From contig NZ_JAELVR010000002.1 of NCBI RefSeq assembly GCF_016428585.1, positions 248,001-312,000 on the forward strand: a stretch of DNA of 64,000 nucleotides, read 5' to 3'. Below are positions 1-64,000 of the stretch, one piece after another. Made by a program: the position numbers and the translations under genes. The stretch's first letter is position 1. The number at the start of each line of letters is the position of its first letter. This DNA comes from Sedimentitalea arenosa. Lineage in GTDB: Bacteria; Pseudomonadota; Alphaproteobacteria; Rhodobacterales; Rhodobacteraceae. The notes under the pieces were generated by a model, which had not been told where the DNA came from, did no database searches, and was given only the letters and a program-made list of their open reading frames with translations.

Positions 1-607
1 CCCTCATGTCGGCGCGGGGATGCTCCTCGTGACCGGGATAGATCCCGGCCGACAGGTGACGCAGATACACGCAGAGCAACCGGGCGATCCGAGGCGCTTC
101 GTCCGGGCGTTCCTGCGCAAGCGCCTCCAGCCGGTCGATGGCCGTGACCCGTCGCACGATATCGTCTTCGATGAACCCCAGTTCCTCGGCATCGCCCAAC
201 TTCTTCTTGCGCCGGATCTCGCGCCGCGCATGCAGGTCGTCGGCAGCCGCCTTCAGCTTGTCGTTGAACAGCGCCTGCTCCGCCACGTCGGCCTGTTTCT
301 GCGCCACCAGCGTGCGCCAGATCAGGAACGGCACGCCCAGCACCGCCGCAAGCACCAGCCCCGCGTTGCGCAGCGCCGTCGCGTCCGGATCGTCGCTCAT
401 CGATGCGGCGAAGAATTCGACCACGACCACCACCAGCAACACCGTGACGGCGACCCCGAAGAGGATCGACACCAGGGGACCGAGCCAGGACACACGACGC
501 AACTCGCCCGGCGACCGCAGCCCCAGCCAGTCCATCAGATCGGATCTGTTTCGCTTCAAGACATGCGCCCCCGTGTCGTCCTCCGACGGCCCGAGAATGA
601 CGCCCAT
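1..607 (-). CDS. Membrane protein, N-terminal part (runs off the window)
   Basis: The reading frame is open from an ATG at 607 down to base 1 with no stop, so about 202 residues are visible and the C-terminus lies outside. Residues about 39-66 and 80-95 form two hydrophobic membrane segments. They are followed by a charged helical stretch containing RREIRRKKK and then a segment reading IDRLEALAQERPD...IARLLCVYLRH. This layout (two membrane helices, a helical linker, then 'VYLR') resembles the N-termini of Rhodobacteraceae pentapeptide-repeat membrane proteins, but the repeats themselves would be off the window, so the family is inferred. An ATG at 535 is an alternative start. It is divergent from yajC. 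Confidence 0.7.
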   Translation of the reverse strand, partial: MGVILGPSEDDTGAHVLKRNRSDLMDWLGLRSPGELRRVSWLGPLVSILFGVAVTVLLVVVVVEFFAASMSDDPDATALRNAGLVLAAVLGVPFLIWRTLVAQKQADVAEQALFNDKLKAAADDLHARREIRRKKKLGDAEELGFIEDDIVRRVTAIDRLEALAQERPDEAPRIARLLCVYLRHLSAGIYPGHEEHPRADMR

Positions 608-677
608 TCGCGGTGCTGCCAAGACCCGCACCCGGCTCCGGAGCCACCGCATGGAGCTGCAAGTGCGTATGTACGCG

Positions 678-707
678 GTATGCACGCAATATGCATGCTC
701 TGCATAC
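678..707. promoter_or_regulatory. Inverted repeat upstream of yajC
   Basis: The heptamer GTATGCA (678-684) recurs inverted as TGCATAC (701-707), with a palindromic ATGCAT (691-696) between them. The site lies in the 200-base divergent region between the partial membrane gene and yajC. It could be an operator or a small hairpin. No regulator is assigned. Confidence 0.25.
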
Positions 708-809
708 GCGGTTTTGCTGCTCGCGCCGCCTTGCAAAGCCCCCGCTCTGCGCATAGGTTCCGCCAAAATCGCGGGCCGGGGTCCGCCAGTCAACCAAAAG
801 GAACATCTC

Positions 810-1094
810 ATGGATGGTGGCGCTTTCGCCCAGTTTCTCCCGCTGATCCTGATCTTCGCGATCATGTATTTCCTGCTGATCCGTCCGCAGCAGAAAAAGC
901 TCAAGGAGCATCAGGCGATGGTCGCGGCGCTGCGCCGCGGTGACCAGGTGGTGACGCAAGGCGGACTGATCGGCAAGGTCGTGAAGGTCAAGGACGACAA
1001 CGAGGTCGAGGTCGAACTGGCCGAAGGCGTCAAGGTGCGGGTGGTCAAGTCGACCATCGCGAACGTCATGAGCAAGACCGAACCGGCGAATTAA
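810..1094 (+). CDS. yajC: Sec translocon accessory protein YajC
   Basis: This 94-residue inner-membrane protein associates with SecDF and YidC at the SecYEG channel. One N-terminal membrane helix (QFLPLILIFAIMYFLLI) is followed directly by the family hallmark RPQQKK. A cytoplasmic domain with RRGDQVVTQGGLIGKV follows, typical of YajC, and the length is normal. The ATG at 810 was chosen because it is preceded by AAAGGA at a normal distance and starts just before the membrane helix; in-frame starts further upstream would add non-homologous sequence. secD follows after 33 bases and secF after that, the usual yajC-secD-secF operon. Confidence 0.96.
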   Translation: MDGGAFAQFLPLILIFAIMYFLLIRPQQKKLKEHQAMVAALRRGDQVVTQGGLIGKVVKVKDDNEVEVELAEGVKVRVVKSTIANVMSKTEPAN

Positions 1095-1127
1095 CTCTGC
1101 CTTTCAAGCCGTTCGAAAGGCAGGAAA

Positions 1128-2789
1128 ATGCTGCAAATCGACCCCTGGAAACGCGTTCTGATCTGGCTGACCTGCGCGGCCGGTGTCTGGTTGGCGCTGC
1201 CCAACGCGTTCTACACGCAGGTGGAGCGGCACAACGATGCCGCCGCCGCCATCGAGATGTCCGGCGCGACACCGGAACTGGAACAGCAGCTCTCCGGATG
1301 GCCCGAGTGGATGCCGTCGGCGCTGGTCAACCTTGGTCTCGATCTGCGCGGCGGCGCGCATCTTCTGGCCGAGGTGCAAGTCGCGGACGTCTATGCCAGC
1401 CGGATGCAGGCGATGTGGCCCGAAATCCGCGACGCGCTGCGCCCCGAACGTGCGACCGTTGGAACGATCCGTCTGCAACCCTCTGATCCGCAAGAGATTC
1501 GTGTCAAGATCAGCCAGCCCGAAGGCATGCAGCGCGCGCTCGAAGTGGTGCGTGAACTGGCCCGCCCGATCCAGACCCTGACCGGAGTCGGTGGCACAGA
1601 TATCGACGTGCGCGGCGAGGGTGACACCCTGATCGTGACCCTGTCGGAAGCCGAGAAGCTCGCCAGCGACGACCGTACGGTACGCCAGTCACTCGAGATC
1701 ATCCGCCGCCGCATCGACGAGGTCGGCACCCGCGAGCCGACGATACAGCGGCAGGGCACCGACCGCATCCTGATCCAGGTGCCCGGCATCGGCAGCGCCA
1801 CCGAGCTGAAGGAAATCATCGGCACCACCGCGCAACTGACCTTCAACCCCGTGGTTTCGCGGGGCAGCGATCCGGAGGCGAACCCGGGCGTCGGCAACAA
1901 GATCGTGCCCGCGCTCGACGAGCAGGGCGTTTACTACACGCTTGAAGCCGCTCCGGTGGTGACCGGCGAGGAACTGGTCGATGCGCAACCCGCTTATGAC
2001 CAGAACGGTCGCCCGGCAGTGAATTTCCGCTTCAACACGTCGGGCGCGCGCAAGTTCGGCGACTACACGGCCGAGAACATCGGCAGCCCCTTTGCCATTG
2101 TTCTGGACGACGAGGTGATCAGCGCGCCGGTGATCCAGAGCCACATTCCGGGCGGCTCGGGTATCATCACCGGCAATTTCACCGTCGAGGAGAGCACCAA
2201 TCTCGCGGTGCTGCTGCGGGCAGGGGCCTTGCCCGCTGGGCTCGAATTCCTCGAAGAGCGCACCATCGGTCCCGAACTGGGCCAGGACAGCATCGATGCC
2301 GGCAAGGTCGCAACCGTGATCGCCTTTGCCGGTGTGCTGGTCTTCATGGCGCTGAGCTATGGCCTGTTCGGACTTTTTGCCAATGTCGCTCTGATCCTGA
2401 ACATCGCGCTGATTTTCGGTCTCCTGTCCCTGATCGGGGCAACGCTGACCTTGCCGGGCATCGCCGGGATCGTGCTGACTGTCGGTATGGCGGTTGACGC
2501 AAACGTGCTGGTCTTTGAGCGGATCCGCGAAGAACTGAAGACGTCGCGCGGTCCGGCGCGGGCCATCGAACTGGGCTATGAAAAGGCGCTCAGCGCGATC
2601 CTGGACGCCAACATCACCACCTTCATTACGGCGGTGATCCTGTTCGCGATGGGCTCGGGTCCGGTGCGCGGCTTTGCCATCACGCTGGGGCTGGGCATCC
2701 TGACCTCGGTCTTCACCGCGATCTTCGTGACCCGCCTGATGATTGTCATGTGGTTCGAACGTCGCCGTCCGAAAACGATCGAGGTGTGA
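1128..2789 (+). CDS. secD: Protein translocase subunit SecD
   Basis: SecD (553 residues) works with SecF in the inner membrane, using the proton gradient to pull secreted proteins through on the periplasmic side. An N-terminal membrane helix is followed by the periplasmic P1 domain with LDLRGGAHLL, and the C-terminal half carries the five RND-type membrane helices, including GMAVDANVLVFERIREEL. The length is normal for an alphaproteobacterial SecD. AGGAAA lies just before the ATG. The stop is separated from the secF start by one base, so the two are translationally linked. Confidence 0.97.
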   Translation: MLQIDPWKRVLIWLTCAAGVWLALPNAFYTQVERHNDAAAAIEMSGATPELEQQLSGWPEWMPSALVNLGLDLRGGAHLLAEVQVADVYASRMQAMWPEIRDALRPERATVGTIRLQPSDPQEIRVKISQPEGMQRALEVVRELARPIQTLTGVGGTDIDVRGEGDTLIVTLSEAEKLASDDRTVRQSLEIIRRRIDEVGTREPTIQRQGTDRILIQVPGIGSATELKEIIGTTAQLTFNPVVSRGSDPEANPGVGNKIVPALDEQGVYYTLEAAPVVTGEELVDAQPAYDQNGRPAVNFRFNTSGARKFGDYTAENIGSPFAIVLDDEVISAPVIQSHIPGGSGIITGNFTVEESTNLAVLLRAGALPAGLEFLEERTIGPELGQDSIDAGKVATVIAFAGVLVFMALSYGLFGLFANVALILNIALIFGLLSLIGATLTLPGIAGIVLTVGMAVDANVLVFERIREELKTSRGPARAIELGYEKALSAILDANITTFITAVILFAMGSGPVRGFAITLGLGILTSVFTAIFVTRLMIVMWFERRRPKTIEV

Positions 2790-2790
2790 C

Positions 2791-3759
2791 ATGAGACTGA
2801 AACTGGTTCCCCAGGAGACCTCATTCGACTTCTTCAAGCACTGGCGCATCTGGCTGGGCATCTCGGCGCTGATGGTGGTGGTGGCCTTCACGTCCTTCCT
2901 GATTCAAGGCCTGAACTACGGCATCGATTTTCGCGGCGGCACGACGATCCGTACCGAAAGCACGATGCCGGTCGAGGTCGCCGAGTATCGCACCGTCCTG
3001 TCCGAACTGGGCCTCGGCGATGTGATCATCAGCGAAGTTTTTGACCCGACATTCGACGAGGACCAGCACGTCGCCATGGTTCGCATCCAGGCCCAGGACG
3101 ACGCGGAATCCGTGACGCCCGAAACAATTGCTGCCGTCGAGGAGGCGCTCAAGATCGCGGCGCCCGACATCCAGTTCCTTTCAGTGGAGTCCGTCGGCCC
3201 GAAGGTGTCGGGCGAGTTGATCCAGACGGCCATCATCGCCGTCTCTCTCGCGATCGGCGCGGTCCTGATCTATATCTGGCTCAGGTTCGAGTGGCAATTC
3301 GCGCTCGGCGCGGTGGCCGCGCTGGTGCACGATGTGATCCTGACCATCGGCATCTTTTCGGAGCTGCAGATCAAGTTCGACCTCGCCATCATCGCGGCGC
3401 TTCTGACCATTGTCGGCTATTCGCTGAACGACACCGTCGTCGTGTTCGACCGGGTACGCGAGAACCTGCGGAAATACAAGAAGAAACCCTTGGCCGAAGT
3501 GCTGAACATCTCGATCAACGAGACCTTGTCGCGCACGATCATGACCTCGGTCACGACGCTGTTGGCGCTGATCTCGCTGTTCGTTCTCGGCGGCGACGTG
3601 ATCCGAGGGTTCGTCTTCGCGATGATCTGGGGCGTGATCGTCGGCACCTATTCCTCGGTTTTCGTGGCCTCGACCATCCTGCTGTATCTCGGCGTGAAAC
3701 GCGATTGGTCCAAGCCCGACAACACCACCGGAAACCAGTTCGCCAACATAGATGCCTGA
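2791..3759 (+). CDS. secF: Protein translocase subunit SecF
   Basis: SecF (322 residues) is the partner of SecD in the Sec auxiliary complex. An N-terminal membrane helix is followed by GIDFRGGT, a periplasmic domain, and five C-terminal membrane helices with the family motif YSLNDTVVVFDRVREN. The ATG at 2791 sits immediately after the secD stop, with GAGGTG inside the secD end acting as ribosome binding site; longer in-frame starts overlap secD and add unrelated sequence. The 3' end overlaps the TauE-family gene by eight bases, so the operon probably continues. Confidence 0.97.
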   Translation: MRLKLVPQETSFDFFKHWRIWLGISALMVVVAFTSFLIQGLNYGIDFRGGTTIRTESTMPVEVAEYRTVLSELGLGDVIISEVFDPTFDEDQHVAMVRIQAQDDAESVTPETIAAVEEALKIAAPDIQFLSVESVGPKVSGELIQTAIIAVSLAIGAVLIYIWLRFEWQFALGAVAALVHDVILTIGIFSELQIKFDLAIIAALLTIVGYSLNDTVVVFDRVRENLRKYKKKPLAEVLNISINETLSRTIMTSVTTLLALISLFVLGGDVIRGFVFAMIWGVIVGTYSSVFVASTILLYLGVKRDWSKPDNTTGNQFANIDA

Positions 3760-4504
3760 CACGCTGGCCCAAGTCCTGGCATTGCCGGGGCTGGGCTGGT
3801 TGATCGCAGCGGCCTTCCTCGCGGGAACGGTGCGGGGGTTCTCGGGCTTCGGAACCGCGATGGTCTACCTGCCGGTTGCAGCGCAGGTGATCTCTCCGCT
3901 TTGGGCCATCGTGACGCTGGTGGTCATGGATGTGTTCGGACCTTTGCCCATCGTCCGGCGCGCGGCGCGGGACGCCAATCGCGGCGACCTCGCGCGCCTG
4001 CTCGTGGCGACTCTCTGCCTGCTGCCGCTCGGACTTGCGACACTTGCCGCGGTCTCTCCTGACATCTACCGCTATGCGCTCTCGACGGTCTCTCTGACGC
4101 TTGTGGCCTGCCTCGCGCTGGGGCTGCGGTATCAGGGTGCGCTGCGCCCACCGATGGTCTACGCAATCGGATGCGCGGCCGGGTTCCTTGGCGGACTCGT
4201 CGGCGTTCCGGGGCCGCCGGTCATCCTGTTCTACATGGCCAGCACGCTGCCGGTGCAGGTGGTGCGGGCCAATGTACTTCTCTACCTTTTCCTGTTCGAT
4301 TTCCTGCTGCTCATGGTGATCGGCTTGCGCGGCGAACTGTCGCTCTCGCCGATCGTACTGGGACTGATCCTGGCGGTGCCGAACGTGCTGGGTAACCTGC
4401 TTGGTGCGCGGCTGTTCGATCCGGCCAGGGCCGGGCTGTATCGCGCCGTCGCATATGCTATTGTCGCGGCATCGGCCCTTGCCGGGCTGCCGCCGTGGGA
4501 TTGA
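3752..4504 (+). CDS. TauE/SafE-family membrane exporter
   Basis: This 250-residue integral membrane protein has about seven or eight hydrophobic segments. It shows the TauE/SafE repeat signature: an N-terminal half with GTVRGFSGFGTAMVYLP and a C-terminal half with GFLGGLVGVPGPPVILFYM. The family moves sulfite, sulfoacetate or other organic anions across the inner membrane. The substrate cannot be read from sequence. It overlaps secF by eight bases and is followed 13 bases later by a Mth938-like gene, so it is probably part of the sec transcript, although it has no known function in secretion. Confidence 0.85.
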   Translation: MPDTLAQVLALPGLGWLIAAAFLAGTVRGFSGFGTAMVYLPVAAQVISPLWAIVTLVVMDVFGPLPIVRRAARDANRGDLARLLVATLCLLPLGLATLAAVSPDIYRYALSTVSLTLVACLALGLRYQGALRPPMVYAIGCAAGFLGGLVGVPGPPVILFYMASTLPVQVVRANVLLYLFLFDFLLLMVIGLRGELSLSPIVLGLILAVPNVLGNLLGARLFDPARAGLYRAVAYAIVAASALAGLPPWD

Positions 4505-4517
4505 ACAAGGAGCGATC

Positions 4518-4871
4518 ATGCGCCTGAACGAAGTCACCTATACCGACGCAAACCCGGTCGAGGGCTATGGACCGGGATTCTTCCGCATCGGCGGGACCGT
4601 TCATGAGGGGGCGCTGATCACCGGTCCGAATGGAACCGGCCCTTGGGACGGTGTCACCGACGCGGCGCCGTTGATGGCGCTGGCGGGGCAGGTCGACGTG
4701 ATTTTCGTCGGGACCGGGGCGGAGATCGCGCACATTCCCAGCAGCCTGCGCGGTGCGCTCGAGAACGCGGGCGTCGGGGTCGAGGTGATGAATTCGCCCT
4801 CGGCTTGCCGCACCTACAACGTGCTCCTCTCCGAGGGACGGCGGGTCGCGCTCGCATTGCTGCCGGTTTGA
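4518..4871 (+). CDS. Mth938-like domain protein (DUF498 family)
   Basis: This small soluble protein (117 residues) has the Mth938/DUF498 fold pattern: an N-terminal beta segment, VDVIFVGTG in the middle, then [19 protein letters not shown] near the C-terminus. Related proteins are often encoded next to secDF or respiratory assembly genes in alphaproteobacteria, and the mitochondrial relative NDUFAF3 helps assemble complex I. A role in assembly here is only an inference from that family. AAGGAG precedes the ATG at 4518; an upstream in-frame start would run back into the TauE gene. Confidence 0.85.
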
Positions 4872-4908
4872 TCTTTTTCGCGGTGCCGCAATCGGTTATG
4901 CGCATCGC

Positions 4909-5523
4909 ATGACTCTGACTGTCGCTGACTTGTCGATCGCCCGTGGTGGCGTGCCGGTGCTGCAAAACCTTGGCTTCTCGCTCGAGCCGGGGCAGGCGCT
5001 GGTCGTACGCGGCCCCAACGGCATCGGCAAGACAACGCTGCTGCGCACGCTGGCGGGCCTGCAACCGCCGCTCTCCGGTCATATCGAGGGCGCCGAGGAC
5101 AGGATCGCCTACGCCGGCCATTCCGACGGACTGAAACCAACCCTGACCGTGACCGAGAACCTGTCGTTCTGGGCCAACGTGTTCGGCACCCAGGACATCG
5201 CCCGGGCGCTTGACGCTTTCGCCTTGAACGAACTGTCCGATCGTGCCGCGGGCGCGTTGTCGGCCGGGCAGAAGCGCCGGCTGGGCCTGTCGCGCCTTCT
5301 GGTCACCGGGCGGCCGATCTGGATGCTGGACGAGCCGACCGTCTCGCTCGATGTCTCGGCCGTCGCCATGTTCGCAGACGCGGTACGGGCCCATCTGGCG
5401 CGCGGCGGCTCGGCCCTGATCGCGACCCATATCGACCTTGGTCTTGAGGCCGATGTGCTGGACGTCGGACCGTTTCGTGCCGCCCCGCGGCCGGTCGAGG
5501 ATTTCGACGGAGATTTCCTGTGA
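4909..5523 (+). CDS. ccmA: Haem exporter ATP-binding protein CcmA
   Basis: CcmA is the ATPase of the CcmABCD complex that releases haem-loaded CcmE during cytochrome c maturation. Walker [10 protein letters not shown] is at residues 35-43, the ABC signature LSAGQKRR at 117-124, and Walker B IWMLDEP at 137-143, followed by the H-loop THIDLG. At 204 residues it is a normal small CcmA. It begins the ccmABCDG operon, and its stop overlaps the ccmB start by four bases. Confidence 0.96.
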
Positions 5524-6176
5524 TCGCGCTTCTGTCCCGCGACCTGAAACTCGCCTTCCGGGCCGGAGGCGGATTCGGATTGGGCCTTGCCTTCTTCCTG
5601 ATCGTGACCGTTCTCGTGCCCTTCAGTGTCGGACCGCAAAGCTCGCTGCTGGCGGTGATCGCACCGGGAGTGCTTTGGCTCGGGGCGTTGCTCGCCTGCC
5701 TATTGTCTCTAGACCGCCTTCTCGCGCTCGACTGGGAGGACGGCTCGCTCGACCTGCTCGCCACGGCACCGCTGCCGCTGGAGGCTGTCGTCACGATCAA
5801 GGCGCTGGCGCATTGGATCACCACCGGTCTGCCTCTCGTGCTCGCCGCGCCTGTCCTCGGCGTGCTGCTCAACCTGCCGCAGGCGGGGTTCATCTGGCTG
5901 GTCGTGTCGCTCCTTGTCGGCACGCCGGCGCTGTCCGTGATCGGCACTTTCGGGGCGGCGCTGACCGTGGGCCTCAAGCGGGGCGGGCTGTTGCTGTCGC
6001 TTCTGGTCTTGCCGCTTTATGTGCCGACGCTGATCTTCGGTGCCGAAGTCGCCCGGCGGGGCGCCATCGGGATGGAGACGTCAACCCCGCTCCTTATGCT
6101 GGGCGGGATCACCGCCGGTGTCGTCGCTCTTTTGCCCTTCGCCAGCGCAGCGGTGTTGCGCGTCAATTTGCGTTGA
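5520..6176 (+). CDS. ccmB: Haem exporter membrane protein CcmB
   Basis: CcmB (218 residues) is the membrane subunit paired with the CcmA ATPase. Six hydrophobic segments are visible. The N-terminal region carries [20 protein letters not shown] and the central part [18 protein letters not shown], both typical of CcmB. It starts with GTG inside the ccmA end (four-base overlap), which implies translational coupling. ccmC follows after 45 bases. Confidence 0.96.
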
Positions 6177-6221
6177 TCTTTGTCAATTGAGAACGCACCC
6201 GACTCGGACTAGATACTGCGC

Positions 6222-6974
6222 ATGACAACCTCAGTGAACCGCAACAGCCTTTGGGCCTACGCCAATCCCAAGAAGTTCCTGCAAACGTCGGAACGAGTTC
6301 TGCCCTTCTTCTGGATCACCTCGGGCCTGTGCCTGGTGGTCGGTCTGATCTGGGGATTCTTCTTTACCCCGGACGATTTCCGCCAGGGATCGACGGTCAA
6401 GATCATCTACCTGCACGTCCCCTCGGCGCTGATGGCGATCAACGCCTGGTTCATGATGCTTGTCGCTTCGTTGATCTGGATCGTGCGGCGCCACCATGTC
6501 AGCGCCCTTGCGGCCCGCGCCGCGGCGCCCGTGGGCGTCGCCATGACCCTAATCGCGCTCGTCACCGGGGCGATCTGGGGACAGCCGATGTGGGGCACCT
6601 GGTGGGCCTGGGATCCGCGCCTGACCTCCTTCCTGATCCTGTTCCTGTTCTATCTCGGCTATATCGCCCTGTGGGAAGCGATCGAGAACCCGGACACCGC
6701 CGCCGACCTCACCTCTGTGCTGTGCCTCGTCGGTTCGGTTTTTGCGATCCTGTCGCGCTATGCGGTGAATTTCTGGAACCAGGGCCTGCATCAGGGAGCC
6801 TCGTTGTCGCTGGACAAGGAAGAGAACGTCGCCGATGTGTTCTGGGTGCCGCTGCTGGTCTGCATTGCGGGGTTCGTCCTGTTGTTCGTCGCTTTGGTTC
6901 TCTACCGCACCGGCACGGAAATTCGCGCACGCCGCATCAAGGCGCTGCTGGCACGGGAAAGGGTAGGGGCATGA
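6222..6974 (+). CDS. ccmC: Haem-handling membrane protein CcmC
   Basis: CcmC (250 residues) presents haem to the chaperone CcmE on the periplasmic side. It carries the tryptophan-rich WWD motif WGTWWAWD at residues 124-131, flanked by six membrane helices, and a conserved periplasmic histidine in IIYLHVPSAL near residue 65. Length is normal. The stop overlaps the ccmD start in ATGA. Confidence 0.97.
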   Translation: MTTSVNRNSLWAYANPKKFLQTSERVLPFFWITSGLCLVVGLIWGFFFTPDDFRQGSTVKIIYLHVPSALMAINAWFMMLVASLIWIVRRHHVSALAARAAAPVGVAMTLIALVTGAIWGQPMWGTWWAWDPRLTSFLILFLFYLGYIALWEAIENPDTAADLTSVLCLVGSVFAILSRYAVNFWNQGLHQGASLSLDKEENVADVFWVPLLVCIAGFVLLFVALVLYRTGTEIRARRIKALLARERVGA

Positions 6975-7129
6975 TGCCGGATCTCGGGAAATACGCCGAT
7001 GCCGTGCTCTCCGCCTATGCCGCCTCTCTGGCGTTGCTCGTTGTGCTTGTCGCGCTGAGCATCTGGCGCGGGCGGCGAGTCCGCGCAGAGATGGCACGCA
7101 TCGAACGGAGACTCTCCTCGGATGGCTAG
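6971..7129 (+). CDS. ccmD: Haem exporter protein CcmD
   Basis: This 52-residue protein has one membrane helix (residues about 12-32) and a basic, arginine-rich cytoplasmic tail, the standard form of CcmD. CcmD stabilises the CcmABC complex and helps release holo-CcmE. The start ATG lies in the ccmC stop (ATGA overlap). A valine or methionine further upstream is not possible because the frame is then inside ccmC. Its own stop overlaps the ccmG start by eight bases, so position and topology both identify it despite weak sequence conservation. Confidence 0.93.
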   Translation: MMPDLGKYADAVLSAYAASLALLVVLVALSIWRGRRVRAEMARIERRLSSDG

Positions 7130-7661
7130 GATTTCTCCGCTCATGGTCGCGCCGCCGCTGGTCTTCGCGGCTTTCGTCGGACTGGCTGCCGTGGGCATGT
7201 TTCGCGATGACCCCGAAGCTTTGCCGTCGGCCCGCGCCGGTGAACAGGCGCCCGCCGTGGTGCTGACCGATTTGGGCGGCAAGCCGATGTTTGACGACGC
7301 AAGCCTTCGTGACGGCGAGGTCAAGCTTGTGAACTACTGGGCCAGTTGGTGCGCGCCCTGCCGCGTCGAACACCCCAACCTCGACCTGCTCCGCGAAGAA
7401 GGGGTCACGATCTACGGTGTCAACTACAAGGATGATCCGGAAAAGGCGATCGGATTCCTCGAGGAACTCGGCAATCCCTATGCGGCGCTGGGTGCCGATC
7501 CCGAAGGCCGGATGGCGCTGGATTGGGGCGTTTACGGTGTGCCGGAAACCTATGTCGTCGACGGGGAGGGTGTGATCCTGCTGCGCGTCGCCGGTCCCGT
7601 GACCCAAAGGGTGATGGACCAGACACTGCGACCCGCCATCGAGGCCGCCCGCGGCGATTGA
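7122..7661 (+). CDS. ccmG: Cytochrome c maturation thiol:disulfide protein CcmG/DsbE
   Basis: This membrane-anchored periplasmic thioredoxin (179 residues) reduces apocytochrome c cysteines before haem ligation. An N-terminal signal anchor (residues about 8-27) is followed by a thioredoxin fold with WCAPC at 76-80 and the later cis-proline segment YGVPETYVVD. These match the DsbE/CcmG subfamily rather than general thioredoxins. It is the last gene of the cluster and is followed by a strong terminator. ccmE, ccmF and ccmH are not in the window, so the second half of the maturation system must lie elsewhere. CcdA, its probable electron donor, is encoded at 51.1 kb. Confidence 0.95.
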   Translation: MARISPLMVAPPLVFAAFVGLAAVGMFRDDPEALPSARAGEQAPAVVLTDLGGKPMFDDASLRDGEVKLVNYWASWCAPCRVEHPNLDLLREEGVTIYGVNYKDDPEKAIGFLEELGNPYAALGADPEGRMALDWGVYGVPETYVVDGEGVILLRVAGPVTQRVMDQTLRPAIEAARGD

Positions 7662-7683
7662 AGCCATATGCCCTGAACGCAAA

Positions 7684-7715
7684 GAAAGGCCCCGCTTTGC
7701 GGGGCCTTTCTTTTC
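7684..7715. terminator. Rho-independent terminator after ccmG
   Basis: A perfect 12-bp GC-rich stem (arms 7684-7695 and 7699-7710, loop TTT) is followed by TTTTC. It lies between the convergent ccmG and VPLPA-CTERM genes. A T-rich stretch also follows it on the other strand, so it probably terminates both. Confidence 0.93.
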
Positions 7716-7732
7716 TCATATGTGTAAAACGG

Positions 7733-8425
7733 TCAGGCGACCTTGCAGCGACGCTTGACTAGGCCCAGACCACCAAGCGCGCCGAGCAGCAGGATGCCTG
7801 CTGCGGGCAGTGGAACGGGAGCGGGGCCGTCGACGAACTTGAACTGGGTTGCCAGGTTCGATGCGACCTGCGTCCCGTTTCCGCCGGCAGCATAGTCAAA
7901 GATGGCGAAACCGCTCAAGGTGAAGTCGGAGCCGAAATCAAAACCGGTGACCGTGTAGCCGTCATAGCCGGAGGTGTTGCCGGCATTCAGATCAGGTAGC
8001 GATTCCCCTCCCAGGGTCAGACCGGACAGCGACAGCGTACCGTTCTTCTGAACGTTGCTGCTGTCGTTCGCGAACCGGCCGCCTACGAGCAGCGTATCGG
8101 CCGCAGACAGGTCGAAATCGCTCGACGAGATCGACGTGCCGCCGAAATCAAGCTCAAGGGTCGTGGTCGCCGCACTATAGGCGATCGAAAAGGCGTACTG
8201 GACGCCATCTTGAATGTCGAATTGACCTTGAGCCACGGGCGCGCCGCCCGGTGCGTTGATGCCGAGTTCGCGGTCGCCGTTCAATTGCGAGTTTCCACCA
8301 CGGATCTCGGCAACGGCGACTTCGGTATAGTCGCTCGACGGCAGAAGGCTGTCGGTCACGGTCGCCGCGACGGCGACAAGCGGGAGGACCGCGAACGCCG
8401 TCGCGGCCAGAGTGGTCTTGAACAT
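7733..8425 (-). CDS. VPLPA-CTERM sorting-domain secreted protein
   Basis: This exported protein of about 230 residues has an N-terminal signal peptide (MFKTTLAATAFAVLPLVAVA). Its beta-rich middle carries many Ser, Thr, Gly and Asp residues and no cysteine. At the end is the sorting signal VPLPAAGILLLGALGGLGL followed by KRR. That tripartite tail (motif, membrane helix, basic residues) is the VPLPA-CTERM signal of Rhodobacterales, recognised by a dedicated exosortase. The passenger domain is not a family I recognise. The ATG at 8425 starts directly at the signal peptide; one at 8446 is also possible. No exosortase gene is in this window, so processing would act in trans. Confidence 0.88.
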   Translation of the reverse strand: MFKTTLAATAFAVLPLVAVAATVTDSLLPSSDYTEVAVAEIRGGNSQLNGDRELGINAPGGAPVAQGQFDIQDGVQYAFSIAYSAATTTLELDFGGTSISSSDFDLSAADTLLVGGRFANDSSNVQKNGTLSLSGLTLGGESLPDLNAGNTSGYDGYTVTGFDFGSDFTLSGFAIFDYAAGGNGTQVASNLATQFKFVDGPAPVPLPAAGILLLGALGGLGLVKRRCKVA

Positions 8426-8480
8426 AGCTGTACCCTTTGATTGCACGGAATATGCGACGCGCGATTAACACGCTATTTGA

Positions 8481-8519
8481 ATCAAACGAAGAGGGTTTGA
8501 TGCGTTACCTTGCGGTAAC
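8481..8519. promoter_or_regulatory. Two inverted repeats upstream of the VPLPA-CTERM gene
   Basis: ATCAAAC (8481-8487) pairs with GTTTGAT (8495-8501). Immediately next to it, GTTACC-TTGC-GGTAAC (8504-8519) is a perfect 6-4-6 inverted repeat. They lie 56-94 bases upstream of the gene start in an AT-richer stretch, so they are candidate operator sites. The regulator is unknown. Confidence 0.35.
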
Positions 8520-8668
8520 TTTCTGAACTTATTGTTTCTTTTGGGAACCAATTGGACGGGCGTGCATCTGTCGCTGTACGTGCGATGGAAATTGGTCAAT
8601 TCAAACCGAGGTGAATTTCTGACGAGGTTCTCAACGGGATTGTCGCATTCCCGTTTTGAAGGAGATGG

Positions 8669-8696
8669 TCCACCGGCGACCTGGGCCGCCGGTGGA
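8669..8696 (-). terminator. Stem-loop just downstream of acnA
   Basis: A perfect 10-bp stem (TCCACCGGCG, 8669-8678, with CGCCGGTGGA, 8687-8696) lies nine bases after the acnA stop. The U-tract on the acnA side is poor, so it may be a weak terminator or an mRNA-end stabiliser. Confidence 0.45.
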
Positions 8697-8704
8697 GAAT
8701 CGTG

Positions 8705-11452
<2,748 letters not shown>

Positions 11453-11554
11453 CTTTGGCCTCCCTCTGAAGAGTCGTGGAAATTGGGAATTCGCTGGCCG
11501 CTGTCTGCATCAGGCGCACTGTGATATCAATAGAGATCGGCGGGGTGCGACGAT

Positions 11555-11574
11555 TTTGTATACCATTGTATGCC
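11555..11574. promoter_or_regulatory. Tandem 10-bp direct repeat between acnA and DUF1223 gene
   Basis: TTTGTATACC (11555-11564) is followed at once by ATTGTATGCC (11565-11574), with eight of ten bases identical and one helical turn of spacing. The site is about 100 bases upstream of acnA and 120 bases upstream of the divergent gene. It is a candidate binding site or part of a promoter. Confidence 0.3.
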
Positions 11575-11695
11575 GGATTGCAGAGGACGCCGCATCCCCG
11601 CCCTGGATTGAGCGAAACCGGCTTCAACAATCCTTGATTGGCATTCTCCCGGCACCGGGTCTAGACGGGGAAAGCACCAAGGGATACCAGCCTCC

Positions 11696-12394
11696 ATGAA
11701 GTTTCTCGCCGCCGCATCGTTCGCGCTCTGCACAATGATGGGCCATGCCGTCGCGGGGCAGACGACACCGGTTGTCGTTGAGTTGTTCACCTCTCAGGGC
11801 TGTTCGTCCTGCCCCCCTGCCGACAAGCTGTTGTCGGAGCTTGCACAGCGCGACGACGTGCTCGCGCTTGCCTTGCATGTGGACTATTGGGACTATATCG
11901 GCTGGGCGGATTCCTTTGCCTTGCCGGAGCATGCGGAGCGCCAGCGTCGCTATGCCCATAAGGGCAGGCGAGACATGATCTACACGCCACAGATGATCGT
12001 CAACGGCGAAGCGGATGTCGTCGGGGCCCATGCCTTGCCGCTGTCCGAAATCATCGCGCGATACAAGGCGCAACCGCCCGCGGTGGCTTTGAGCGCAGAG
12101 CGCGACGGCACACGATTGTCGGTTCTCGCCGAAGCGCTGACACCGGTGAAGCCTGACATGACGGTCCTGCTGGTGCGCTACGTCGCCTCTCGCTCGGTCG
12201 AGATCACTCGTGGCGAGAACGCGGGCCACACTCTGGACTATGTAAATGTGGTCGATAGTTGGCAGGTGCTCGGCCATTGGGACGGCGCAGCGCCTCTGAC
12301 CCTGACCGCGGAGATCGAGGGCCCGCGACCGGCCGCGGTGCTGGTGCAATACCCGGGCCCCGGCGTGATCGTGGCAGCGGCGCGGGTCGACTGA
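11696..12394 (+). CDS. DUF1223 thioredoxin-like secreted protein
   Basis: This 232-residue protein has a signal peptide (MKFLAAASFALCTMMGHAVA) followed by the DUF1223 signature VVELFTSQGCSSCPPADKLL, a CxxC in a thioredoxin-like fold. It is followed by DYWDYIGWADSFA and by TPQMIVNGEADVVG, which resembles the cis-proline side of the active site. The family is widespread in alphaproteobacteria, periplasmic by its signal, and of unknown function; a disulfide or metal-binding role is plausible from the CSSC pair. It is divergent from acnA and convergent with the acyltransferase gene. Confidence 0.9.
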   Translation: MKFLAAASFALCTMMGHAVAGQTTPVVVELFTSQGCSSCPPADKLLSELAQRDDVLALALHVDYWDYIGWADSFALPEHAERQRRYAHKGRRDMIYTPQMIVNGEADVVGAHALPLSEIIARYKAQPPAVALSAERDGTRLSVLAEALTPVKPDMTVLLVRYVASRSVEITRGENAGHTLDYVNVVDSWQVLGHWDGAAPLTLTAEIEGPRPAAVLVQYPGPGVIVAAARVD

Positions 12395-12396
12395 CT

Positions 12397-13284
12397 TCAG
12401 CTTTTCCAGCGCCGGTGGATCCAGAACCACTGGTCCATATGCGAGCGCACCAGTGCCTCGAGCCCGTCGTTGATCTGCTGCGTCATCGCGACCGGGTCGC
12501 CATGCGGGATCGGCTCGTGCATGACGATCTCGAAATCCAGACCGTTGGGCTTGCGGATTGCATAGACCGGGATCAGCACGGCCTTCTGCTTGACGGCAAG
12601 TTCGGCGGGCACCGTCGAGGTGATCGCAGGCTGACCGAAGAAGCTGAGCGGCACACCCTCCTGCACATGCAGGTCGCCGACGATCGCGATGATGCCGCCC
12701 TTCTTGAGATGGCGCACCATCTCGACCATACCGCGCCGGCCCTGTTCGAACATCGGGGTGCCGATCGCTGAAATCGTGCGCACGTAATGCGCGTTGAAAT
12801 AGGGGTTGGCCATCCGACGATACAGAGCGCCCATCTTGTGGCCAAGCGAGATCAGCTTGGCGCGTGCGGCATCGTAGTTTCCGAAATGTCCGGTCATCAG
12901 CAAGACCGGCTTGCCTTCGGCACGGGCTTGCTCCAGCGCTGCCAAGCCAGGACCGCTGATTGCGGCGGCTTGCGCGCGGTCGATGAAATCCTGCCCTGCA
13001 TAGAGTTCGATCACCGTGCGCCCGGCATTGTCCGCGACGGCCCGGCACAGGCGCTTTACCTCCTCCTCGGGGAGATCCGGGCAGGTCAGCTGCAGGTTTT
13101 CACGCACCCGCCGATCGAAACCGGCCAAGGGGCCGAAGACCCGCGACACGAGCCACCCCATGGTCGGGATACGCCAGCGATACGGGATGACCCCGATCAG
13201 GCCGATCAGCGCGCGCAGGAACAGGTTGGCGGTGAAATACTTCGCGCGCTCGAGACGGGAGAGGTCGGAGAAGTCTGCCGGCAT
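12397..13284 (-). CDS. Lysophospholipid/lipid A acyltransferase (HtrB/LpxL family)
   Basis: This 295-residue membrane-associated acyltransferase has an N-terminal hydrophobic anchor (about residues 22-34) and the catalytic H-x4-D motif as H133-FGNY-D138. GDLHVQEGVPLSFFGQPA and a C-terminal QWFWIHRRWK follow, the latter typical of LpxL/LpxM enzymes (WxHRRxK). It probably adds a secondary acyl chain to lipid A or a related lipid at the inner membrane; the exact acceptor cannot be read. The EamA transporter gene lies 10 bases upstream on the same strand. Confidence 0.88.
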   Translation of the reverse strand: MPADFSDLSRLERAKYFTANLFLRALIGLIGVIPYRWRIPTMGWLVSRVFGPLAGFDRRVRENLQLTCPDLPEEEVKRLCRAVADNAGRTVIELYAGQDFIDRAQAAAISGPGLAALEQARAEGKPVLLMTGHFGNYDAARAKLISLGHKMGALYRRMANPYFNAHYVRTISAIGTPMFEQGRRGMVEMVRHLKKGGIIAIVGDLHVQEGVPLSFFGQPAITSTVPAELAVKQKAVLIPVYAIRKPNGLDFEIVMHEPIPHGDPVAMTQQINDGLEALVRSHMDQWFWIHRRWKS

Positions 13285-13294
13285 TCACAAGCTT

Positions 13295-14164
13295 TCAGCG
13301 GCGATAGGTTTCGCGGTGCCAGACATACAGACCGGCACCTGCGATCACAAGAGCGCCCACAACGGTCCAGAAATCGGGCAGTTCGGCAAAGAACAGCGCG
13401 CCCCAGAGCGCGGCGAAAACCAACCCGGTGTAGGAATACGGGGCCAGCATGCTGGCCTCGCCCAGGCTGAAAGCGCGGATCAGGGCGAGTTGGCCGAAGG
13501 TTCCGAATACCGTGATCAGGCCGATCATGCCCCAGGCCACCGCGTCGGGTGTCTGCCAGGCGAATGGCACAGCCATGGTCAGAAGGACGGTGCCGACAAG
13601 TCCGGTGTAAAAGAGCGACGTCCAGACATCCTCGCCCGACCCCAGGCGCCGCGTCAGCAGCGAATAGGCAGAGTAGCAGCCCGCGGCGGCCAATGGAAAC
13701 AGGGCCGCGGGCGAGAAGACCGCGCTGCCCGGGCGAATGATGATCATCGCGCCGATCAAGGCGACGGCGATACCGCCGATCCGGCGCGGTCCCATCGGTT
13801 CGCCGAGGAACAGTGCCGCTCCGAGCGTGATCAGGACTGGGTTGAGTGCCATCAGCGCAGCGGCCTCTGTCAGCGGGATCAGGCTGATCCCGGTGAAGAA
13901 AAAGGCGGTCGCGCTCATGAGAAGTATGGAGCGCATGAACTGAAGGCCTGGGTGATCGGTCCGGACAACGCTGTGCAGGCGCGGTGCGATCAGGACAAGA
14001 ACCAGCAACATCTGCCCTGCGTAGCGCGCCCAGATCGTCGGCAGGACACCGATACGCGGAGACAACGCCTTGGCAGTGGCATCCATGAGGGTGAAACAGA
14101 GGATCGCCGTGATCATCAGCAGGATCGCGCGAGTCCTTGTGGTGGCGACTGCGATATCGCTCAT
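13295..14164 (-). CDS. EamA/DMT-family membrane transporter
   Basis: This 289-residue protein has ten hydrophobic segments arranged as two EamA repeats: the first covers ITAILCFTLMDATAKAL to MIIIRPG, the second starts near PLAAAGCYSAYSLLTRRL. GEP and LxRAxxxGEAS motifs are typical of drug/metabolite exporters of the RhaT/YdcZ superfamily. The substrate is unknown. The acyltransferase gene follows 10 bases later, so the two are probably co-transcribed. Confidence 0.88.
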   Translation of the reverse strand: MSDIAVATTRTRAILLMITAILCFTLMDATAKALSPRIGVLPTIWARYAGQMLLVLVLIAPRLHSVVRTDHPGLQFMRSILLMSATAFFFTGISLIPLTEAAALMALNPVLITLGAALFLGEPMGPRRIGGIAVALIGAMIIIRPGSAVFSPAALFPLAAAGCYSAYSLLTRRLGSGEDVWTSLFYTGLVGTVLLTMAVPFAWQTPDAVAWGMIGLITVFGTFGQLALIRAFSLGEASMLAPYSYTGLVFAALWGALFFAELPDFWTVVGALVIAGAGLYVWHRETYRR

Positions 14165-14636
14165 CAGAGGCGACCGGTCGGGGTCACCACAAATCGCCCC
14201 AGGTGATTGGAAATCGTTGGCATGCCACGGTGATAGGCGCGCTGTCTGTGACTGTCCATCGCCGACAGTTCACTTGTGAAGAGTTTCGCGTGTCGGACGC
14301 CGTGCTTTCTCCGGCTGATACGCAGTCTCTTTGAAACGGACTTCGCTGCGTGTGGAGGCATGTCCTGCGACAATGCCTTTTGAACTGAACTTGACGCTAT
14401 CAACTGTCACATGCGACGCGTCCATGCCGAGTTACGCGGAAGTTGTCGTTTCTATCTTTGGCCGAGTTTGGTCCGGTCCGATGATCTTGATCCGCAGTTC
14501 ACCATAGGAGCGGACTGCAACCTCGATTTCACCGGCCTACGCTGTGTATCTTGTCATCCGTTCAGATCTACTGTTGCCAAAGGAGCCTTGGTTCATACGC
14601 CGCCCGGTCCAATCAGCCTCTCGTCGACCTAGCAGG
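14165..14636. other. 472-base stretch without a recognisable gene
   Basis: Between the EamA gene and fliG there is no frame with convincing codon use or family match. Short open frames on both strands (73 and 79 codons) have no ribosome binding site and odd composition. No tRNA fold was seen. It probably holds the EamA promoter and possibly decayed sequence. Confidence 0.6.
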
Positions 14637-15728
14637 TCATTCGTCGCCGTCCGCATCCTCGGGCACGATCAACTCCAGTTCTCCGGCCTGTTCCTGGGCG
14701 CGGATCGCCGCGACCACCTCGGTCATCGCGGCCTCGCCATCTCGCGGCTTCACTGTTCCCTTTTCGGTGATCTCCTCGCGCAAGTTGTCCGCCATGCGGG
14801 TGGACATGTTGCTCAGGAGGAACTCCGCCACCGGTGCTGTCTCCTCGTCGGTCGCGGCGGCCAGTGCCGTGAGCAACGTCGCGGGTTCCACGGCACGGAT
14901 GATCTTTGGCACGTCGCGCGACTGAACCCGCGCAGGGATATGTGCGAAGGTAAAGATCGACTTGCGGACCATCGTCGCGAAACTCGCATCGGTTTCGTCG
15001 AGACCTGTCAGCATGTCGTTGCGCGTCGCTGCCGCCGACTGGTTCAGGATCGCCCCGACACGTGCCTCGGGACCCTCGTCAAAGGCAAGGATCGGCTTGT
15101 GATCCAGCTGGCTGGCCAGTGACAGCCCGATACGGTCGACCGCGTCGGGGGTCACCTTGCCGGTGCGCGAAACCGCATAGGTGATTTTGCGGGCCAGCTG
15201 TCCCGGCAACTCGCCCAGAAGTGCCGCCGCTTTGGCGGTGTCGAGCTTGGAGAGGAGAACGGCGGCGACCTCGATGCTTTCTGCCTGCGCCATCGCGGCC
15301 AGATCGGACACCGGCAACGCCTTGAGCCGCGACCAGGGATCGCCCGCCTGCCGGACGCCTGCCTCCTTACGCAGCCGCGCGGCGGTTTGGGGGCTGATCT
15401 TGCCATCCATTTGCGCCAGCGCCTCTGCCAGGCCTTTTGGAAACGCCAGTCCGACGCCGTCAAGTGCGCCCGCGAACTCCTCGACCACCGAGGCCAGAGT
15501 ATGACGGTCGACGAGCCCCATGCTGCCCATCTGCTGAATCAGCTTGGCCTGCAGGTCGTCGGGCAGGTCCTCGATGGGCAGATCCGCGCCCTCGCTCAGG
15601 AGCAGCCGCACGACGATGGCGGCCTTTGCACGGCTGTTCAGCGCGCGCGGAGCCACCGTGCCGCCAATCTGCGGCGCACGGCTCGATTGAGCCATCGGCA
15701 ATTGTGGAAGCGAAGCCTTATCCTGCAT
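14637..15728 (-). CDS. fliG: Flagellar motor switch protein FliG (divergent)
   Basis: This 363-residue protein has the FliG order of domains: an N-terminal helical region after RAKAAIVVRLLLSEG, a middle domain around ESIEVAAVLLSKLDTAKAAALLGELP, and a C-terminal domain. The C-terminal part includes MVRKSIFTFAHIPARVQSRD and LLSNMSTRMADNLREEI, which match the torque-helix region of FliG. FliG links the MS-ring to the switch complex and converts ion flow into rotation. It stands alone here, with no other flagellar gene within 48 kb on the visible side, and its sequence is divergent, so it could be a second copy. Confidence 0.85.
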   Translation of the reverse strand: MQDKASLPQLPMAQSSRAPQIGGTVAPRALNSRAKAAIVVRLLLSEGADLPIEDLPDDLQAKLIQQMGSMGLVDRHTLASVVEEFAGALDGVGLAFPKGLAEALAQMDGKISPQTAARLRKEAGVRQAGDPWSRLKALPVSDLAAMAQAESIEVAAVLLSKLDTAKAAALLGELPGQLARKITYAVSRTGKVTPDAVDRIGLSLASQLDHKPILAFDEGPEARVGAILNQSAAATRNDMLTGLDETDASFATMVRKSIFTFAHIPARVQSRDVPKIIRAVEPATLLTALAAATDEETAPVAEFLLSNMSTRMADNLREEITEKGTVKPRDGEAAMTEVVAAIRAQEQAGELELIVPEDADGDE

Positions 15729-15932
15729 CTCTGTGACCTTGACTGCCGGCCCGGAGCCGGGCTTTGGGGCAATCTAGGCCGACAGCCGTAAACAAAGGCT
15801 GAAGTCTATTGCTTTGGGTTGTCCTTCAGCGCAGTTCTGTAAGCGCCAACTTGTCCAATGATCTGTGCCGCCGCGCGAATAGTTCCCGCGCCATGTTCAA
15901 GCGCGCACCACGAATTCCGCACAACCAATAAG

Positions 15933-15960
15933 AAAAGGCGATCCGGCTCTCGCCGGATCA
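15933..15960 (-). terminator. Terminator of the small Cys-protein gene
   Basis: An 8-bp perfect stem (GATCCGGC, 15940-15947, with GCCGGATC, 15952-15959, loop TCTC) is followed on the minus strand by GCCTTTTCTT. It lies 28 bases past the stop codon of the 52-residue secreted protein. Confidence 0.85.
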
Positions 15961-15987
15961 CCGTACCGCGTGAGCGGGGTGACAGGT

Positions 15988-16146
15988 TTAGCTGCTGGCC
16001 TGTTCGACGCAGGATTCCGAAACCGAATCCCATACCGAGCCCGGCGCGCAGGATTGCGCCTGGTGCTCCTTGCCGGCGCAATAGGCAAAGGACATTGCCG
16101 GGAGCAGTGCAAGCGCGGCGGCGCAGGTCAGTGTCTTGAACGTCAT
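15988..16146 (-). CDS. Tiny secreted Cys protein, 52 residues
   Basis: A complete small gene is present with a strong AGGAGG eight bases before the ATG, its own Rho-independent terminator, and a clear signal peptide (MTFKTLTCAAALALLPAMSFA). The mature part of about 31 residues has three cysteines (positions 23, 33, 46) in the pattern YCAGKEHQAQSCAPGSVWD then SESC. The spacing resembles a miniature chitin-binding or EGF-like domain, but no function can be assigned. Similar small proteins occur in other roseobacters beside purB as far as I recall. It is the gene after purB on the same strand. Confidence 0.82.
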   Translation of the reverse strand: MTFKTLTCAAALALLPAMSFAYCAGKEHQAQSCAPGSVWDSVSESCVEQASS

Positions 16147-16295
16147 GGTCGTGCCTCCTGATCCAGTGTGCAGAGAACCATAGTCCGAAACGGGATTCGA
16201 TCAAAGCGCCGCGCCTGTGAACGCCGGACCTGCTGGATAGCGTTTGCGTGAACGGTCAGGTTTTGAGCGCACCTCGCGACGTTGATGCGCAGGTA

Positions 16296-17600
<1,305 letters not shown>

Positions 17601-17686
17601 CGGGTGCGGCACCTTGTTCTGAGCGGGATGGGGTTGCGCCGCGTCTTAAACTGACCGATCACGCGCCACAAGGCGCGAGGTGGTAG

Positions 17687-18118
17687 ATGACTCCGATTGA
17701 CCGCAAGACTAAAGAGATGCGTCAGCTGGACGATTTTCGTGGCACATGGCGGATCGAGCGCGTGATCCGCCATGCGGACGGGATGGCGGCGCGATTCGAG
17801 GGGCGGGCGGTCTGGACTCAGCACGGTGCTGATCTCGCCTACGAGGAAACAGGTGTGATGCGCCTCAAGGGGCAGGCGACTGTTTCGGCTCGCCAACGCT
17901 ATACTTGGCATCCCGATCTGACGGTCAGCTTTTCCGATGGCCGGTTCTTTCACACGGTACCGCCTGATGGCGGAGAGACATCGCACGTGTGTGATCCCGA
18001 TCGGTATGACGGGCACTACGACTTTAGCAACTGGCCAAGTTTTTCGGTTACCTGGCGCGTGTGTGGACCACGAAAAGACTACGTATCGCGCAGCACTTAC
18101 AGCCGCGTGGAGGGCTGA
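17687..18118 (+). CDS. DUF6314 family protein
   Basis: This 143-residue soluble protein has the DUF6314 pattern of an eight-strand barrel-like domain: FRGTWRIERVI near the N-terminus, FEGRAVWT, SDGRFFHTV, then YDFSNWPSFSVTWRVCGPRKDY at the end. The family is common in Rhodobacteraceae and functionally unknown; the fold looks lipocalin-like. GAGGTGG precedes the ATG. Its last 22 bases overlap the convergent DUF6455 gene. Confidence 0.85.
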   Translation: MTPIDRKTKEMRQLDDFRGTWRIERVIRHADGMAARFEGRAVWTQHGADLAYEETGVMRLKGQATVSARQRYTWHPDLTVSFSDGRFFHTVPPDGGETSHVCDPDRYDGHYDFSNWPSFSVTWRVCGPRKDYVSRSTYSRVEG

Positions 18119-18372
18119 TCGCCGCGTGCGGCGTCCAGAACGGTCTTGTTGCGGCAATAGTCCGGCGCTTCGCTCAGCATGCCGTTGGCAGACTGCAATC
18201 GCGTGCAGGCATCCTGGTCCGTGCACGTCGAACAGCGCAGCACCATGCGGCGCAGCCGCGGCGCTTCGAGCTCGGGATCCACGGCCAGCATCGCGCCGAG
18301 ATCAGTGCCCAGCCTGTCGGCCATGCCGTTCACCAGGTCCGTGCTGCGGGACAGTTTCGAGATCAGGCCCAT
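18097..18372 (-). CDS. DUF6455 family Cys-rich small protein
   Basis: This 91-residue protein is of the DUF6455 type: a helical N-terminus (MGLISKLSRSTDLVNGMADRLG) then a Cys-rich region VLRCSTCTDQDACTRL...APDYCRN. The CxxCxxxxxC...C set suggests a metal or iron-sulfur site, though no biochemistry is known to me. The ATG at 18372 follows AAGGGGAG and is preferred to an upstream start that lacks one. A perfect FNR box is centred 79 bases upstream, so oxygen-linked expression is likely. The 3' end overlaps the DUF6314 gene convergently. Confidence 0.85.
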   Translation of the reverse strand: MGLISKLSRSTDLVNGMADRLGTDLGAMLAVDPELEAPRLRRMVLRCSTCTDQDACTRLQSANGMLSEAPDYCRNKTVLDAARGDQPSTRL

Positions 18373-18444
18373 GGGGACTCCCCTTACGGTAAGGTTGCAC
18401 AATGCAACTGACGATCAGCATGCCACGCCCGCACGCCCCGCGTG

Positions 18445-18458
18445 TTGATATCGATCAA
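18445..18458. promoter_or_regulatory. Perfect FNR/FnrL-type box
   Basis: The 14-mer TTGATATCGATCAA is an exact match to the TTGAT-N4-ATCAA consensus for FNR-family regulators. It lies in the 193-base region between the divergent DUF6455 gene (centre 79 bases upstream of its start) and bioY (centre about 114 bases upstream). Position favours control of the DUF6455 gene, perhaps both. Confidence 0.8.
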
Positions 18459-18565
18459 GTGCGGGGGCGTCCCGCGCCAGGCTGCGAATGCAGAAAATTG
18501 TTGCGGCAACGCAGCGTCTGCGGCATCAACCCGTTCAAACCGGCAAGACAACAGGAGCATTGCCC

Positions 18566-19165
18566 ATGACAATCGCGCTTCCCAATCGTGTTCTGACCGA
18601 GGCGATCGGCCCGCAATCCGGCGCCGCATTGCGCCTGAAGCAACTGGTCCTGGTGCTGGCCGGGATCGTCGTTCTGGCGGTGGCCGCCAAGATCCGGGTG
18701 CCGATGTGGCCGGTGCCGATCACCATGGGAACCTTCGCCGTACTGTCGATCGGGGCCGCTTATGGCGCGCGGCTCGGCTTCGTTACGATCCTCGGCTACA
18801 TGCTGGTCGGTGCCGTCGGCTTCGACGTCTTCGCCGGCTCCTCGTCCGAGGCGGCGGGACTCAGCTACATGATGGGCGGCACGGGCGGCTACCTTTTGGG
18901 CTACGTGCTGGCGACCGTCGCGCTCGGTGCGCTCGCGGCCCGCGGCTGGGACCGCTCATTCGGCAAGATGGCCCTGGCGCTGCTGATCGGCAACGCGCTG
19001 ATCTACCTGCCGGGCCTCGCCTGGCTGGGCCAGCTCTATGGCTGGGACAAGCCGATTTTGCAGTGGGGTCTGACGCCTTTCCTTTTGGGTGACGCCATCA
19101 AGCTGACGCTTGCAGCCCTTCTGCTGCCGGCGCTGTGGCGCCTTGTGGGAACCGCGCGCGGCTGA
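18566..19165 (+). CDS. bioY: Biotin transporter S component BioY
   Basis: BioY (199 residues) is the substrate-binding membrane protein of biotin ECF transporters and can work alone or with EcfAT. Six hydrophobic segments are present, and the family motifs AKIRVPMWPVPITMGTFAV and GYMLVGAVGFDVFAG, together with GGTGGYLLGYVLA, are clear. ATG 18566 follows CAGGAG. No bioM/bioN genes are adjacent, so it is a solitary BioY. A strong terminator follows. Confidence 0.95.
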   Translation: MTIALPNRVLTEAIGPQSGAALRLKQLVLVLAGIVVLAVAAKIRVPMWPVPITMGTFAVLSIGAAYGARLGFVTILGYMLVGAVGFDVFAGSSSEAAGLSYMMGGTGGYLLGYVLATVALGALAARGWDRSFGKMALALLIGNALIYLPGLAWLGQLYGWDKPILQWGLTPFLLGDAIKLTLAALLLPALWRLVGTARG

Positions 19166-19190
19166 GCCGAAGCTTTCTGAACCGAACATG

Positions 19191-19224
19191 CGGGCCCGGA
19201 GGCATCCTCCGGGCCCGTTTCGTT
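19191..19224 (+). terminator. Rho-independent terminator after bioY
   Basis: A perfect 12-bp stem (19191-19202 with 19206-19217, loop CAT) is followed by TTTCGTTT, 26 bases past the bioY stop. Confidence 0.92.
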
Positions 19225-19295
19225 TGGAGTGCCTGTCCTGTGGACAAGCCCGCGCGCTCGGGGCAGAGTTCCGTGCAAACGTGAACGGAGACTCG

Positions 19296-19856
19296 ATGCC
19301 ACACTCGCGCCTATCCCTGAAGAGCGCCCTTGCGACGGCGGCCCTCCTGCTGGCGCCCGTGGCGCAGGCCGACACGCCGCTGACCTACACCGACAACGGC
19401 AAGGCCCTGTTCTCCCTCTCGGTGCCGGATTTCTGGACCGTCCATGTGGGTGGACCCCGTGACCTGGCCGATCCCGAGACCGGTGAAAGCAGGTTCGTCA
19501 GCCGGGTGATCGGACTTCAGCCGCAGACCGACCCGCGCCTCTGGGTCGGGCTCGTCTCGCCCTTCGGCGTGCGCGATTTCGCAGGCGTGCAGAAATACCT
19601 TTCCGAAATCGGCCCGTTCCTGGTCAAGGATGCGGTGGTCGAAGATTTGACCCGCAAGACCATCGCTGGTCGCGACGCGCGCACGCTCACCGGCAAGGGG
19701 CGGCGCGACGGCAAGACGGTCCATTTCACCGCGGTGGCCATTGATCTGCCCGCCAACCGCATGGCCGTGGCGGTCGTCGTGATGGAGGCCGGACTCGACC
19801 AGGCCAGCCTTGCGGATGTGAACCGGATGTTCGCCTCTTTCAGGGCGGGGAGGTGA
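19296..19856 (+). CDS. Secreted protein of unknown function
   Basis: This 186-residue protein has a signal peptide (MPHSRLSLKSALATAALLLAPVAQA) and a mature domain starting DTPLTYTDNGKALFSLSVPDFW. It contains GLQPQTDPRLWVGLVSPFGV and ends with a region about non-catalytic hydrophobic strands (MAVAVVVMEAGLD). The layout resembles small periplasmic PsbP/DUF1795-like domains, but that is a loose impression. GGAG precedes the ATG at 19296. The lipoprotein gene begins two bases after the stop, so the two are surely one operon. Confidence 0.8.
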   Translation: MPHSRLSLKSALATAALLLAPVAQADTPLTYTDNGKALFSLSVPDFWTVHVGGPRDLADPETGESRFVSRVIGLQPQTDPRLWVGLVSPFGVRDFAGVQKYLSEIGPFLVKDAVVEDLTRKTIAGRDARTLTGKGRRDGKTVHFTAVAIDLPANRMAVAVVVMEAGLDQASLADVNRMFASFRAGR

Positions 19857-19858
19857 GC

Positions 19859-20209
19859 ATGATCGGCACGCGCATCAAACGCTCCATTCTTGCACTGGCG
19901 CTCGGCCTTTCGAGCCTTGGCTTGGCCGCTTGCGATCCGGACGGGGTTGGGGTCAGCGGCGGCGTCGGCGTCTACTACGATTCCATGCTCTGGAACGATT
20001 ACTATTACGGGGGGCCAAGGCCGCCCTACTATCGCCCGCCGCCAAACCGACCGGTCCCGCCCGCGCGCCCGCCTGTCGGGGTGACGCCCCCGATCGGCAC
20101 GGTGCCGCCGGGCTTCCGACCACCCACGGCCCGCCCACCGGTGACCCGCCCGCCCGTGGCGCGCCCACCGATCCACCGGCCGGCCGGCGGTGGCGGACGG
20201 TTCCGGTAG
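19859..20209 (+). CDS. Proline-rich lipoprotein
   Basis: This protein of 116 residues begins with a lipoprotein signal ending in LGLAAC, so it is probably lipid-anchored at the envelope. After a short Gly/Tyr-rich part (VYYDSMLWNDYYYGG) the rest is almost entirely proline with Arg, Val, Thr and Ala (RPPV, RPPT, RPPI repeats) and ends GGGGRFR. Such tails span or bind the cell wall, but no domain is recognisable. GGGGAGGTG lies before the ATG at 19859; a GTG six bases upstream is less likely. Confidence 0.78.
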   Translation: MIGTRIKRSILALALGLSSLGLAACDPDGVGVSGGVGVYYDSMLWNDYYYGGPRPPYYRPPPNRPVPPARPPVGVTPPIGTVPPGFRPPTARPPVTRPPVARPPIHRPAGGGGRFR

Positions 20210-20220
20210 CGGACAGGCGC

Positions 20221-21438
20221 TCACTCGTCCTTCAGGCGTGTCACGACCTCTGCGCCTTGTTCCAGCGTGCGGTGCACAGGACACTTGTCGGCGATCTCCA
20301 TCAGCCTGGCGCGCTGCTCTTGGTCGAGGTCGCCGGTCAGGCTCACAACCCGTTCGAACCGATCGATCCGCGAGGGCTGGCCCGCATCGGCATCCTCTGC
20401 ATGCACCTTGGCATGGGAGATATCGACGCTGACACCTTTCAGCGGCCACTTCTTACGCCGCGCATACATGCGGATCGTCATCGACGTGCAGGCGCCAAGC
20501 CCGGCTGCCAGCAGTCCATAAGGGGTGAGTCCGCGGTTCGTGCCGCCATAGGAGGTTGGTTCATCCGCATAGATGTGGTGGTCGGGGCCTGACTGAACAT
20601 CCTGCAGGAACCCGTCGGGATCGGCTTCGCGCACGCGCACGATTCCTTCCGGTGCGCCCGGTGGCGGAGCAGGCGGTGTCAGGTCGACATAGCGCGTCAG
20701 CCACGCCGCGATCACGTCGGCGGCGTATTCCGCATCGCGCGCACGGCTTATCAGGTGGTCTGCATCGTCCAGGGTCACGAAACTCTTTGGGTGTTTCGCT
20801 GCAAGGAAGATCTGGCTGGCGTTGTCGATACCGACAACGTCGTCTAACGGCGCGTGCATGACCAGAAGCGCCGCCCTGAGCCGTGCGAGCACCGGCGCCA
20901 GTTCGCTCGCCGACACGTCCTCGACGAAGTCGCGCCCGATGGTGAACGGCCGCCCGCCAAGTTCGACCTCGGCCGACCCTTCGCGCCGGATCGTGTCGAG
21001 CGCACCGGCGAAATTCTGCGTGACATGGCCGGGGTCGAACGGTGCGCCGATCGTGACGACGGCCGCAAGCCCGTCGATCTCTCCGGCCGCTTTCAGCACC
21101 GCGGCCCCGCCCAGCGAATGCCCGATCAGCAGGGATGGCGTCATGTCGCGGCCGCTCAGATACCGGCAGGCTGCCAGCAGGTCGTCGACGTTGGACGTGA
21201 AGGAAGTGTTCGCGAATTCCCCCTCGGAATGCCCCAGCCCGGTGAAGTCGAACCGCAAGACCGCGATCCCCATGCCCGCCAGTCGCGCCGCGATCCGCCG
21301 TGCCGCCGGAATGTCCTTGGAGCAGGTGAAGCAATGAGCGAACAGCGCCGTGGCCAGGTGCGGCCCTTCGGGCAGGTCAAGCCGCGCGGCCAGCGTCGAC
21401 CCGTCATGGCCGGCAAAGGTTATACGTTCGGTGGGCAT
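20221..21438 (-). CDS. Alpha/beta hydrolase fused to OsmC-family domain
   Basis: Residues 1 to about 255 form an alpha/beta hydrolase with the nucleophile elbow GHSLGG (Ser108), FDFTGLGHSEG before it, an acidic residue in HAPLDDVVG and a catalytic histidine in DDADHLIS. Residues from about 265 to 405 form an OsmC/Ohr-type domain with the paired cysteines in GLGACTSMT and DKCPVH that reduce hydroperoxides. The fusion is a known arrangement in proteobacteria and suggests removal of peroxidised lipid or ester substrates. CAGGAGG precedes the ATG at 21438. Upstream in-frame extension is not supported. Confidence 0.9.
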   Translation of the reverse strand: MPTERITFAGHDGSTLAARLDLPEGPHLATALFAHCFTCSKDIPAARRIAARLAGMGIAVLRFDFTGLGHSEGEFANTSFTSNVDDLLAACRYLSGRDMTPSLLIGHSLGGAAVLKAAGEIDGLAAVVTIGAPFDPGHVTQNFAGALDTIRREGSAEVELGGRPFTIGRDFVEDVSASELAPVLARLRAALLVMHAPLDDVVGIDNASQIFLAAKHPKSFVTLDDADHLISRARDAEYAADVIAAWLTRYVDLTPPAPPPGAPEGIVRVREADPDGFLQDVQSGPDHHIYADEPTSYGGTNRGLTPYGLLAAGLGACTSMTIRMYARRKKWPLKGVSVDISHAKVHAEDADAGQPSRIDRFERVVSLTGDLDQEQRARLMEIADKCPVHRTLEQGAEVVTRLKDE

Positions 21439-21747
21439 TCGATCCTCCTGTGATGTTCCGAACCTGAGGGGGTGCGCGAGGATTGCCAAGGGGATTGATC
21501 GTCGGTTCACGCAGGGGTGAGGGTGTCCAGGGTTCGTTGAGATACGCGATCGCGCAATCGCTGCCGGAGAGTCAGTAGGACGGATGCCGGGGAAAATGGA
21601 GGTCAGCTTGTCTCGATTGCGACGCCGGACTCGTGATCCATCGATCGCGTTCTCGAACACGGGGCGCGAACAAACTTGTCCCTGGCTATCCCTTGATCTT
21701 CAAGTTCGCACGCTTGGGTATGACGCCAGCGTTTCCATTGTAAATGA
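21439..21747. other. 309-base stretch without an intact gene
   Basis: This separates the hydrolase-OsmC gene from the RTX relic. No frame looks coding. It could contain further decayed parts of the RTX gene, but no glycine-rich nonapeptide repeats were seen. Confidence 0.5.
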
Positions 21748-21996
21748 CCCGGTCATTTCGCGCAGCGCCCCGGGGGCACCGTGATCGAGGAAATCAACGC
21801 TGCGAACACTCGTGAGAAAATCAGACTCGACAAGGTCTTCTCGATCACCAGTTTCGCCGATCTGGTTGCAAACCACATGACGGACTTCACCGACGGATCG
21901 ATCGAGCAGACCTGTATCAGCGATGGCGCCGGCCTGAACATCACACTCGAAGGTCTTCTGATCGCCGATCTGGACAGCGGGGACTTCCTGTTCTGA
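21748..21996 (+). pseudogene. C-terminal relic of an RTX-type secreted protein
   Basis: The frame after a TGA at 21745 encodes about 82 residues that read like the extreme C-terminus of RTX/haemolysin-type calcium-binding proteins: GGTVIEEI, then SITSFADLVANHMTD, then DGAGLNITLEGLLIADLDSGDFLF and a stop. DLVANHMT and the closing ITLEG...DL...DFLF are typical of type I secretion signal regions in roseobacter RTX proteins. No start with a ribosome binding site exists (only a GTG at 21781), and no glycine-rich repeats lie upstream. So this looks like the tail of a deleted gene. The original terminator is still in place. Confidence 0.6.
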
Positions 21997-22014
21997 AAGT
22001 CGCCAAGTCAGCAA

Positions 22015-22045
22015 GGGCGCATCCTCGAGGGTGCGCCCCTTTTTT
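22015..22045 (+). terminator. Terminator after the RTX relic
   Basis: A 9-bp stem with one G-U pair (22015-22023 with 22030-22038) is followed by CTTTTTT. It would serve the relic gene. Confidence 0.85.
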
Positions 22046-22049
22046 GCCG

Positions 22050-23396
22050 CTATGACCTGCCACCCATCAAAGCTGCGTCGAACGGATAGCGCGTCAGGTT
22101 CTCGTAGCCGTCCTCGGTGATCAGCACCTGGTCTTCGAGCTTGATCGTGAAATCTCCGCCGACCTCTCCCACAGCGGCTTCAACACAAAGCACCATGCCG
22201 GGTGCGAGCGCATAGTCGAAGGCGCCCGGAACTGCCTTGTCGGGATAGGCCACCAGGGGCCATTCGTCACAAAGGCCGACCCCGTGCATCAGGCAACCAT
22301 ATTTCTGTGCCTGGAACCTGTTGTCCAGCCGATGGCAATTGGCGGTCAACTCGGGGATGGTCACACCGGGTTTCAACATGTCCATGTTGGTCATGATGTG
22401 CTCATGGGCGTGCTGCATCGCGTAGACCATGTCCGGACGGGGCGCATGGTCGCCGATCCACCAGGTGCGCGAGATGTCGATGCAGATGCCGTAGGAGCCG
22501 ATCAGGTCGGTGTCGAAGGCGACGATCTCGTTCTTGTTCACTACCCGCGGTCCGCATTCCTGGAACCATGGGTTGGTGCGTGGTCCCGACGCCAGCAGGC
22601 GGGTTTCGATCCATTCTCCGCCGCGCTTGATGTTTTCGGCATGCAACACGGCCCAGATGTCGTCTTCGCAAGTGTGCCCATCGCCCACATTGGCGCGGGC
22701 GAAGTCTTCCATCGCACGCACGGAGGTTTCACAGGCATGGTTGGCGCAGCGCATCGCCAGGATCTCGTCCGGTCCCTTCACGGCGCGCGCCTTCTCGGTG
22801 ACTTCCTCACCCTCCATGAGAACAAGTCCCTGTGCCTCCAGCGCCCGCGCCCCGCTCAGCATGATCTTGTCCACCGCCAGCCGCTTGTTGTCGCCGGCAT
22901 GGTCGTACAGCACGTCGGCCACTTCGGCGGCAAAGGCCGCGCTGCTGTCCTCTCCCCTGTCCCCGCAGGAGAAATAGAACATCGATGCGCCCGATCGCTG
23001 CTCGCGCACCAGCGGGTTGAACGTGCTCAGGAACGGTGAATTCTTGTAGTCCCAGATCACCATATACCCATCCGCGCAGAGCAGCACGGCGCGGAACGGG
23101 TTATGCGTGTTCCACAACTGCATGTTGGTGCTGTCGGTGGCATAGCGGATGTTGAGCGGGTCGAACATCAACAGACCGCCATAGCCGCGTGCGACGATAT
23201 GCTGGGTCAGCCTTTGCCAGCGGTACGTCCGCATCCGCGGCAGGTTTGGCAAGGTCAGCCCCGCTGCCGCCCACTCCGCCAGCGCCAATTGTGTCGGCCC
23301 GATCTCGATGCGGTCCTGATCGTTTGGAGTTCCGTCGGCCAGTATGTCGCCTTGCGTCGGGTCGATCTTGCGCCTGTCGCGGTAATGGGTGTTCAT
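22050..23396 (-). CDS. dddP: DMSP lyase DddP
   Basis: DddP cleaves dimethylsulfoniopropionate to DMS and acrylate. The protein (448 residues) belongs to the M24 peptidase fold but has the DddP residue set: metal ligands Asp295, Asp297, Asp307, His371, Glu406 and Glu421, and the proposed catalytic Asp377, all at the positions reported for roseobacter DddP as I recall it. Long identical-looking stretches such as MFDPLNIRYATDSTNMQLW and HGVGLCDEWPLVAYPD support orthology rather than generic M24. AGGAGG precedes the ATG at 23396. It is divergent from the DUF3445 gene with 95 bases between. No acrylate genes are adjacent. Confidence 0.95.
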   Translation of the reverse strand: MNTHYRDRRKIDPTQGDILADGTPNDQDRIEIGPTQLALAEWAAAGLTLPNLPRMRTYRWQRLTQHIVARGYGGLLMFDPLNIRYATDSTNMQLWNTHNPFRAVLLCADGYMVIWDYKNSPFLSTFNPLVREQRSGASMFYFSCGDRGEDSSAAFAAEVADVLYDHAGDNKRLAVDKIMLSGARALEAQGLVLMEGEEVTEKARAVKGPDEILAMRCANHACETSVRAMEDFARANVGDGHTCEDDIWAVLHAENIKRGGEWIETRLLASGPRTNPWFQECGPRVVNKNEIVAFDTDLIGSYGICIDISRTWWIGDHAPRPDMVYAMQHAHEHIMTNMDMLKPGVTIPELTANCHRLDNRFQAQKYGCLMHGVGLCDEWPLVAYPDKAVPGAFDYALAPGMVLCVEAAVGEVGGDFTIKLEDQVLITEDGYENLTRYPFDAALMGGRS

Positions 23397-23491
23397 GGGC
23401 AGGCCTCCTCGACAGTCATGCTGCGACGGGTGGGGCAGGGCGTCCGTCCGGAATGCGACCGGGCCGGTGTCGTTTTTTGGGAGCGTTGAAG

Positions 23492-24238
23492 ATGCGTGAA
23501 ATCCTGCAGCAAGAGCTGCCCTACGACGTCGCCGCGGCGCGTCCGCTGCCGGGGATCCGGCCGCTCGACATGGCCGACTGGCTGCTGCGGGACGAGGCCT
23601 TCGCGGCACAGATGGCCGAGCGCGAGCGGCTTCTGGCGGCTCGGCGAGAGGAGGTGCTGGCTCTCGATCCTGCCGCACGGACGGCGGCGCTGGAACTGCT
23701 TGACCTGGTGGTGGCCCAGGCCTTTCCCGGCGCAGGCGATCACGTGACCCGGCCCGATGGCGTGACGGTGGCGCTGGACCGGACCGATCCGATGGACACA
23801 CTCGGGCGCCTCGCACAGGAGGATTTCTGCATCCTCCAGAAGCAGGGCGACGAACATGTCCTGACCGGCGCGGTCCTGTGCTTTCCGGCGAGCTGGACGC
23901 TACGCGAGAAATTCATGCGCCCGCTCACCACGATCCACGATCCGGTCGACAGCTACGACCAGGGCATGGCCAGGCGGGTGCAGCGCCTGTTTGATGGGGT
24001 GCGTGTGGGCCAGCCTCTCTGGCGGTTCAACGCGCTCTGGTATGTCGACCCGACGCTGCACCAGCCGCGCAGCGTTTCCGATCCCCGCCCGCGCCAGACA
24101 TCCGGCGCGGCCGAGTTTTTGCGCAGCGAACGCCAGACCATCCTGCGCTTGCCGCGCAGCTCGGCAGTCGTATTCGCGATCCACACATTCGTCGTGTCGC
24201 GGCGCGACTATGAGGCGCACGGGCAAATGCCCGATTGA
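23492..24238 (+). CDS. DUF3445 haem-dependent oxidative N-demethylase family protein
   Basis: This 248-residue protein matches the DUF3445 family (haem-dependent oxidative N-demethylase alpha-subunit, the family of DmmD from the dimethylamine mono-oxygenase of roseobacters). Seen: an N-terminal LPGIRPLDMADWL, then REEVLALDPAARTAALELLDLV, EDFCILQKQGDEHVLTGAVLCFPASW, and RSERQTILRLPRSSAVVFAIHTFVV. The dmmABC partner genes are not here, so the substrate is open. GGAG lies 8 bases before the ATG. It is divergent from dddP. Confidence 0.85.
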   Translation: MREILQQELPYDVAAARPLPGIRPLDMADWLLRDEAFAAQMAERERLLAARREEVLALDPAARTAALELLDLVVAQAFPGAGDHVTRPDGVTVALDRTDPMDTLGRLAQEDFCILQKQGDEHVLTGAVLCFPASWTLREKFMRPLTTIHDPVDSYDQGMARRVQRLFDGVRVGQPLWRFNALWYVDPTLHQPRSVSDPRPRQTSGAAEFLRSERQTILRLPRSSAVVFAIHTFVVSRRDYEAHGQMPD

Positions 24239-24399
24239 TCGCCGCGGCCACAGCTCGCGGACGTGACGGGCACATGCATGCCGCCAACAGTGCCGATTCA
24301 ACCGCGAATTCTCGGGCAGAATTCCGTTGAACGACCGTGAGCATTGCGTCTCGGGCAATTGGTCGTAAACTGTTTGATGGGTGAAGACGGGGGCAGACG

Positions 24400-24882
24400 A
24401 TGAGCGCGAAAAAGCCGGGCTTCGGCGAAATCGGCGACATGAATGAACTCGTGGCGCTCTATGTCGATACCGTGCAGGCCTGGATCGACGCACTGCCGCG
24501 GCATCGCGACGAATCCGAACCGCCCCCCGGATCGAACCGAGAGATCATGCTGCTTCTGGCGCGTGCGCAGGCGGCCTGGCTGACCAGCGGTCTTCGGTAT
24601 GGCCAGCAGGTCAGCGCGTTGATGGCCGATCGCGGAATGGACCTTGCGGGCCTGACGAGCCTTGTGCGCGAACCGCCGGCCGACGCCACCCCGGACGAGA
24701 CACGCCGCCAGATCGAACTGATCGACAAGGCCCGCGATTTCCTGACCCAGGTGGCCGATGCTTCCCTGACCGAGGCCGAAACCCTGCGTATCCAGTTGCT
24801 CAAGATCGAGCGCGAGTTGCGCGCGCTTCAGGCAGGTGGATCCGACCCGGACCCCAAACGCAACGTCCGGACCAAGCGATGA
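24400..24882 (+). CDS. Uncharacterised helical protein
   Basis: This 160-residue soluble, mostly helical protein has no family I recognise. Several amphipathic helices (MNELVALYVDTVQAWIDAL, REIMLLLARAQAAWLTSG) are followed by a C-terminal coiled-coil-like stretch (TEAETLRIQLLKIERELRAL) and a basic tail. There is no signal peptide or membrane helix. It overlaps the polyprenyl synthetase by four bases (ATGA), so the two are translated together and may interact. Confidence 0.8.
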   Translation: MSAKKPGFGEIGDMNELVALYVDTVQAWIDALPRHRDESEPPPGSNREIMLLLARAQAAWLTSGLRYGQQVSALMADRGMDLAGLTSLVREPPADATPDETRRQIELIDKARDFLTQVADASLTEAETLRIQLLKIERELRALQAGGSDPDPKRNVRTKR

Positions 24883-25820
24883 ACAACGATCATGGGGCAG
24901 GGCGGGCCGACTGGGTGATCCCGGAACTCGGGTTCGAGGTCGAAACCGAGCGCTTGCGCCAGGCCATTGCCGACTGGCTCGAAGGCACCGATCCCGAGAT
25001 GAGCGAGGCGCTTGGCTGGCAGTTCCTGGCAGGCTCCAAGTATTTCCGTCCGCTGACCATGTTCAGCTGCGCCCGCGCGCAGACCGGCGAGGTCAGTGAT
25101 CGGGTGATCCGATCGGCGGTCGCGCTGGAACTGTTTCACAACATGACGCTGGTGGTTGACGATATTCTCGACCGGTCCGACACGCGTCGGGGCAAGGCGA
25201 CGATGCACGCGAGGTTTGGACAGCTCAACGCGCTGATGACGTCGGGCTACATGACCGCCGAAGCCTATCGCATGATGGCCGACGACGCGCAGGCGGTGCG
25301 GCTCTTGTCGGAATTGATGACTCGTCTTGGGGCGGCGGAATGTGCGCAATGGCGGCTGCGCTGCCAGCCGCTTGGCGTGTCGGATTGGCGCAAGCTGGCG
25401 CAGGAGGACACCGGCTCGATGTTCGAGGTCGCAGCCTGTCTCGCGGATCGCAGCGAGGCGCTCAGGCTCTATGGCCGCTATCTGGGGATGCTCTATCACG
25501 CCTGTGACGACGTATCCGACGTGCGTGGCACCGATGCGCTCGGAGAGGGTGGTGGCGACGAGGATATCCGCGACGGGATCCTGACCCTGCCGGCTGCCAT
25601 CGCGACTCTCGACAAGGACGTGCGCGAGATGTTTCGCAAACCGGACGCGTCGAACTATGCGGCGTTGGCCGCGGCCTTCCGCGCCGTGTTGCCCGAGGCC
25701 GAGGCCGAACTGGACATCCTTGCCGACCAGGCGCGCGATGAAGCGATCAAGAACGCGGACGATCCTGCGCCATTGCTGGCGCTGGTCGACCGCACGCGAT
25801 TGCTGGGCAACAAGGTCTGA
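24879..25820 (+). CDS. Divergent polyprenyl (trans-isoprenyl) diphosphate synthase
   Basis: This 313-residue all-helical enzyme has both aspartate-rich motifs: DDILD at 94-98 followed by RRG, and DDVSD at 210-214, then GDEDIRDGILTLPAA. These bind Mg and the diphosphates of the allylic substrate and IPP. Other usually conserved parts are altered: GGKRxRP is GSKYFRP (52-58), and the normal KTA region reads QEDTGSMFE. So it is a remote member of the trans-prenyltransferase family rather than ordinary octaprenyl or geranylgeranyl synthase. Chain length and product are unknown. It is translationally coupled to the helical protein upstream and convergent with the cyclase gene. Confidence 0.88.
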   Translation: MNNDHGAGRADWVIPELGFEVETERLRQAIADWLEGTDPEMSEALGWQFLAGSKYFRPLTMFSCARAQTGEVSDRVIRSAVALELFHNMTLVVDDILDRSDTRRGKATMHARFGQLNALMTSGYMTAEAYRMMADDAQAVRLLSELMTRLGAAECAQWRLRCQPLGVSDWRKLAQEDTGSMFEVAACLADRSEALRLYGRYLGMLYHACDDVSDVRGTDALGEGGGDEDIRDGILTLPAAIATLDKDVREMFRKPDASNYAALAAAFRAVLPEAEAELDILADQARDEAIKNADDPAPLLALVDRTRLLGNKV

Positions 25821-25830
25821 CCAGGGCCGC

Positions 25831-28800
25831 TCAGGCCTTGGCGGTCTGGCGTTCGGTTTGCTGCAGATGTTTCAGCAAGCGCGCGGCTCGCACCGGGTCG
25901 GGATCGTCGCGGCCTTCGGGTAGGGCTTCGATCAGCGGCTTCAGCAGCGTGCGGCCCGTCTCGGGATCGCCTTGCCGGCCCAGCAGATCCGCAAGGCCCG
26001 TCGCGGCGCGAAGCTGCCAGGCGACGGCCTTGAGCTTGCCGCCCCATTCCAACGCATCGCGCCAGGCTGACAGGGCGGACTCGCCGTCGCCTGCCATCTC
26101 GCAGACCCGTGCGCGCGCGATGCGCACATCGGCGGCCAGCGAGATTTCGCCCGAGGTCGCGACCAAATCTTCGACGCCGTCCAGTACCGCAAGCGCGGCG
26201 TCGGTGTCGCCCTTTCTCGCCAGCATGATCGCCTGCATCCCGCGGAAATGCGGCTCGTGCAGGCGGAAGGACATCGCCCGACAAACATCGAGCGACGCGC
26301 CGACGATGTGCAACGCTTTCTCCAGTTCGCCGGTCGCCGCCAGCGCCTCGGCCTGCCAGAACAGGCTGAAACCGGCCGCGAAATCATACCCCATCCGCTT
26401 GGCATAGCTGACCGCGTCGGTCGCCACCTGCAACACCGCGTCGGACCGTCCCTGCAAGGCCGCGAGGCGGCAGATGCCGTTCACCTGGGCGTAGATCTGC
26501 GAATAGGGGTCATTCAGCGTTTCGGCATGATCCAGCGCCGATTGCGCCATCAGCGTCGCCCGTTCGGAATGGCCGGTCGCCCAGAGCGATGCGGCATGCC
26601 AGCATCGCGCGATCACCAACGGGTCGCCCGTGGTGTGACGCGGCGCGGACGAATCCCACGCGCCGCTGGCGAAATGCTCCTCGGCCCGTTCGGCCCAGTG
26701 GCGCGACTCGGCATAGTTGCCGCAGCTGTAGTGCGACCAGGACAGGGCCGATCCGGCCGAGACGAGAAGTCGCGGATCGTCGCCTGCGATCTCGGCGATA
26801 CGCGACAGTTCCACATGACCCGCCGACACTTCGCCGCGCATCGCAAGATGCGCACCGTATCCGTTGTGAAAGGCGATCTGGAAATCCTTGCTGGTGCCGG
26901 ACGGATCCAGGGCGCGCGCCCGGGCGAAGGCGGCGCCGACCTCGGGGGAGGCATGGCCCTTGATCCCGCTCAGCACCGCGCCGTGAGCCACGTGCAGTTG
27001 CAGTTCCAGCGTCTCGCGGTCTTCCGTCTCTGCCATACGCGCGACCTGGTCCAGCCCGGCGCGCACATGGGCGTGCGCCTCGCTGGTGACCCCGCGCTGG
27101 CGGGCGGCTTGCCCGGCGGCGAGCCAGTAGCGGGCTGCCTCCGCCGGAGCGCCGGCTTCGGCATAGTGGCGCGCGACGAATTCCGGAGCGGTCTTCAGCC
27201 GATCGGGAAAGCTCTCCTCGATGGCGCGGGCGATGCGCAGATGCATGTCCTGACGGCTTCGGTTCAACAATGACTCATAGGCGGCGTCGCGGATCAGCGC
27301 GTGGCGGAACACCCAGGTGTCGGCCTCCTTGGCGGCAAAGATCAGGTCGGCATCTGCCAGGTCATGCAGCGCCGCCACCACCGCCTCGGGTGTTCTGCGC
27401 GACACCTCCAGCAGCAGTTCGAGGTCGAATTCCCGCCCGATCACCGAGGCGATCTGCGCCACCTGGCGTGGACCGCTCAACTCGTCGAGCCGAGCCATCA
27501 GCGTGTCGCGCAGCGAGGCCGGAACCGCCGTGATGGTCTGGTGATCCATCTGCACCAGCGACTTGGTCAGTTCTTCCGCAAAGAAAGGGATGCCATCCGC
27601 CCGTGCCGCAAGTGCCGCGCGCACGTCCTCGCTCAGCGTCAGGTCGGGGGCGAGATGGGAAATCAGCGTCTGCACCTCGCGCGGGTCCAACCTCTCGATA
27701 TCGCAGAGCGTGACGCGTTCGGATTCGCCCCAAGGTGGCTCGAGCCCTGGCCGGAAGGTGCCGACCACCAGCACGCGCCCCTCGGCCACCACGTCGGTCA
27801 TCCGATGCAACAGTTGCAGCGTCGTTGGGTCGGCCCAATGCAAATCCTCGAAGAACAGCATGACCGGGCTTTCCTTCGCCGCCCGCAGGATCAGCGAGAG
27901 CATCGCATCGAACAGGCGTTCACGTTGCAGGCCGACCGAGATCGTCAGCGGCGGGAAGCGGTCGGTCGGTAGTCCCATGAGCCCCGCGATCAGCGCGCCC
28001 TGGTCTTTGGCCTGGCTTTCGGTCAGCCCGAAATAGCCGAGAATCTTGTCGATCTTCGTGTCCGGCGAATCCTCGCGGTCGAACCCCGCGCCGTATTCCA
28101 GCGCCCGAATGATCGGGTGCAGCGCCGTGTTGGAAAAATAGGGCGAACAATGCAACTGCACCAGCGATGGCCCTTCCATCCCTGAGCGTTGTTTCAGTTC
28201 CCGCAGCAGCCGGCTCTTGCCCAGACCGGCCTCGCCGCGCAGCATGATGACGTTGCCCTTGCCGGCCTTGGCGCGCGCCCAACCCTCCATCAGCAGGCCG
28301 ATTTCGACGTCGCGCCCGACCAGCGGGGTGATCTGCTGGGTGTTGCGCGCCTCGAAGCGATTGCCGCTCTGGGCCGGGCCGATGATCCGCCAGGCTCTCG
28401 TGAGACCGGGTATGCCCTTGAGTTCGAGCGGCTTCAGAGGCTCGCTGTCGAAGCTGCGCCCCAGCAGCCGGTGCGTGCGTTCACCGACCACGATCTGATC
28501 GGGTTCCGCCACTGCCTGCAGACGCGCGGCCAGGTTCGGCGCATCGCCCGAAACCACCGCGCCTTCATACAGTCCACGCCCGACAAGGTCGCCGACGACG
28601 ACCAGCCCAGTGGCAATGCCGATCCGTGTCTGCAAGCGCAGGCCCTGCGGCGACTTGAGCTGCGACAGGGCCTCGATCAACGCCAGACCCATGTTGACCG
28701 CGCGTTCCGTCGCGTCTTCCTGCGCCGTCGGATAGCCGAAATAGACCATCGAGCCGTCGCCGAGGAACTGCGCCACGTGGCCGCCGGCGCGGGTCGCGGC

Positions 28801-29163
28801 GTCGGATACCGTTTCGTGGTAGAGCCGGATGAGGTCGCGGAACTCCTCGGGGTCGAGTTGAGAGGATATCCGCGTCGAGCCGACCATGTCGCAGAACAGG
28901 ATCGTCAGTTGCCGCCGTTCGGCCTCCCATTCGGTGGCGCCGCGTCGCGGTCGCGCGACCTGTTCGCGCTCGGGCGCGGCCTCCTTGATCGCCCGCAGGA
29001 TCATCAGGCGGTGGCCCAGGATTTCCACCCCAAGCTGTTTGAGCGCCTCGTGGTCGAGGTCGTTCAGGAGGTCCGGCGTTATCTGTTGGCTTTCGAAACT
29101 CTCCGCGTATTGCGGCAAACCGATCTCGGCCAGCCAGGTCGATATTCCCATAGCTCTTCCCAT
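25831..29163 (-). CDS. SAM-domain/adenylate cyclase/AAA ATPase/TPR regulator
   Basis: This large cytoplasmic signalling protein (1110 residues) has an N-terminal SAM domain (about 5-62), a class III nucleotide cyclase domain (about 85-262), an AAA/ATPase module with P-loop GEAGLGKS at 310-317, and a long C-terminal TPR-like helical region. In the cyclase the metal aspartates (Asp92, Asp136) and the Asp207/Asn210/Arg214 group are present, but the purine-selecting lysine is Gln132 (VAQFLGDG instead of the usual VAKxxGDG). It is the second gene of an operon behind a FAD enzyme, 57 bases apart. Related proteins are often called 'adenylate/guanylate cyclase with ATPase and TPR', with unknown ligands. 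Confidence 0.9.
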   Translation of the reverse strand: MGRAMGISTWLAEIGLPQYAESFESQQITPDLLNDLDHEALKQLGVEILGHRLMILRAIKEAAPEREQVARPRRGATEWEAERRQLTILFCDMVGSTRISSQLDPEEFRDLIRLYHETVSDAATRAGGHVAQFLGDGSMVYFGYPTAQEDATERAVNMGLALIEALSQLKSPQGLRLQTRIGIATGLVVVGDLVGRGLYEGAVVSGDAPNLAARLQAVAEPDQIVVGERTHRLLGRSFDSEPLKPLELKGIPGLTRAWRIIGPAQSGNRFEARNTQQITPLVGRDVEIGLLMEGWARAKAGKGNVIMLRGEAGLGKSRLLRELKQRSGMEGPSLVQLHCSPYFSNTALHPIIRALEYGAGFDREDSPDTKIDKILGYFGLTESQAKDQGALIAGLMGLPTDRFPPLTISVGLQRERLFDAMLSLILRAAKESPVMLFFEDLHWADPTTLQLLHRMTDVVAEGRVLVVGTFRPGLEPPWGESERVTLCDIERLDPREVQTLISHLAPDLTLSEDVRAALAARADGIPFFAEELTKSLVQMDHQTITAVPASLRDTLMARLDELSGPRQVAQIASVIGREFDLELLLEVSRRTPEAVVAALHDLADADLIFAAKEADTWVFRHALIRDAAYESLLNRSRQDMHLRIARAIEESFPDRLKTAPEFVARHYAEAGAPAEAARYWLAAGQAARQRGVTSEAHAHVRAGLDQVARMAETEDRETLELQLHVAHGAVLSGIKGHASPEVGAAFARARALDPSGTSKDFQIAFHNGYGAHLAMRGEVSAGHVELSRIAEIAGDDPRLLVSAGSALSWSHYSCGNYAESRHWAERAEEHFASGAWDSSAPRHTTGDPLVIARCWHAASLWATGHSERATLMAQSALDHAETLNDPYSQIYAQVNGICRLAALQGRSDAVLQVATDAVSYAKRMGYDFAAGFSLFWQAEALAATGELEKALHIVGASLDVCRAMSFRLHEPHFRGMQAIMLARKGDTDAALAVLDGVEDLVATSGEISLAADVRIARARVCEMAGDGESALSAWRDALEWGGKLKAVAWQLRAATGLADLLGRQGDPETGRTLLKPLIEALPEGRDDPDPVRAARLLKHLQQTERQTAKA

Positions 29164-29220
29164 GTCTTTCCCCCGGCTTCCCCTCCGGGTCTATCCGTTG
29201 CCGTCGCGCCGAAGGGCGCG

Positions 29221-31110
29221 TCAGCTCTTCTCCCCATACACTTTCTTGCCGTCGCCCTTGTGCTTGCGAAATCCCTTGTCGTCGTAGTTCCAGTAGATCG
29301 GTCCGGTCGCCAGCGGATGTCCCTTGGGCAGGTTCCGAACCGAGTTGGTCCAGTTGATCGGGCCGAGGTACTGCGGCGGGTTGGGCTTGCGCCCCATGAA
29401 GGGTTGCAGTGCCTTTACGGCGGCCTTGATGAACTTGCGCTGCATCTCTTCCCAGCCGCTGCCGTATCTGCCCATCGTTGTGTTCGCCTCAGACCACAGC
29501 TTGGCGCTGGCGGCCAATGGCGCCCAGGCCAGCTTGAGGGCCTGGAACAGTTCCGGCGGAAAGGATTCCGGCTCCAGCACCGCGATCGGTTCCGCGCGCG
29601 GCGCACGGCGCGCGCGGATCGCCTCGGCCGCGTTCAGACCCGAGATAACGGCCCCCTCAATGGTCGAAACGTCCATGAGGTTCTTGACGTAAGTGCCCGC
29701 CATCCAGAGATTTTCCAGCGGCGTCTCGGTATCTGGTCGGCGCTCCCAGCTGCCGACCATGTTGGCGAATAGTTCCTCGCCCGTGTTCATGTCGAATGCC
29801 GTCTTGCGCAGATCGATGTCCTTGAGTTCGACCGGCAGGTGCTGCATCACCTCGCGCAGCACGTATTCAATCGCCGTGGTCGGATGATCGAGGTCGAGGA
29901 TCAGTTCATATTCGTGCTTGTGTCCCTTCGGATGGCGTTTTTCTGCCGGCACGGACAGCAGTGACACGACATCCGAACAGGTCACGTAGAGGAACGTGTT
30001 CGGCTTCTGACCCGCGGGGGTATCGTGCCTGATGTCGCGCCACAGCTGGGTGTAGTCGAGGAACGTCATATAGTATTTGGCGCCCTCGAAATCGGTCACG
30101 TCCTTGGGCAGTTTGGCGATATGGCAGTTCAGGTAGAGCTGCAGCGCGCCCATCGGCTCGGCCTCGAGATACTGCACCTCGCCCAGATGCGGTGCCGCGT
30201 CATAGAACTCGTCCGTGAGCAGCCGCTTGATGGCGCCGGGAGTCACGGCGAGGATGACGGAGTCATGCGACACGTCCACCTCTTTCGTATCGGTGGTCTT
30301 CCAGCTGTCGTTCACCGAGGGCGACCGGTTCACGATGTCGAATTCGAGCTTTGCGATCTTCGTGCGTTTTTCATTAGGCAGAACCTTGCTCAACCGATGC
30401 AGGGGCATCAGCTCGAAACGCTTCTCCTTGCCGGGCTCGTTGAAACTTTCCAGCGTTTTCAGCCAAGGCTCCATCAGGTATTCCCACTTGTTTCCCGCCA
30501 GCAGGAAGAACTCGGGTACCGAATAGCGGTTGGTGTACTTCACGAAGGTCCGATAGCTCTTTGCCGAAGCTTGATAGGACGAGATCGCCCAGACGGTTTC
30601 CCACAAGGTCTGATGCAGGTCGGCGGCGGTTCGGGTCATGTAAGGGCGCGAGTGCAGGAACCCGTTGACAGAATACTTGTCCAGCAAGTCGTGCTGGTGT
30701 TCAGGCTCGGCCAGCATGTCGATCATCGAGTACATGTAGATGAACAGGTCCGGCGCCGGCGCGGCCTCGGAATCCATGTTGCGCAGGAAATCCTGTGGCC
30801 CGCTTGGATTGAACATCGCGGGCAGGCGGTCCAACTCGTCTCCGCGCAGGAAACGGAAGGCTTCGCGTGGCGTGAAATTGTTCTTGATTCCGATCTGCTC
30901 GGCGATGGTCCAAAAGTTGAAATAGAAGTTCGGGAACATGTGATAGGAGTGTTCCCGCCGGGTCCGGGTCACCTCGTCCCAGTAGGAATGCAGCATTCCG
31001 CCGACGAATTCGTCCTGTTCATACAGCGTGACGTGGAAACCGCGTTCGAGCAAACGAAGGGCCGCGCTCATTCCGGCGACGCCAGCCCCGACAATCGTTA
31101 CAGTCTTCAT
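29221..31110 (-). CDS. FAD-dependent oxidoreductase, phytoene desaturase/amine oxidase-like
   Basis: This 629-residue flavoprotein has a dinucleotide-binding N-terminus (TVTIVGAGVAGMSAALRLLERG) followed by EQDEFVGG and MFPNFYFNFW. Near the C-terminus is LWMAGTYVKNLMDVSTIEGAVISGLNAAEAI, the FAD-closing motif of the amine oxidase/carotenoid desaturase superfamily. After it comes a 120-residue extension with a hydrophobic segment (about 500-530) and a Pro/Asn/Gly-rich end. Family members remove hydrogens from isoprenoids (phytoene, hydroxysqualene) or amines. The nearby prenyl synthase makes an isoprenoid substrate a fair guess. GGGAGGG precedes the ATG. Confidence 0.85.
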   Translation of the reverse strand: MKTVTIVGAGVAGMSAALRLLERGFHVTLYEQDEFVGGMLHSYWDEVTRTRREHSYHMFPNFYFNFWTIAEQIGIKNNFTPREAFRFLRGDELDRLPAMFNPSGPQDFLRNMDSEAAPAPDLFIYMYSMIDMLAEPEHQHDLLDKYSVNGFLHSRPYMTRTAADLHQTLWETVWAISSYQASAKSYRTFVKYTNRYSVPEFFLLAGNKWEYLMEPWLKTLESFNEPGKEKRFELMPLHRLSKVLPNEKRTKIAKLEFDIVNRSPSVNDSWKTTDTKEVDVSHDSVILAVTPGAIKRLLTDEFYDAAPHLGEVQYLEAEPMGALQLYLNCHIAKLPKDVTDFEGAKYYMTFLDYTQLWRDIRHDTPAGQKPNTFLYVTCSDVVSLLSVPAEKRHPKGHKHEYELILDLDHPTTAIEYVLREVMQHLPVELKDIDLRKTAFDMNTGEELFANMVGSWERRPDTETPLENLWMAGTYVKNLMDVSTIEGAVISGLNAAEAIRARRAPRAEPIAVLEPESFPPELFQALKLAWAPLAASAKLWSEANTTMGRYGSGWEEMQRKFIKAAVKALQPFMGRKPNPPQYLGPINWTNSVRNLPKGHPLATGPIYWNYDDKGFRKHKGDGKKVYGEKS

Positions 31111-31123
31111 GCTACCCTCCCAG

Positions 31124-31194
31124 GTTGTTCGCGTTTTCCGCTAACGATGCGGAACAACACTCGTGAAGATGGTAACACGGATCGAAACTTCGAT
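31124..31194. promoter_or_regulatory. Inverted repeats upstream of the FAD oxidoreductase
   Basis: GTTGTTC (31124-31130) pairs with GAACAAC (31152-31158), and a perfect 6-2-6 palindrome ATCGAA-AC-TTCGAT (31181-31194) lies next to it, flanked on both sides by TAACAC. The region to 31250 is AT-rich and probably holds the promoter. Confidence 0.35.
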
Positions 31195-31395
31195 TAACAC
31201 TCAATAAAACCGATCGGCAAGCTGTTGTATATACACAATTTTGATCGATTTGTGATCAGGCGAACGGCATCCTTACCGGGCGGTGGAATGGGGTGGGACA
31301 ATCCCTGGTTGTGTCGTGCGGGTTGTGTCGCGCAACTCGGGGGCGGTCTCCCTTGGATGTGTAACCGCGGGGGCGTCTCTTTCGCGAAGAGAGGA

Positions 31396-31472
31396 TGGTA
31401 GGCCCGGAGGGACTCGAACCCCCAACCAAAGCGTTATGAGCGCTCTGCTCTAACCAATTGAGCTACAGGCCC
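31396..31472 (-). tRNA. tRNA with CAU anticodon (tRNA-Ile2, lysidine type, or elongator tRNA-Met)
   Basis: This 77-nt tRNA folds with a complete cloverleaf and an encoded CCA. The anticodon CAU is at 31436-31438. The acceptor stem begins GGGCCUG, so base pairs 4-69 and 5-68 are both C-G. These are determinants used by TilS to make lysidine, which favours tRNA-Ile2 (reading AUA) over elongator tRNA-Met. Automatic tools may call it Met. It is convergent with nothing and stands between the FAD gene and purM. Confidence 0.95.
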
Positions 31473-31589
31473 GCCTGCCGACTGCCTAGCACGGTGGACG
31501 GGCGCGTCAAGATGGCCCATGCCGTGCCGGCTGTTGCAAGCGCCTGCGCAATGCTCTACCCCGCGCGCATCAGTTCAGGGGATATGGCC

Positions 31590-32636
31590 ATGACGACGGG
31601 AAAGACCGGAATCACCTATGCCGACGCCGGCGTGGACATCGACGCGGGAAACGCGCTGGTGGACCGTATCAAACCCGCCGCGAAACGCACCGCGCGGCCC
31701 GGAGTGATGAGCGGTCTCGGCGGCTTCGGAGCGCTGTTCGATCTCAAGGCAGCGGGATTTGACGACCCGGTTCTGGTCGCCGCGACGGATGGGGTCGGCA
31801 CCAAGCTGCGCATCGCCATTGACACCGGACGTGTCGATCGGGTGGGGATCGACCTCGTCGCCATGTGCGTCAACGATCTGGTCTGCCAGGGGGCCGAGCC
31901 GCTGTTCTTCCTCGATTATTTCGCTACCGGCAAGCTCGACACCGAGGCGGCGGCGCAGATCATCGAAGGCATCGCCACCGGCTGCGAAGCTTCGGGCTGC
32001 GCGCTGATCGGGGGCGAGACCGCCGAAATGCCGGGTATGTATCCGGCGGGTGATTTCGATCTGGCGGGCTTCGCCGTCGGCGCGATGGAGCGCGGCGCGG
32101 CACTGCCTGACGGCGTGGCGGCAGGCGACGTGCTGCTGGGGCTGGCCAGCGATGGCGTGCATTCCAACGGGTATTCCCTTGTACGCAAGCTGGTCGAGAT
32201 CTCGGGCCTGTCCTGGGAAGACAACAGCCCGTTCAGCGGCGGGACGCTGGGCGACGCGCTGTTGACCCCGACCCGGCTCTACGTGCGCCCGGCTCTGGCC
32301 GCGATCCGAGCGGGCGGCGTGCATGCACTGGCCCATATCACTGGCGGTGGACTGACTGAAAACCTGCCGCGTGTGCTGCCCGACGGCATGGGCGCGACGA
32401 TCGACCTCGCCGCATGGGACATGCCGGACGTGTTCGGCTGGATGTCCGAGGTCGGCGAGATGACCGAAGCCGAAATGCTCAAGACCTTCAACTGCGGCAT
32501 CGGCATGATCCTCGTTTGCGATCCCGACATGGCCAATGTGGTGAGCGAGACCCTGACGCAGGCGGGCGAGACCGTGCATCGGATCGGCACCGTGACTGAT
32601 CGGCCCGGCGTCACCTATACGGGCAGCCTGGCGTGA
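31590..32636 (+). CDS. purM: Phosphoribosylformylglycinamidine cyclo-ligase PurM
   Basis: PurM (AIR synthetase, 348 residues) closes the imidazole ring in purine synthesis using ATP. Motifs seen: [23 protein letters not shown], the ATP loop [44 protein letters not shown] and [15 protein letters not shown]. Of the two in-frame ATGs, 31590 is the better spaced from AGGGG (8 bases). Its end overlaps the purN start by four bases. Confidence 0.96.
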
Positions 32637-33229
32637 GCGAAAAGCGCGTCGCGATCCTGATTTCCGGCAGCGGCTCCAACATGGTGGCGCTGCTCGACAG
32701 CATGACGGGAGACCATCCGGCGCGGCCGTGCCTCGTGTTGTCCAATATTGCGAGCGCTGGCGGCTTGGAAAAAGCCGCGGCACGCGGCGTGCCGACCGCC
32801 GTGGTCGATCACCGCCCCTTTGCGGGCGACCGCCCCGCCTTCGAGGCGGAGCTCATGAAGCCGCTGCTCGACGCCAAGCCCGACATCATCTGTTTCGCGG
32901 GGTTCATGCGCATCCTGACGGCCGGGTTCGTAGACCATTGGGCCGGCCGCGCCCTCAACATCCATCCGTCACTGCTGCCCAAGTACAAGGGCTTGCACAC
33001 CCATGAACGCGCGCTTGCTGCGGGCGACACCGTGCATGGCTGCACCGTCCACGAGGTGACCGCGGATCTCGATGACGGGCCAATCCTCGGGCAGGCGCGG
33101 GTGCCGGTCGTGGCCGGTGACACGCCGGAAACGCTCGCCGCGCGCGTGCTTCGGGAAGAACATCGGCTCTATCCTGCGGTGCTGCGGCGCTTCGCGGCCG
33201 GAGACCGCCGCCGGGTCATGCTCAACTGA
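32633..33229 (+). CDS. purN: Phosphoribosylglycinamide formyltransferase PurN
   Basis: PurN (198 residues) formylates GAR with 10-formyl-THF. The phosphate loop ISGSGSNM is near the N-terminus, and the catalytic segment [21 protein letters not shown] with the HxSLLP histidine and later [13 protein letters not shown] are present. Start is GTG at 32633, overlapping the purM stop (GTGA). Coupled purM-purN is the usual arrangement. Confidence 0.96.
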
Positions 33230-33366
33230 CATCCGCGCCGTCCGCATGGTTTGCAAATGCTTTCCTTTGCCGTAAGACGATGGGGTGAAGCGGCTGCCTG
33301 ACGGTCTTTCACGGCACCAGCGACCCACTTCACAGATCACAGCAAGACCGGAAAACGTTCCACCAT

Positions 33367-34524
33367 ATGAAAACCCTGACCACCACCCAAGAGCTGGCCG
33401 ATTTCTGCGCGCTGGCCCACCAGCAGCCCTATGTCACGGTCGACACCGAATTCCTGCGTGAACGGACCTATTATTCCAAGCTCTGCCTGGTGCAGTTGGC
33501 CTTGCCGGGAGAGGATGACGACACCGCTGTCCTGGTCGATCCGCTGGCCGGCGACATGTCGCTCGATCCGCTCTACGACCTGTTTCGCGACACGTCCGTG
33601 GTCAAGGTGTTTCACGCCGCGCGGCAGGATCTCGAGATTTTCTGGACCGAGGCGCGGGTCTTTCCCGAGCCGCTGTTCGATACTCAGGTGGCAGCGATGG
33701 TGTGTGGCTTTGGCGAGCAGGCGGGATACGAGACGCTGGTCCGCAAGATCGCCCGCGCCCAGGTCGACAAGACAAGCCGATTCACAGACTGGTCGCGCCG
33801 CCCCCTGACCGAAGCGCAGAAGAAATACGCGCTGGCGGATGTGACCCACCTGCGCAAGGTCTATGAATACCTTGCCGACGAGTTGGAAAAGACCGACCGC
33901 GCCCGCTGGGTCGCGGAGGAACTGCAGATCCTGACCGATCCGGCGACCTATGACGTCCAGCCCGAAGAGGCGTGGAAGCGCGTGCGCACACGGACCAATT
34001 CGCCGCGTTTTCTGGCCATCGTGCGCGAACTGGCGGCGTTTCGCGAAACCCACGCACAGAGCAACAACATTCCGCGCAACCGGGTGTTCAAGGACGATGC
34101 GCTGGTCGAACTGGCGTCGGCCAAACCACGCACGCAGGCCGATCTCGGCGGGATGCGGCTGCTGCTGCGCGAAGCCCGTAAGGGCGCGATCGCGGACGGA
34201 ATCCTTGCGGCGGTCGAACGCGGCCTGAACTGCCCCAAGGACCAGTTGCCCAGCCCGGACCGCAGCCGCGAAAGCCTGCAGGTCAACCCGGCGCTCGCCG
34301 ACCTGCTGCGGGTGCTGCTCAAATCCAAGACCGAAAGCTCCGGTGTCGCCGCCAAGCTCATCGCGACCAGCGCCGACCTCGACGCGATTGCGGCGGGTCT
34401 GCGCGACCTGCCGGCGCTGACGGGTTGGCGGCGCGAAGTGTTTGGCGAAGACGCGCTCAGGCTTTGCGACGGCCGGATCGGCCTTGCGGCACAGGGGCAG
34501 CAGGTGGTGGCGGTCGATCTCTAG
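33367..34524 (+). CDS. rnd: Ribonuclease D
   Basis: RNase D (385 residues) is a 3'-to-5' exonuclease that trims tRNA and other stable RNA precursors. The DEDDy catalytic set can be followed: DTE in VTVDTEFLRERTYY (Exo I), FHAARQDLEIF (Exo II), and a Y-x3-D in KKYALADVTHL (Exo III). A C-terminal helical HRDC region follows from about residue 205. Length is normal. Confidence 0.95.
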   Translation: MKTLTTTQELADFCALAHQQPYVTVDTEFLRERTYYSKLCLVQLALPGEDDDTAVLVDPLAGDMSLDPLYDLFRDTSVVKVFHAARQDLEIFWTEARVFPEPLFDTQVAAMVCGFGEQAGYETLVRKIARAQVDKTSRFTDWSRRPLTEAQKKYALADVTHLRKVYEYLADELEKTDRARWVAEELQILTDPATYDVQPEEAWKRVRTRTNSPRFLAIVRELAAFRETHAQSNNIPRNRVFKDDALVELASAKPRTQADLGGMRLLLREARKGAIADGILAAVERGLNCPKDQLPSPDRSRESLQVNPALADLLRVLLKSKTESSGVAAKLIATSADLDAIAAGLRDLPALTGWRREVFGEDALRLCDGRIGLAAQGQQVVAVDL

Positions 34525-34536
34525 CGGCGCGCGCGC

Positions 34537-35043
34537 TCAGCGGCGGCCGCTCTCCAGGGCGTTCTGGGCCGCGCGCACCCGCACCAGCCGGATCGCGGCC
34601 AATTGCTGCGTGTTGAGGCTGTAGCCGTTGACCACGCGCCGCGTGCGTTCGCTGCCGACAGGTGTTGCGGACTGTGGGTAGGCGACACGGAATTCCAGTT
34701 CCAGCACGCCGTTCTCGTCGATCAGGTCTTCGGAGACCGGCCGCAGTTCGGCGCCGTAGGCACCTTGCCGGCTGGCCACGCCTTCGGCCACGATGACCGC
34801 GCCGCTCGGCGCGGGGGTGATCCGCAGATCGGTCACCGTGGCGATCAGCACCGACACGTCCTCGGGCGGCGGGCGACGCAGGCCGCTGCCGCTGCGCTCG
34901 GGAAGCAGCGGATTCACGGTGCCGTCAACGGGAACGGTCTCGCCACCACCACCCCAGTTGCTCGGGTTGATCCGCGAGTCGCGCCAGCCACAGCCCGACA
35001 GGATCAAGCTGCTCGCAACGAGAAGGGTGAGGGGAAATTTCAT
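34537..35043 (-). CDS. Predicted lipoprotein of unknown function
   Basis: This 168-residue protein begins with a lipoprotein signal (MKFPLTLLVASSLILSGC) and a mature part with a Gly/Ser/Arg-rich linker. It is followed by a domain with VSVLIATVTDLRITPAPSGAVIVAEGVASRQGAYGA and a C-terminal region ending in an arginine-rich helix. No family is recognised with certainty. It lies convergent with rnd (12 bases between stops) and divergent from sufE. Confidence 0.82.
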   Translation of the reverse strand: MKFPLTLLVASSLILSGCGWRDSRINPSNWGGGGETVPVDGTVNPLLPERSGSGLRRPPPEDVSVLIATVTDLRITPAPSGAVIVAEGVASRQGAYGAELRPVSEDLIDENGVLELEFRVAYPQSATPVGSERTRRVVNGYSLNTQQLAAIRLVRVRAAQNALESGRR

Positions 35044-35177
35044 GCGCTTTCGCCGATCTGGAGACTTGCCTCCTGTCCGGTTACCGCATCCGGCCGCGGT
35101 TGAAAAGACGCAAGGCCGGGCTGGACAGTCGGTGTGGGGCGACTTACCTCAGGAACGAGCGAAGCCGGGGAATACGC

Positions 35178-35588
35178 ATGGCCACCAACGCCTTTGAAGA
35201 CATCGTGGAGGATTTCGAGTTCCTGGAGGACTGGGAGGATCGCTATCGCCACGTGATCGAGTTGGGCAAAGCGATGGATCCGCTCGACGATGCGCTGAAA
35301 GTTCCGGCGACCAAGGTCGACGGCTGCGCGAGCCAGGTCTGGCTGCATCCGATGATCGAGGGCGAGCGATTTCGGTTCGACGGCGACAGTGACGCGATGA
35401 TCGTGCGCGGGTTGATCGCCGTTCTGCGCGCGCTCTACAACGGTATCCCCGTCGCCGAGGTCCCGGCGGTGGATGCACGGGGCGAGTTGGCCCGGCTGGG
35501 GCTGAACGATCATCTTTCGGCGCAACGCTCAAACGGCCTGCGAGCGATGATCGAGCGGATTCGCGCCGTGGCATCCGAACACGCCTGA
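35178..35588 (+). CDS. sufE: Cysteine desulfuration protein SufE
   Basis: SufE (136 residues) accepts sulfur from the cysteine desulfurase SufS and passes it to Fe-S scaffold proteins. The acceptor Cys50 sits in the family motif VDGCASQVWL, with the helical surroundings FEFLEDWEDRYRHVIELGKAM and a later LSAQRSNGLRAMIERI. Unlike most organisms, no other suf gene is adjacent. The ribosome binding site is weak (GGGG). Confidence 0.95.
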   Translation: MATNAFEDIVEDFEFLEDWEDRYRHVIELGKAMDPLDDALKVPATKVDGCASQVWLHPMIEGERFRFDGDSDAMIVRGLIAVLRALYNGIPVAEVPAVDARGELARLGLNDHLSAQRSNGLRAMIERIRAVASEHA

Positions 35589-35599
35589 CCGACGGGACA

Positions 35600-35664
35600 C
35601 GTGGGGGGGGCGCTGCCCCCGTCCCCTGCGGGGCCTCCCCCGGAGTATTTGTTCGAAGATGAAG
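35600..35664. repeat. Rhodobacterales-type intergenic repeat, copy 1
   Basis: A G/C-rich part with two short hairpins is followed by GGAGTATTTGTTCGAAGATGAAG (35642-35664). A close relative, GGAGTATTTTTGCAAAGATGAAG, occurs at 60748-60770, also just after a minus-strand gene. The recurrent location suggests a repeated intergenic or 3' element. Confidence 0.55.
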
Positions 35665-35670
35665 CGGCGG

Positions 35671-36327
35671 TCAGGCGGGGCTGTCGACCCAGCTCTCGAG
35701 AGTGGTCGCAAGGTCGCCATAGCCGGTCCGGCGGCGTTCAAAGGCGAGGCCCAGCTTGTCGGCGCAGCGCCTGGCCCGCTCGGTCAGGGCCGGATCGTCT
35801 GTCTGTGCCAGGTAGACCAATTTCTCGTAGTGGCCGAAATACGCCTCGCGCAGTTCGGGATGGCGGTCGAGTCCCAAAGGTGTCCAGACGAAGGCGTCGA
35901 ACTGGCGGGCCAGGAAATCGGTGAGGTAGAAGGCGGTGATCTCGTCCTCGTGGTCGGCGAAGCGGTCGAGACCCTCGTAGAAGGCGTAGCAATGCGGGCC
36001 CTCGACCATCCTGACGCCCAGCCGGGCACAGGCCGCCTGCAATTGCCCACCGGTGCCGCAATCGGCATAGACGACGAAGATGTCGTCATAGGAGGCGTTG
36101 TGTTTCGCGATGGCGGCCTCGACGGCCGCGGTGATCCGGTCGGGGTGGTTGTGCAGGATCGCGGGCAGACAGGTGAGGTCGATATGCGTCCAAGCATTCC
36201 TCTCCTTGAGATCAAGGATCTCGCGGACGAGGGCACCGCAGGCGATCAGAAGAAGCTTCCCGCCCTCTGTCGCGGCGAGGCCGCTGCGTGTCAGGGTGGC
36301 GTCATCGGGCAGGGGAGCGCGTGTCAT
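35671..36327 (-). CDS. DUF1638 domain protein
   Basis: This 218-residue soluble protein has DUF1638 features: an N-terminal LLLIACGALVREI, TCLPAILHNHPDRI, then VYADCGTGGQLQ and GPHCYAFYEG. Several Cys/His residues could bind metal or cobamide. The family is often adjacent to corrinoid methyltransferase proteins, as here: the corrinoid protein gene lies 28 bases upstream on the same strand. As I remember it, fitness data in roseobacters tie DUF1638 to B12-dependent methionine synthesis. Confidence 0.85.
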   Translation of the reverse strand: MTRAPLPDDATLTRSGLAATEGGKLLLIACGALVREILDLKERNAWTHIDLTCLPAILHNHPDRITAAVEAAIAKHNASYDDIFVVYADCGTGGQLQAACARLGVRMVEGPHCYAFYEGLDRFADHEDEITAFYLTDFLARQFDAFVWTPLGLDRHPELREAYFGHYEKLVYLAQTDDPALTERARRCADKLGLAFERRRTGYGDLATTLESWVDSPA

Positions 36328-36355
36328 GGTCTTCTGACGGCCGACGGCGTGCGGG

Positions 36356-37057
36356 TCAGCCGACCGCCATTCGGTTGTGCTTGCGGCCGACGAAGTCCTT
36401 GGCGGTTTCGACCGCTACGGCGGCATCCCGACAATAAGCGTCCGCGCCGATCGCCTTGCCGAATTCCTCGTTCAGCGGTGCGCCGCCGACCAGCACGATG
36501 TAGTCGTCCCGTTTGCCCTGTTCGATCAGGGTGTCGATCACGACTTTCATGTAGGGCATGGTCGTGGTCAGCAGGGCCGACATGCCCAAGATATCGGGCT
36601 GTTCGGTTTCCAGCGCCTCGAGGTAGTTCTCGACCGGGTTGTTGATGCCCAGATCGACCACTTCGAACCCGGCACCTTCCATCATCATGCTGACGAGGTT
36701 CTTGCCGATGTCGTGGATGTCGCCCTTGACGGTGCCGATCACCATCTTGCCGACGCGCGGCGCGCCGGTTTCCGCCAAGAGCGGCTTGAGGATCGCCATG
36801 CCGCCCTTCATCGCGTTAGCGGCCAGAAGCACCTCGGGCACGAACAGGATGCCGTCGCGGAAGTCGGCCCCGACGATGGTCATGCCGCCGACCAGCGCTT
36901 CGGTCAGGATCCGATAGGGCTCCCAGCCGCGATCGAGCAGGATGTTCACGCCCTCCTCGATCTCTTCCTTGAGACCGTCATAGAGGTCGTCGAACATCTG
37001 CTGGACCAGTTCCTCGTCGTCCAGTTCCGACAGGATGATGTCGTCTTCGTCAGACAT
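36356..37057 (-). CDS. Corrinoid (B12-binding) protein, methionine synthase-like
   Basis: This 233-residue protein has the cobalamin-binding two-domain layout: an N-terminal helical cap (about 15-95) and a Rossmann-like domain with the B12 motif DIHDIG (113-118, with His115 as lower ligand), then SALLTTTMPYM and GGAPLNEEF. It matches the MtbC/MtmC/MetH-B12 class. AAGGAA precedes the ATG at 37057, so longer in-frame starts are unlikely. DUF1638 is immediately downstream. A homocysteine methyltransferase lies 3.1 kb upstream on the same strand, and the pair fits a split MetH. Confidence 0.92.
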   Translation of the reverse strand: MSDEDDIILSELDDEELVQQMFDDLYDGLKEEIEEGVNILLDRGWEPYRILTEALVGGMTIVGADFRDGILFVPEVLLAANAMKGGMAILKPLLAETGAPRVGKMVIGTVKGDIHDIGKNLVSMMMEGAGFEVVDLGINNPVENYLEALETEQPDILGMSALLTTTMPYMKVVIDTLIEQGKRDDYIVLVGGAPLNEEFGKAIGADAYCRDAAVAVETAKDFVGRKHNRMAVG

Positions 37058-37254
37058 GCGCGCGTTCCTTGATGGCGTGGGCGTCGCCCCGGTGGCCGTT
37101 GTTTCATCGGTTTTGCCGTTTTGCCGTAGGGCGACTGCGATATTTACGACATAGGCGGCTCCGCAACCGACACTAGGGGGAAATCCGCCCGATTGATAAT
37201 GAAGATTGCGCATGGTGATCATGCTGTGCTTGCAGGAGTTCTCCTAATGTTCCA

Positions 37255-38343
37255 ATGTCGGGCATGGCCAGCGCAGAGCATATCGATCCGACACGGCGCA
37301 AGGGGCGGGGCGCGCTTGGCAATGCCGCCGGGCGGTACGACCTGGCGCGCGAGACCGAAGCGGATGGTTGGGACCGTCCCGAGGATCTGCCGCCGTTGCG
37401 CACCGAGGTGTCGCTGGAACGGCCGCGCCGGATGATCACCTACAACCGCAGTCCGGACTTGCCGTTTGATCGCTCGATCAATCCCTATCGCGGGTGCGAA
37501 CACGGGTGCGTCTATTGCTTCGCGCGGCCGAGCCATGCCTATCTGGGCCTGTCGCCCGGGCTTGATTTCGAGACGCGGCTGGTGGCGCGGCCCGAGGCGG
37601 CCGAGGTGCTTGCGCGCGAGCTCTGCGCGCCGCGTTATCGGGTGGCACCGATCGCCGTAGGCACCAACACCGATCCTTACCAGCCGATCGAGCGGGATCA
37701 TCGCATCATGCGCGACTGCCTCTCGGTGCTGGCAAGGTTCCGGCATCCGGTGGCCATCGTCACCAAGGGCACGTTGATCGAGCGCGACATCGATATCCTG
37801 GCTACCATGGCGCGGCAGGGGCTGGCGCGCGTTGGGGTTTCTTTGACGACGCTTGACCCGGTCCTGAGCCGCCGGATGGAGCCGCGCGCGCCCGCTCCGG
37901 CGCGGCGTCTGCAAATGATCCGGCGGTTGACCGAAGCGGGGATCCCGGTGCGGGTCATGACGTCGCCGTTGGTGCCGGGGCTGAGCGATCACGAGCTCGA
38001 GGCGCTGCTGGAAGCAGGGCGCGCTGCCGGGGCCGATGCGGCGAGTTGGATCATGCTGCGCCTTCCGATGGAGGTTTCCCGGCTCTGGCAGGATTGGTTG
38101 GCCGAGCATTACCCTGCCCGGGCGGTACGGGTGATGGCGCGGCTGCGAGAAATGCACGGCGGCAAGGACTACGACGCACGATGGGGGCATCGTATGCGGG
38201 GGCAGGGACCCTACGCTGAAATGGTGGCGCAGCGGTTCCGTCTGGCGGCGAAACGGCTGGGGCTGGACCGGCGCACCGAGCCGCTCCGATGTGACCTGTT
38301 CAGGGTGCCGACCAAAGTGGGTGACCAGATGTCATTGTTCTGA
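37255..38343 (+). CDS. PA0069-family radical SAM protein
   Basis: This 362-residue protein binds a [4Fe-4S] cluster with C81-x3-C85-x2-C88 in RGCEHGCVYCFA, the radical SAM motif. RPRRMITYNRSPDLPFDRSINPY just before it and the following TNTDPYQPIERDHRI are typical of the PA0069/Rv2578c subfamily, relatives of spore photoproduct lyase. A substrate is not known. AGGAG lies further from the ATG than usual. Confidence 0.9.
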   Translation: MSGMASAEHIDPTRRKGRGALGNAAGRYDLARETEADGWDRPEDLPPLRTEVSLERPRRMITYNRSPDLPFDRSINPYRGCEHGCVYCFARPSHAYLGLSPGLDFETRLVARPEAAEVLARELCAPRYRVAPIAVGTNTDPYQPIERDHRIMRDCLSVLARFRHPVAIVTKGTLIERDIDILATMARQGLARVGVSLTTLDPVLSRRMEPRAPAPARRLQMIRRLTEAGIPVRVMTSPLVPGLSDHELEALLEAGRAAGADAASWIMLRLPMEVSRLWQDWLAEHYPARAVRVMARLREMHGGKDYDARWGHRMRGQGPYAEMVAQRFRLAAKRLGLDRRTEPLRCDLFRVPTKVGDQMSLF

Positions 38344-38373
38344 CAGGATCGACCAAATGAAAGAGGGGGAGAG

Positions 38374-38988
38374 ATGGCGGATAAACCGGTCGGATGGGAT
38401 GCGCGGTATGCGGCAGAGTGGTATCTGTTCGGGACCGAACCCGCGGCGTTTGTTGCGCGCGAGGCGGAGCGATTGCCTGCCGGTTCAGAAGTGCTGTGCG
38501 TGGCCGACGGGGAGGGGCGCAACTCGGTCTACCTGGCCGGGCTGGGACATGACGTGACGGCCTTCGATCCGTCTGCGGTGGCGCTGGAAAAGGCGCGGGC
38601 GCTGGCCAATGCGCGGGACGTGACGGTCGCGGTTCGACAAGCCGGGGTCGAGGACTGGGACTGGTCACGGAAGTTCGACGTGGTGGTCGGTGTGTTCATC
38701 CAGTTCGCACCGCCGGCGATGCGGGCCGAGCTGTTCGCGGGTATGGCCCGGGCGGTCAGGCCGGGTGGTCTGCTGTTGCTGCATGGGTATGCGCCGCGGC
38801 AGGTCGACTATGGCACGGGCGGTCCGCCCGATGCGCAGAACATGTACACCGAGGCGTTGTTGCGCGAGGCATTCAAGGAGTTCGAAATCCTGCACCTGGC
38901 GGACTACGATGCAGACATCGAGGAAGGCGCGGGCCATTCGGGGCGCTCGGCGCTGGTGGATCTGGTCGCGCGCAAACCGGCCGATTGA
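38374..38988 (+). CDS. Class I SAM-dependent methyltransferase
   Basis: This 204-residue Rossmann methyltransferase has an N-terminal WDARYAAEWYLFGTEPAAFV and VLCVADGEGRNSVYLAGLGHDVTAFDPS, matching the SAM-binding motif I and the acidic end of strand 2. FDVVVGVFIQF and the later GGLLLLHGYAP complete the pattern. It resembles TehB/thiopurine-type methyltransferases. Substrate is unknown. GAGGGGGAGAG precedes the ATG, and it follows the radical SAM gene by 30 bases. Confidence 0.87.
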   Translation: MADKPVGWDARYAAEWYLFGTEPAAFVAREAERLPAGSEVLCVADGEGRNSVYLAGLGHDVTAFDPSAVALEKARALANARDVTVAVRQAGVEDWDWSRKFDVVVGVFIQFAPPAMRAELFAGMARAVRPGGLLLLHGYAPRQVDYGTGGPPDAQNMYTEALLREAFKEFEILHLADYDADIEEGAGHSGRSALVDLVARKPAD

Positions 38989-39037
38989 GCACACCGTAGC
39001 TCAGGCGGAGCCAACGATTTTAGCAGGTTGCAGAAAC

Positions 39038-39057
39038 TTGTTTCGCGCGCGAAACAA
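39038..39057. promoter_or_regulatory. Perfect 20-bp palindrome between convergent genes
   Basis: TTGTTTCGCG/CGCGAAACAA is fully symmetrical. It is 50 bases after the methyltransferase stop and 83 bases past the end of the convergent homocysteine methyltransferase gene. No T-run follows, so it may be an operator or a weak terminator. Confidence 0.4.
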
Positions 39058-39139
39058 TCAGGTTTCTTGACATGTATTCAGGGTGTTAAAGGGCAGTTCT
39101 CATGCGGCTGCCTGAGCGCAACGCGCCTATTGCGGCGGG

Positions 39140-40153
39140 TCAGCCGCGCCGTCGGCCGCGACGCTCGCGCGGCTTGGGCGTATCGTCGCCAGTGCCGTCG
39201 CCCGCCGAGGAAAATGCCCCCAATGCGGCGGTTATCTGCTCGAGCGTCGGACGGTCACCGCGGGGGCGTTCGTCGAGGGCCGCGCGCATCAGGCGCAGGT
39301 GATCGGGCATGGTGCCGCAGCAGCCGCCGATGATCCGGGCGCCGCAATCGCGCGCCATCACCGCGTATTCGGCCATCAGCTCGGGCGTGCCGTCGTAGTG
39401 GATATGGCCGTCCACGTATTTCGGGATGCCGGCGTTGCCCTTGGCGATCAGCGGGCGTTCCGTGCCCTGAGCGACAAAGCCCAGGACCGTGCGCAGGATG
39501 TCGGACGCGCCGGTACCGCAATTCGCGCCGAACGCCAGCGGAGGCGTGTCGAGCGTTTCGACCATCTGCACCATGTCGGCCGAGGTGACGCCCATCATGG
39601 TGCGCCCGGCGGTGTCGAAGCTCATCGTGCCGCACCAGGGCAGGTCGACCATCGAGAAAGCCTCGGCGGCAGCGCGGTATTCCTCGGGGGCGGAGATCGT
39701 TTCGAGCCAGAGCACGTCGACGCCGCCTTCTTTCAGACCGTCGGCCTGTTCGTGGAACATCTCGACTGCCAATGCATGGCTGAGCGTGCCGACGGGTTCC
39801 ATGATTTCTCCGGTTGGGCCGACGCTGCCGGCCACGACCACTTTGCGTCCGGCGGTGTCGGCGACGTCGCGGCCGAGTTCTGCGCCGACGCGGGACAGTT
39901 CACGCACCCGGTTCTGGGCATTGTGCAGCTTCAGCCGCGCCGCGGTGCCGCCGAAAGTGTTGGTGAGGAAGAGGTCGCTGCCGGCCTCGACTGCGCCCTT
40001 GTAGAGCGCCGTGATCTTGGCCGGCTGCTCGACATTCCACAATTCCGGCGCGTCGCCGGACATGAGCCCCATGTTGAACAGGTTGGTTCCGGTCGCGCCA
40101 TCGGCCAGGATCACGTCTTTATCGGCGAGAAGGGTCTCGAGTGCGGAGGTCAC
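39140..40153 (-). CDS. bmt: Homocysteine S-methyltransferase (Bmt / split MetH homocysteine domain)
   Basis: This enzyme (337 residues) moves a methyl group to homocysteine. The zinc-ligand cysteines are in FGANCGTG and GGCCGTMPDH, and ILADGATGTNLF and FLTNTFGG are typical of the homocysteine-methyltransferase fold. It could be betaine-homocysteine methyltransferase or the homocysteine part of a split MetH; the corrinoid protein in the same neighbourhood supports the latter. GTG at 40153 is preferred to an upstream TTG because only it has a usable AGGA. The C-terminus has an Arg-rich tail (KPRERRGRRRG). Confidence 0.88.
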   Translation of the reverse strand: MTSALETLLADKDVILADGATGTNLFNMGLMSGDAPELWNVEQPAKITALYKGAVEAGSDLFLTNTFGGTAARLKLHNAQNRVRELSRVGAELGRDVADTAGRKVVVAGSVGPTGEIMEPVGTLSHALAVEMFHEQADGLKEGGVDVLWLETISAPEEYRAAAEAFSMVDLPWCGTMSFDTAGRTMMGVTSADMVQMVETLDTPPLAFGANCGTGASDILRTVLGFVAQGTERPLIAKGNAGIPKYVDGHIHYDGTPELMAEYAVMARDCGARIIGGCCGTMPDHLRLMRAALDERPRGDRPTLEQITAALGAFSSAGDGTGDDTPKPRERRGRRRG

Positions 40154-40338
40154 TGATGTCGTCCTGTTCAATGGTAGCGCGGTCGCAAGGGTCTATGGCC
40201 CGGTGTGTCACGGCATGCGGGAAACGGCAAACCGGAAATTCTCATGTTCGACATGAGGCCGGTCGCGGCACTGGCGCCGGTCCCGACATATGCGGAAGCG
40301 GCGCGGTGCTTCAGGCTGCCGGCGGACAGGGCGGCGTG

Positions 40339-40656
40339 TCAGCCGACTTCCTGCATGATCTGCCCCTTTGCGACGACCAGCAGTTCGTCCATCTTGGCGC
40401 GGATGGTGTCGGCATCCGCCTTGTCGCCCAGATCGGCCACCAGTTTGCGCACCACATCCTCGTGGCCGGCTTCCTCGAAATCGGCCAGCACGACGGACTT
40501 GGCATAGTCCTGCGCCTCGTCTCCGGTCTTGCCCATCAGTTCGGCCGCCCACAGGCCGGTCAGCTTGTTGCGGCGGGCGACGGCCTTGAAGGTCATTTCC
40601 TCGTCATGGGCATACTTGTTCTCGAATGCTTTTTCGCGGTTGTCGAATGTGGTCAT
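40339..40656 (-). CDS. DUF1476 protein: F1-ATPase inhibitor subunit zeta
   Basis: This 105-residue protein matches the DUF1476 family, known as the zeta subunit that inhibits the F1FO-ATP synthase in Paracoccus and other alphaproteobacteria. Seen: [39 protein letters not shown], then [23 protein letters not shown]. The fold is a four-helix bundle with an unstructured inhibitory N-terminus. It is divergent from purC with a 158-base gap. Confidence 0.93.
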
Positions 40657-40814
40657 GGCGCTGGCCCCTTGCGATGATGTGTCTCTGGTTGATATGCCGA
40701 TCCGCTCCCGCCAGTGCAAGAGGGGGCCGTGCGCTTGCGACACTGCGGCCCTTGCACTATAGCGGCGACACGCGGGCGGGACTCATCCCGGCCGTCTATC
40801 CGGAAGGGCTGTTC

Positions 40815-41576
40815 ATGGCGCGTCGCAAGAAGATCTACGAAGGCAAGGCCAAGATCCTGTATGAAGGCCCCGAGCCGGGTACGCTCGTGCAGTATTTCAA
40901 GGACGACGCCACCGCGTTCAACGCCCAGAAGAAAGACGTGATCGACGGCAAGGGCGTGTTGAACAACATGATGAGCGAGTTCTTCATGACCGGGCTTGGC
41001 GCGGTCGGCGTGCCGACTCACTTCATGAAGCGGCTGAACATGCGCGAACAACTGGTCCGCAGCTGCGAGATCGTGCCGCTGGAGATCATCGTGCGCAATT
41101 TCGCCGCCGGCTCGATGAGCCAGCGCCTCGGGATCGAGGAGGGCATGCAACTGCCACGCCCGATCGTGGAATACTGCTACAAGGACGACGCGCTGGGAGA
41201 TCCGCTGGTCACCGAGGAGCATATCGCGGCCTTCGGCTGGGCCAGCCAGCAGGACATGGACGACATCCTGAGCCTGGCGCTCAGGGTGAACGATTTCATG
41301 TCTGGATTGATGTTCGGCGTCGGCATCCGGCTCGTCGATTTCAAGATCGAGGTGGGCCGGGTCTATGACGGCGATTTCCAGCGTCTGATTGTGGCCGACG
41401 AGATCAGCCCCGACAGTTGCCGGCTGTGGGATATCGAGACGGGGCAGAAGCTTGACAAGGACGTTTTCCGCCGCGACCTGGGCAGCCTGACGGACGCCTA
41501 TTCGGAAGTGGCGCGCCGCCTCGGAGTGATGCCCAAGACCTCCAAGCCCATCACCAAGCCGACGCTGATCAACTGA
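40815..41576 (+). CDS. purC: SAICAR synthetase PurC
   Basis: PurC (253 residues) joins CAIR and aspartate with ATP. Motifs: [27 protein letters not shown], the signature [13 protein letters not shown] and VDFKIEVG. Start ATG at 40815 gives normal length. purS follows after 84 bases. Confidence 0.96.
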
Positions 41577-41660
41577 CGCGCGGGTTGTGGGCAGGGGGCA
41601 CAGGATTTTTCGACCAGAAGGAAGCGGGAACGCGCCGCTTCGGGATCAGAGGGTGACGAG

Positions 41661-41891
41661 ATGAAGGCACGGGTGCATGTGATGCTGAAGGCCGGGGTGC
41701 TGGATCCGCAGGGCGAGGCCATCCGCCACGCGCTGGGGGCGATGGGGTTTGACGGCGTCGAAGGCGTCCGGCAGGGCAAGGTGATCGAGCTGGACCTGGC
41801 CGACGGCGCAAGCGAAGCGGATGTGCGCGAGATGTGCGAGAAGCTGCTGGCGAACACTGTGATCGAATCCTACACGGTGGACATGGGGTGA
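41661..41891 (+). CDS. purS: FGAM synthase small subunit PurS
   Basis: PurS (76 residues) forms the FGAM synthase complex with PurL and PurQ. Its ferredoxin-like fold is visible in KARVHVMLKAGVLDPQGEAI and VRQGKVIELDLAD. PurS, PurQ and PurL together replace the single large PurL in alphaproteobacteria. Its stop overlaps the start of a dehydrogenase gene by one base (TGATG). Confidence 0.95.
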   Translation: MKARVHVMLKAGVLDPQGEAIRHALGAMGFDGVEGVRQGKVIELDLADGASEADVREMCEKLLANTVIESYTVDMG

Positions 41892-42931
41892 TGCGCGCGG
41901 CGCGGCTGGTTGACTGGCGTGCGCCGCTGGAGCTTGTCGAGCTGCCATCGCCCGAGTCCGCGCCTGACGGGGTTGTTCTCAAGGTGCTGGCCTGCGGCGT
42001 CTGCCGGTCGGACTGGCACGCCTGGACCGGCGCGGACCCGGTCGATCTGCCGCATGTGCCAGGGCACGAGTATTGCGGCGAGGTGATCGCGGTCGGGCGT
42101 GACGTGCGACGTTGGCGCGTGGGCGACAGGGTGATCGCGCCGTTCATTCTGGCCTGTGGGCGCTGCCCGGAGTGCGCCGCAGGTCACCAGACGATCTGTG
42201 CCGAGCAAGTCGTGCCCGGGTTTACCGCGCCGGGGGCTTTCGCCGAGGAAATCGCGGTCCGCTATGCAGATGTCAACCTGACCGCCTTGCCCGAGGCGAT
42301 CGCGCCTGATTTGGCGGCGGCACTCGGCTGCCGGATCACCACCGCCTGGCACGCCCTGACCGGGCGGGCGGCGCTGCAAGCTGGCGAATGGCTGGCGGTG
42401 TTTGGTGGCGGCGGGGTCGGGACCGCGGCCCTTCTGCTGGGCCGCGCGCTGGGGGCGCGGGTGGTCGTTGTCGACGTGGTAGCGGACAAGCTGGACTTTG
42501 CACGCACGCTTGGGGCCGACGCGGTCGTGGACGCCCGTGCGGGCGATGCCGCCGAAATGGTGCGCGAGGTCACAGGCGGCGGCGCCGATCTCGCTATCGA
42601 GGCGTTGGGGGTCGAGGAGACCACGCGTGCCGCGATGCTGTCGCTGCGCAAGCTGGGGCGGATGGTTCAGGTCGGAATGCCAGCCGGGGCGCATCGCGAG
42701 ATGCGGCTGCCGATGGACGCGCTCTATGGCGGTCAGCTGGCCGTCTACGGCACCCGCGGAATGCCGTCCTGGCGTTATCCGTCGTTGTTGTCGCTGATAG
42801 AGGGCGGTCACGTCGATCTGACCGGGCTTGTCACGCGACGTATCGCGCTGTCTGATGTGAGCGATGAACTCGCCGCTTTCGACGCACCGGCGCCGCCCGG
42901 TGTGGCTGTTGTCACCGATTTTCTGAACTGA
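41891..42931 (+). CDS. Zinc-dependent alcohol dehydrogenase family protein
   Basis: This 346-residue medium-chain dehydrogenase has the catalytic zinc ligand in GVCRSDWH, the GHEYCG segment, and a structural-zinc loop with Cys pattern C-x2-C-x2-C-x7-C in CGRCPECAAGHQTIC. The NAD(P) Rossmann motif is GGGGVG around residue 175. The alcohol or aldehyde substrate is unknown. It sits inside the purine operon between purS and purQ, overlapping purS by one base, so it is presumably transcribed with them. Its own role in purine synthesis is not expected. Confidence 0.9.
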   Translation: MRAARLVDWRAPLELVELPSPESAPDGVVLKVLACGVCRSDWHAWTGADPVDLPHVPGHEYCGEVIAVGRDVRRWRVGDRVIAPFILACGRCPECAAGHQTICAEQVVPGFTAPGAFAEEIAVRYADVNLTALPEAIAPDLAAALGCRITTAWHALTGRAALQAGEWLAVFGGGGVGTAALLLGRALGARVVVVDVVADKLDFARTLGADAVVDARAGDAAEMVREVTGGGADLAIEALGVEETTRAAMLSLRKLGRMVQVGMPAGAHREMRLPMDALYGGQLAVYGTRGMPSWRYPSLLSLIEGGHVDLTGLVTRRIALSDVSDELAAFDAPAPPGVAVVTDFLN

Positions 42932-42943
42932 AGGAGCTTGCCG

Positions 42944-43612
42944 ATGCGCGCTGCCGTTGTCGTTTTTCCGGGATCCAATTGCGACCGTGATCTCGCGGTG
43001 GCCTTTCAACGGGCCGGGGCGCAGGTCTCGATGGTCTGGCACAAGGACACCGATCTGCCCGAAGGCGTCGATATCGTCGGTGTGCCGGGCGGCTTTTCCT
43101 ACGGTGATTACCTGCGTTGCGGTGCGATCGCGGCGCAATCGCCGATCTGCCGCGCTGTCAAGGCCCATGCCGAGCGCGGCGGCTATGTCCTGGGGGTGTG
43201 CAACGGCTTCCAGGTGTTGACCGAAACCGGTATCCTGCCCGGCGCACTGCTGCGCAATGCGGGGTTGAAGTACATCTGCAAGACCGTTGATCTTGTTGTC
43301 AAAACCAGCGCCAGTGTGTTCACGAGCGGTTACAACGGCGGCGACACGGCCGCGATCCCGATCGCTCACCACGACGGCAACTATTTCGCCGATCCGGAAA
43401 CGCTGGCGGCGCTGCACGATCAGGACCGTGTGGCGTTCACCTATGCCGAGAACCCGAACGGATCGGCGCGCGACATCGCCGGCATCCTGTCTGAAAACCG
43501 CCGCGTGCTGGGAATGATGCCGCATCCTGAGCGCGCTGCCGATTCCGGTCATGGTGGCACCGACGGCATGGCGCTTTTCCGCGGACTGGCGGATGCGCTG
43601 GCGCCGGCATGA
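42944..43612 (+). CDS. purQ: FGAM synthase glutaminase subunit PurQ
   Basis: PurQ (222 residues) supplies ammonia from glutamine to PurL. The class I glutamine amidotransferase nucleophile is Cys86 in GVCNGFQVL, and the catalytic His/Glu pair sits in MMPHPERA near residue 193. [14 protein letters not shown] at the start is typical. AAGGAG precedes the ATG at 42944. purL itself is not in the window. Confidence 0.95.
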
Positions 43613-43648
43613 CTTGAGCGCGGGGCGCGGCGGGCGTAACCTCTTTCC

Positions 43649-45421
43649 ATGAACGCGCCCTTCACCCCCAAACCACCGATTTCGGGCTGGCCTCGGTCCG
43701 GGGCGATCAGTTGGCGTGTCCGGCTGGCGCTGGTGCTGCTGCTGATCATCGCCGTGGGAACCATCTGGATCACCAACCAGGTGATGACGGACCGGTTCAC
43801 CGAAAGCACACGCAACCGCGCCGAACTCCGTCTTCTGCTCTACAGCGGCAACCTGCAGAGCGAACTGGGCCGCAATGCTATCGTGCCGCAGCTTCTGGCT
43901 CGCGACCCGACGCTGATCGGGGCGCTCAATTCCAGCGATTTCAGCCAGTCGACGCAGCGGTTGATTTCCTTTGTCGAGGAGATCGGGGCAGCCTCGCTGA
44001 TGCTGCTGGATGTCGACGGGCGCACGGTTGCGGCGACGGATCGCAATCGGCTTGGCTCGCAGCATCGCAACGAGCCTTACTACGTCGATGCGATCCGCTC
44101 CAATTCCACGACCTTCTCGGTCATCCCACGCGAGGCGGGGGGGTACAGCTTCGCCTATTCCCGGCGGATCGAGAGCGGCCTGAACATCCTGGGAGTCATC
44201 GTCGTCGAGGTCGACCTGCAGAAATTCGAACGGGCATGGTCGGGGATTTCGGACGCGGTGATGGTGACGGACAGCACCGGCACGATCGTGCTGTCGACGG
44301 AGTCGCGCTGGCGCGGGCTGAACGAGACCGAGGCACTCCAGCGCGAAACGCCGCAGAGCGCCATCGAGCGCGCGATCCGTGCCACGGCGGACTGGACCGC
44401 CTTGCCGGCGGATGCCTACCTGCAGGGCGAGGCGGTGATCCGGATGGAAAAGAAGATCCCCTTCCGTGGCTGGCGGATGACGTCTTTCACCACCTACGCG
44501 TCGGTTCGGGAACGGGTGAACGCGATCCTGGCGCTCGAGATCATGGGATTCGCAATCCTGCTGGCGCTGGTCTTTTATGCGCTGAGTCGGCGCACGGCCC
44601 TGCGCATGGCGCTGTTCCAGCGGGAGTCGGCAGAGCTTCGCGCATTGAACGCCCGTTTGCAGCGGGAAATCGCCGAGCGTGAGCGTGTGCAGGAAACCCT
44701 GGCGGTGGCTGAACAGACGCTCGCGCAATCGAGCAAGCTGGCCGCTCTGGGCGAGATGTCGGCCGCCGTGAGCCACGAGTTGAACCAGCCGCTCGCGGCG
44801 ATGAAAACCTATCTGGCGGGCGCGCGGCTGCTGCTGCGAAGGAACCGGCCCGAGGAAGCGCTGTCGTCCTTCGGGCGGATCGACGACCTGCTGGAGCGGA
44901 TGGGGGCGATCACGCGGCAGCTGAAATCCTATGCCCGCAAGGGCGGTGACGCGTTCACGCCCGTCAACATGGGCGATGCGCTGGCCTCGTCCCTGGCGAT
45001 GATGGAGCCGCAATTGCGCCAGCGCCAGGTGCGCATCACCCGAATCCTGCCCGAGGAACCGGTGCTGGTGATGGGCGACAGGCTGCGGATCGAACAGGTG
45101 ATGGTGAACCTCTTGCGGAACGCGCTGGACGCCACCAAATCGGTGCGTAATCCGGAGGTCGACATCATCCTGTCGGCGGGGGAGACGGCGACGCTGACGG
45201 TGCGCGACAACGGAGAGGGTATCGAGGATCTGGAGTCGTTGTTCGAACCGTTCTACACGACCAAGCATCCCGGCGACGGTGTGGGCTTGGGGCTGGCGAT
45301 CTCCTCGGGTATCGTGAATGACCTCGGGGGCCGACTGACCGCGCGCAACGGGCGCGACGGCGGCGCGGTTTTTGAAATGCAGTTGCCGCGGCTCGGACCC
45401 GGTGTCGAGGCTGCAGAGTGA
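43649..45421 (+). CDS. dctB: C4-dicarboxylate sensor histidine kinase DctB
   Basis: DctB (590 residues) senses C4-dicarboxylates (succinate, fumarate, malate) outside the membrane and phosphorylates DctD. Two membrane helices (about 25-46 and 293-313) bracket a periplasmic PDC/CACHE-like sensor. The cytoplasmic part has a coiled coil then the H-box VSHELNQPLAAM (His376), NLLRNALDA, DNGEGI and GVGLGLAIS. AAMKTYLAGARLLLRR is typical of DctB. It is followed 13 bases later by dctD. Confidence 0.92.
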   Translation: MNAPFTPKPPISGWPRSGAISWRVRLALVLLLIIAVGTIWITNQVMTDRFTESTRNRAELRLLLYSGNLQSELGRNAIVPQLLARDPTLIGALNSSDFSQSTQRLISFVEEIGAASLMLLDVDGRTVAATDRNRLGSQHRNEPYYVDAIRSNSTTFSVIPREAGGYSFAYSRRIESGLNILGVIVVEVDLQKFERAWSGISDAVMVTDSTGTIVLSTESRWRGLNETEALQRETPQSAIERAIRATADWTALPADAYLQGEAVIRMEKKIPFRGWRMTSFTTYASVRERVNAILALEIMGFAILLALVFYALSRRTALRMALFQRESAELRALNARLQREIAERERVQETLAVAEQTLAQSSKLAALGEMSAAVSHELNQPLAAMKTYLAGARLLLRRNRPEEALSSFGRIDDLLERMGAITRQLKSYARKGGDAFTPVNMGDALASSLAMMEPQLRQRQVRITRILPEEPVLVMGDRLRIEQVMVNLLRNALDATKSVRNPEVDIILSAGETATLTVRDNGEGIEDLESLFEPFYTTKHPGDGVGLGLAISSGIVNDLGGRLTARNGRDGGAVFEMQLPRLGPGVEAAE

Positions 45422-45434
45422 TGGAGAAGACGTG

Positions 45435-46769
45435 ATGGCACAGGCCATGAAAATCGCGATCGTGGATGACGAACAGGACATGCGCCAGTCGATCAGCCAG
45501 TGGCTGGCCCTGTCGGGCTATGACACCGAGACGTTCTCCAGCGCGGAGGATGCGCTGAAGACGCTGGGGCCGGAATATCCGGGCATCGTGATCTCGGACA
45601 TCAAGATGCCGGGCATGGACGGGATGCAGTTCCTGAAGAAGCTGATGGGCAGCGACAGCGCGCTGCCGGTGATCATGATCACCGGCCATGGCGACGTGCC
45701 GATGGCGGTGGAGGCGATGCGCGTGGGGGCCTTCGATTTCCTGGAAAAACCGTTCAGCCCCGACCGGATGTCGGACCTTGCCAAGCGGGCCACCGTCGCG
45801 CGTCGACTTGTTCTGGACAACCGCGCGCTGCGCCGCGAACTGTCCGATGGCACGCAGCTGATGAACAAGCTGATCGGCGCGAGCCCGGTGATGGAGCGTC
45901 TGCGCGAGGATATCCTCGACCTGGGGCAGGCCGACGGACATGTGCTGATCGATGGCGAGACCGGCACCGGCAAGACGCTTGTGGCGCACGCGCTGCACGC
46001 GGTGGGCAGCCGGGCGGGCAAGAAATTCGTACTGGTCAGTTGCGCGGCCCATGAGGAAGACGCGCTGTCCAAGCGGCTCTTCGGGCCAATGTTGCCCGAG
46101 GACGAACAGCTGCCGGCCATCGAGGAAGCGCGCGGTGGCACGCTGGTTCTCGAGGATATCGAGGCGTTGAGCGAAATGCTGCAGGCCAAGCTGCTGAGCG
46201 TCATCAACGAACAGGGTAGCCCGGCCGAAACCCGCATCGTCGGGATCAGCAACCTGCAGGAGGCCGGCCGCACCAGCGAAGATGTGTTGCGGCCCGACCT
46301 GTTCTATCGGTTGGCGGCGCTGCGCATCACCGTGCCGCCGCTGCGCCAGCGCGGCGAGGATATCCTGACGCTGTTCACCCGTCTGTCCGAGCAGTTCGCC
46401 GACGAGTACGGGTGCGAGTCGCCACCCGTCAGCGCGCAGGAGGCCGCACAGCTACTGCAGGCGCCCTGGCCGGGCAACGTGCGCCAATTGATCAACATCG
46501 CCGAACGCGCGGTATTGCAATCGCGCAGAGGCAGCGGCACCATCGCGTCGCTGCTGATGAGCGATCACGAGGAGATGCAGCCGGTCATGACGACTGAGGG
46601 CAAGCCTTTGAAGGAGTATGTCGAAGCGTTCGAGCGGATGCTGATCGACAACACGATGCGCCGCCACAAGGGCAGCATCGCCTCGGTCATGGAGGAGCTT
46701 TGCTTGCCGCGCCGCACCCTGAACGAGAAGATGGCGAAGTACGGGTTGCAGCGGTCGGACTACCTCTAG
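45435..46769 (+). CDS. dctD: DctD-like response regulator lacking the sigma-54 contact loop
   Basis: This 444-residue regulator has a receiver domain (Asp55 in SDIKMPGMDG), a AAA+ domain with Walker A GETGTGKT (174-181) and a Fis-type helix-turn-helix C-terminus (SIASVMEELCLPRRTLNEKMAKYG). The region that should hold GAFTGA (the loop that touches sigma-54) is replaced by LFGPMLPEDEQLPAIEEARGG. Walker B reads GGTLVLEDIE instead of GGTLFLDEI. So it looks unable to activate sigma-54 promoters and may work with sigma-70 RNA polymerase, as NtrC does in Rhodobacter. It is the cognate partner of DctB. Confidence 0.92.
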   Translation: MAQAMKIAIVDDEQDMRQSISQWLALSGYDTETFSSAEDALKTLGPEYPGIVISDIKMPGMDGMQFLKKLMGSDSALPVIMITGHGDVPMAVEAMRVGAFDFLEKPFSPDRMSDLAKRATVARRLVLDNRALRRELSDGTQLMNKLIGASPVMERLREDILDLGQADGHVLIDGETGTGKTLVAHALHAVGSRAGKKFVLVSCAAHEEDALSKRLFGPMLPEDEQLPAIEEARGGTLVLEDIEALSEMLQAKLLSVINEQGSPAETRIVGISNLQEAGRTSEDVLRPDLFYRLAALRITVPPLRQRGEDILTLFTRLSEQFADEYGCESPPVSAQEAAQLLQAPWPGNVRQLINIAERAVLQSRRGSGTIASLLMSDHEEMQPVMTTEGKPLKEYVEAFERMLIDNTMRRHKGSIASVMEELCLPRRTLNEKMAKYGLQRSDYL

Positions 46770-46797
46770 CCACCGCATTCGACGGTACGCCGTCCCG

Positions 46798-47505
46798 TTA
46801 CTGGAACGGGTTGACCAGCAGCCGGGCGATGTCGTTGGTGACGTTGGACCATCCCAGCGATACGACGAGCCCCGGATCGCCGGTCTCGGCGCCCTCGTAG
46901 CGCATGGAAAGCGCAAGGCGGTTGCGCAGAGTGTAAGTGGCACCGACGTTCCAGTACTGGTTGTCGTTGAAGCTGGTTTCACCAAGAGCTGCGGTGATAT
47001 TCCAGCGATCGCTCAAGTCCCAGAGCACGCGGCCTCTCTGGTTGAGCGAGTCGATCGTGTCGTTATAGGCGAGCAAGAGTTCGGCACCGACCGTCTTGCC
47101 GATCGGGAATATCACGCGGGCCTTGGCTTCGCCGCAGCAATCGCCCGACGCGTTAAGCCAGAACCGCCGATAACTGAGATCGAAGAACAGGTCATTCGCC
47201 AGTCGACGTCGGTGACCGACATAGACATCGAACTCGGTGCGATCCCGGTTCAGCCGCACGTAGGACACGGCGACACCGCCATAGAAACCGCGCCAATCCA
47301 GTTCGAAAAAAGGCTGGAAGCTGGGATTGCCGCCCGATTGGCTGATCCCGTTCGCGACATAGTCCGAAGTGATGGTCGCCGACAGGATATAGGACAGCTC
47401 GGTCGGCGGGAGTGTGGTCTGTGCGCTCGCCGGGGCTGCAAGCCCCGCAACGGCGATGCCGCGAAACAGGAGAGCGAGGAGGCGCTGCACTGGGACGGCG
47501 GGCAT
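46798..47505 (-). CDS. TorF-family putative outer-membrane porin
   Basis: This 235-residue protein has a signal peptide (about residues 1-29, ending PASA) and then a beta-barrel pattern of alternating hydrophobic strands. It carries SATITSDYVANGISQSGGNPSFQPFFELDW, the TorF family hallmark (YxxxGISQ). The protein ends in ...VNPF Q rather than a clear C-terminal aromatic. It is a likely small outer-membrane porin or receptor. The ATG at 47505 is preferred to a GTG at 47559 because it begins the signal peptide. It is convergent with dctD. Confidence 0.82.
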   Translation of the reverse strand: MPAVPVQRLLALLFRGIAVAGLAAPASAQTTLPPTELSYILSATITSDYVANGISQSGGNPSFQPFFELDWRGFYGGVAVSYVRLNRDRTEFDVYVGHRRRLANDLFFDLSYRRFWLNASGDCCGEAKARVIFPIGKTVGAELLLAYNDTIDSLNQRGRVLWDLSDRWNITAALGETSFNDNQYWNVGATYTLRNRLALSMRYEGAETGDPGLVVSLGWSNVTNDIARLLVNPFQ

Positions 47506-48010
47506 TGGAAGCGGGTTCCCGTGAAACTGATCTTCTGCCCCAGAAACACGCGAAATCACGCGCGAAGCAAGGCGTAATTTTTCAACTTAAGGGGGATTCG
47601 GTGGCAGCTGATGCAGAATACCCATTGTCATTTCCGCTGGGCTGCTTTTATTGTGCCAGATGGGTCTGCCGCTATTGAGCGGCGCAGGACCCATCGAGAG
47701 TTTCGCTGCTCCGGCCCTTGCCCGATCGAAAATCCCGCAGGACTGGACAGACCGATGCGATCCCTTCGGGGATCAGTGAAGTGCCCCTGTTCGCGAACAA
47801 CCGGATTGGGGAAAGAATGGGCAGGCAAGGACGCGATCCGGCCTGTCGGAGAAGAACCGCGATGACGCGCGCGCACGCATTGAGCATATCGGCAGGGGGG
47901 CCATCGGCCCGACCTTGCCGCGCCGTGTCAGAGATCGCCCTCACAAGACACCATCCCAAACGCGCGCGTCCGCCTGGGCAGGCGCGTTCGGGATCGTGCA
48001 TCAAGGACAC
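47506..48010 (+). promoter_or_regulatory. Upstream region and probable long 5' leader of rne
   Basis: No gene is seen in these 505 bases. They contain a perfect hairpin with a UUCG loop (GATCCC-TTCG-GGGATC, 47759-47774), a 12-base palindrome TGTTCGCGAACA (47788-47799), and a GC-rich hairpin close to the rne start. RNase E mRNAs in other bacteria have long structured leaders through which the enzyme controls its own level; the same is inferred here. Confidence 0.45.
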
Positions 48011-50692
48011 ATGGCCAAGAAAATGCTTATCGATGCCACCCACGCGGAAGAAACCCGCGTCGTGGTGGTGGATGGAAACAAGGTCGAGGAATTCGATTTT
48101 GAATCCGAAAACAAACGCCAGCTTGCTGGCAACATCTATCTCGCAAAGGTAACACGGGTCGAACCGTCGCTTCAGGCGGCGTTCGTGGAATATGGCGGCA
48201 ACCGCCATGGATTCCTCGCGTTTTCCGAGATTCATCCTGATTACTACCAGATCCCGGTCGCAGACCGGGAGGCTCTGATGGAGGAAGAGCGCGCCTATGC
48301 CGAGGCGATGAAGGCGAGCGACGAGGAAGACGCAAACCGGCCCAGCCGGTCGCGCCGCTCTTCCTCGCGCAGCCGCAGCAAAGCTGCGGATGCCGCATCC
48401 GGCGATGCGGTCGCGACCCGCGAGGTCTCGGAAGAGATCAGCGGTATGGAAACCATCGACCTGAGCGATGGCGACGCCGAGGACACCACCGTCGCGGAGA
48501 CGCCCGAGGGCACCTCGCCCATGGAGCGTGTTTCGGAAACACCGGTCGAAGAGCCCGAAGAGGCGTCGTCCGAGGATATGGACGACCGCGAAGCCTCCGA
48601 AGACGAGGAAGGCCCCGACGCCGCTGAGAAGGACGACACGATCGAGTCCGTGGCCGAAGAGGACGACATCGAGGATATCCGCCCACCGCGCAAACCGCGT
48701 CCGCGGCGCTACAAGATCCAGGAAGTGATCAAGGTGCGCCAGATTCTTCTGGTGCAGGTCGTCAAGGAAGAGCGGGGCAACAAGGGGGCCGCGCTGACCA
48801 CCTACTTGTCCCTGGCGGGCCGGTATTGCGTGTTGATGCCCAACACAGCGCGTGGCGGTGGCATTTCGCGCAAGATCACCAACGCCGCCGACCGCAAGAA
48901 ACTGAAAGAGATCGCCGGCGAGATCGACGTACCCAAGGGCGCTGGCCTCATCGTGCGGACGGCGGGCGCCAAGCGCACCAAGGCCGAGATCAAGCGCGAC
49001 TACGAATACCTACAGCGCCTGTGGGAACAGATCCGCGAACTGACGCTGAAATCGATCGCACCGGCCAAGATCTACGAGGAAGGCGATCTGATCAAGCGGT
49101 CGATCCGCGATCTTTACAACCGGGACATCGACGAGGTCTTCGTGGAGGGCGAACGGGGCTATCGCATCGCCAAGGACTTCATGAAGATGATCATGCCGTC
49201 CCACGCCAAGAACGTGAAGCAATACACCGATCCGATGCCGCTGTTTGCGCGCTACCAGGTGGAAAGCTATCTGGGCGCGATGTTCAACCCGACGGTGCAG
49301 TTGAAGTCCGGCGGCTACATCGTGATCGGCGTCACCGAGGCGCTGGTAGCGATCGACGTGAACTCGGGCCGGGCCACGAAAGAGGGCAGCATCGAGGAAA
49401 CCGCGCTCAAGACCAACCTCGAGGCCAGCGACGAGGTTGCGCGCCAGTTGCGCTTGCGCGATCTCGCCGGTCTGATCGTGATCGACTACATCGACATGGA
49501 CGAGCGCAAGAACAACGCGGCCGTCGAAAAACGCCTGAAGGATCGGCTCAAGACCGACCGGGCGCGCATCCAGGTCGGGCGCATCTCGGGCTTCGGCCTG
49601 TTGGAGATGAGCCGCCAGCGCCTGCGGCCCGGCATGATCGAGGCGACGACGCAGCCCTGCGCGGTATGCCACGGCACCGGCTTGATCCGTTCCGACGACA
49701 ACATGGCGCTGTCGATCCTGCGCCAGATCGAGGAAGAAGGCGTGCGCCGTCGCTCGCGCGAGGTTCTCGTGCGTTGCCCGGTCAACATCGCCAACTTCCT
49801 GATCAACCAGAAGCGCGAGCACATTGCCCAGATCGAGGCGCGATACGGCCTGTCGGTTCGTGTCGAGGGCGATCCGCACCTGGTCAGCCCGGACTTCGCA
49901 ATGGAGAAGTTTAAGACCGCAACCCGCAACGTTCCGGCGGTGCCCGAGCATGTGGTGTCGGTCGATACATCGCTGATGGATCAGATCGATGCGGATGATG
50001 CGACGGAGGAGGATGACGTCGACGCCGAGGAACAGGCGGACACGCCCGAGACGCCCGAAGCATCCGAGGGCGAAACCAAGCCCAAGCGCAAGCGCCGTCG
50101 TCGGCGTCGGCGCAGCAAGTCGGGCGCGAACGGTAACGGTTCGGAGTCTGATGACGCCGACGACAGCTCTGACCGTCAGGACGCGGCGATCGAGGCGCAG
50201 CCGGTAGAGGCCGACGGCGCGAACACGGCTGACCCGACTCAGGAAGATCCCGCAGCCGACGTCGAGGAAAAGCCGAAGTCGCGTAGCCGGTCCTCGCGGT
50301 CACGTTCGAAGACCAGCAAGACCGCAGTCCCGAGCGACTCCGACGCCAGCGAGGAGGCTGCGCCAGAAGCCGAGGTGGAGGCGAAAGCAGAGGACAGCAA
50401 GCCCAAGCCGAAACGCACCCGCTCGTCTCGCTCCAAGGCCAAACCCAAGCCGGTCAAGGCCGAGCCGGAACAGGCGGAAGCCTCGCCCGAAACCGTGGAG
50501 ACAATCGCAACGCCCGAACCCGCGTCCGAACCGGCGGAGGCCCCGCAAAGCCCCCGGCCTGTTGCCGCCGAGGTCGTGAAGGAAGCGGAGCCTGCTGTGA
50601 AGGAAACCGCCGAGGTGACCGATGGCGCGGCCCCGGAACCGGCGACGACCGACAAGCCCAAGCGCCGTGGCTGGTGGTCGCTGGGAGGCTGA
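48011..50692 (+). CDS. rne: Ribonuclease E
   Basis: RNase E (893 residues) is the main endonuclease of mRNA decay and rRNA maturation. The catalytic aspartates sit in VAIDVNSGRATKE and VIDYIDMDERKNNA, and the zinc-link is PCAVCHGTG (CxxC). The N-terminal S1 domain (from about residue 36) is interrupted by an acidic, Ser/Arg-rich insert (about residues 90-231) and resumes at YKIQEVIKVRQILLVQV. The C-terminal 240 residues are charged and low-complexity with a run of Arg/Lys (KRKRRRRRRRSK), a scaffold for degradosome partners. The ATG at 48011 starts at MAKKMLIDA, as usual; longer starts are not conserved. Confidence 0.96.
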   Translation: MAKKMLIDATHAEETRVVVVDGNKVEEFDFESENKRQLAGNIYLAKVTRVEPSLQAAFVEYGGNRHGFLAFSEIHPDYYQIPVADREALMEEERAYAEAMKASDEEDANRPSRSRRSSSRSRSKAADAASGDAVATREVSEEISGMETIDLSDGDAEDTTVAETPEGTSPMERVSETPVEEPEEASSEDMDDREASEDEEGPDAAEKDDTIESVAEEDDIEDIRPPRKPRPRRYKIQEVIKVRQILLVQVVKEERGNKGAALTTYLSLAGRYCVLMPNTARGGGISRKITNAADRKKLKEIAGEIDVPKGAGLIVRTAGAKRTKAEIKRDYEYLQRLWEQIRELTLKSIAPAKIYEEGDLIKRSIRDLYNRDIDEVFVEGERGYRIAKDFMKMIMPSHAKNVKQYTDPMPLFARYQVESYLGAMFNPTVQLKSGGYIVIGVTEALVAIDVNSGRATKEGSIEETALKTNLEASDEVARQLRLRDLAGLIVIDYIDMDERKNNAAVEKRLKDRLKTDRARIQVGRISGFGLLEMSRQRLRPGMIEATTQPCAVCHGTGLIRSDDNMALSILRQIEEEGVRRRSREVLVRCPVNIANFLINQKREHIAQIEARYGLSVRVEGDPHLVSPDFAMEKFKTATRNVPAVPEHVVSVDTSLMDQIDADDATEEDDVDAEEQADTPETPEASEGETKPKRKRRRRRRRSKSGANGNGSESDDADDSSDRQDAAIEAQPVEADGANTADPTQEDPAADVEEKPKSRSRSSRSRSKTSKTAVPSDSDASEEAAPEAEVEAKAEDSKPKPKRTRSSRSKAKPKPVKAEPEQAEASPETVETIATPEPASEPAEAPQSPRPVAAEVVKEAEPAVKETAEVTDGAAPEPATTDKPKRRGWWSLGG

Positions 50693-50712
50693 TCGCAGGC
50701 CTGATGAAACAC

Positions 50713-50745
50713 GAAGGGGCGGGTCTCTGGATCCGCCCCTTCTTC
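50713..50745. terminator. Terminator between rne and tusA
   Basis: A 10-bp stem (GAAGGGGCGG, 50713-50722, with CCGCCCCTTC, 50733-50742) follows the rne stop by 20 bases and is followed by a T-rich TTCGTT. It may serve both convergent genes. Confidence 0.8.
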
Positions 50746-50756
50746 GTTCGGCGCGC

Positions 50757-50990
50757 TCAGCCGCCCTTGCGGATCAGATAGACCTGGTGGGTGCCGCCAT
50801 CGCTCTGGTCGAGCAGCGCGTGCCCGGCCTCGGCGCAGAAATGCGGCACATCCACGATTGCCGCGGGATCATCGGCCAACACCTTCAGCACGGCCCCTTC
50901 GGGCAAGGGTTTCAACCGCTTGCGCGCTTTCAGAACGGGCAGGGGGCAGAGCAACCCGATGGCGTCGAGGGTGTCGGTGATTTCGGTCAT
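50757..50990 (-). CDS. tusA: TusA-family sulfur carrier
   Basis: This 77-residue protein has the TusA signature GLLCPLPVLKARK with the sulfur-carrying Cys15 in CPLP. TusA-type proteins move persulfide sulfur for tRNA thiolation or other sulfur routes. A second cysteine in VPHFCAEAGH is also present. It is convergent with rne and divergent from ccdA, whose upstream region is 104 bases. Confidence 0.9.
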   Translation of the reverse strand: MTEITDTLDAIGLLCPLPVLKARKRLKPLPEGAVLKVLADDPAAIVDVPHFCAEAGHALLDQSDGGTHQVYLIRKGG

Positions 50991-51094
50991 GACAGCTGAG
51001 ATAGGCCCGATGTTTCACCCTGTCCACAGGGTTGTGACCAAGCTGTGTCAGAACGCGCCGTGACCTTGCCTGCGCGATGGCCTAAGACCGACTC

Positions 51095-51847
51095 ATGTTC
51101 GGGATCGACATCATAGATGCGGGGCTGATGCCCGCGATGATCGTGGCTCTGACGGCGGGAATCATCAGTTTCCTGTCGCCCTGCGTGCTGCCGATCGTCC
51201 CGCCTTACCTCGCCTACATGAGCGGCGTCTCGCTGCAGGATCTGGGCGAGGACACGCGGGCGCGCAACAAGGCGCTGCTCCCGGCGTTGTTCTTCGTTTT
51301 GGGACTGTCGACGGTCTTTCTGCTGCTGGGCTTTACCGCCTCGGCCATTGGCACCATGTTCCTGCAATACCAGGGCTGGTTCAACACGATTGCCGGAATC
51401 CTGGTGATGATTTTCGGAGCGCATTTCGTTGGGGTTTACCGGATCGGGTTTCTCGACCGCGAGGCGCGGATCGACGCGGGCGATCGAGGTGGAAGCGCAT
51501 TTGGGGCCTATGTTCTGGGCCTCGCTTTCGCGTTTGGTTGGACCCCCTGCATCGGTCCGCAACTTGGGGCGATCCTATCGTTGGCCGCATCCGAAGCCTC
51601 GGTCGCGCGCGGAACTACTCTGCTTGCCGTCTATGCTATGGGGCTGGGCGTGCCGTTTCTGCTGGTGGCGGCCTTCCTGCCGCGTCTTGGCGGTGTCATG
51701 GGATGGATGAAGCGGCACATGGAACAGATCGAACGCGTCATGGGCCTGCTGTTGTGGACGATCGGTTTGCTGATGCTGACCGGTGGCTTCTCGAGCTTTT
51801 CCTATTGGCTGCTCGAACAATTCCCGGCACTTGCCACCTTGGGCTGA
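51095..51847 (+). CDS. ccdA: Thiol transport protein CcdA
   Basis: CcdA (250 residues, six membrane helices) carries electrons from cytoplasmic thioredoxin to periplasmic thiol proteins such as CcmG. The redox cysteines sit in ISFLSPCVLPIVPP and FGWTPCIGPQLG. It is the short DsbD-like form and complements the ccmABCDG genes at 4.9-7.7 kb. Confidence 0.95.
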   Translation: MFGIDIIDAGLMPAMIVALTAGIISFLSPCVLPIVPPYLAYMSGVSLQDLGEDTRARNKALLPALFFVLGLSTVFLLLGFTASAIGTMFLQYQGWFNTIAGILVMIFGAHFVGVYRIGFLDREARIDAGDRGGSAFGAYVLGLAFAFGWTPCIGPQLGAILSLAASEASVARGTTLLAVYAMGLGVPFLLVAAFLPRLGGVMGWMKRHMEQIERVMGLLLWTIGLLMLTGGFSSFSYWLLEQFPALATLG

Positions 51848-51919
51848 TCGTCTCTCCGCGTAACGGCACTACACCGCCGCGCGGGGTTGGGCTAGGCTGT
51901 CCGCAAAAAGGACAGGTCG

Positions 51920-53134
51920 ATGACTGATCACGGGACGGGCAGGCAGGTGCGGCGACGGCGGGTATTCTATATCCCCGGCTATGACCCCGTGCCGCCACGC
52001 CGATACCGCGAACTCTATCGCCGCGAATCGGCGTCGCAGGCGCGGGTATCAGGGTACCAGATCGCGCTCGGCAAACCGGTCGATCAAGACGTTTTCGGTT
52101 GGCATGTGACGGCACGGATCGAGAACCACGAGGTCACCGCAGATTTCGAGGTGCTGGTCTGGTCCGATATCGTCCGCGCCAGCATGTCCGACTCGATCGT
52201 AGCCACCTATGGCCAGATGCTGCGCACTGTTTGGGTCTATGTCGGTTCCGGCGCACTCTGGCCGCTGATGCGCCTGCGCAAGGGGCCTGTGCTGGCCGCG
52301 CTCTACCCGGTGGCGATGCTATGCCTTCAGGCTGTTCTGGCGATGATACTGGGCTGGATCGTGATGCGCCTGGCAGGGCTCGGGCTGCCGTGGGTGGCCG
52401 CGGCGGTACTGGGTGTTGCGGCTGCAGTGTTGATGCTGCGGTGGTTCCGGACGGTCGATGGCAGGTTATTCGCCCATTACCTCATGCATGATTTCGCGTT
52501 CACCGCGCAACTGAAAGGCGCGTACCCGCCCGAACTCGAAACCCGTCTCGCGGTGTTCGGCGACCGGATCGCCGCCGCTTTGCTGGACGATGTCGACGAA
52601 GTGCTGGTCGTCGGCCATTCCTCGGGCGCCTATCTGGCCGTGTCTGTCCTCGCTGACCTGATGCGCGCGGGACGCGTTCGGCGCAAGGGTGCGGCTCTGG
52701 GGTTCCTGTCGCTTGGGCAGGTCGTCCCGATGGCCTCGTTCCTGCCGCGGGCCGAACGGTTGCGGCGCGACCTGCGCGATCTGTCGCTGCGCGACGAGTT
52801 GTGCTGGGTCGACGTTTCGGCGCCGGGGGACGGGTGTTCCTTCGCCCTCTGCGACCCCGTGGCCGTGAGCGGCGTCGCGCCAAAAGAACAGCGCTGGCCG
52901 CTGGTTCTGTCAGCGGCTTTCTCGCAAACGCTTTCGCCGGAAAAGCAGGCGGCCTTACGGCATCGCTTCTTCCGGCTGCATTTCCAGTATCTCTGCGCCT
53001 TCGACCGACCTGGTGCCTATGACTACTTTCGCATCACGGCGGGTCCGCGCACCCTGTGCGACCGCTTTGCCGAGCAGGCACCGTCGCCCTCGCGGATCCA
53101 CGTGCCGGTGTCGCGCCATGTCTCGGTAGCGTGA
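51920..53134 (+). CDS. Membrane-bound alpha/beta hydrolase-like protein
   Basis: This 404-residue protein has an Arg-rich N-terminus, two close hydrophobic segments (about 124-148 and 155-175), and a C-terminal alpha/beta hydrolase region with the nucleophile elbow GHSSG at 232-236. The rest includes YIPGYDP near the start and a basic, Phe/Tyr-rich end. A lipase or esterase role is likely but the substrate is unknown. Its stop overlaps the P450 start by one base (TGATG), so the two are translated together. Confidence 0.85.
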   Translation: MTDHGTGRQVRRRRVFYIPGYDPVPPRRYRELYRRESASQARVSGYQIALGKPVDQDVFGWHVTARIENHEVTADFEVLVWSDIVRASMSDSIVATYGQMLRTVWVYVGSGALWPLMRLRKGPVLAALYPVAMLCLQAVLAMILGWIVMRLAGLGLPWVAAAVLGVAAAVLMLRWFRTVDGRLFAHYLMHDFAFTAQLKGAYPPELETRLAVFGDRIAAALLDDVDEVLVVGHSSGAYLAVSVLADLMRAGRVRRKGAALGFLSLGQVVPMASFLPRAERLRRDLRDLSLRDELCWVDVSAPGDGCSFALCDPVAVSGVAPKEQRWPLVLSAAFSQTLSPEKQAALRHRFFRLHFQYLCAFDRPGAYDYFRITAGPRTLCDRFAEQAPSPSRIHVPVSRHVSVA

Positions 53135-54504
53135 TGATCCCGCCCAAGCCCAAGTCGCGCCCGGACAAGGTGTCGCTGGCCCGCTACGCCCGGTTGTTCC
53201 GGCGCGATATCCTGTCGGCGCAGCCCGAGCGGCTCTATCGCGCGTGGATGGCCGAGTTCCGCACGCCGTTCTTCCGCTCCTACCTTGTGAACCAGCCCGA
53301 GCTTGTGCGCCTTGTCCTGCGGGAGCGGCCCGAGGCCTTTCCCAAGTCCGAGCGGATCGGCGAGGGGCTGCGACCGCTGCTTGGGAATTCCGTGTTTTTG
53401 ACCAATGACGCGACCTGGGAACGCCAGCGGCGCATCATCGACCCGGCTTTCGAGGGAGGGCGCCTGCGCGACACTTTCCCCGCGATGCTGGAGGCGGCGC
53501 ACCAGGCAGTGGAACGGCTGGCGTCTCGCGATGGCGAGGTGGTCGAGATCGAGGCGGAAGCGAGCCATGTTGCGGCGGACGTGATCTTTCGCACCCTGTT
53601 TTCGATTCCGGTGGAGCATCGGATCGCGAACCGGGTCTTTCACCAGTTCCGCGCCCATCAGCGCAGCCAGCCGATCCTGAATCTGGCCGCCTTCCTGCCG
53701 CTGCCGCGCTGGGTGCCGCGGTTCCACGGTCGCCGCACTCGCCGGACAGCGGCCGAGATACGTGCCTTGATCCGCGAATTGACCGAGCGACGGAAGGGCG
53801 AAATCGCTGCCGGCACTGCACCGGATGACCTGGCAACCAAGATCATGACGACGCGCGATCCCGAAACCGACGAGACCTTCGGCACCGAAGAGATGATCGA
53901 CCAGGTGGCCATATTCTTTCTCGCCGGACACGAGACCAGCGCCTCGGCCCTCGGCTGGGCGCTCTACCTGCTGGCGCTGTGTCCTGACTGGCAGGACCGC
54001 GTCGCCGCCGAGGCCAGAATGGATGCGGAGCCGACACTGGCCGATGTGACCGGCTGGCGGATCAGCCGCGACGTTTTCCGAGAGGCCCTGAGGCTCTATC
54101 CGCCGGTGCCGATGATGGTGCGGCAAGCGACGCGGCCCGAACGGTTTCGGGGTCGGGAACTCGCTCAGGGCGCGCAGGTGGTCATCAGCCCGTGGCACCT
54201 GCATCGACATGCGCGGCTTTGGGAGAACCCGGACGGGTTCGACCCGGGACGCTGGCAGACCGAGAATGGCCGCACCTGCCAACGCACCGCATTTCTGCCG
54301 TTCTCAACCGGACCCCGGGTCTGTCCGGGTGCCGGCTTTGCCATGCTGGAGGGGCCGTTGATCCTGTCGCTTCTGGTGCGGGCATTCGTGTTCGAGCCGG
54401 TCGAGGACGACGCGCCCGAGCCCGTCGCGCATCTGACGGTGCGTTCGGCAAGCGGTATCCGGTTGCGCGTGCGTCAGCGCGTTTCGGGGACCGAGCCAGC
54501 CTGA
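53134..54504 (+). CDS. Cytochrome P450
   Basis: This 456-residue P450 has the oxygen-binding helix motif AGHETS (264-269), the K-helix EALR (317-320) and the haem loop FSTGPRVCPG (390-399) with Cys397. Length and motif spacing resemble bacterial P450s related to the CYP4/CYP102-like fatty-acid/alkane groups. It has no fused reductase, so redox partners must come from elsewhere. It is coupled to the membrane hydrolase upstream, hinting at joint action on a lipid-like or hydrophobic substrate. The last 31 bases overlap the convergent RHH gene. Confidence 0.94.
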   Translation: MIPPKPKSRPDKVSLARYARLFRRDILSAQPERLYRAWMAEFRTPFFRSYLVNQPELVRLVLRERPEAFPKSERIGEGLRPLLGNSVFLTNDATWERQRRIIDPAFEGGRLRDTFPAMLEAAHQAVERLASRDGEVVEIEAEASHVAADVIFRTLFSIPVEHRIANRVFHQFRAHQRSQPILNLAAFLPLPRWVPRFHGRRTRRTAAEIRALIRELTERRKGEIAAGTAPDDLATKIMTTRDPETDETFGTEEMIDQVAIFFLAGHETSASALGWALYLLALCPDWQDRVAAEARMDAEPTLADVTGWRISRDVFREALRLYPPVPMMVRQATRPERFRGRELAQGAQVVISPWHLHRHARLWENPDGFDPGRWQTENGRTCQRTAFLPFSTGPRVCPGAGFAMLEGPLILSLLVRAFVFEPVEDDAPEPVAHLTVRSASGIRLRVRQRVSGTEPA

Positions 54505-54710
54505 TAACGGTGCAATACGAAAAGCCGGATCGCTGAGGCCAGCCCGATGTCGGTGCCGCGCTCTTCGTCGATACGGGCCGCGAGCGCGTTTATCGCTATG
54601 CCGTCGGATTCGGCAATGCGGCGGAAGGCATTCCAGAAATCATCTTCCAGCGAAACAGAGGTGCGGTGCCCGCGCAGGGTGAGAGACCGTTTCGTCGGGC
54701 GCTGGCTCAT
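54474..54710 (-). CDS. Ribbon-helix-helix domain protein
   Basis: This 78-residue protein has SLTLRGHRTSVSLEDDFWNAFRRIAESDG, the RHH_4 form seen in many alphaproteobacteria: a beta strand then two helices that could bind DNA. It is third in a tightly overlapping operon with fumC and DUF4169 (ATG overlaps the DUF4169 stop by four bases), and overlaps the P450 3' end on the opposite strand by 31 bases. Confidence 0.88.
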   Translation of the reverse strand: MSQRPTKRSLTLRGHRTSVSLEDDFWNAFRRIAESDGIAINALAARIDEERGTDIGLASAIRLFVLHRYQAGSVPETR

Positions 54711-54885
54711 GTCTCGTCGCGCTTCTTTCCGTCCAGATCGCGTTTTGCCTTTTCACGGGTGGCCGCGTCGCCCTGCCGCTCGGCTTTTGTCCGGCCGAAT
54801 TTCACCGTGTTCTGATCGGCCCGCGCCTTTTTCTCGGCGCGGGCCTTAGCCTTGCGAAACCGGTTCAGGTTGACCGGTTCCGCCA

Positions 54886-54886
<1 letters not shown>
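54707..54886 (-). CDS. DUF4169 small basic protein
   Basis: This complete gene of 59 codons encodes a highly charged helical protein: MAEPVNLNRFRKAKARAEK, then TVKFGRTKAERQGDAATREKA and a lysine-rich end. It is the DUF4169 family, which is typical of Rhodobacteraceae beside fumC. Its start overlaps the fumC stop by one base (TAATG) and its stop overlaps the RHH start (ATGA). Function is unknown; the basic helix suggests nucleic acid contact. Confidence 0.9.
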
Positions 54887-56277
<1,391 letters not shown>

Positions 56278-56468
56278 CGGAACTCTCCGTCAGGTCAATC
56301 TCGCCTGCGTTTACCCGCCACGGACAAGCGGTGCAATTGGCCAGTTGCGCGCAGCCGGAACCGGGGCGGGCATTGGATTGTTGTTCTTTTGCAGTGAGGT
56401 TGTAAGCTGATCTTCCGACGCGGCATCTGGCCCGCGTCGGCTGAGCTGTCCAGAACAGGGGAACGCCC

Positions 56469-57041
56469 GTGACACATGCCCTCATCCGCCCGGTCCTGCC
56501 AATCCGCGCCGCTTTGTTGGCGGCCTGCGTCGCGGTGCTGTGGACGATGACGGCTGCCGCGCAACCCGATGAGGCGATCGCGCGTTTCGTCGGAAGCTAT
56601 TCCGGCACCGCCGAGATCGTCAACGCGGACGGGAGCAAGACGCCGCGCGACCTGAGCGTGCGGATCGAGACCACGCGGAGAGGGTTTTCGGTCAAGTGGT
56701 CCACCGTGACCTATCGCGAAGACGGCGATATCAGCGAAAAGAACTATGACATCAGCTTCACCCCCAGCGACCGCGATGGCGTCTATGCGGCGGCTATGAA
56801 GAAGAATGTGTTCGGCCACGAGGTGCAACTCGACCCGATGAAGGGCGAACCCTATGTCTGGGCACGCATCACCGGGGACACGCTGACCGTGTATTCGCTG
56901 TTCGTGGATCACGATGGCGGCTACGAGCTGCAACAGTTTGATCGAACGCTTGCCGAAGGCGGTCTGCAACTGGACTTCAAGCGGATCAGCGACGGGATGC
57001 AGAAACGCACAACCTCGGCGTTTCTGCAGCGCGAGGAGTGA
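56469..57041 (+). CDS. Secreted protein of unknown function
   Basis: This 190-residue protein starts with GTG after AGGGGAA and has a signal peptide (to about residue 31, ending TAAA). The mature part looks like a small beta barrel: FVGSYSGTAEIVN, FSVKWSTVTYRED, SFTPSDRDGVYAAAM, ITGDTLTVYSLFVDHDGGYELQQFDRTL. It resembles lipocalin-like or DUF-type periplasmic domains, but no family is certain. It is convergent with sspB. Confidence 0.8.
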   Translation: MTHALIRPVLPIRAALLAACVAVLWTMTAAAQPDEAIARFVGSYSGTAEIVNADGSKTPRDLSVRIETTRRGFSVKWSTVTYREDGDISEKNYDISFTPSDRDGVYAAAMKKNVFGHEVQLDPMKGEPYVWARITGDTLTVYSLFVDHDGGYELQQFDRTLAEGGLQLDFKRISDGMQKRTTSAFLQREE

Positions 57042-57053
57042 TGGCGCGCCGCG

Positions 57054-57539
57054 CTACTTGCGAAAACTGTCCAGCGACACGACCTGCGCATCTGATTTCT
57101 GCGCCGTGTCGGCGTCTTCCTGGGCGTGATCCGTGTTGATAGCCGGCGGCATCGGATCGGCGGAGGGTTCTTCCTCGTCTTCGTCTTCGGCCGATTCAAA
57201 GCGCAATCCGAATTCCACGGACGGATCGACGAAGGTCTTGATCGCGTCATAGGGAATGTAGAGCGGCTCTGGCGCGTCTCCGAAATTCAGGGTGACGGAA
57301 AACCCGTCCTCTCCGACGACGAGATTGTCGAACCAGTGCTGCATGACCACCGTCATCTCGCCGGGGTAGCGGTCGGCCAGCCAGTCGGCAAGTTCGGCAT
57401 CGGGGTGGGAGGTGTCGAACGTGATGAAGAAATGATGCGCGCCGGGCAGGCCATGATCGGCCACGTCCTGCAGCACGGTCTTTATAAGACCGCGCATCGC
57501 GCTGTGCATGAGGTTTCCATAGTCTATGTCGCGGGACAT
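57054..57539 (-). CDS. sspB: ClpXP adaptor SspB
   Basis: SspB (161 residues) delivers ssrA-tagged proteins to ClpXP. The folded domain (DIDYGNLMHSAMRGLI... through LYIPYDAIKTFVDPSVEFGL) is followed by an acidic linker (EDEDEEEPSADP) and a short C-terminal tail (VVSLDSFRK), the usual adaptor layout with a ClpX-docking tail. GGGGAAAG precedes the ATG at 57539. The tmRNA that makes the tagged substrates is 3 kb away. Confidence 0.93.
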   Translation of the reverse strand: MSRDIDYGNLMHSAMRGLIKTVLQDVADHGLPGAHHFFITFDTSHPDAELADWLADRYPGEMTVVMQHWFDNLVVGEDGFSVTLNFGDAPEPLYIPYDAIKTFVDPSVEFGLRFESAEDEDEEEPSADPMPPAINTDHAQEDADTAQKSDAQVVSLDSFRK

Positions 57540-57637
57540 CTGCTTTCCCCAGTCAGACGGCTGCTGTCTGAAATCAGCATAGGGGATTCGAACAGAAACA
57601 AAAGCCTGAGAAAGGCTGCCGTCTGCAGGAATGCGTT

Positions 57638-58894
57638 TCAGACCAGTGCGCTGCCGGCCCCTGCCAACGCCATCAGCACCAACGACTTGCCAAGGCCGAA
57701 CCGCAGGACGAAGAGCAGCAGAGCGGCCAGCCCTGTCAGCGCCAACGCGACCGGATCGAGGCTGGCAGGATCGGGCAGGGCGAGCGTGAGCGGGCCGACA
57801 TCGTGCGTCGCAACGGTTTCGAAAAGCACATGCATGGCAAACCAGATCGACAGGTTCAGGATCACGCCGACCACGGCTGCGGTGATCGCGCGCAGCCCGG
57901 CTGCAAGCCTTGGCCGCGCGGCGAGCCGGTCGAGATAGGGTGCGGCGAGAAAGATCCAAAGAAAGCAGGGCACGAAAGTTGCCCAAAGCGCGACGAGTCC
58001 GGCCGCCAGCGCCATCGATGTTCCACCTGCCAAGTGGCCCGCCAACATCGCAACGAATTGCGTCACAAGGATGAGCGGGCCCGGCGTGGTTTCTGCCAGC
58101 CCGAGCGCGTCGATCATCTGGGCGGTTTCGATCCAGCCGTAGTCCTGCACGACCGTCTGTGTCAGGTAGGCGAGCACGGCATAAGCGCCGCCGAAGGTGA
58201 CGACGGCAAGCTTGGCGAAAAGCCAGCCGATATCGGCAAGGAGCGGTGGCCCCAAAACGCTGAGAAGCAGAAGTGGCGACAACCACAAGGGGAGCCAGAC
58301 CGCCAAGGTGCGCAGGGACCGAGCCGAGCTGACCGGGGCCTCGACAACGCCGCTCGATGGACCGGCAGGCGCAACCCAGATACCCCAGAGCGCGGCCACC
58401 GCGATGATCAGAGGAAACGGCAAGGCAAAGGCGAAGATCGCAACAAAGGCGAGGCCTGCAATGACGCGGGCGGATGTTCCGACAAGCGCCTTGCGGGCAA
58501 GGTTGCGCAATGCTTGAAGCACGATGATCACGACCGCTGCCTTGACACCCAAAAAAGCCGCCTGGACGAGAGGCAACTGACCCAACTCCACGTAGAGCGC
58601 GACCAGCGCGGCGATGATGATCGCACCGGGAATCACGAAGAGCCCACCCGCCAGCACGCCGCCCGCGACTCCCCGCAAACGCCACCCCGCATAGGTCGCC
58701 AGTTGCATCGCCTCGGGGCCGGGCAGCAACATGCAGAGCGACAGCGCTCGCAGGAAAGTTGGTTCGTCGAGCCAGTCGCGCTCTTCCACCAGTTCCTTGT
58801 GCATCAACGCGATCTGTGCGGCGGGCCCGCCGAAGGACAGAAGCCCGATCCGTCCGAAGACGCGTGTCATGTCTGGAAATGAGGGTGCGCTCAT
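57638..58894 (-). CDS. chrA: Chromate transporter ChrA
   Basis: ChrA (418 residues, two homologous halves) exports chromate. The CHR signature FGRIGLLSFGGPAAQIALMH is at the N-terminus and a second half starts near TFGGAYAVLAYLTQ. About ten to twelve membrane segments are visible. It overlaps chrB by four bases. Confidence 0.92.
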   Translation of the reverse strand: MSAPSFPDMTRVFGRIGLLSFGGPAAQIALMHKELVEERDWLDEPTFLRALSLCMLLPGPEAMQLATYAGWRLRGVAGGVLAGGLFVIPGAIIIAALVALYVELGQLPLVQAAFLGVKAAVVIIVLQALRNLARKALVGTSARVIAGLAFVAIFAFALPFPLIIAVAALWGIWVAPAGPSSGVVEAPVSSARSLRTLAVWLPLWLSPLLLLSVLGPPLLADIGWLFAKLAVVTFGGAYAVLAYLTQTVVQDYGWIETAQMIDALGLAETTPGPLILVTQFVAMLAGHLAGGTSMALAAGLVALWATFVPCFLWIFLAAPYLDRLAARPRLAAGLRAITAAVVGVILNLSIWFAMHVLFETVATHDVGPLTLALPDPASLDPVALALTGLAALLLFVLRFGLGKSLVLMALAGAGSALV

Positions 58895-59706
58895 GCTCCT
58901 CGTCCCGCCGGCCAGCCATGCGTCTCGCCCTGTCGGTCCCGCGCCCAGCGAAACAGCGCGTCATAGATCGCGAGGCCCGCCTCGAGTTGATGCTGATCGT
59001 CACGGTATTGCCGGGACAGGCCGATCGAGAGCGCGAACAATCCTGCCGCTTCGGGCGCGCGGTCTTGGCGGCTCGTGTCGGCGGCCCTGATGATGCGGGC
59101 CATCCGGTCCAGCGGCGGGGTGTGAAGAGCGAATTCGTCGAGCATCGTGTCAAAGGTGCAGCCGTCGCCACGATGCGACCAGAATGCGCCCTGAACGTCA
59201 AAGGGAACCGCTCCGAACCGCTCTGCCACGTCCTCGACATCGGCGGGAGCGACGAACAGGACGCGCGCCTGCGGATCGACGAACCGGCGGATCAGCCAGG
59301 GGCAGGCGATCCGGTCGATCCTGGGACGGTGACGCGTGACCCAGAGCGTTCCCGACCCGACCCTCGGTGGAACTGTCGTGGCGGGGACGCGGGGCGCCTC
59401 GGCACGATCGCGCCAGGCGAGCATTCCGCCTTGCAGATACCGCGCGTCGATCCCGTCGCTTCGCAACCAGGCGGCGACGCCTTGGCTGAGCTTCCTGCCT
59501 TTCTGGCAGACGATAATGCAGGCGCGCCCCGAGTGCGCCGAGATCAGTCCGGAAATATCCGTGTGCGGATGACGGATTGAACCGGGGATGAGGTAAGGAT
59601 CATCACCGAAGTCCGCGTCGATGCATACATCCACGATAGCCGGAGCGTCCGGCGTGCCGATCAGGCGTAGCAATTGAGATACAGTGATTTCGTTGGGCGC
59701 AGCCAT
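58891..59706 (-). CDS. chrB: Rhodanese-ChrB fusion, chromate resistance
   Basis: This 271-residue protein has an N-terminal rhodanese domain with the active Cys67 in IIVCQKGRKLSQG, then a C-terminal ChrB-like domain (TRHRPRIDRIACPWLIRRFVDPQARVLFV and FDVQGAFWSHRGDGCTFDTM). ChrB domains act with ChrA in chromate resistance and may regulate or reduce. ATG 59706 has AGGAG at a better distance than ATG 59712. The end overlaps chrA by four bases. Confidence 0.9.
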   Translation of the reverse strand: MAAPNEITVSQLLRLIGTPDAPAIVDVCIDADFGDDPYLIPGSIRHPHTDISGLISAHSGRACIIVCQKGRKLSQGVAAWLRSDGIDARYLQGGMLAWRDRAEAPRVPATTVPPRVGSGTLWVTRHRPRIDRIACPWLIRRFVDPQARVLFVAPADVEDVAERFGAVPFDVQGAFWSHRGDGCTFDTMLDEFALHTPPLDRMARIIRAADTSRQDRAPEAAGLFALSIGLSRQYRDDQHQLEAGLAIYDALFRWARDRQGETHGWPAGRGA

Positions 59707-59841
59707 GAGCATGTCTCCTGTTTCAAGGCAAACATGCGAACCTTGGGCTGGCGCCTCACGGGGCGTTCGCGGTCATCCCCATGTCTCAGAGTGGACCCGG
59801 GTGCGCCTTTCGGTCAAGGGCTTTGGCATCTGGCCGTTCCG

Positions 59842-60273
59842 TCAGACCCAATCCAGTCGTTGCCCGGTGAGGCAAACCGGCAGGGTGTCCTCGGGGAACT
59901 GTCCCAGTTGTTCGAAGAACGAGATGAAGTCGAACTGATTGTAGGCTTCGGCGATACGGTCGTCTTCGAACCGCACGATGGTCTGGCCGGTGACCTCGAT
60001 CGGCGCTCCGTTGTCCGCACGCGTGGTGCGGACGTGAATGAGCGCTGCCACCCAGTCGCCATTTTCGACCATGACCGGGCAGTCGATCCGGAGCGGGCCG
60101 AGTAGATGGGAGGCAGCGGTGATCAGGTCGCGGAAATCCTCGGGACCGAACTGCATGCGTGAGAAGAGCCCGTCGGCTTTTGCGTCGGGCGCGAAGTAAT
60201 GATCAATCTCGTCGAGTTTCCCGTCGACCCAGACATCCTGATAGAAGCGTTTCAGCAATTCGGAGCGTGACAT
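59842..60273 (-). CDS. NTF2-like/SnoaL family protein
   Basis: This 143-residue protein has the NTF2-like fold pattern: ELLKRFYQDVWVDGKLDEIDHYFAPDAKADG, then VMVENGDWVAALIHV and GQTIVRFEDDRIAEAYNQFDF. The family includes cyclases, isomerases and binding proteins, so no function is assigned. GGAGG precedes the ATG at 60273. Upstream lies the ssrA gene. Confidence 0.85.
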   Translation of the reverse strand: MSRSELLKRFYQDVWVDGKLDEIDHYFAPDAKADGLFSRMQFGPEDFRDLITAASHLLGPLRIDCPVMVENGDWVAALIHVRTTRADNGAPIEVTGQTIVRFEDDRIAEAYNQFDFISFFEQLGQFPEDTLPVCLTGQRLDWV

Positions 60274-60385
60274 CTGATCCTCCTTCCGATGCATTTCATC
60301 TAGTGTGCCAGAGGTGAACAAACGTTGAATCCGCTCGCAAGTTCCTGTGTGGAAGTTCGCGGCGTCAGGTTGGTCGAGAAGGGTG

Positions 60386-60700
60386 AAGTGCAGGCTTCTG
60401 TTGCCAGGTGCCTGCGAACCCCGCCTTACGCGGCTAGGCGCAAGGGCTTAAGTTTCGGTCTGGTTACTGCTTACGCAGCAACGGCAACCGGAGCACGATT
60501 GTCATTTGCAATTGTACTGTTCGGGCCGATACGGTGGCACCCCGCCGAGACAAAGCTAACCCCTTTAGACGTTCGTCGATCCTGTTTCGGCCCCATGATC
60601 CCCAAATGAAGGATGTATGGTGGAGCCGCCGGGTACCGCCCCCGGGTCCGATCCGCTTATTACGAGCGCGTTTATGTCCATAGTCCCGAAGGACAACACC
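60386..60700 (-). ncRNA. ssrA: Transfer-messenger RNA, permuted two-piece form
   Basis: tmRNA rescues stalled ribosomes and tags the product for proteolysis. On the minus strand the order is acceptor piece first (60700-60618, ending CUCC-ACCA with encoded CCA), then a short spacer to 60595, then the coding piece starting GGGGCCGAAACAGGAUCGACG at 60594. The acceptor stem pairs GGGGCCG with CGGCUCC across the two pieces. This circular permutation is characteristic of alphaproteobacteria. The tag reads ANDNRAPVAVAA. The far end is estimated from a final 6-bp hairpin (60390-60415) and may be off by 20 bases. CCTATATAGG just before the start fits a -10 box. Confidence 0.92.
60471..60509 (-). other. 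tmRNA proteolysis tag reading frame
   Basis: Twelve codons plus TAA: ANDNRAPVAVAA. The final VAA/AVAA is the ClpXP degron and is recognised with the adaptor SspB encoded at 57.1 kb. The resume codon is GCA (60507-60509). Confidence 0.9.
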
Positions 60701-60737
60701 TATATAGGCGGAGGGTGCGCTGGTTGCAATCACAGGA

Positions 60738-60770
60738 GCCTCCGGCGGGAGTATTTTTGCAAAGATGAAG
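60738..60770. repeat. Rhodobacterales-type intergenic repeat, copy 2
   Basis: GCCTCCGGCGGGAGTATTTTTGC and AAGATGAAG closely match the element at 35642-35664. Here it lies directly after the DUF4345 gene and near the ssrA promoter. Confidence 0.55.
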
Positions 60771-60778
60771 CCGATTGC

Positions 60779-61144
60779 TCAGAACGGGTCGCGTGACAGG
60801 TTGGCGAGGATCAGCCAGAGCGCGAGGGCGGCTTCGATCCCGCCGAAGATCAGCACCTTGAGAACGGGCGGGTGGTCGAGCAGGAGAGACAGCGTGCGGC
60901 CGAGTGCTGCGCCGGCGAAGGCGAAACCGAGCATCGCGTAGGCAGTCGGAGTCCCCAGCCAGATCGCGGCGAGTCCCGCCACGACGAACAATCCGCCGAC
61001 CGAGGCGCGCATTTCGGAAAAGCCCATCGTACTGTTCGTCGGAGCGAGGTCGAGCGCCGACGCCGTATAGGCGGGGGCGAGGAAACCGAAAAGGCCGAAG
61101 CCGATGGTCAGAAGGGCAGCGGTGATGTTGAGTGCGTCGATCAT
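60779..61144 (-). CDS. DUF4345 membrane protein
   Basis: This 121-residue protein has four membrane helices: MIDALNITAALLTIGFGLFGFL, MRASVGGLFVVAGLAAIWLG, MLGFAFAGAALGRTLSLLL and LIFGGIEAALALWLILAN. The pattern (ASVGG..., ALGRxxSL) is the DUF4345 family. Function is unknown. Confidence 0.82.
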   Translation of the reverse strand: MIDALNITAALLTIGFGLFGFLAPAYTASALDLAPTNSTMGFSEMRASVGGLFVVAGLAAIWLGTPTAYAMLGFAFAGAALGRTLSLLLDHPPVLKVLIFGGIEAALALWLILANLSRDPF

Positions 61145-61188
61145 GAGCAGGAGGTAGCGCCGGGTCGCGCCGGCGGCAAGGCGGCGTT

Positions 61189-61920
61189 TCAGGCGCGCTT
61201 TCCCCGCGCTGTGAAGACGCTGCGTGCAAGCGCGAGTGTTTCGGCTTCGAGGGCGCTGAGGCGGTCGCAGGCCATCAGTCCATCGTGGGCTTCGACCGCG
61301 TCGGCGATCGCTTCGTGCAATGCGACGATCGTTTCGCGCGAGCGCGCGGTGAACGTGATGATGTTCATCAGCGGCTGCATCGCTTCGACGGCGCCGGCGA
61401 GTTGGTAGGACAAAATCGGGTTGCCGGCCCCATCGACCAGCGCCCTGTGGAAAGCGACGTCTGAAGTGCAGAAAGCTTCGTCTGTCAGTCCGGGCTGGGA
61501 CTGCCGGTGGATCTCGGCGCGCATGGTGGCGAGGTGATCGGCGCTGCGCCGCGCCGCCGAGAGCGGTGCGCAGGCGCGTTCCATGGCGTAGCGTGCTTCG
61601 CAGGCTGTGGTGAAGCTGACCGCGTTCATCGACAAGAGCAGGGTCGAGGTGGTGATCTGCTGCGTATAAGCGTCCTTGTAGCTGAGCCGGTTGACGAAGG
61701 CACCGCCGGAGGCGCCGCGTTGGGTGCGGATCAGCGATTGCGCGGCCAGACGCTTCAACGCCTCCCGCACCGTGGGGCGAGACACCGAGAATTGTTCGGC
61801 CAGTTCGGATTCCGAAGGCAGGCGTTCATCGACGATCAGCGTGCCGTCCATGATCGCATCGCGGATCGCGGTCGCGATCTGCGCGGACAGATCGGCGGGG
61901 TCATTCGGATCGATTTTCAT
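61189..61920 (-). CDS. GntR/FadR-type transcription regulator
   Basis: This 243-residue protein has an N-terminal winged helix-turn-helix (LPSESELAEQFSVSRPTVREALKRLAAQSLIRTQRGASGG) and a C-terminal all-helical FCD ligand domain with metal-binding histidines (DVAFHRALVDGAGN and ALHEAIADAVE). FCD members usually bind organic acids. It is divergent from DUF2182 with a tandem 15-bp operator between, so it probably controls itself and that operon. Confidence 0.9.
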   Translation of the reverse strand: MKIDPNDPADLSAQIATAIRDAIMDGTLIVDERLPSESELAEQFSVSRPTVREALKRLAAQSLIRTQRGASGGAFVNRLSYKDAYTQQITTSTLLLSMNAVSFTTACEARYAMERACAPLSAARRSADHLATMRAEIHRQSQPGLTDEAFCTSDVAFHRALVDGAGNPILSYQLAGAVEAMQPLMNIITFTARSRETIVALHEAIADAVEAHDGLMACDRLSALEAETLALARSVFTARGKRA

Positions 61921-61944
61921 CTTAGCCCATCAATTTTTTTATTT

Positions 61945-61974
61945 GTCTGACATTTAAAAGTCTGACATTTAAAA
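61945..61974. promoter_or_regulatory. Two tandem 15-bp repeats (candidate GntR operator)
   Basis: GTCTGACATTTAAAA occurs twice with no gap (61945-61959 and 61960-61974), 25 bases upstream of the regulator and about 35 bases upstream of DUF2182. The stretch is unusually AT-rich for this genome. It is not a classic palindrome, so each copy may hold one half-site. Confidence 0.7.
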
Positions 61975-62007
61975 CGCAAGCGGTCGAGTCGCGCGGGGGG
62001 GGGGATC

Positions 62008-62769
62008 ATGCTGGCGGAACGGATCAGGGCCATGGCGGCGCCGCATTGGCTGGCTTTTTTCAGTCTGATCCTCGTGTCCTGGCTGTGCCTGTTTCTGATG
62101 GCGGTACCTGCCGAGCTGCGTGCGCTCGGGACTAATTATGGCCCGGATTTCTGGCGCGACCTTTGCACCCTCACGCCCGATGCGGCGGGTCTGCTGCGCA
62201 TGGTGCTGATGTGGACCTTGATGTCCGCTGCGATGATGGCCCCCACGGTTCTGCCGGCGCTGGCGACTTATGACGATCTTGGCCATGCGTCGGGCGCAAC
62301 CAGCATGATGCTGCTTCTGGCGGGCTATCTTCTGGTGTGGTTGGGTTTCTCGGTGGTGGCAGCCTGCGTGCAGATGGGGCTGTTCGTGGCCGGGTTGCTC
62401 GACCCGCTTGGCCAGAGCGCTGCCACCGCCCTGTCGTCACTTCTGTTGCTGGGGGCGGGGCTGTATCAGTTTTCGTCGCTCAAGGAAGCCTGCCTGAGCA
62501 AATGCCGCCGCCCACTGATGTTTTTCATGTCGCATTGGGGCGAGGGCGCATTCCGCAACGGGCTGCGGCTGGGTCTTGTGTGCCTTGGATGCTGCTGGGC
62601 GCTGATGGCACTGGCCTTTGTCGGCGGCGTCATGAACCTCGCGTTCATGGGCTTGGCCATGGTGATCATGGTGCTTGAAAAACTGCCCGAAATCGGCCGC
62701 GCGATAACGCGACCGTTGGGGGGTGCACTGATTGCGGCTGCGGGTCTCACCACTGCCGGACTACTGTAA
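62008..62769 (+). CDS. DUF2182 membrane protein
   Basis: This 253-residue protein has about six membrane helices. DUF2182 marks are WTLMSAAMMAPTVLPAL and the central KEACLSKCRRPLMFFMSHW with Cys162 and Cys166, followed by VCLGCCWALM with Cys192, 195, 196. The paired Cys sets in a loop and the next helix suggest metal or thiol chemistry, but the function is not known. It is first in an operon with DUF1326 and DinB. Confidence 0.88.
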   Translation: MLAERIRAMAAPHWLAFFSLILVSWLCLFLMAVPAELRALGTNYGPDFWRDLCTLTPDAAGLLRMVLMWTLMSAAMMAPTVLPALATYDDLGHASGATSMMLLLAGYLLVWLGFSVVAACVQMGLFVAGLLDPLGQSAATALSSLLLLGAGLYQFSSLKEACLSKCRRPLMFFMSHWGEGAFRNGLRLGLVCLGCCWALMALAFVGGVMNLAFMGLAMVIMVLEKLPEIGRAITRPLGGALIAAAGLTTAGLL

Positions 62770-62783
62770 CTGGAGGAAAATCG

Positions 62784-63422
62784 ATGGCTTTGGATACGAT
62801 GGAAATCGGAACCGTTCCCTGGACCCTAAAGGGCGAACTGATCCTGAATTGCAACTGCACGGTTTTCTGCCCCTGTGTCGTGTCGCTGGGCAAACACCCG
62901 CCGACCGAGGGCCATTGCCAGACCTGGGGCGGCGTGCGGATCGATTCGGGCACCTATGGCGAGACGGACCTGTCGGGCCTGAATGTCGGATTGATGATCG
63001 AGATTCCCGGCATGATGGGCCGGGGCAACTGGAAAGTCGCCCTGTTCATCGACGATCGCTCCAGCGAGACGCAGTATGACGCCCTGGTGAATATCTTCAG
63101 CGGCGCGGCACGAGGCACCACCGGGCTGTTCCAGGTTCTGGTCGGGGAAATCCTAGGGCATGAGCGTCAGCCGGTGACCTACGAAACCGAGGGCAATACG
63201 CGTCACATCACCGTCGGGCGCAAGATCCAGGGGGTCGTGCATCCGGTCGGTGGGCAGGACCCGGACAAGGAAATCGTGATCTCCAACACCCAGTACTGGA
63301 TGGGACCGGACATCACGGTCGCCACTGCCACCAAGGGCAAGCTGCGCGCTTATGGACGGGTCTGGGATTTCGACGGGCGGTCTGCCGAGATCTGCCAGAT
63401 TGACTGGCACGGGCCCAAGTGA
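62784..63422 (+). CDS. DUF1326 protein with Cys-rich N-terminus
   Basis: This 212-residue soluble protein has the DUF1326 signature: LILNCNCTVFCPCVVS with Cys23, 25, 29, 31 and then GHCQTWGG (His44, Cys45), a likely metal-binding group. The rest is beta-rich. Its partner DUF2182 lies 14 bases upstream and the pair recurs in many proteobacteria. The DinB gene starts at its last base. Role unknown. Confidence 0.9.
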   Translation: MALDTMEIGTVPWTLKGELILNCNCTVFCPCVVSLGKHPPTEGHCQTWGGVRIDSGTYGETDLSGLNVGLMIEIPGMMGRGNWKVALFIDDRSSETQYDALVNIFSGAARGTTGLFQVLVGEILGHERQPVTYETEGNTRHITVGRKIQGVVHPVGGQDPDKEIVISNTQYWMGPDITVATATKGKLRAYGRVWDFDGRSAEICQIDWHGPK

Positions 63423-63928
63423 TGATCGACCGCGCGTATTGCGTTCTGATGGCGCGATACAACGCCTGGCAGAACCGACAGCTGTTCGAGCTGCTGAAAC
63501 CGCTGCATCTTGCCGAGTTGACGCGCGATCGGGGCGCGTTCTTCGGCTCGATCCTGGGCACGCTCAACCATTTGCTCTGGGGGGATCTGCTGTGGATGGT
63601 CCGGCTGGATGGCGGGGAGCGGCCTGCGGGCGGTATCGGCGATAGCACGACGCTTCACCCGACGCTGGGCGCCTGGGACGCCGCACGGTTTCGGGCCGAT
63701 GGCCGGATCATGGCTTGGGCGGACCGGTTGAACGCAGTCGACCTGACCGGCGATCTCAGCTGGTACTCCGGAGCCTTGGGGCGCCATGTCACCAAGCCGA
63801 TCGCGCAGTGCATCGTGCATATGTTCAACCACCAGACCCATCATCGCGGGCAGGTCCACGCGATGATGACGGCCGCCGGACTCAAGGGCGCCGTCAGCGA
63901 TCTGGTCTTCATGTCGGAGGATGCCTGA
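63422..63928 (+). CDS. DinB/YfiT-family protein
   Basis: This 168-residue protein is a four-helix DinB-type bundle. Histidines for the metal site are in LGTLNHLLWGDLLW and in HMFNHQTHHRGQVHAMM. DinB family enzymes are metal-dependent transferases or hydrolases acting on thiols such as bacillithiol or mycothiol in other bacteria. The start overlaps the DUF1326 stop by one base, and its own stop overlaps the next gene by one base. Confidence 0.88.
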   Translation: MIDRAYCVLMARYNAWQNRQLFELLKPLHLAELTRDRGAFFGSILGTLNHLLWGDLLWMVRLDGGERPAGGIGDSTTLHPTLGAWDAARFRADGRIMAWADRLNAVDLTGDLSWYSGALGRHVTKPIAQCIVHMFNHQTHHRGQVHAMMTAAGLKGAVSDLVFMSEDA

Positions 63929-64000
63929 TGCCGCAGGTCTCGCTGTCGCGCCGGTTGCGGCGCACACCGTTTTCCGACGGGGTCGAAGCGGCCGGGGTCA
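63928..64000 (+). CDS. Start of a gene resembling DmdA (DMSP demethylase), truncated by the window
   Basis: Only 24 codons are visible: MPQVSLSRRLRRTPFSDGVE then AAGV. Roseobacter DmdA proteins, as I remember them, begin with almost this sequence (SPSRRLRRTPFSxGVEAAGV). DmdA is the tetrahydrofolate-dependent DMSP demethylase of the GcvT fold. With so little sequence another GcvT-type protein cannot be excluded. It overlaps the DinB stop by one base. Confidence 0.6.
   Translation, partial: MPQVSLSRRLRRTPFSDGVEAAGV

Follow-up and report, generated by a model that had tools for sequence, protein, structure and literature searches.

A proposed four-gene accessory module in Sedimentitalea arenosa, built around a divergent prenyl-synthase homologue, hints at an undescribed isoprenoid reaction

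We analysed a 64,000-nucleotide stretch of Sedimentitalea arenosa DNA, hereafter called the window, and propose that four of its genes form an accessory, regulated isoprenoid module with a synthase-fold enzyme, IDS, which may catalyse something other than plain chain elongation. We give this reading a probability of about 0.48. The replaced lysines in IDS hint at an undescribed isoprenoid reaction. An open-reading-frame check and Pfam bore out the genes and gene types listed in an earlier note on this DNA (Table 1), and a viral scan gave no match. The tail-to-tail arrangement described there fits the gene orientations in the window, but it is not conserved, as a genome of another genus (G277) has a different one. 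The genes for IDS and the 160-aa protein P160 share a four-base ATGA overlap in the window, in the sister species Sedimentitalea xiamensis and in G277.

Table 1. Positions in the window and Pfam matches of the four module genes and the upstream neighbour.
Gene	Description	Position	Strand	Pfam match
HODM-like	HODM alpha-subunit-like gene, neighbour upstream	23492..24238	+	PF11927, E 3.1e-49
P160	160-aa orphan protein, probably helical	24400..24882	+	none
IDS	divergent trans-prenyl synthase homologue	24879..25820	+	PF00348 (polyprenyl_synt), E 6.8e-34
CYC	putative regulator	25831..29163	-	SAM, Guanylate_cyc (class III nucleotide cyclase), AAA_16, weak TPR
FAD	HpnE/desaturase-like amine-oxidase-family flavoprotein	29221..31110	-	PF01593 (Amino_oxidase), E 1.6e-21

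How does IDS differ from other prenyl synthases? With 117.6 bits against a gathering score of 27, it belongs to the PF00348 family. Both Asp motifs are present, as first read, in the forms DDILD and DDVSD, and Lys54, Arg57, His87, Arg103 and Arg104, which include the IPP-site Lys and Arg, are kept. The GGKR region, previously called altered, has changed to GSKYFRP, but the Lys and second Arg of the GGKRxRP pattern are retained. The alteration of the KT motif is a replacement of its Lys by Asp, and two more conserved lysines and one Gln, which the earlier note missed, are replaced as well. Asp177, Glu223, Ile234 and His207 of IDS occupy positions that are Lys in 31/31, Lys in 31/31, Lys in 30/31 and Gln in 31/31 of the other synthases compared, a set in which the sampled natural variation is narrow because most of its members are IspB-like. 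One lysine site is that of the KT motif, the next follows the second Asp motif and the third stands ahead of TLP; the Gln site precedes the second Asp motif. Both Sedimentitalea copies share the four-site change, and the G277 copy has Asp, a gap or Gly, Ile and His at the same sites. We take the lysine and IPP-site positions to bind diphosphate, as in FPP synthase structures.

The window IDS is 88% identical to the S. xiamensis copy and 57% to the G277 copy. Its substitution rates (dN 0.086, dS 0.92) point to purifying selection; dN/dS is about 0.09 for both IDS and FAD, as compared to 0.13 for purM, indicating a similar constraint, and IDS and FAD are therefore not decaying genes. In a 17-row tree, the three IDS proteins group together with full support on very long branches, which are flagged as unsafe.

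P160 has no match in Pfam, NCBIfam, PHROGs, PADLOC or the PDB sequences at the limits used, and a P160 profile found nothing among the PDB sequences up to E 10. The S. xiamensis counterpart is 53% identical. G277 carries a 168-aa homologue at the same place, with a local alignment score of 73 against a shuffled mean of 31.4 (sd 5.5), a score reached by 0 of 1000 shuffles. A 156-aa hypothetical protein of Ruegeria was rejected as a homologue, since its score was equalled or exceeded in 692 of 1000 shuffles, and a phasin identity, suggested by inspection of the sequence, was dropped because a Pfam search up to E 10 gave no match. The family-wide P160 search missed the true G277 homologue and returned weak matches (E 0.003–0.1) in 40 further genomes; a second search recovered 22 of the 28 loci available for them, and by eye these 22 were other proteins or wrong frames. 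The description of P160 as helical holds as a low-confidence prediction (AlphaFold mean pLDDT 55.9).

Does IDS still elongate chains? A two-subunit enzyme of IDS and P160 resembling HexPS or HepPS, with an unusual product, would account for the small overlapping gene upstream, the retained DDxxD motifs, Arg pair and IPP-site Lys and Arg, and the nearest PDB relatives by sequence, which are mostly long-chain synthases, with the large HexPS and HepPS components lower down the lists. We nevertheless regard elongation as unlikely: three lysines and a Gln that are nearly invariant in the 31 synthases are gone, two of the lysines having become acids in Sedimentitalea, and no kinship of P160 to a HexA/HepS-type small subunit is seen, because P160 is without a Pfam, NCBIfam or PDB match at the limits used.

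The lost lysines, if they play the assumed role, would also suit a catalytically dead IDS that works as a subunit alongside P160, the flavoprotein or another synthase, in a binding or regulatory role; the small subunit of plant GPP synthase is a precedent. A dead enzyme needs no strictly kept motif residues, however, and all three copies, down to 57% identity, strictly retain the six motif Asp residues, both Arg residues and those of the IPP site. We therefore disfavour this explanation and rate it a little below elongation.

IDS was found in only 3 of the 394 genomes of the family searched, and the module is thus not a general roseobacter feature. S. xiamensis carries the four genes in the order of the window. 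In G277, homologues of all four are present in a different order, with the small gene, the synthase and the cyclase co-directional and the flavoprotein divergent. The partners therefore accompany IDS in both other genomes, as expected from the original proposal, and their recurrence in another genus with a different order supports a functional linkage. The HODM-like gene adjoins the cluster in S. xiamensis, while the G277 region gave only a 10-residue chance match; we treat it as a neighbour, and its membership in the module is unsupported.

An isoprenoid function, as first proposed, is likely. The best NCBIfam model of the flavoprotein is HpnE (TIGR03467), but the score of 91.2 bits falls well short of the 283 required, and the protein lies far below all equivalog cut-offs. 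Residues 499–629 extend past the Pfam domain, and for roughly the last 80 of them G277 has no equivalent. The flavoprotein is 85% identical to the S. xiamensis copy and 35% to that of G277; the three form a fully supported clade in a 10-row tree, whose very long branches are flagged as unsafe. Its AlphaFold model is poor (pLDDT 33.6).

Away from the locus, the genome has three other PF00348 genes, and IDS is therefore not its sole prenyl synthase. One of them, C3, has the octaprenyl synthase model as its best match (312.2 bits, under the cut-off of 412). That IDS is the ordinary ubiquinone-tail enzyme of a genome that lacks ispB, the outcome that had been named as fatal to the idea, is thus not supported. 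Around the cluster, nothing contradicted the reported lack of a squalene or phytoene synthase, but a different contig of the genome carries two PF00494 genes. A strong phytoene-synthase-type match and a crtE-like gene stand about 3.3 kb apart, so the cell may make carotenoids. In S. xiamensis, which keeps the module, the synthase has just two further matches and PF00494 no strong one.

CYC is 73% identical to its S. xiamensis counterpart and about 30% to that of G277, and the search rows place it at 33–41% identity to cyclases of other loci. Since the G277 protein is no closer than these, CYC is the weakest member of the module. The G277 cyclase lacks the Asn that we take to be catalytic; a gene for a Crp-type cNMP-binding regulator adjoins it downstream on the same strand. 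CYC scores 445.2 bits with TIGR03903 (TOMM kinase/cyclase), under the cut-off of 705.75. The idea that such cyclases generally accompany prenyl synthases was rejected, as 12 other cyclase loci have neither a synthase nor a related flavoprotein in stretches of 3–20 kb from six genomes (seven in G031, with several contigs that barely exceed the gene). One of these 12 loci had a match to another oxidoreductase from the Ruegeria region described below.

It is improbable that no pathway exists and that a variable site beside purM has gathered unrelated accessory genes, perhaps a cyclase-based defence module: none of the seven tested window genes left of purM turned up in the roughly 15 kb that lie upstream of it in 6/6 other genomes, and the cyclase domain has matches among the PycC models of PADLOC (best E 9.7e-18), but the four genes stay together in another genus with other neighbours, the other four proteins scanned match no PADLOC effector model, and the 12 cyclase loci showed no synthase or related flavoprotein in the stretches covered.

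Two further lineages favour the proposal: related flavoproteins lie beside prenyl synthases in two of two Ruegeria plasmids, which are near-copies, and in all four Streptomyces plasmid cases examined of eight records. Against it, annotation of 3–6 kb flanks revealed no synthase neighbour in the four haloarchaeal cases examined of eight records, and none was found in a Nocardia stretch. Searching plasmids with the synthases of the window and of G277 gave distant relatives only, whose lysines were examined in Ruegeria and Streptomyces and are retained in both. The Ruegeria cluster (NZ_CP031947, NZ_CP045385) comprises a cyclase, a family 1 encapsulin, DUF3237, an FAD oxidoreductase and a polyprenyl synthetase. 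It shares with our module a cyclase of similar architecture and a related flavoprotein adjoining a prenyl synthase, but its flavoprotein belongs to another clade and a shell protein is present. We rejected an encapsulin link and consider this cluster a parallel case, because its synthase keeps the lysines and the shell family PF04454 has no match in 26/26 genomes, including those of the window, S. xiamensis and G277. The module's match to NF041169 (family 2 encapsulin cargo polyprenyl transferase) is 96.8 bits, under the cut-off of 450, and our literature searches found nothing that joins encapsulin, polyprenyl and adenylate cyclase. We recognised no account of the cluster in the literature searched, including the accessible part of PMC8346489. 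Gromomycin clusters contain a polyprenyl synthetase, and one strain has an extra FAD-dependent oxidoreductase, according to the part of PMC13010261 consulted.

From the observed genes, recurrence, residue changes and purifying selection, we infer the following catalytic and regulatory steps for the accessory module. IDS would use the Asp motifs and the intact IPP-site Lys and Arg residues to bind Mg2+ together with a prenyl or isopentenyl diphosphate. Because the lysines presumed to grip the allylic diphosphate are replaced, IDS most likely does not perform ordinary head-to-tail elongation. Instead, it could convert a prenyl diphosphate made by one of the other synthases of the genome, by transfer or cyclisation. 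P160 may assist as a small partner, stabilising or positioning IDS, and the flavoprotein would then oxidise or desaturate the product. CYC would sense a signal and make a cyclic nucleotide that controls the module, a step favoured by the Crp-type gene beside the G277 cyclase.

More tentatively, IDS may define a new class of the prenyl-synthase fold, in which the allylic lysines give way to acidic and neutral residues while the IPP and metal sites are kept, with a small partner of its own, a flavoprotein for the last step and control by a cyclic nucleotide. Such an enzyme would not elongate chains; it could cyclise its substrate or transfer a prenyl group to an acceptor that is basic or neutral. 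Few enzymes are as well understood as the prenyl synthases. If the proposal is true, half of an active site has been kept and half rebuilt under strong selection, tied to a flavoprotein and a cyclase, on a path from chain elongation to new terpenoid chemistry unlike the insect and fungal routes. The module would then be a concrete product-discovery target in marine bacteria.

How does the module compare with known systems? The trans-isoprenyl diphosphate synthases of the octaprenyl, nonaprenyl and solanesyl types share with IDS the family match, both DDxxD motifs, the RRG after the first Asp motif and the Lys and Arg of GGKRxRP. IDS differs from them in Asp for the KT-motif Lys, Glu (lost in G277) and Ile for two more lysines, His for the Gln before the second Asp motif, and a very long branch. 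In the two-component hexaprenyl and heptaprenyl synthases, a small gene is coupled to the synthase gene, as for P160 and IDS, but here the small protein has no sequence match and the synthase has lost its lysines. HpnE, a hydroxysqualene dehydroxylase, and the zeta-carotene and phytoene desaturases share a superfamily with the flavoprotein and supply its best NCBIfam models; it differs in its low HpnE score, in the C-terminal part past the Pfam domain, and in having no squalene or phytoene synthase seen alongside. Insect and fungal prenyl-synthase-like terpene synthases also depart from the conserved substrate-binding residues: in the accessible parts of the sources, insect enzymes tend to lose the IPP-binding motifs, and fungal enzymes mostly change the second Asp motif (PMC10962984, PMC13143122, PMC7484799). 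Our comparison with the insect type covered the GGKRxRP Lys and Arg, His87 and Arg104, where the insect work, as far as consulted, used 15 residues, and IDS keeps all of those covered. In IDS, unlike these terpene synthases, the GGKRxRP Lys and Arg and both Asp motifs stay, and other conserved lysines go.

The module genes are real open reading frames in the ORF check of the window: a divergent trans-prenyl synthase homologue (IDS), a 160-residue orphan protein (P160), a SAM/cyclase/AAA/TPR protein (CYC) and an HpnE/desaturase-like flavoprotein (FAD). P160 gave no family or profile match at the limits used, and its gene overlaps that of IDS by ATGA in the window, in the sister species Sedimentitalea xiamensis JM2-8 and in G277, a relative of another genus. 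At the place corresponding to dddP, S. xiamensis has fragmentary matches only. In all six other genomes fetched, the ~15 kb upstream of purM gave no match to any of the seven tested genes that lie left of purM in the window, and the module site is therefore variable.

Features at the window locus and at related loci
Feature	Sequence	Positions	Strand	Match
dddP, DMSP lyase gene	window	22050-23399	-	NF043017, 893 bits (cut-off 600)
HODM-alpha-like protein	window	23492-24238	+	PF11927 (Pfam); not an isoprenoid gene
P160	window	24400-24882	+	
IDS	window	24879-25820	+	PF00348, E 6.8e-34 (Pfam)
CYC	window	25831-29163	-	SAM, nucleotide cyclase, AAA, weak TPR models (Pfam)
FAD	window	29221-31110	-	flavin amine oxidase family, E 1.6e-21 (Pfam)
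crtE-like synthase, window's genome	L003	1390-2304	-	
G277 flavoprotein	L110	13440-15398	+	
ispH-like gene, G277	L110	19112-19978	-	
Encapsulin row, Ruegeria sp. AD91A plasmid	L113	8950-17119		

A gene set retained in a new order, as in G277, says more about function than synteny between sister species does. The G277 IDS (57% identical to the window IDS) has the gene for a 168-residue protein directly upstream and a SAM/cyclase/AAA/TPR-like gene directly downstream, followed on the same strand by a Crp-type cNMP-binding gene; the flavoprotein gene is divergent, and its product is 35% identical by alignment and 29% by tblastn. None of 1000 shuffles scored as high as the 168-residue protein against either Sedimentitalea P160, and by this test it is a P160 homologue. 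The three IDS proteins form a fully supported clade (17 chosen rows) and the flavoproteins of the window, S. xiamensis and G277 likewise form a fully supported one (10 rows), in trees whose very long branches drew a warning from the tree tool. The G277 flavoprotein also has an insertion close to its N-terminus that carries several cysteines (CARCDMPGC), a possible metal site; the window FAD does not have it. About 3.7 kb from its gene lies what we take from sequence to be ispH, possibly ordinary synteny.

Close homologues of IDS and of FAD were each found in 2 of 41 relatives, own genome included, and a two-row IDS profile matched 3 of 394 family genomes (E up to 1e-32). FAD was found in 1/398 genomes of the phylum sample and 1/385 of the class sample, own genome counted; with at most three candidates scored per genome, these counts are lower bounds. 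P160 scored strongly in 2 of 394 genomes by a search that is insensitive, because it missed the true G277 homologue. A peptide-pattern scan of the GTDB contig collection, using patterns from two near-identical proteins that were not expected to reach G277, found S. xiamensis only. The alphaproteobacterial genome G031 (several contigs; L086, L092-L095) gave eight matches to CYC, with E up to 1e-100.

How does IDS differ from other synthases? Aligned with 31 others from these genomes, mostly IspB-like, both Sedimentitalea copies retain the six Asp residues of the two motifs, together with K54, R57, H87, R103 and R104. Positions 177 and 223 are Asp and Glu (Lys in 31/31 comparison synthases), 234 is Ile (Lys in 30/31) and 207 is His (Gln in 31/31); the G277 IDS has D, a gap beside G, I and H at sites 177, 223, 234 and 207, respectively. 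From FPP synthase structures, we take the lysines at 177, 223 and 234 to bind the allylic diphosphate, and K54 and R57 to bind IPP. Of the altered GGKR and KT regions described in the earlier note, the KT change stands, as one among four, while the GGKR change is mostly conservative in the alignment, with K54 and R57 kept. The dN/dS ratios, from dN and dS between the window and S. xiamensis copies, are ~0.09 for IDS and FAD, 0.13 for purM, 0.21 for CYC, 0.23 for the HODM-like gene and 0.33 for P160.

The most likely reading, at a probability of 0.48, is that the module serves to produce or alter an isoprenoid under regulation: IDS, with its synthase fold, would catalyze a reaction other than plain elongation, the flavoprotein would perform an oxidation step, P160 would act as a partner and CYC would provide signal input. 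The retained Asp and presumed IPP-binding residues would also suit an elongating two-subunit synthase, an unlikely reading beside the lost lysines. Somewhat less probable is a dead binding subunit, which fits those losses better than the retained aspartates. An unrelated grouping of four genes at a variable site is improbable beside their retention in G277.

The observation is real, and it survived both refutations that the earlier note had proposed: homologues of IDS, P160, CYC and FAD occur together in G277, and IDS is not the sole such enzyme of the window's genome (26 contigs), which has four PF00348 genes. The one on contig C3 has an octaprenyl synthase as its top model (312.2 bits, under the cut-off of 412), and that on C23 is presumably ispA, judged from motifs. 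We call the C1 gene crtE-like for its surroundings: PF00494 is matched strongly (214 bits) ~3.3 kb away, and the gene adjoins a methyltransferase gene that we take to be crtF. Among NCBIfam models, farnesyl diphosphate synthase ranks first for its product (181.7 bits; cut-off 275), which scores 127.3 bits against the CrtE model (cut-off 460). The GGKR Lys of this crtE-like synthase is replaced by Ala. S. xiamensis has two further matches to the window IDS besides its own copy. Its only PF00494 match is a weaker, partial one of a type seen in 5/5 genus genomes searched; since S. xiamensis nevertheless carries the module, the module seems independent of carotenoid genes.

A related flavoprotein was matched in 19 records, and the counts here cover the 11 viewed. 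On two Ruegeria plasmids, the flavoprotein (on one, unannotated and found by sequence match) adjoins a prenyl synthase, and genes for a cyclase and for a family 1 encapsulin lie there too. The row on L113 and L114 comprises a family 1 encapsulin shell gene, cyclase, DUF3237, FAD oxidoreductase and polyprenyl synthetase. It may represent a shell-enclosed pair of isoprenoid enzymes with cyclic-nucleotide control. The flavoprotein also adjoins a prenyl synthase on 4/4 Streptomyces plasmids examined (L127, L128, L132, L133), where the two genes are convergent and overlapping and an MpaB-type or DUF2236 oxygenase lies two genes off. No synthase neighbored it by annotation within 3-6 kb flanks on 4/4 haloarchaeal plasmids examined, and none was found by it in a Nocardia stretch. 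The lysines lost in IDS are kept in the Ruegeria synthase and the two Streptomyces synthases compared. The family 1 shell (PF04454) was found in none of 26 genomes, including the window's genome, S. xiamensis and G277.

A literature search covering few subscription journals found no description of the module cluster. In insect terpene synthases derived from prenyl synthases, residues of the IPP-binding motifs tend to be lost (PMC10962984, PMC13143122), and their fungal counterparts mostly have an altered second Asp motif (PMC7484799); the IDS residue pattern is unlike both. Polyprenyl transferases occur in family 2 encapsulin operons, some of which have cNMP-binding shells (PMC8346489). Against the family 2 cargo model, with its 450-bit cut-off, the L127 synthase scores 348.8 bits and the window IDS 96.8 bits. 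The module is a variant within known families.
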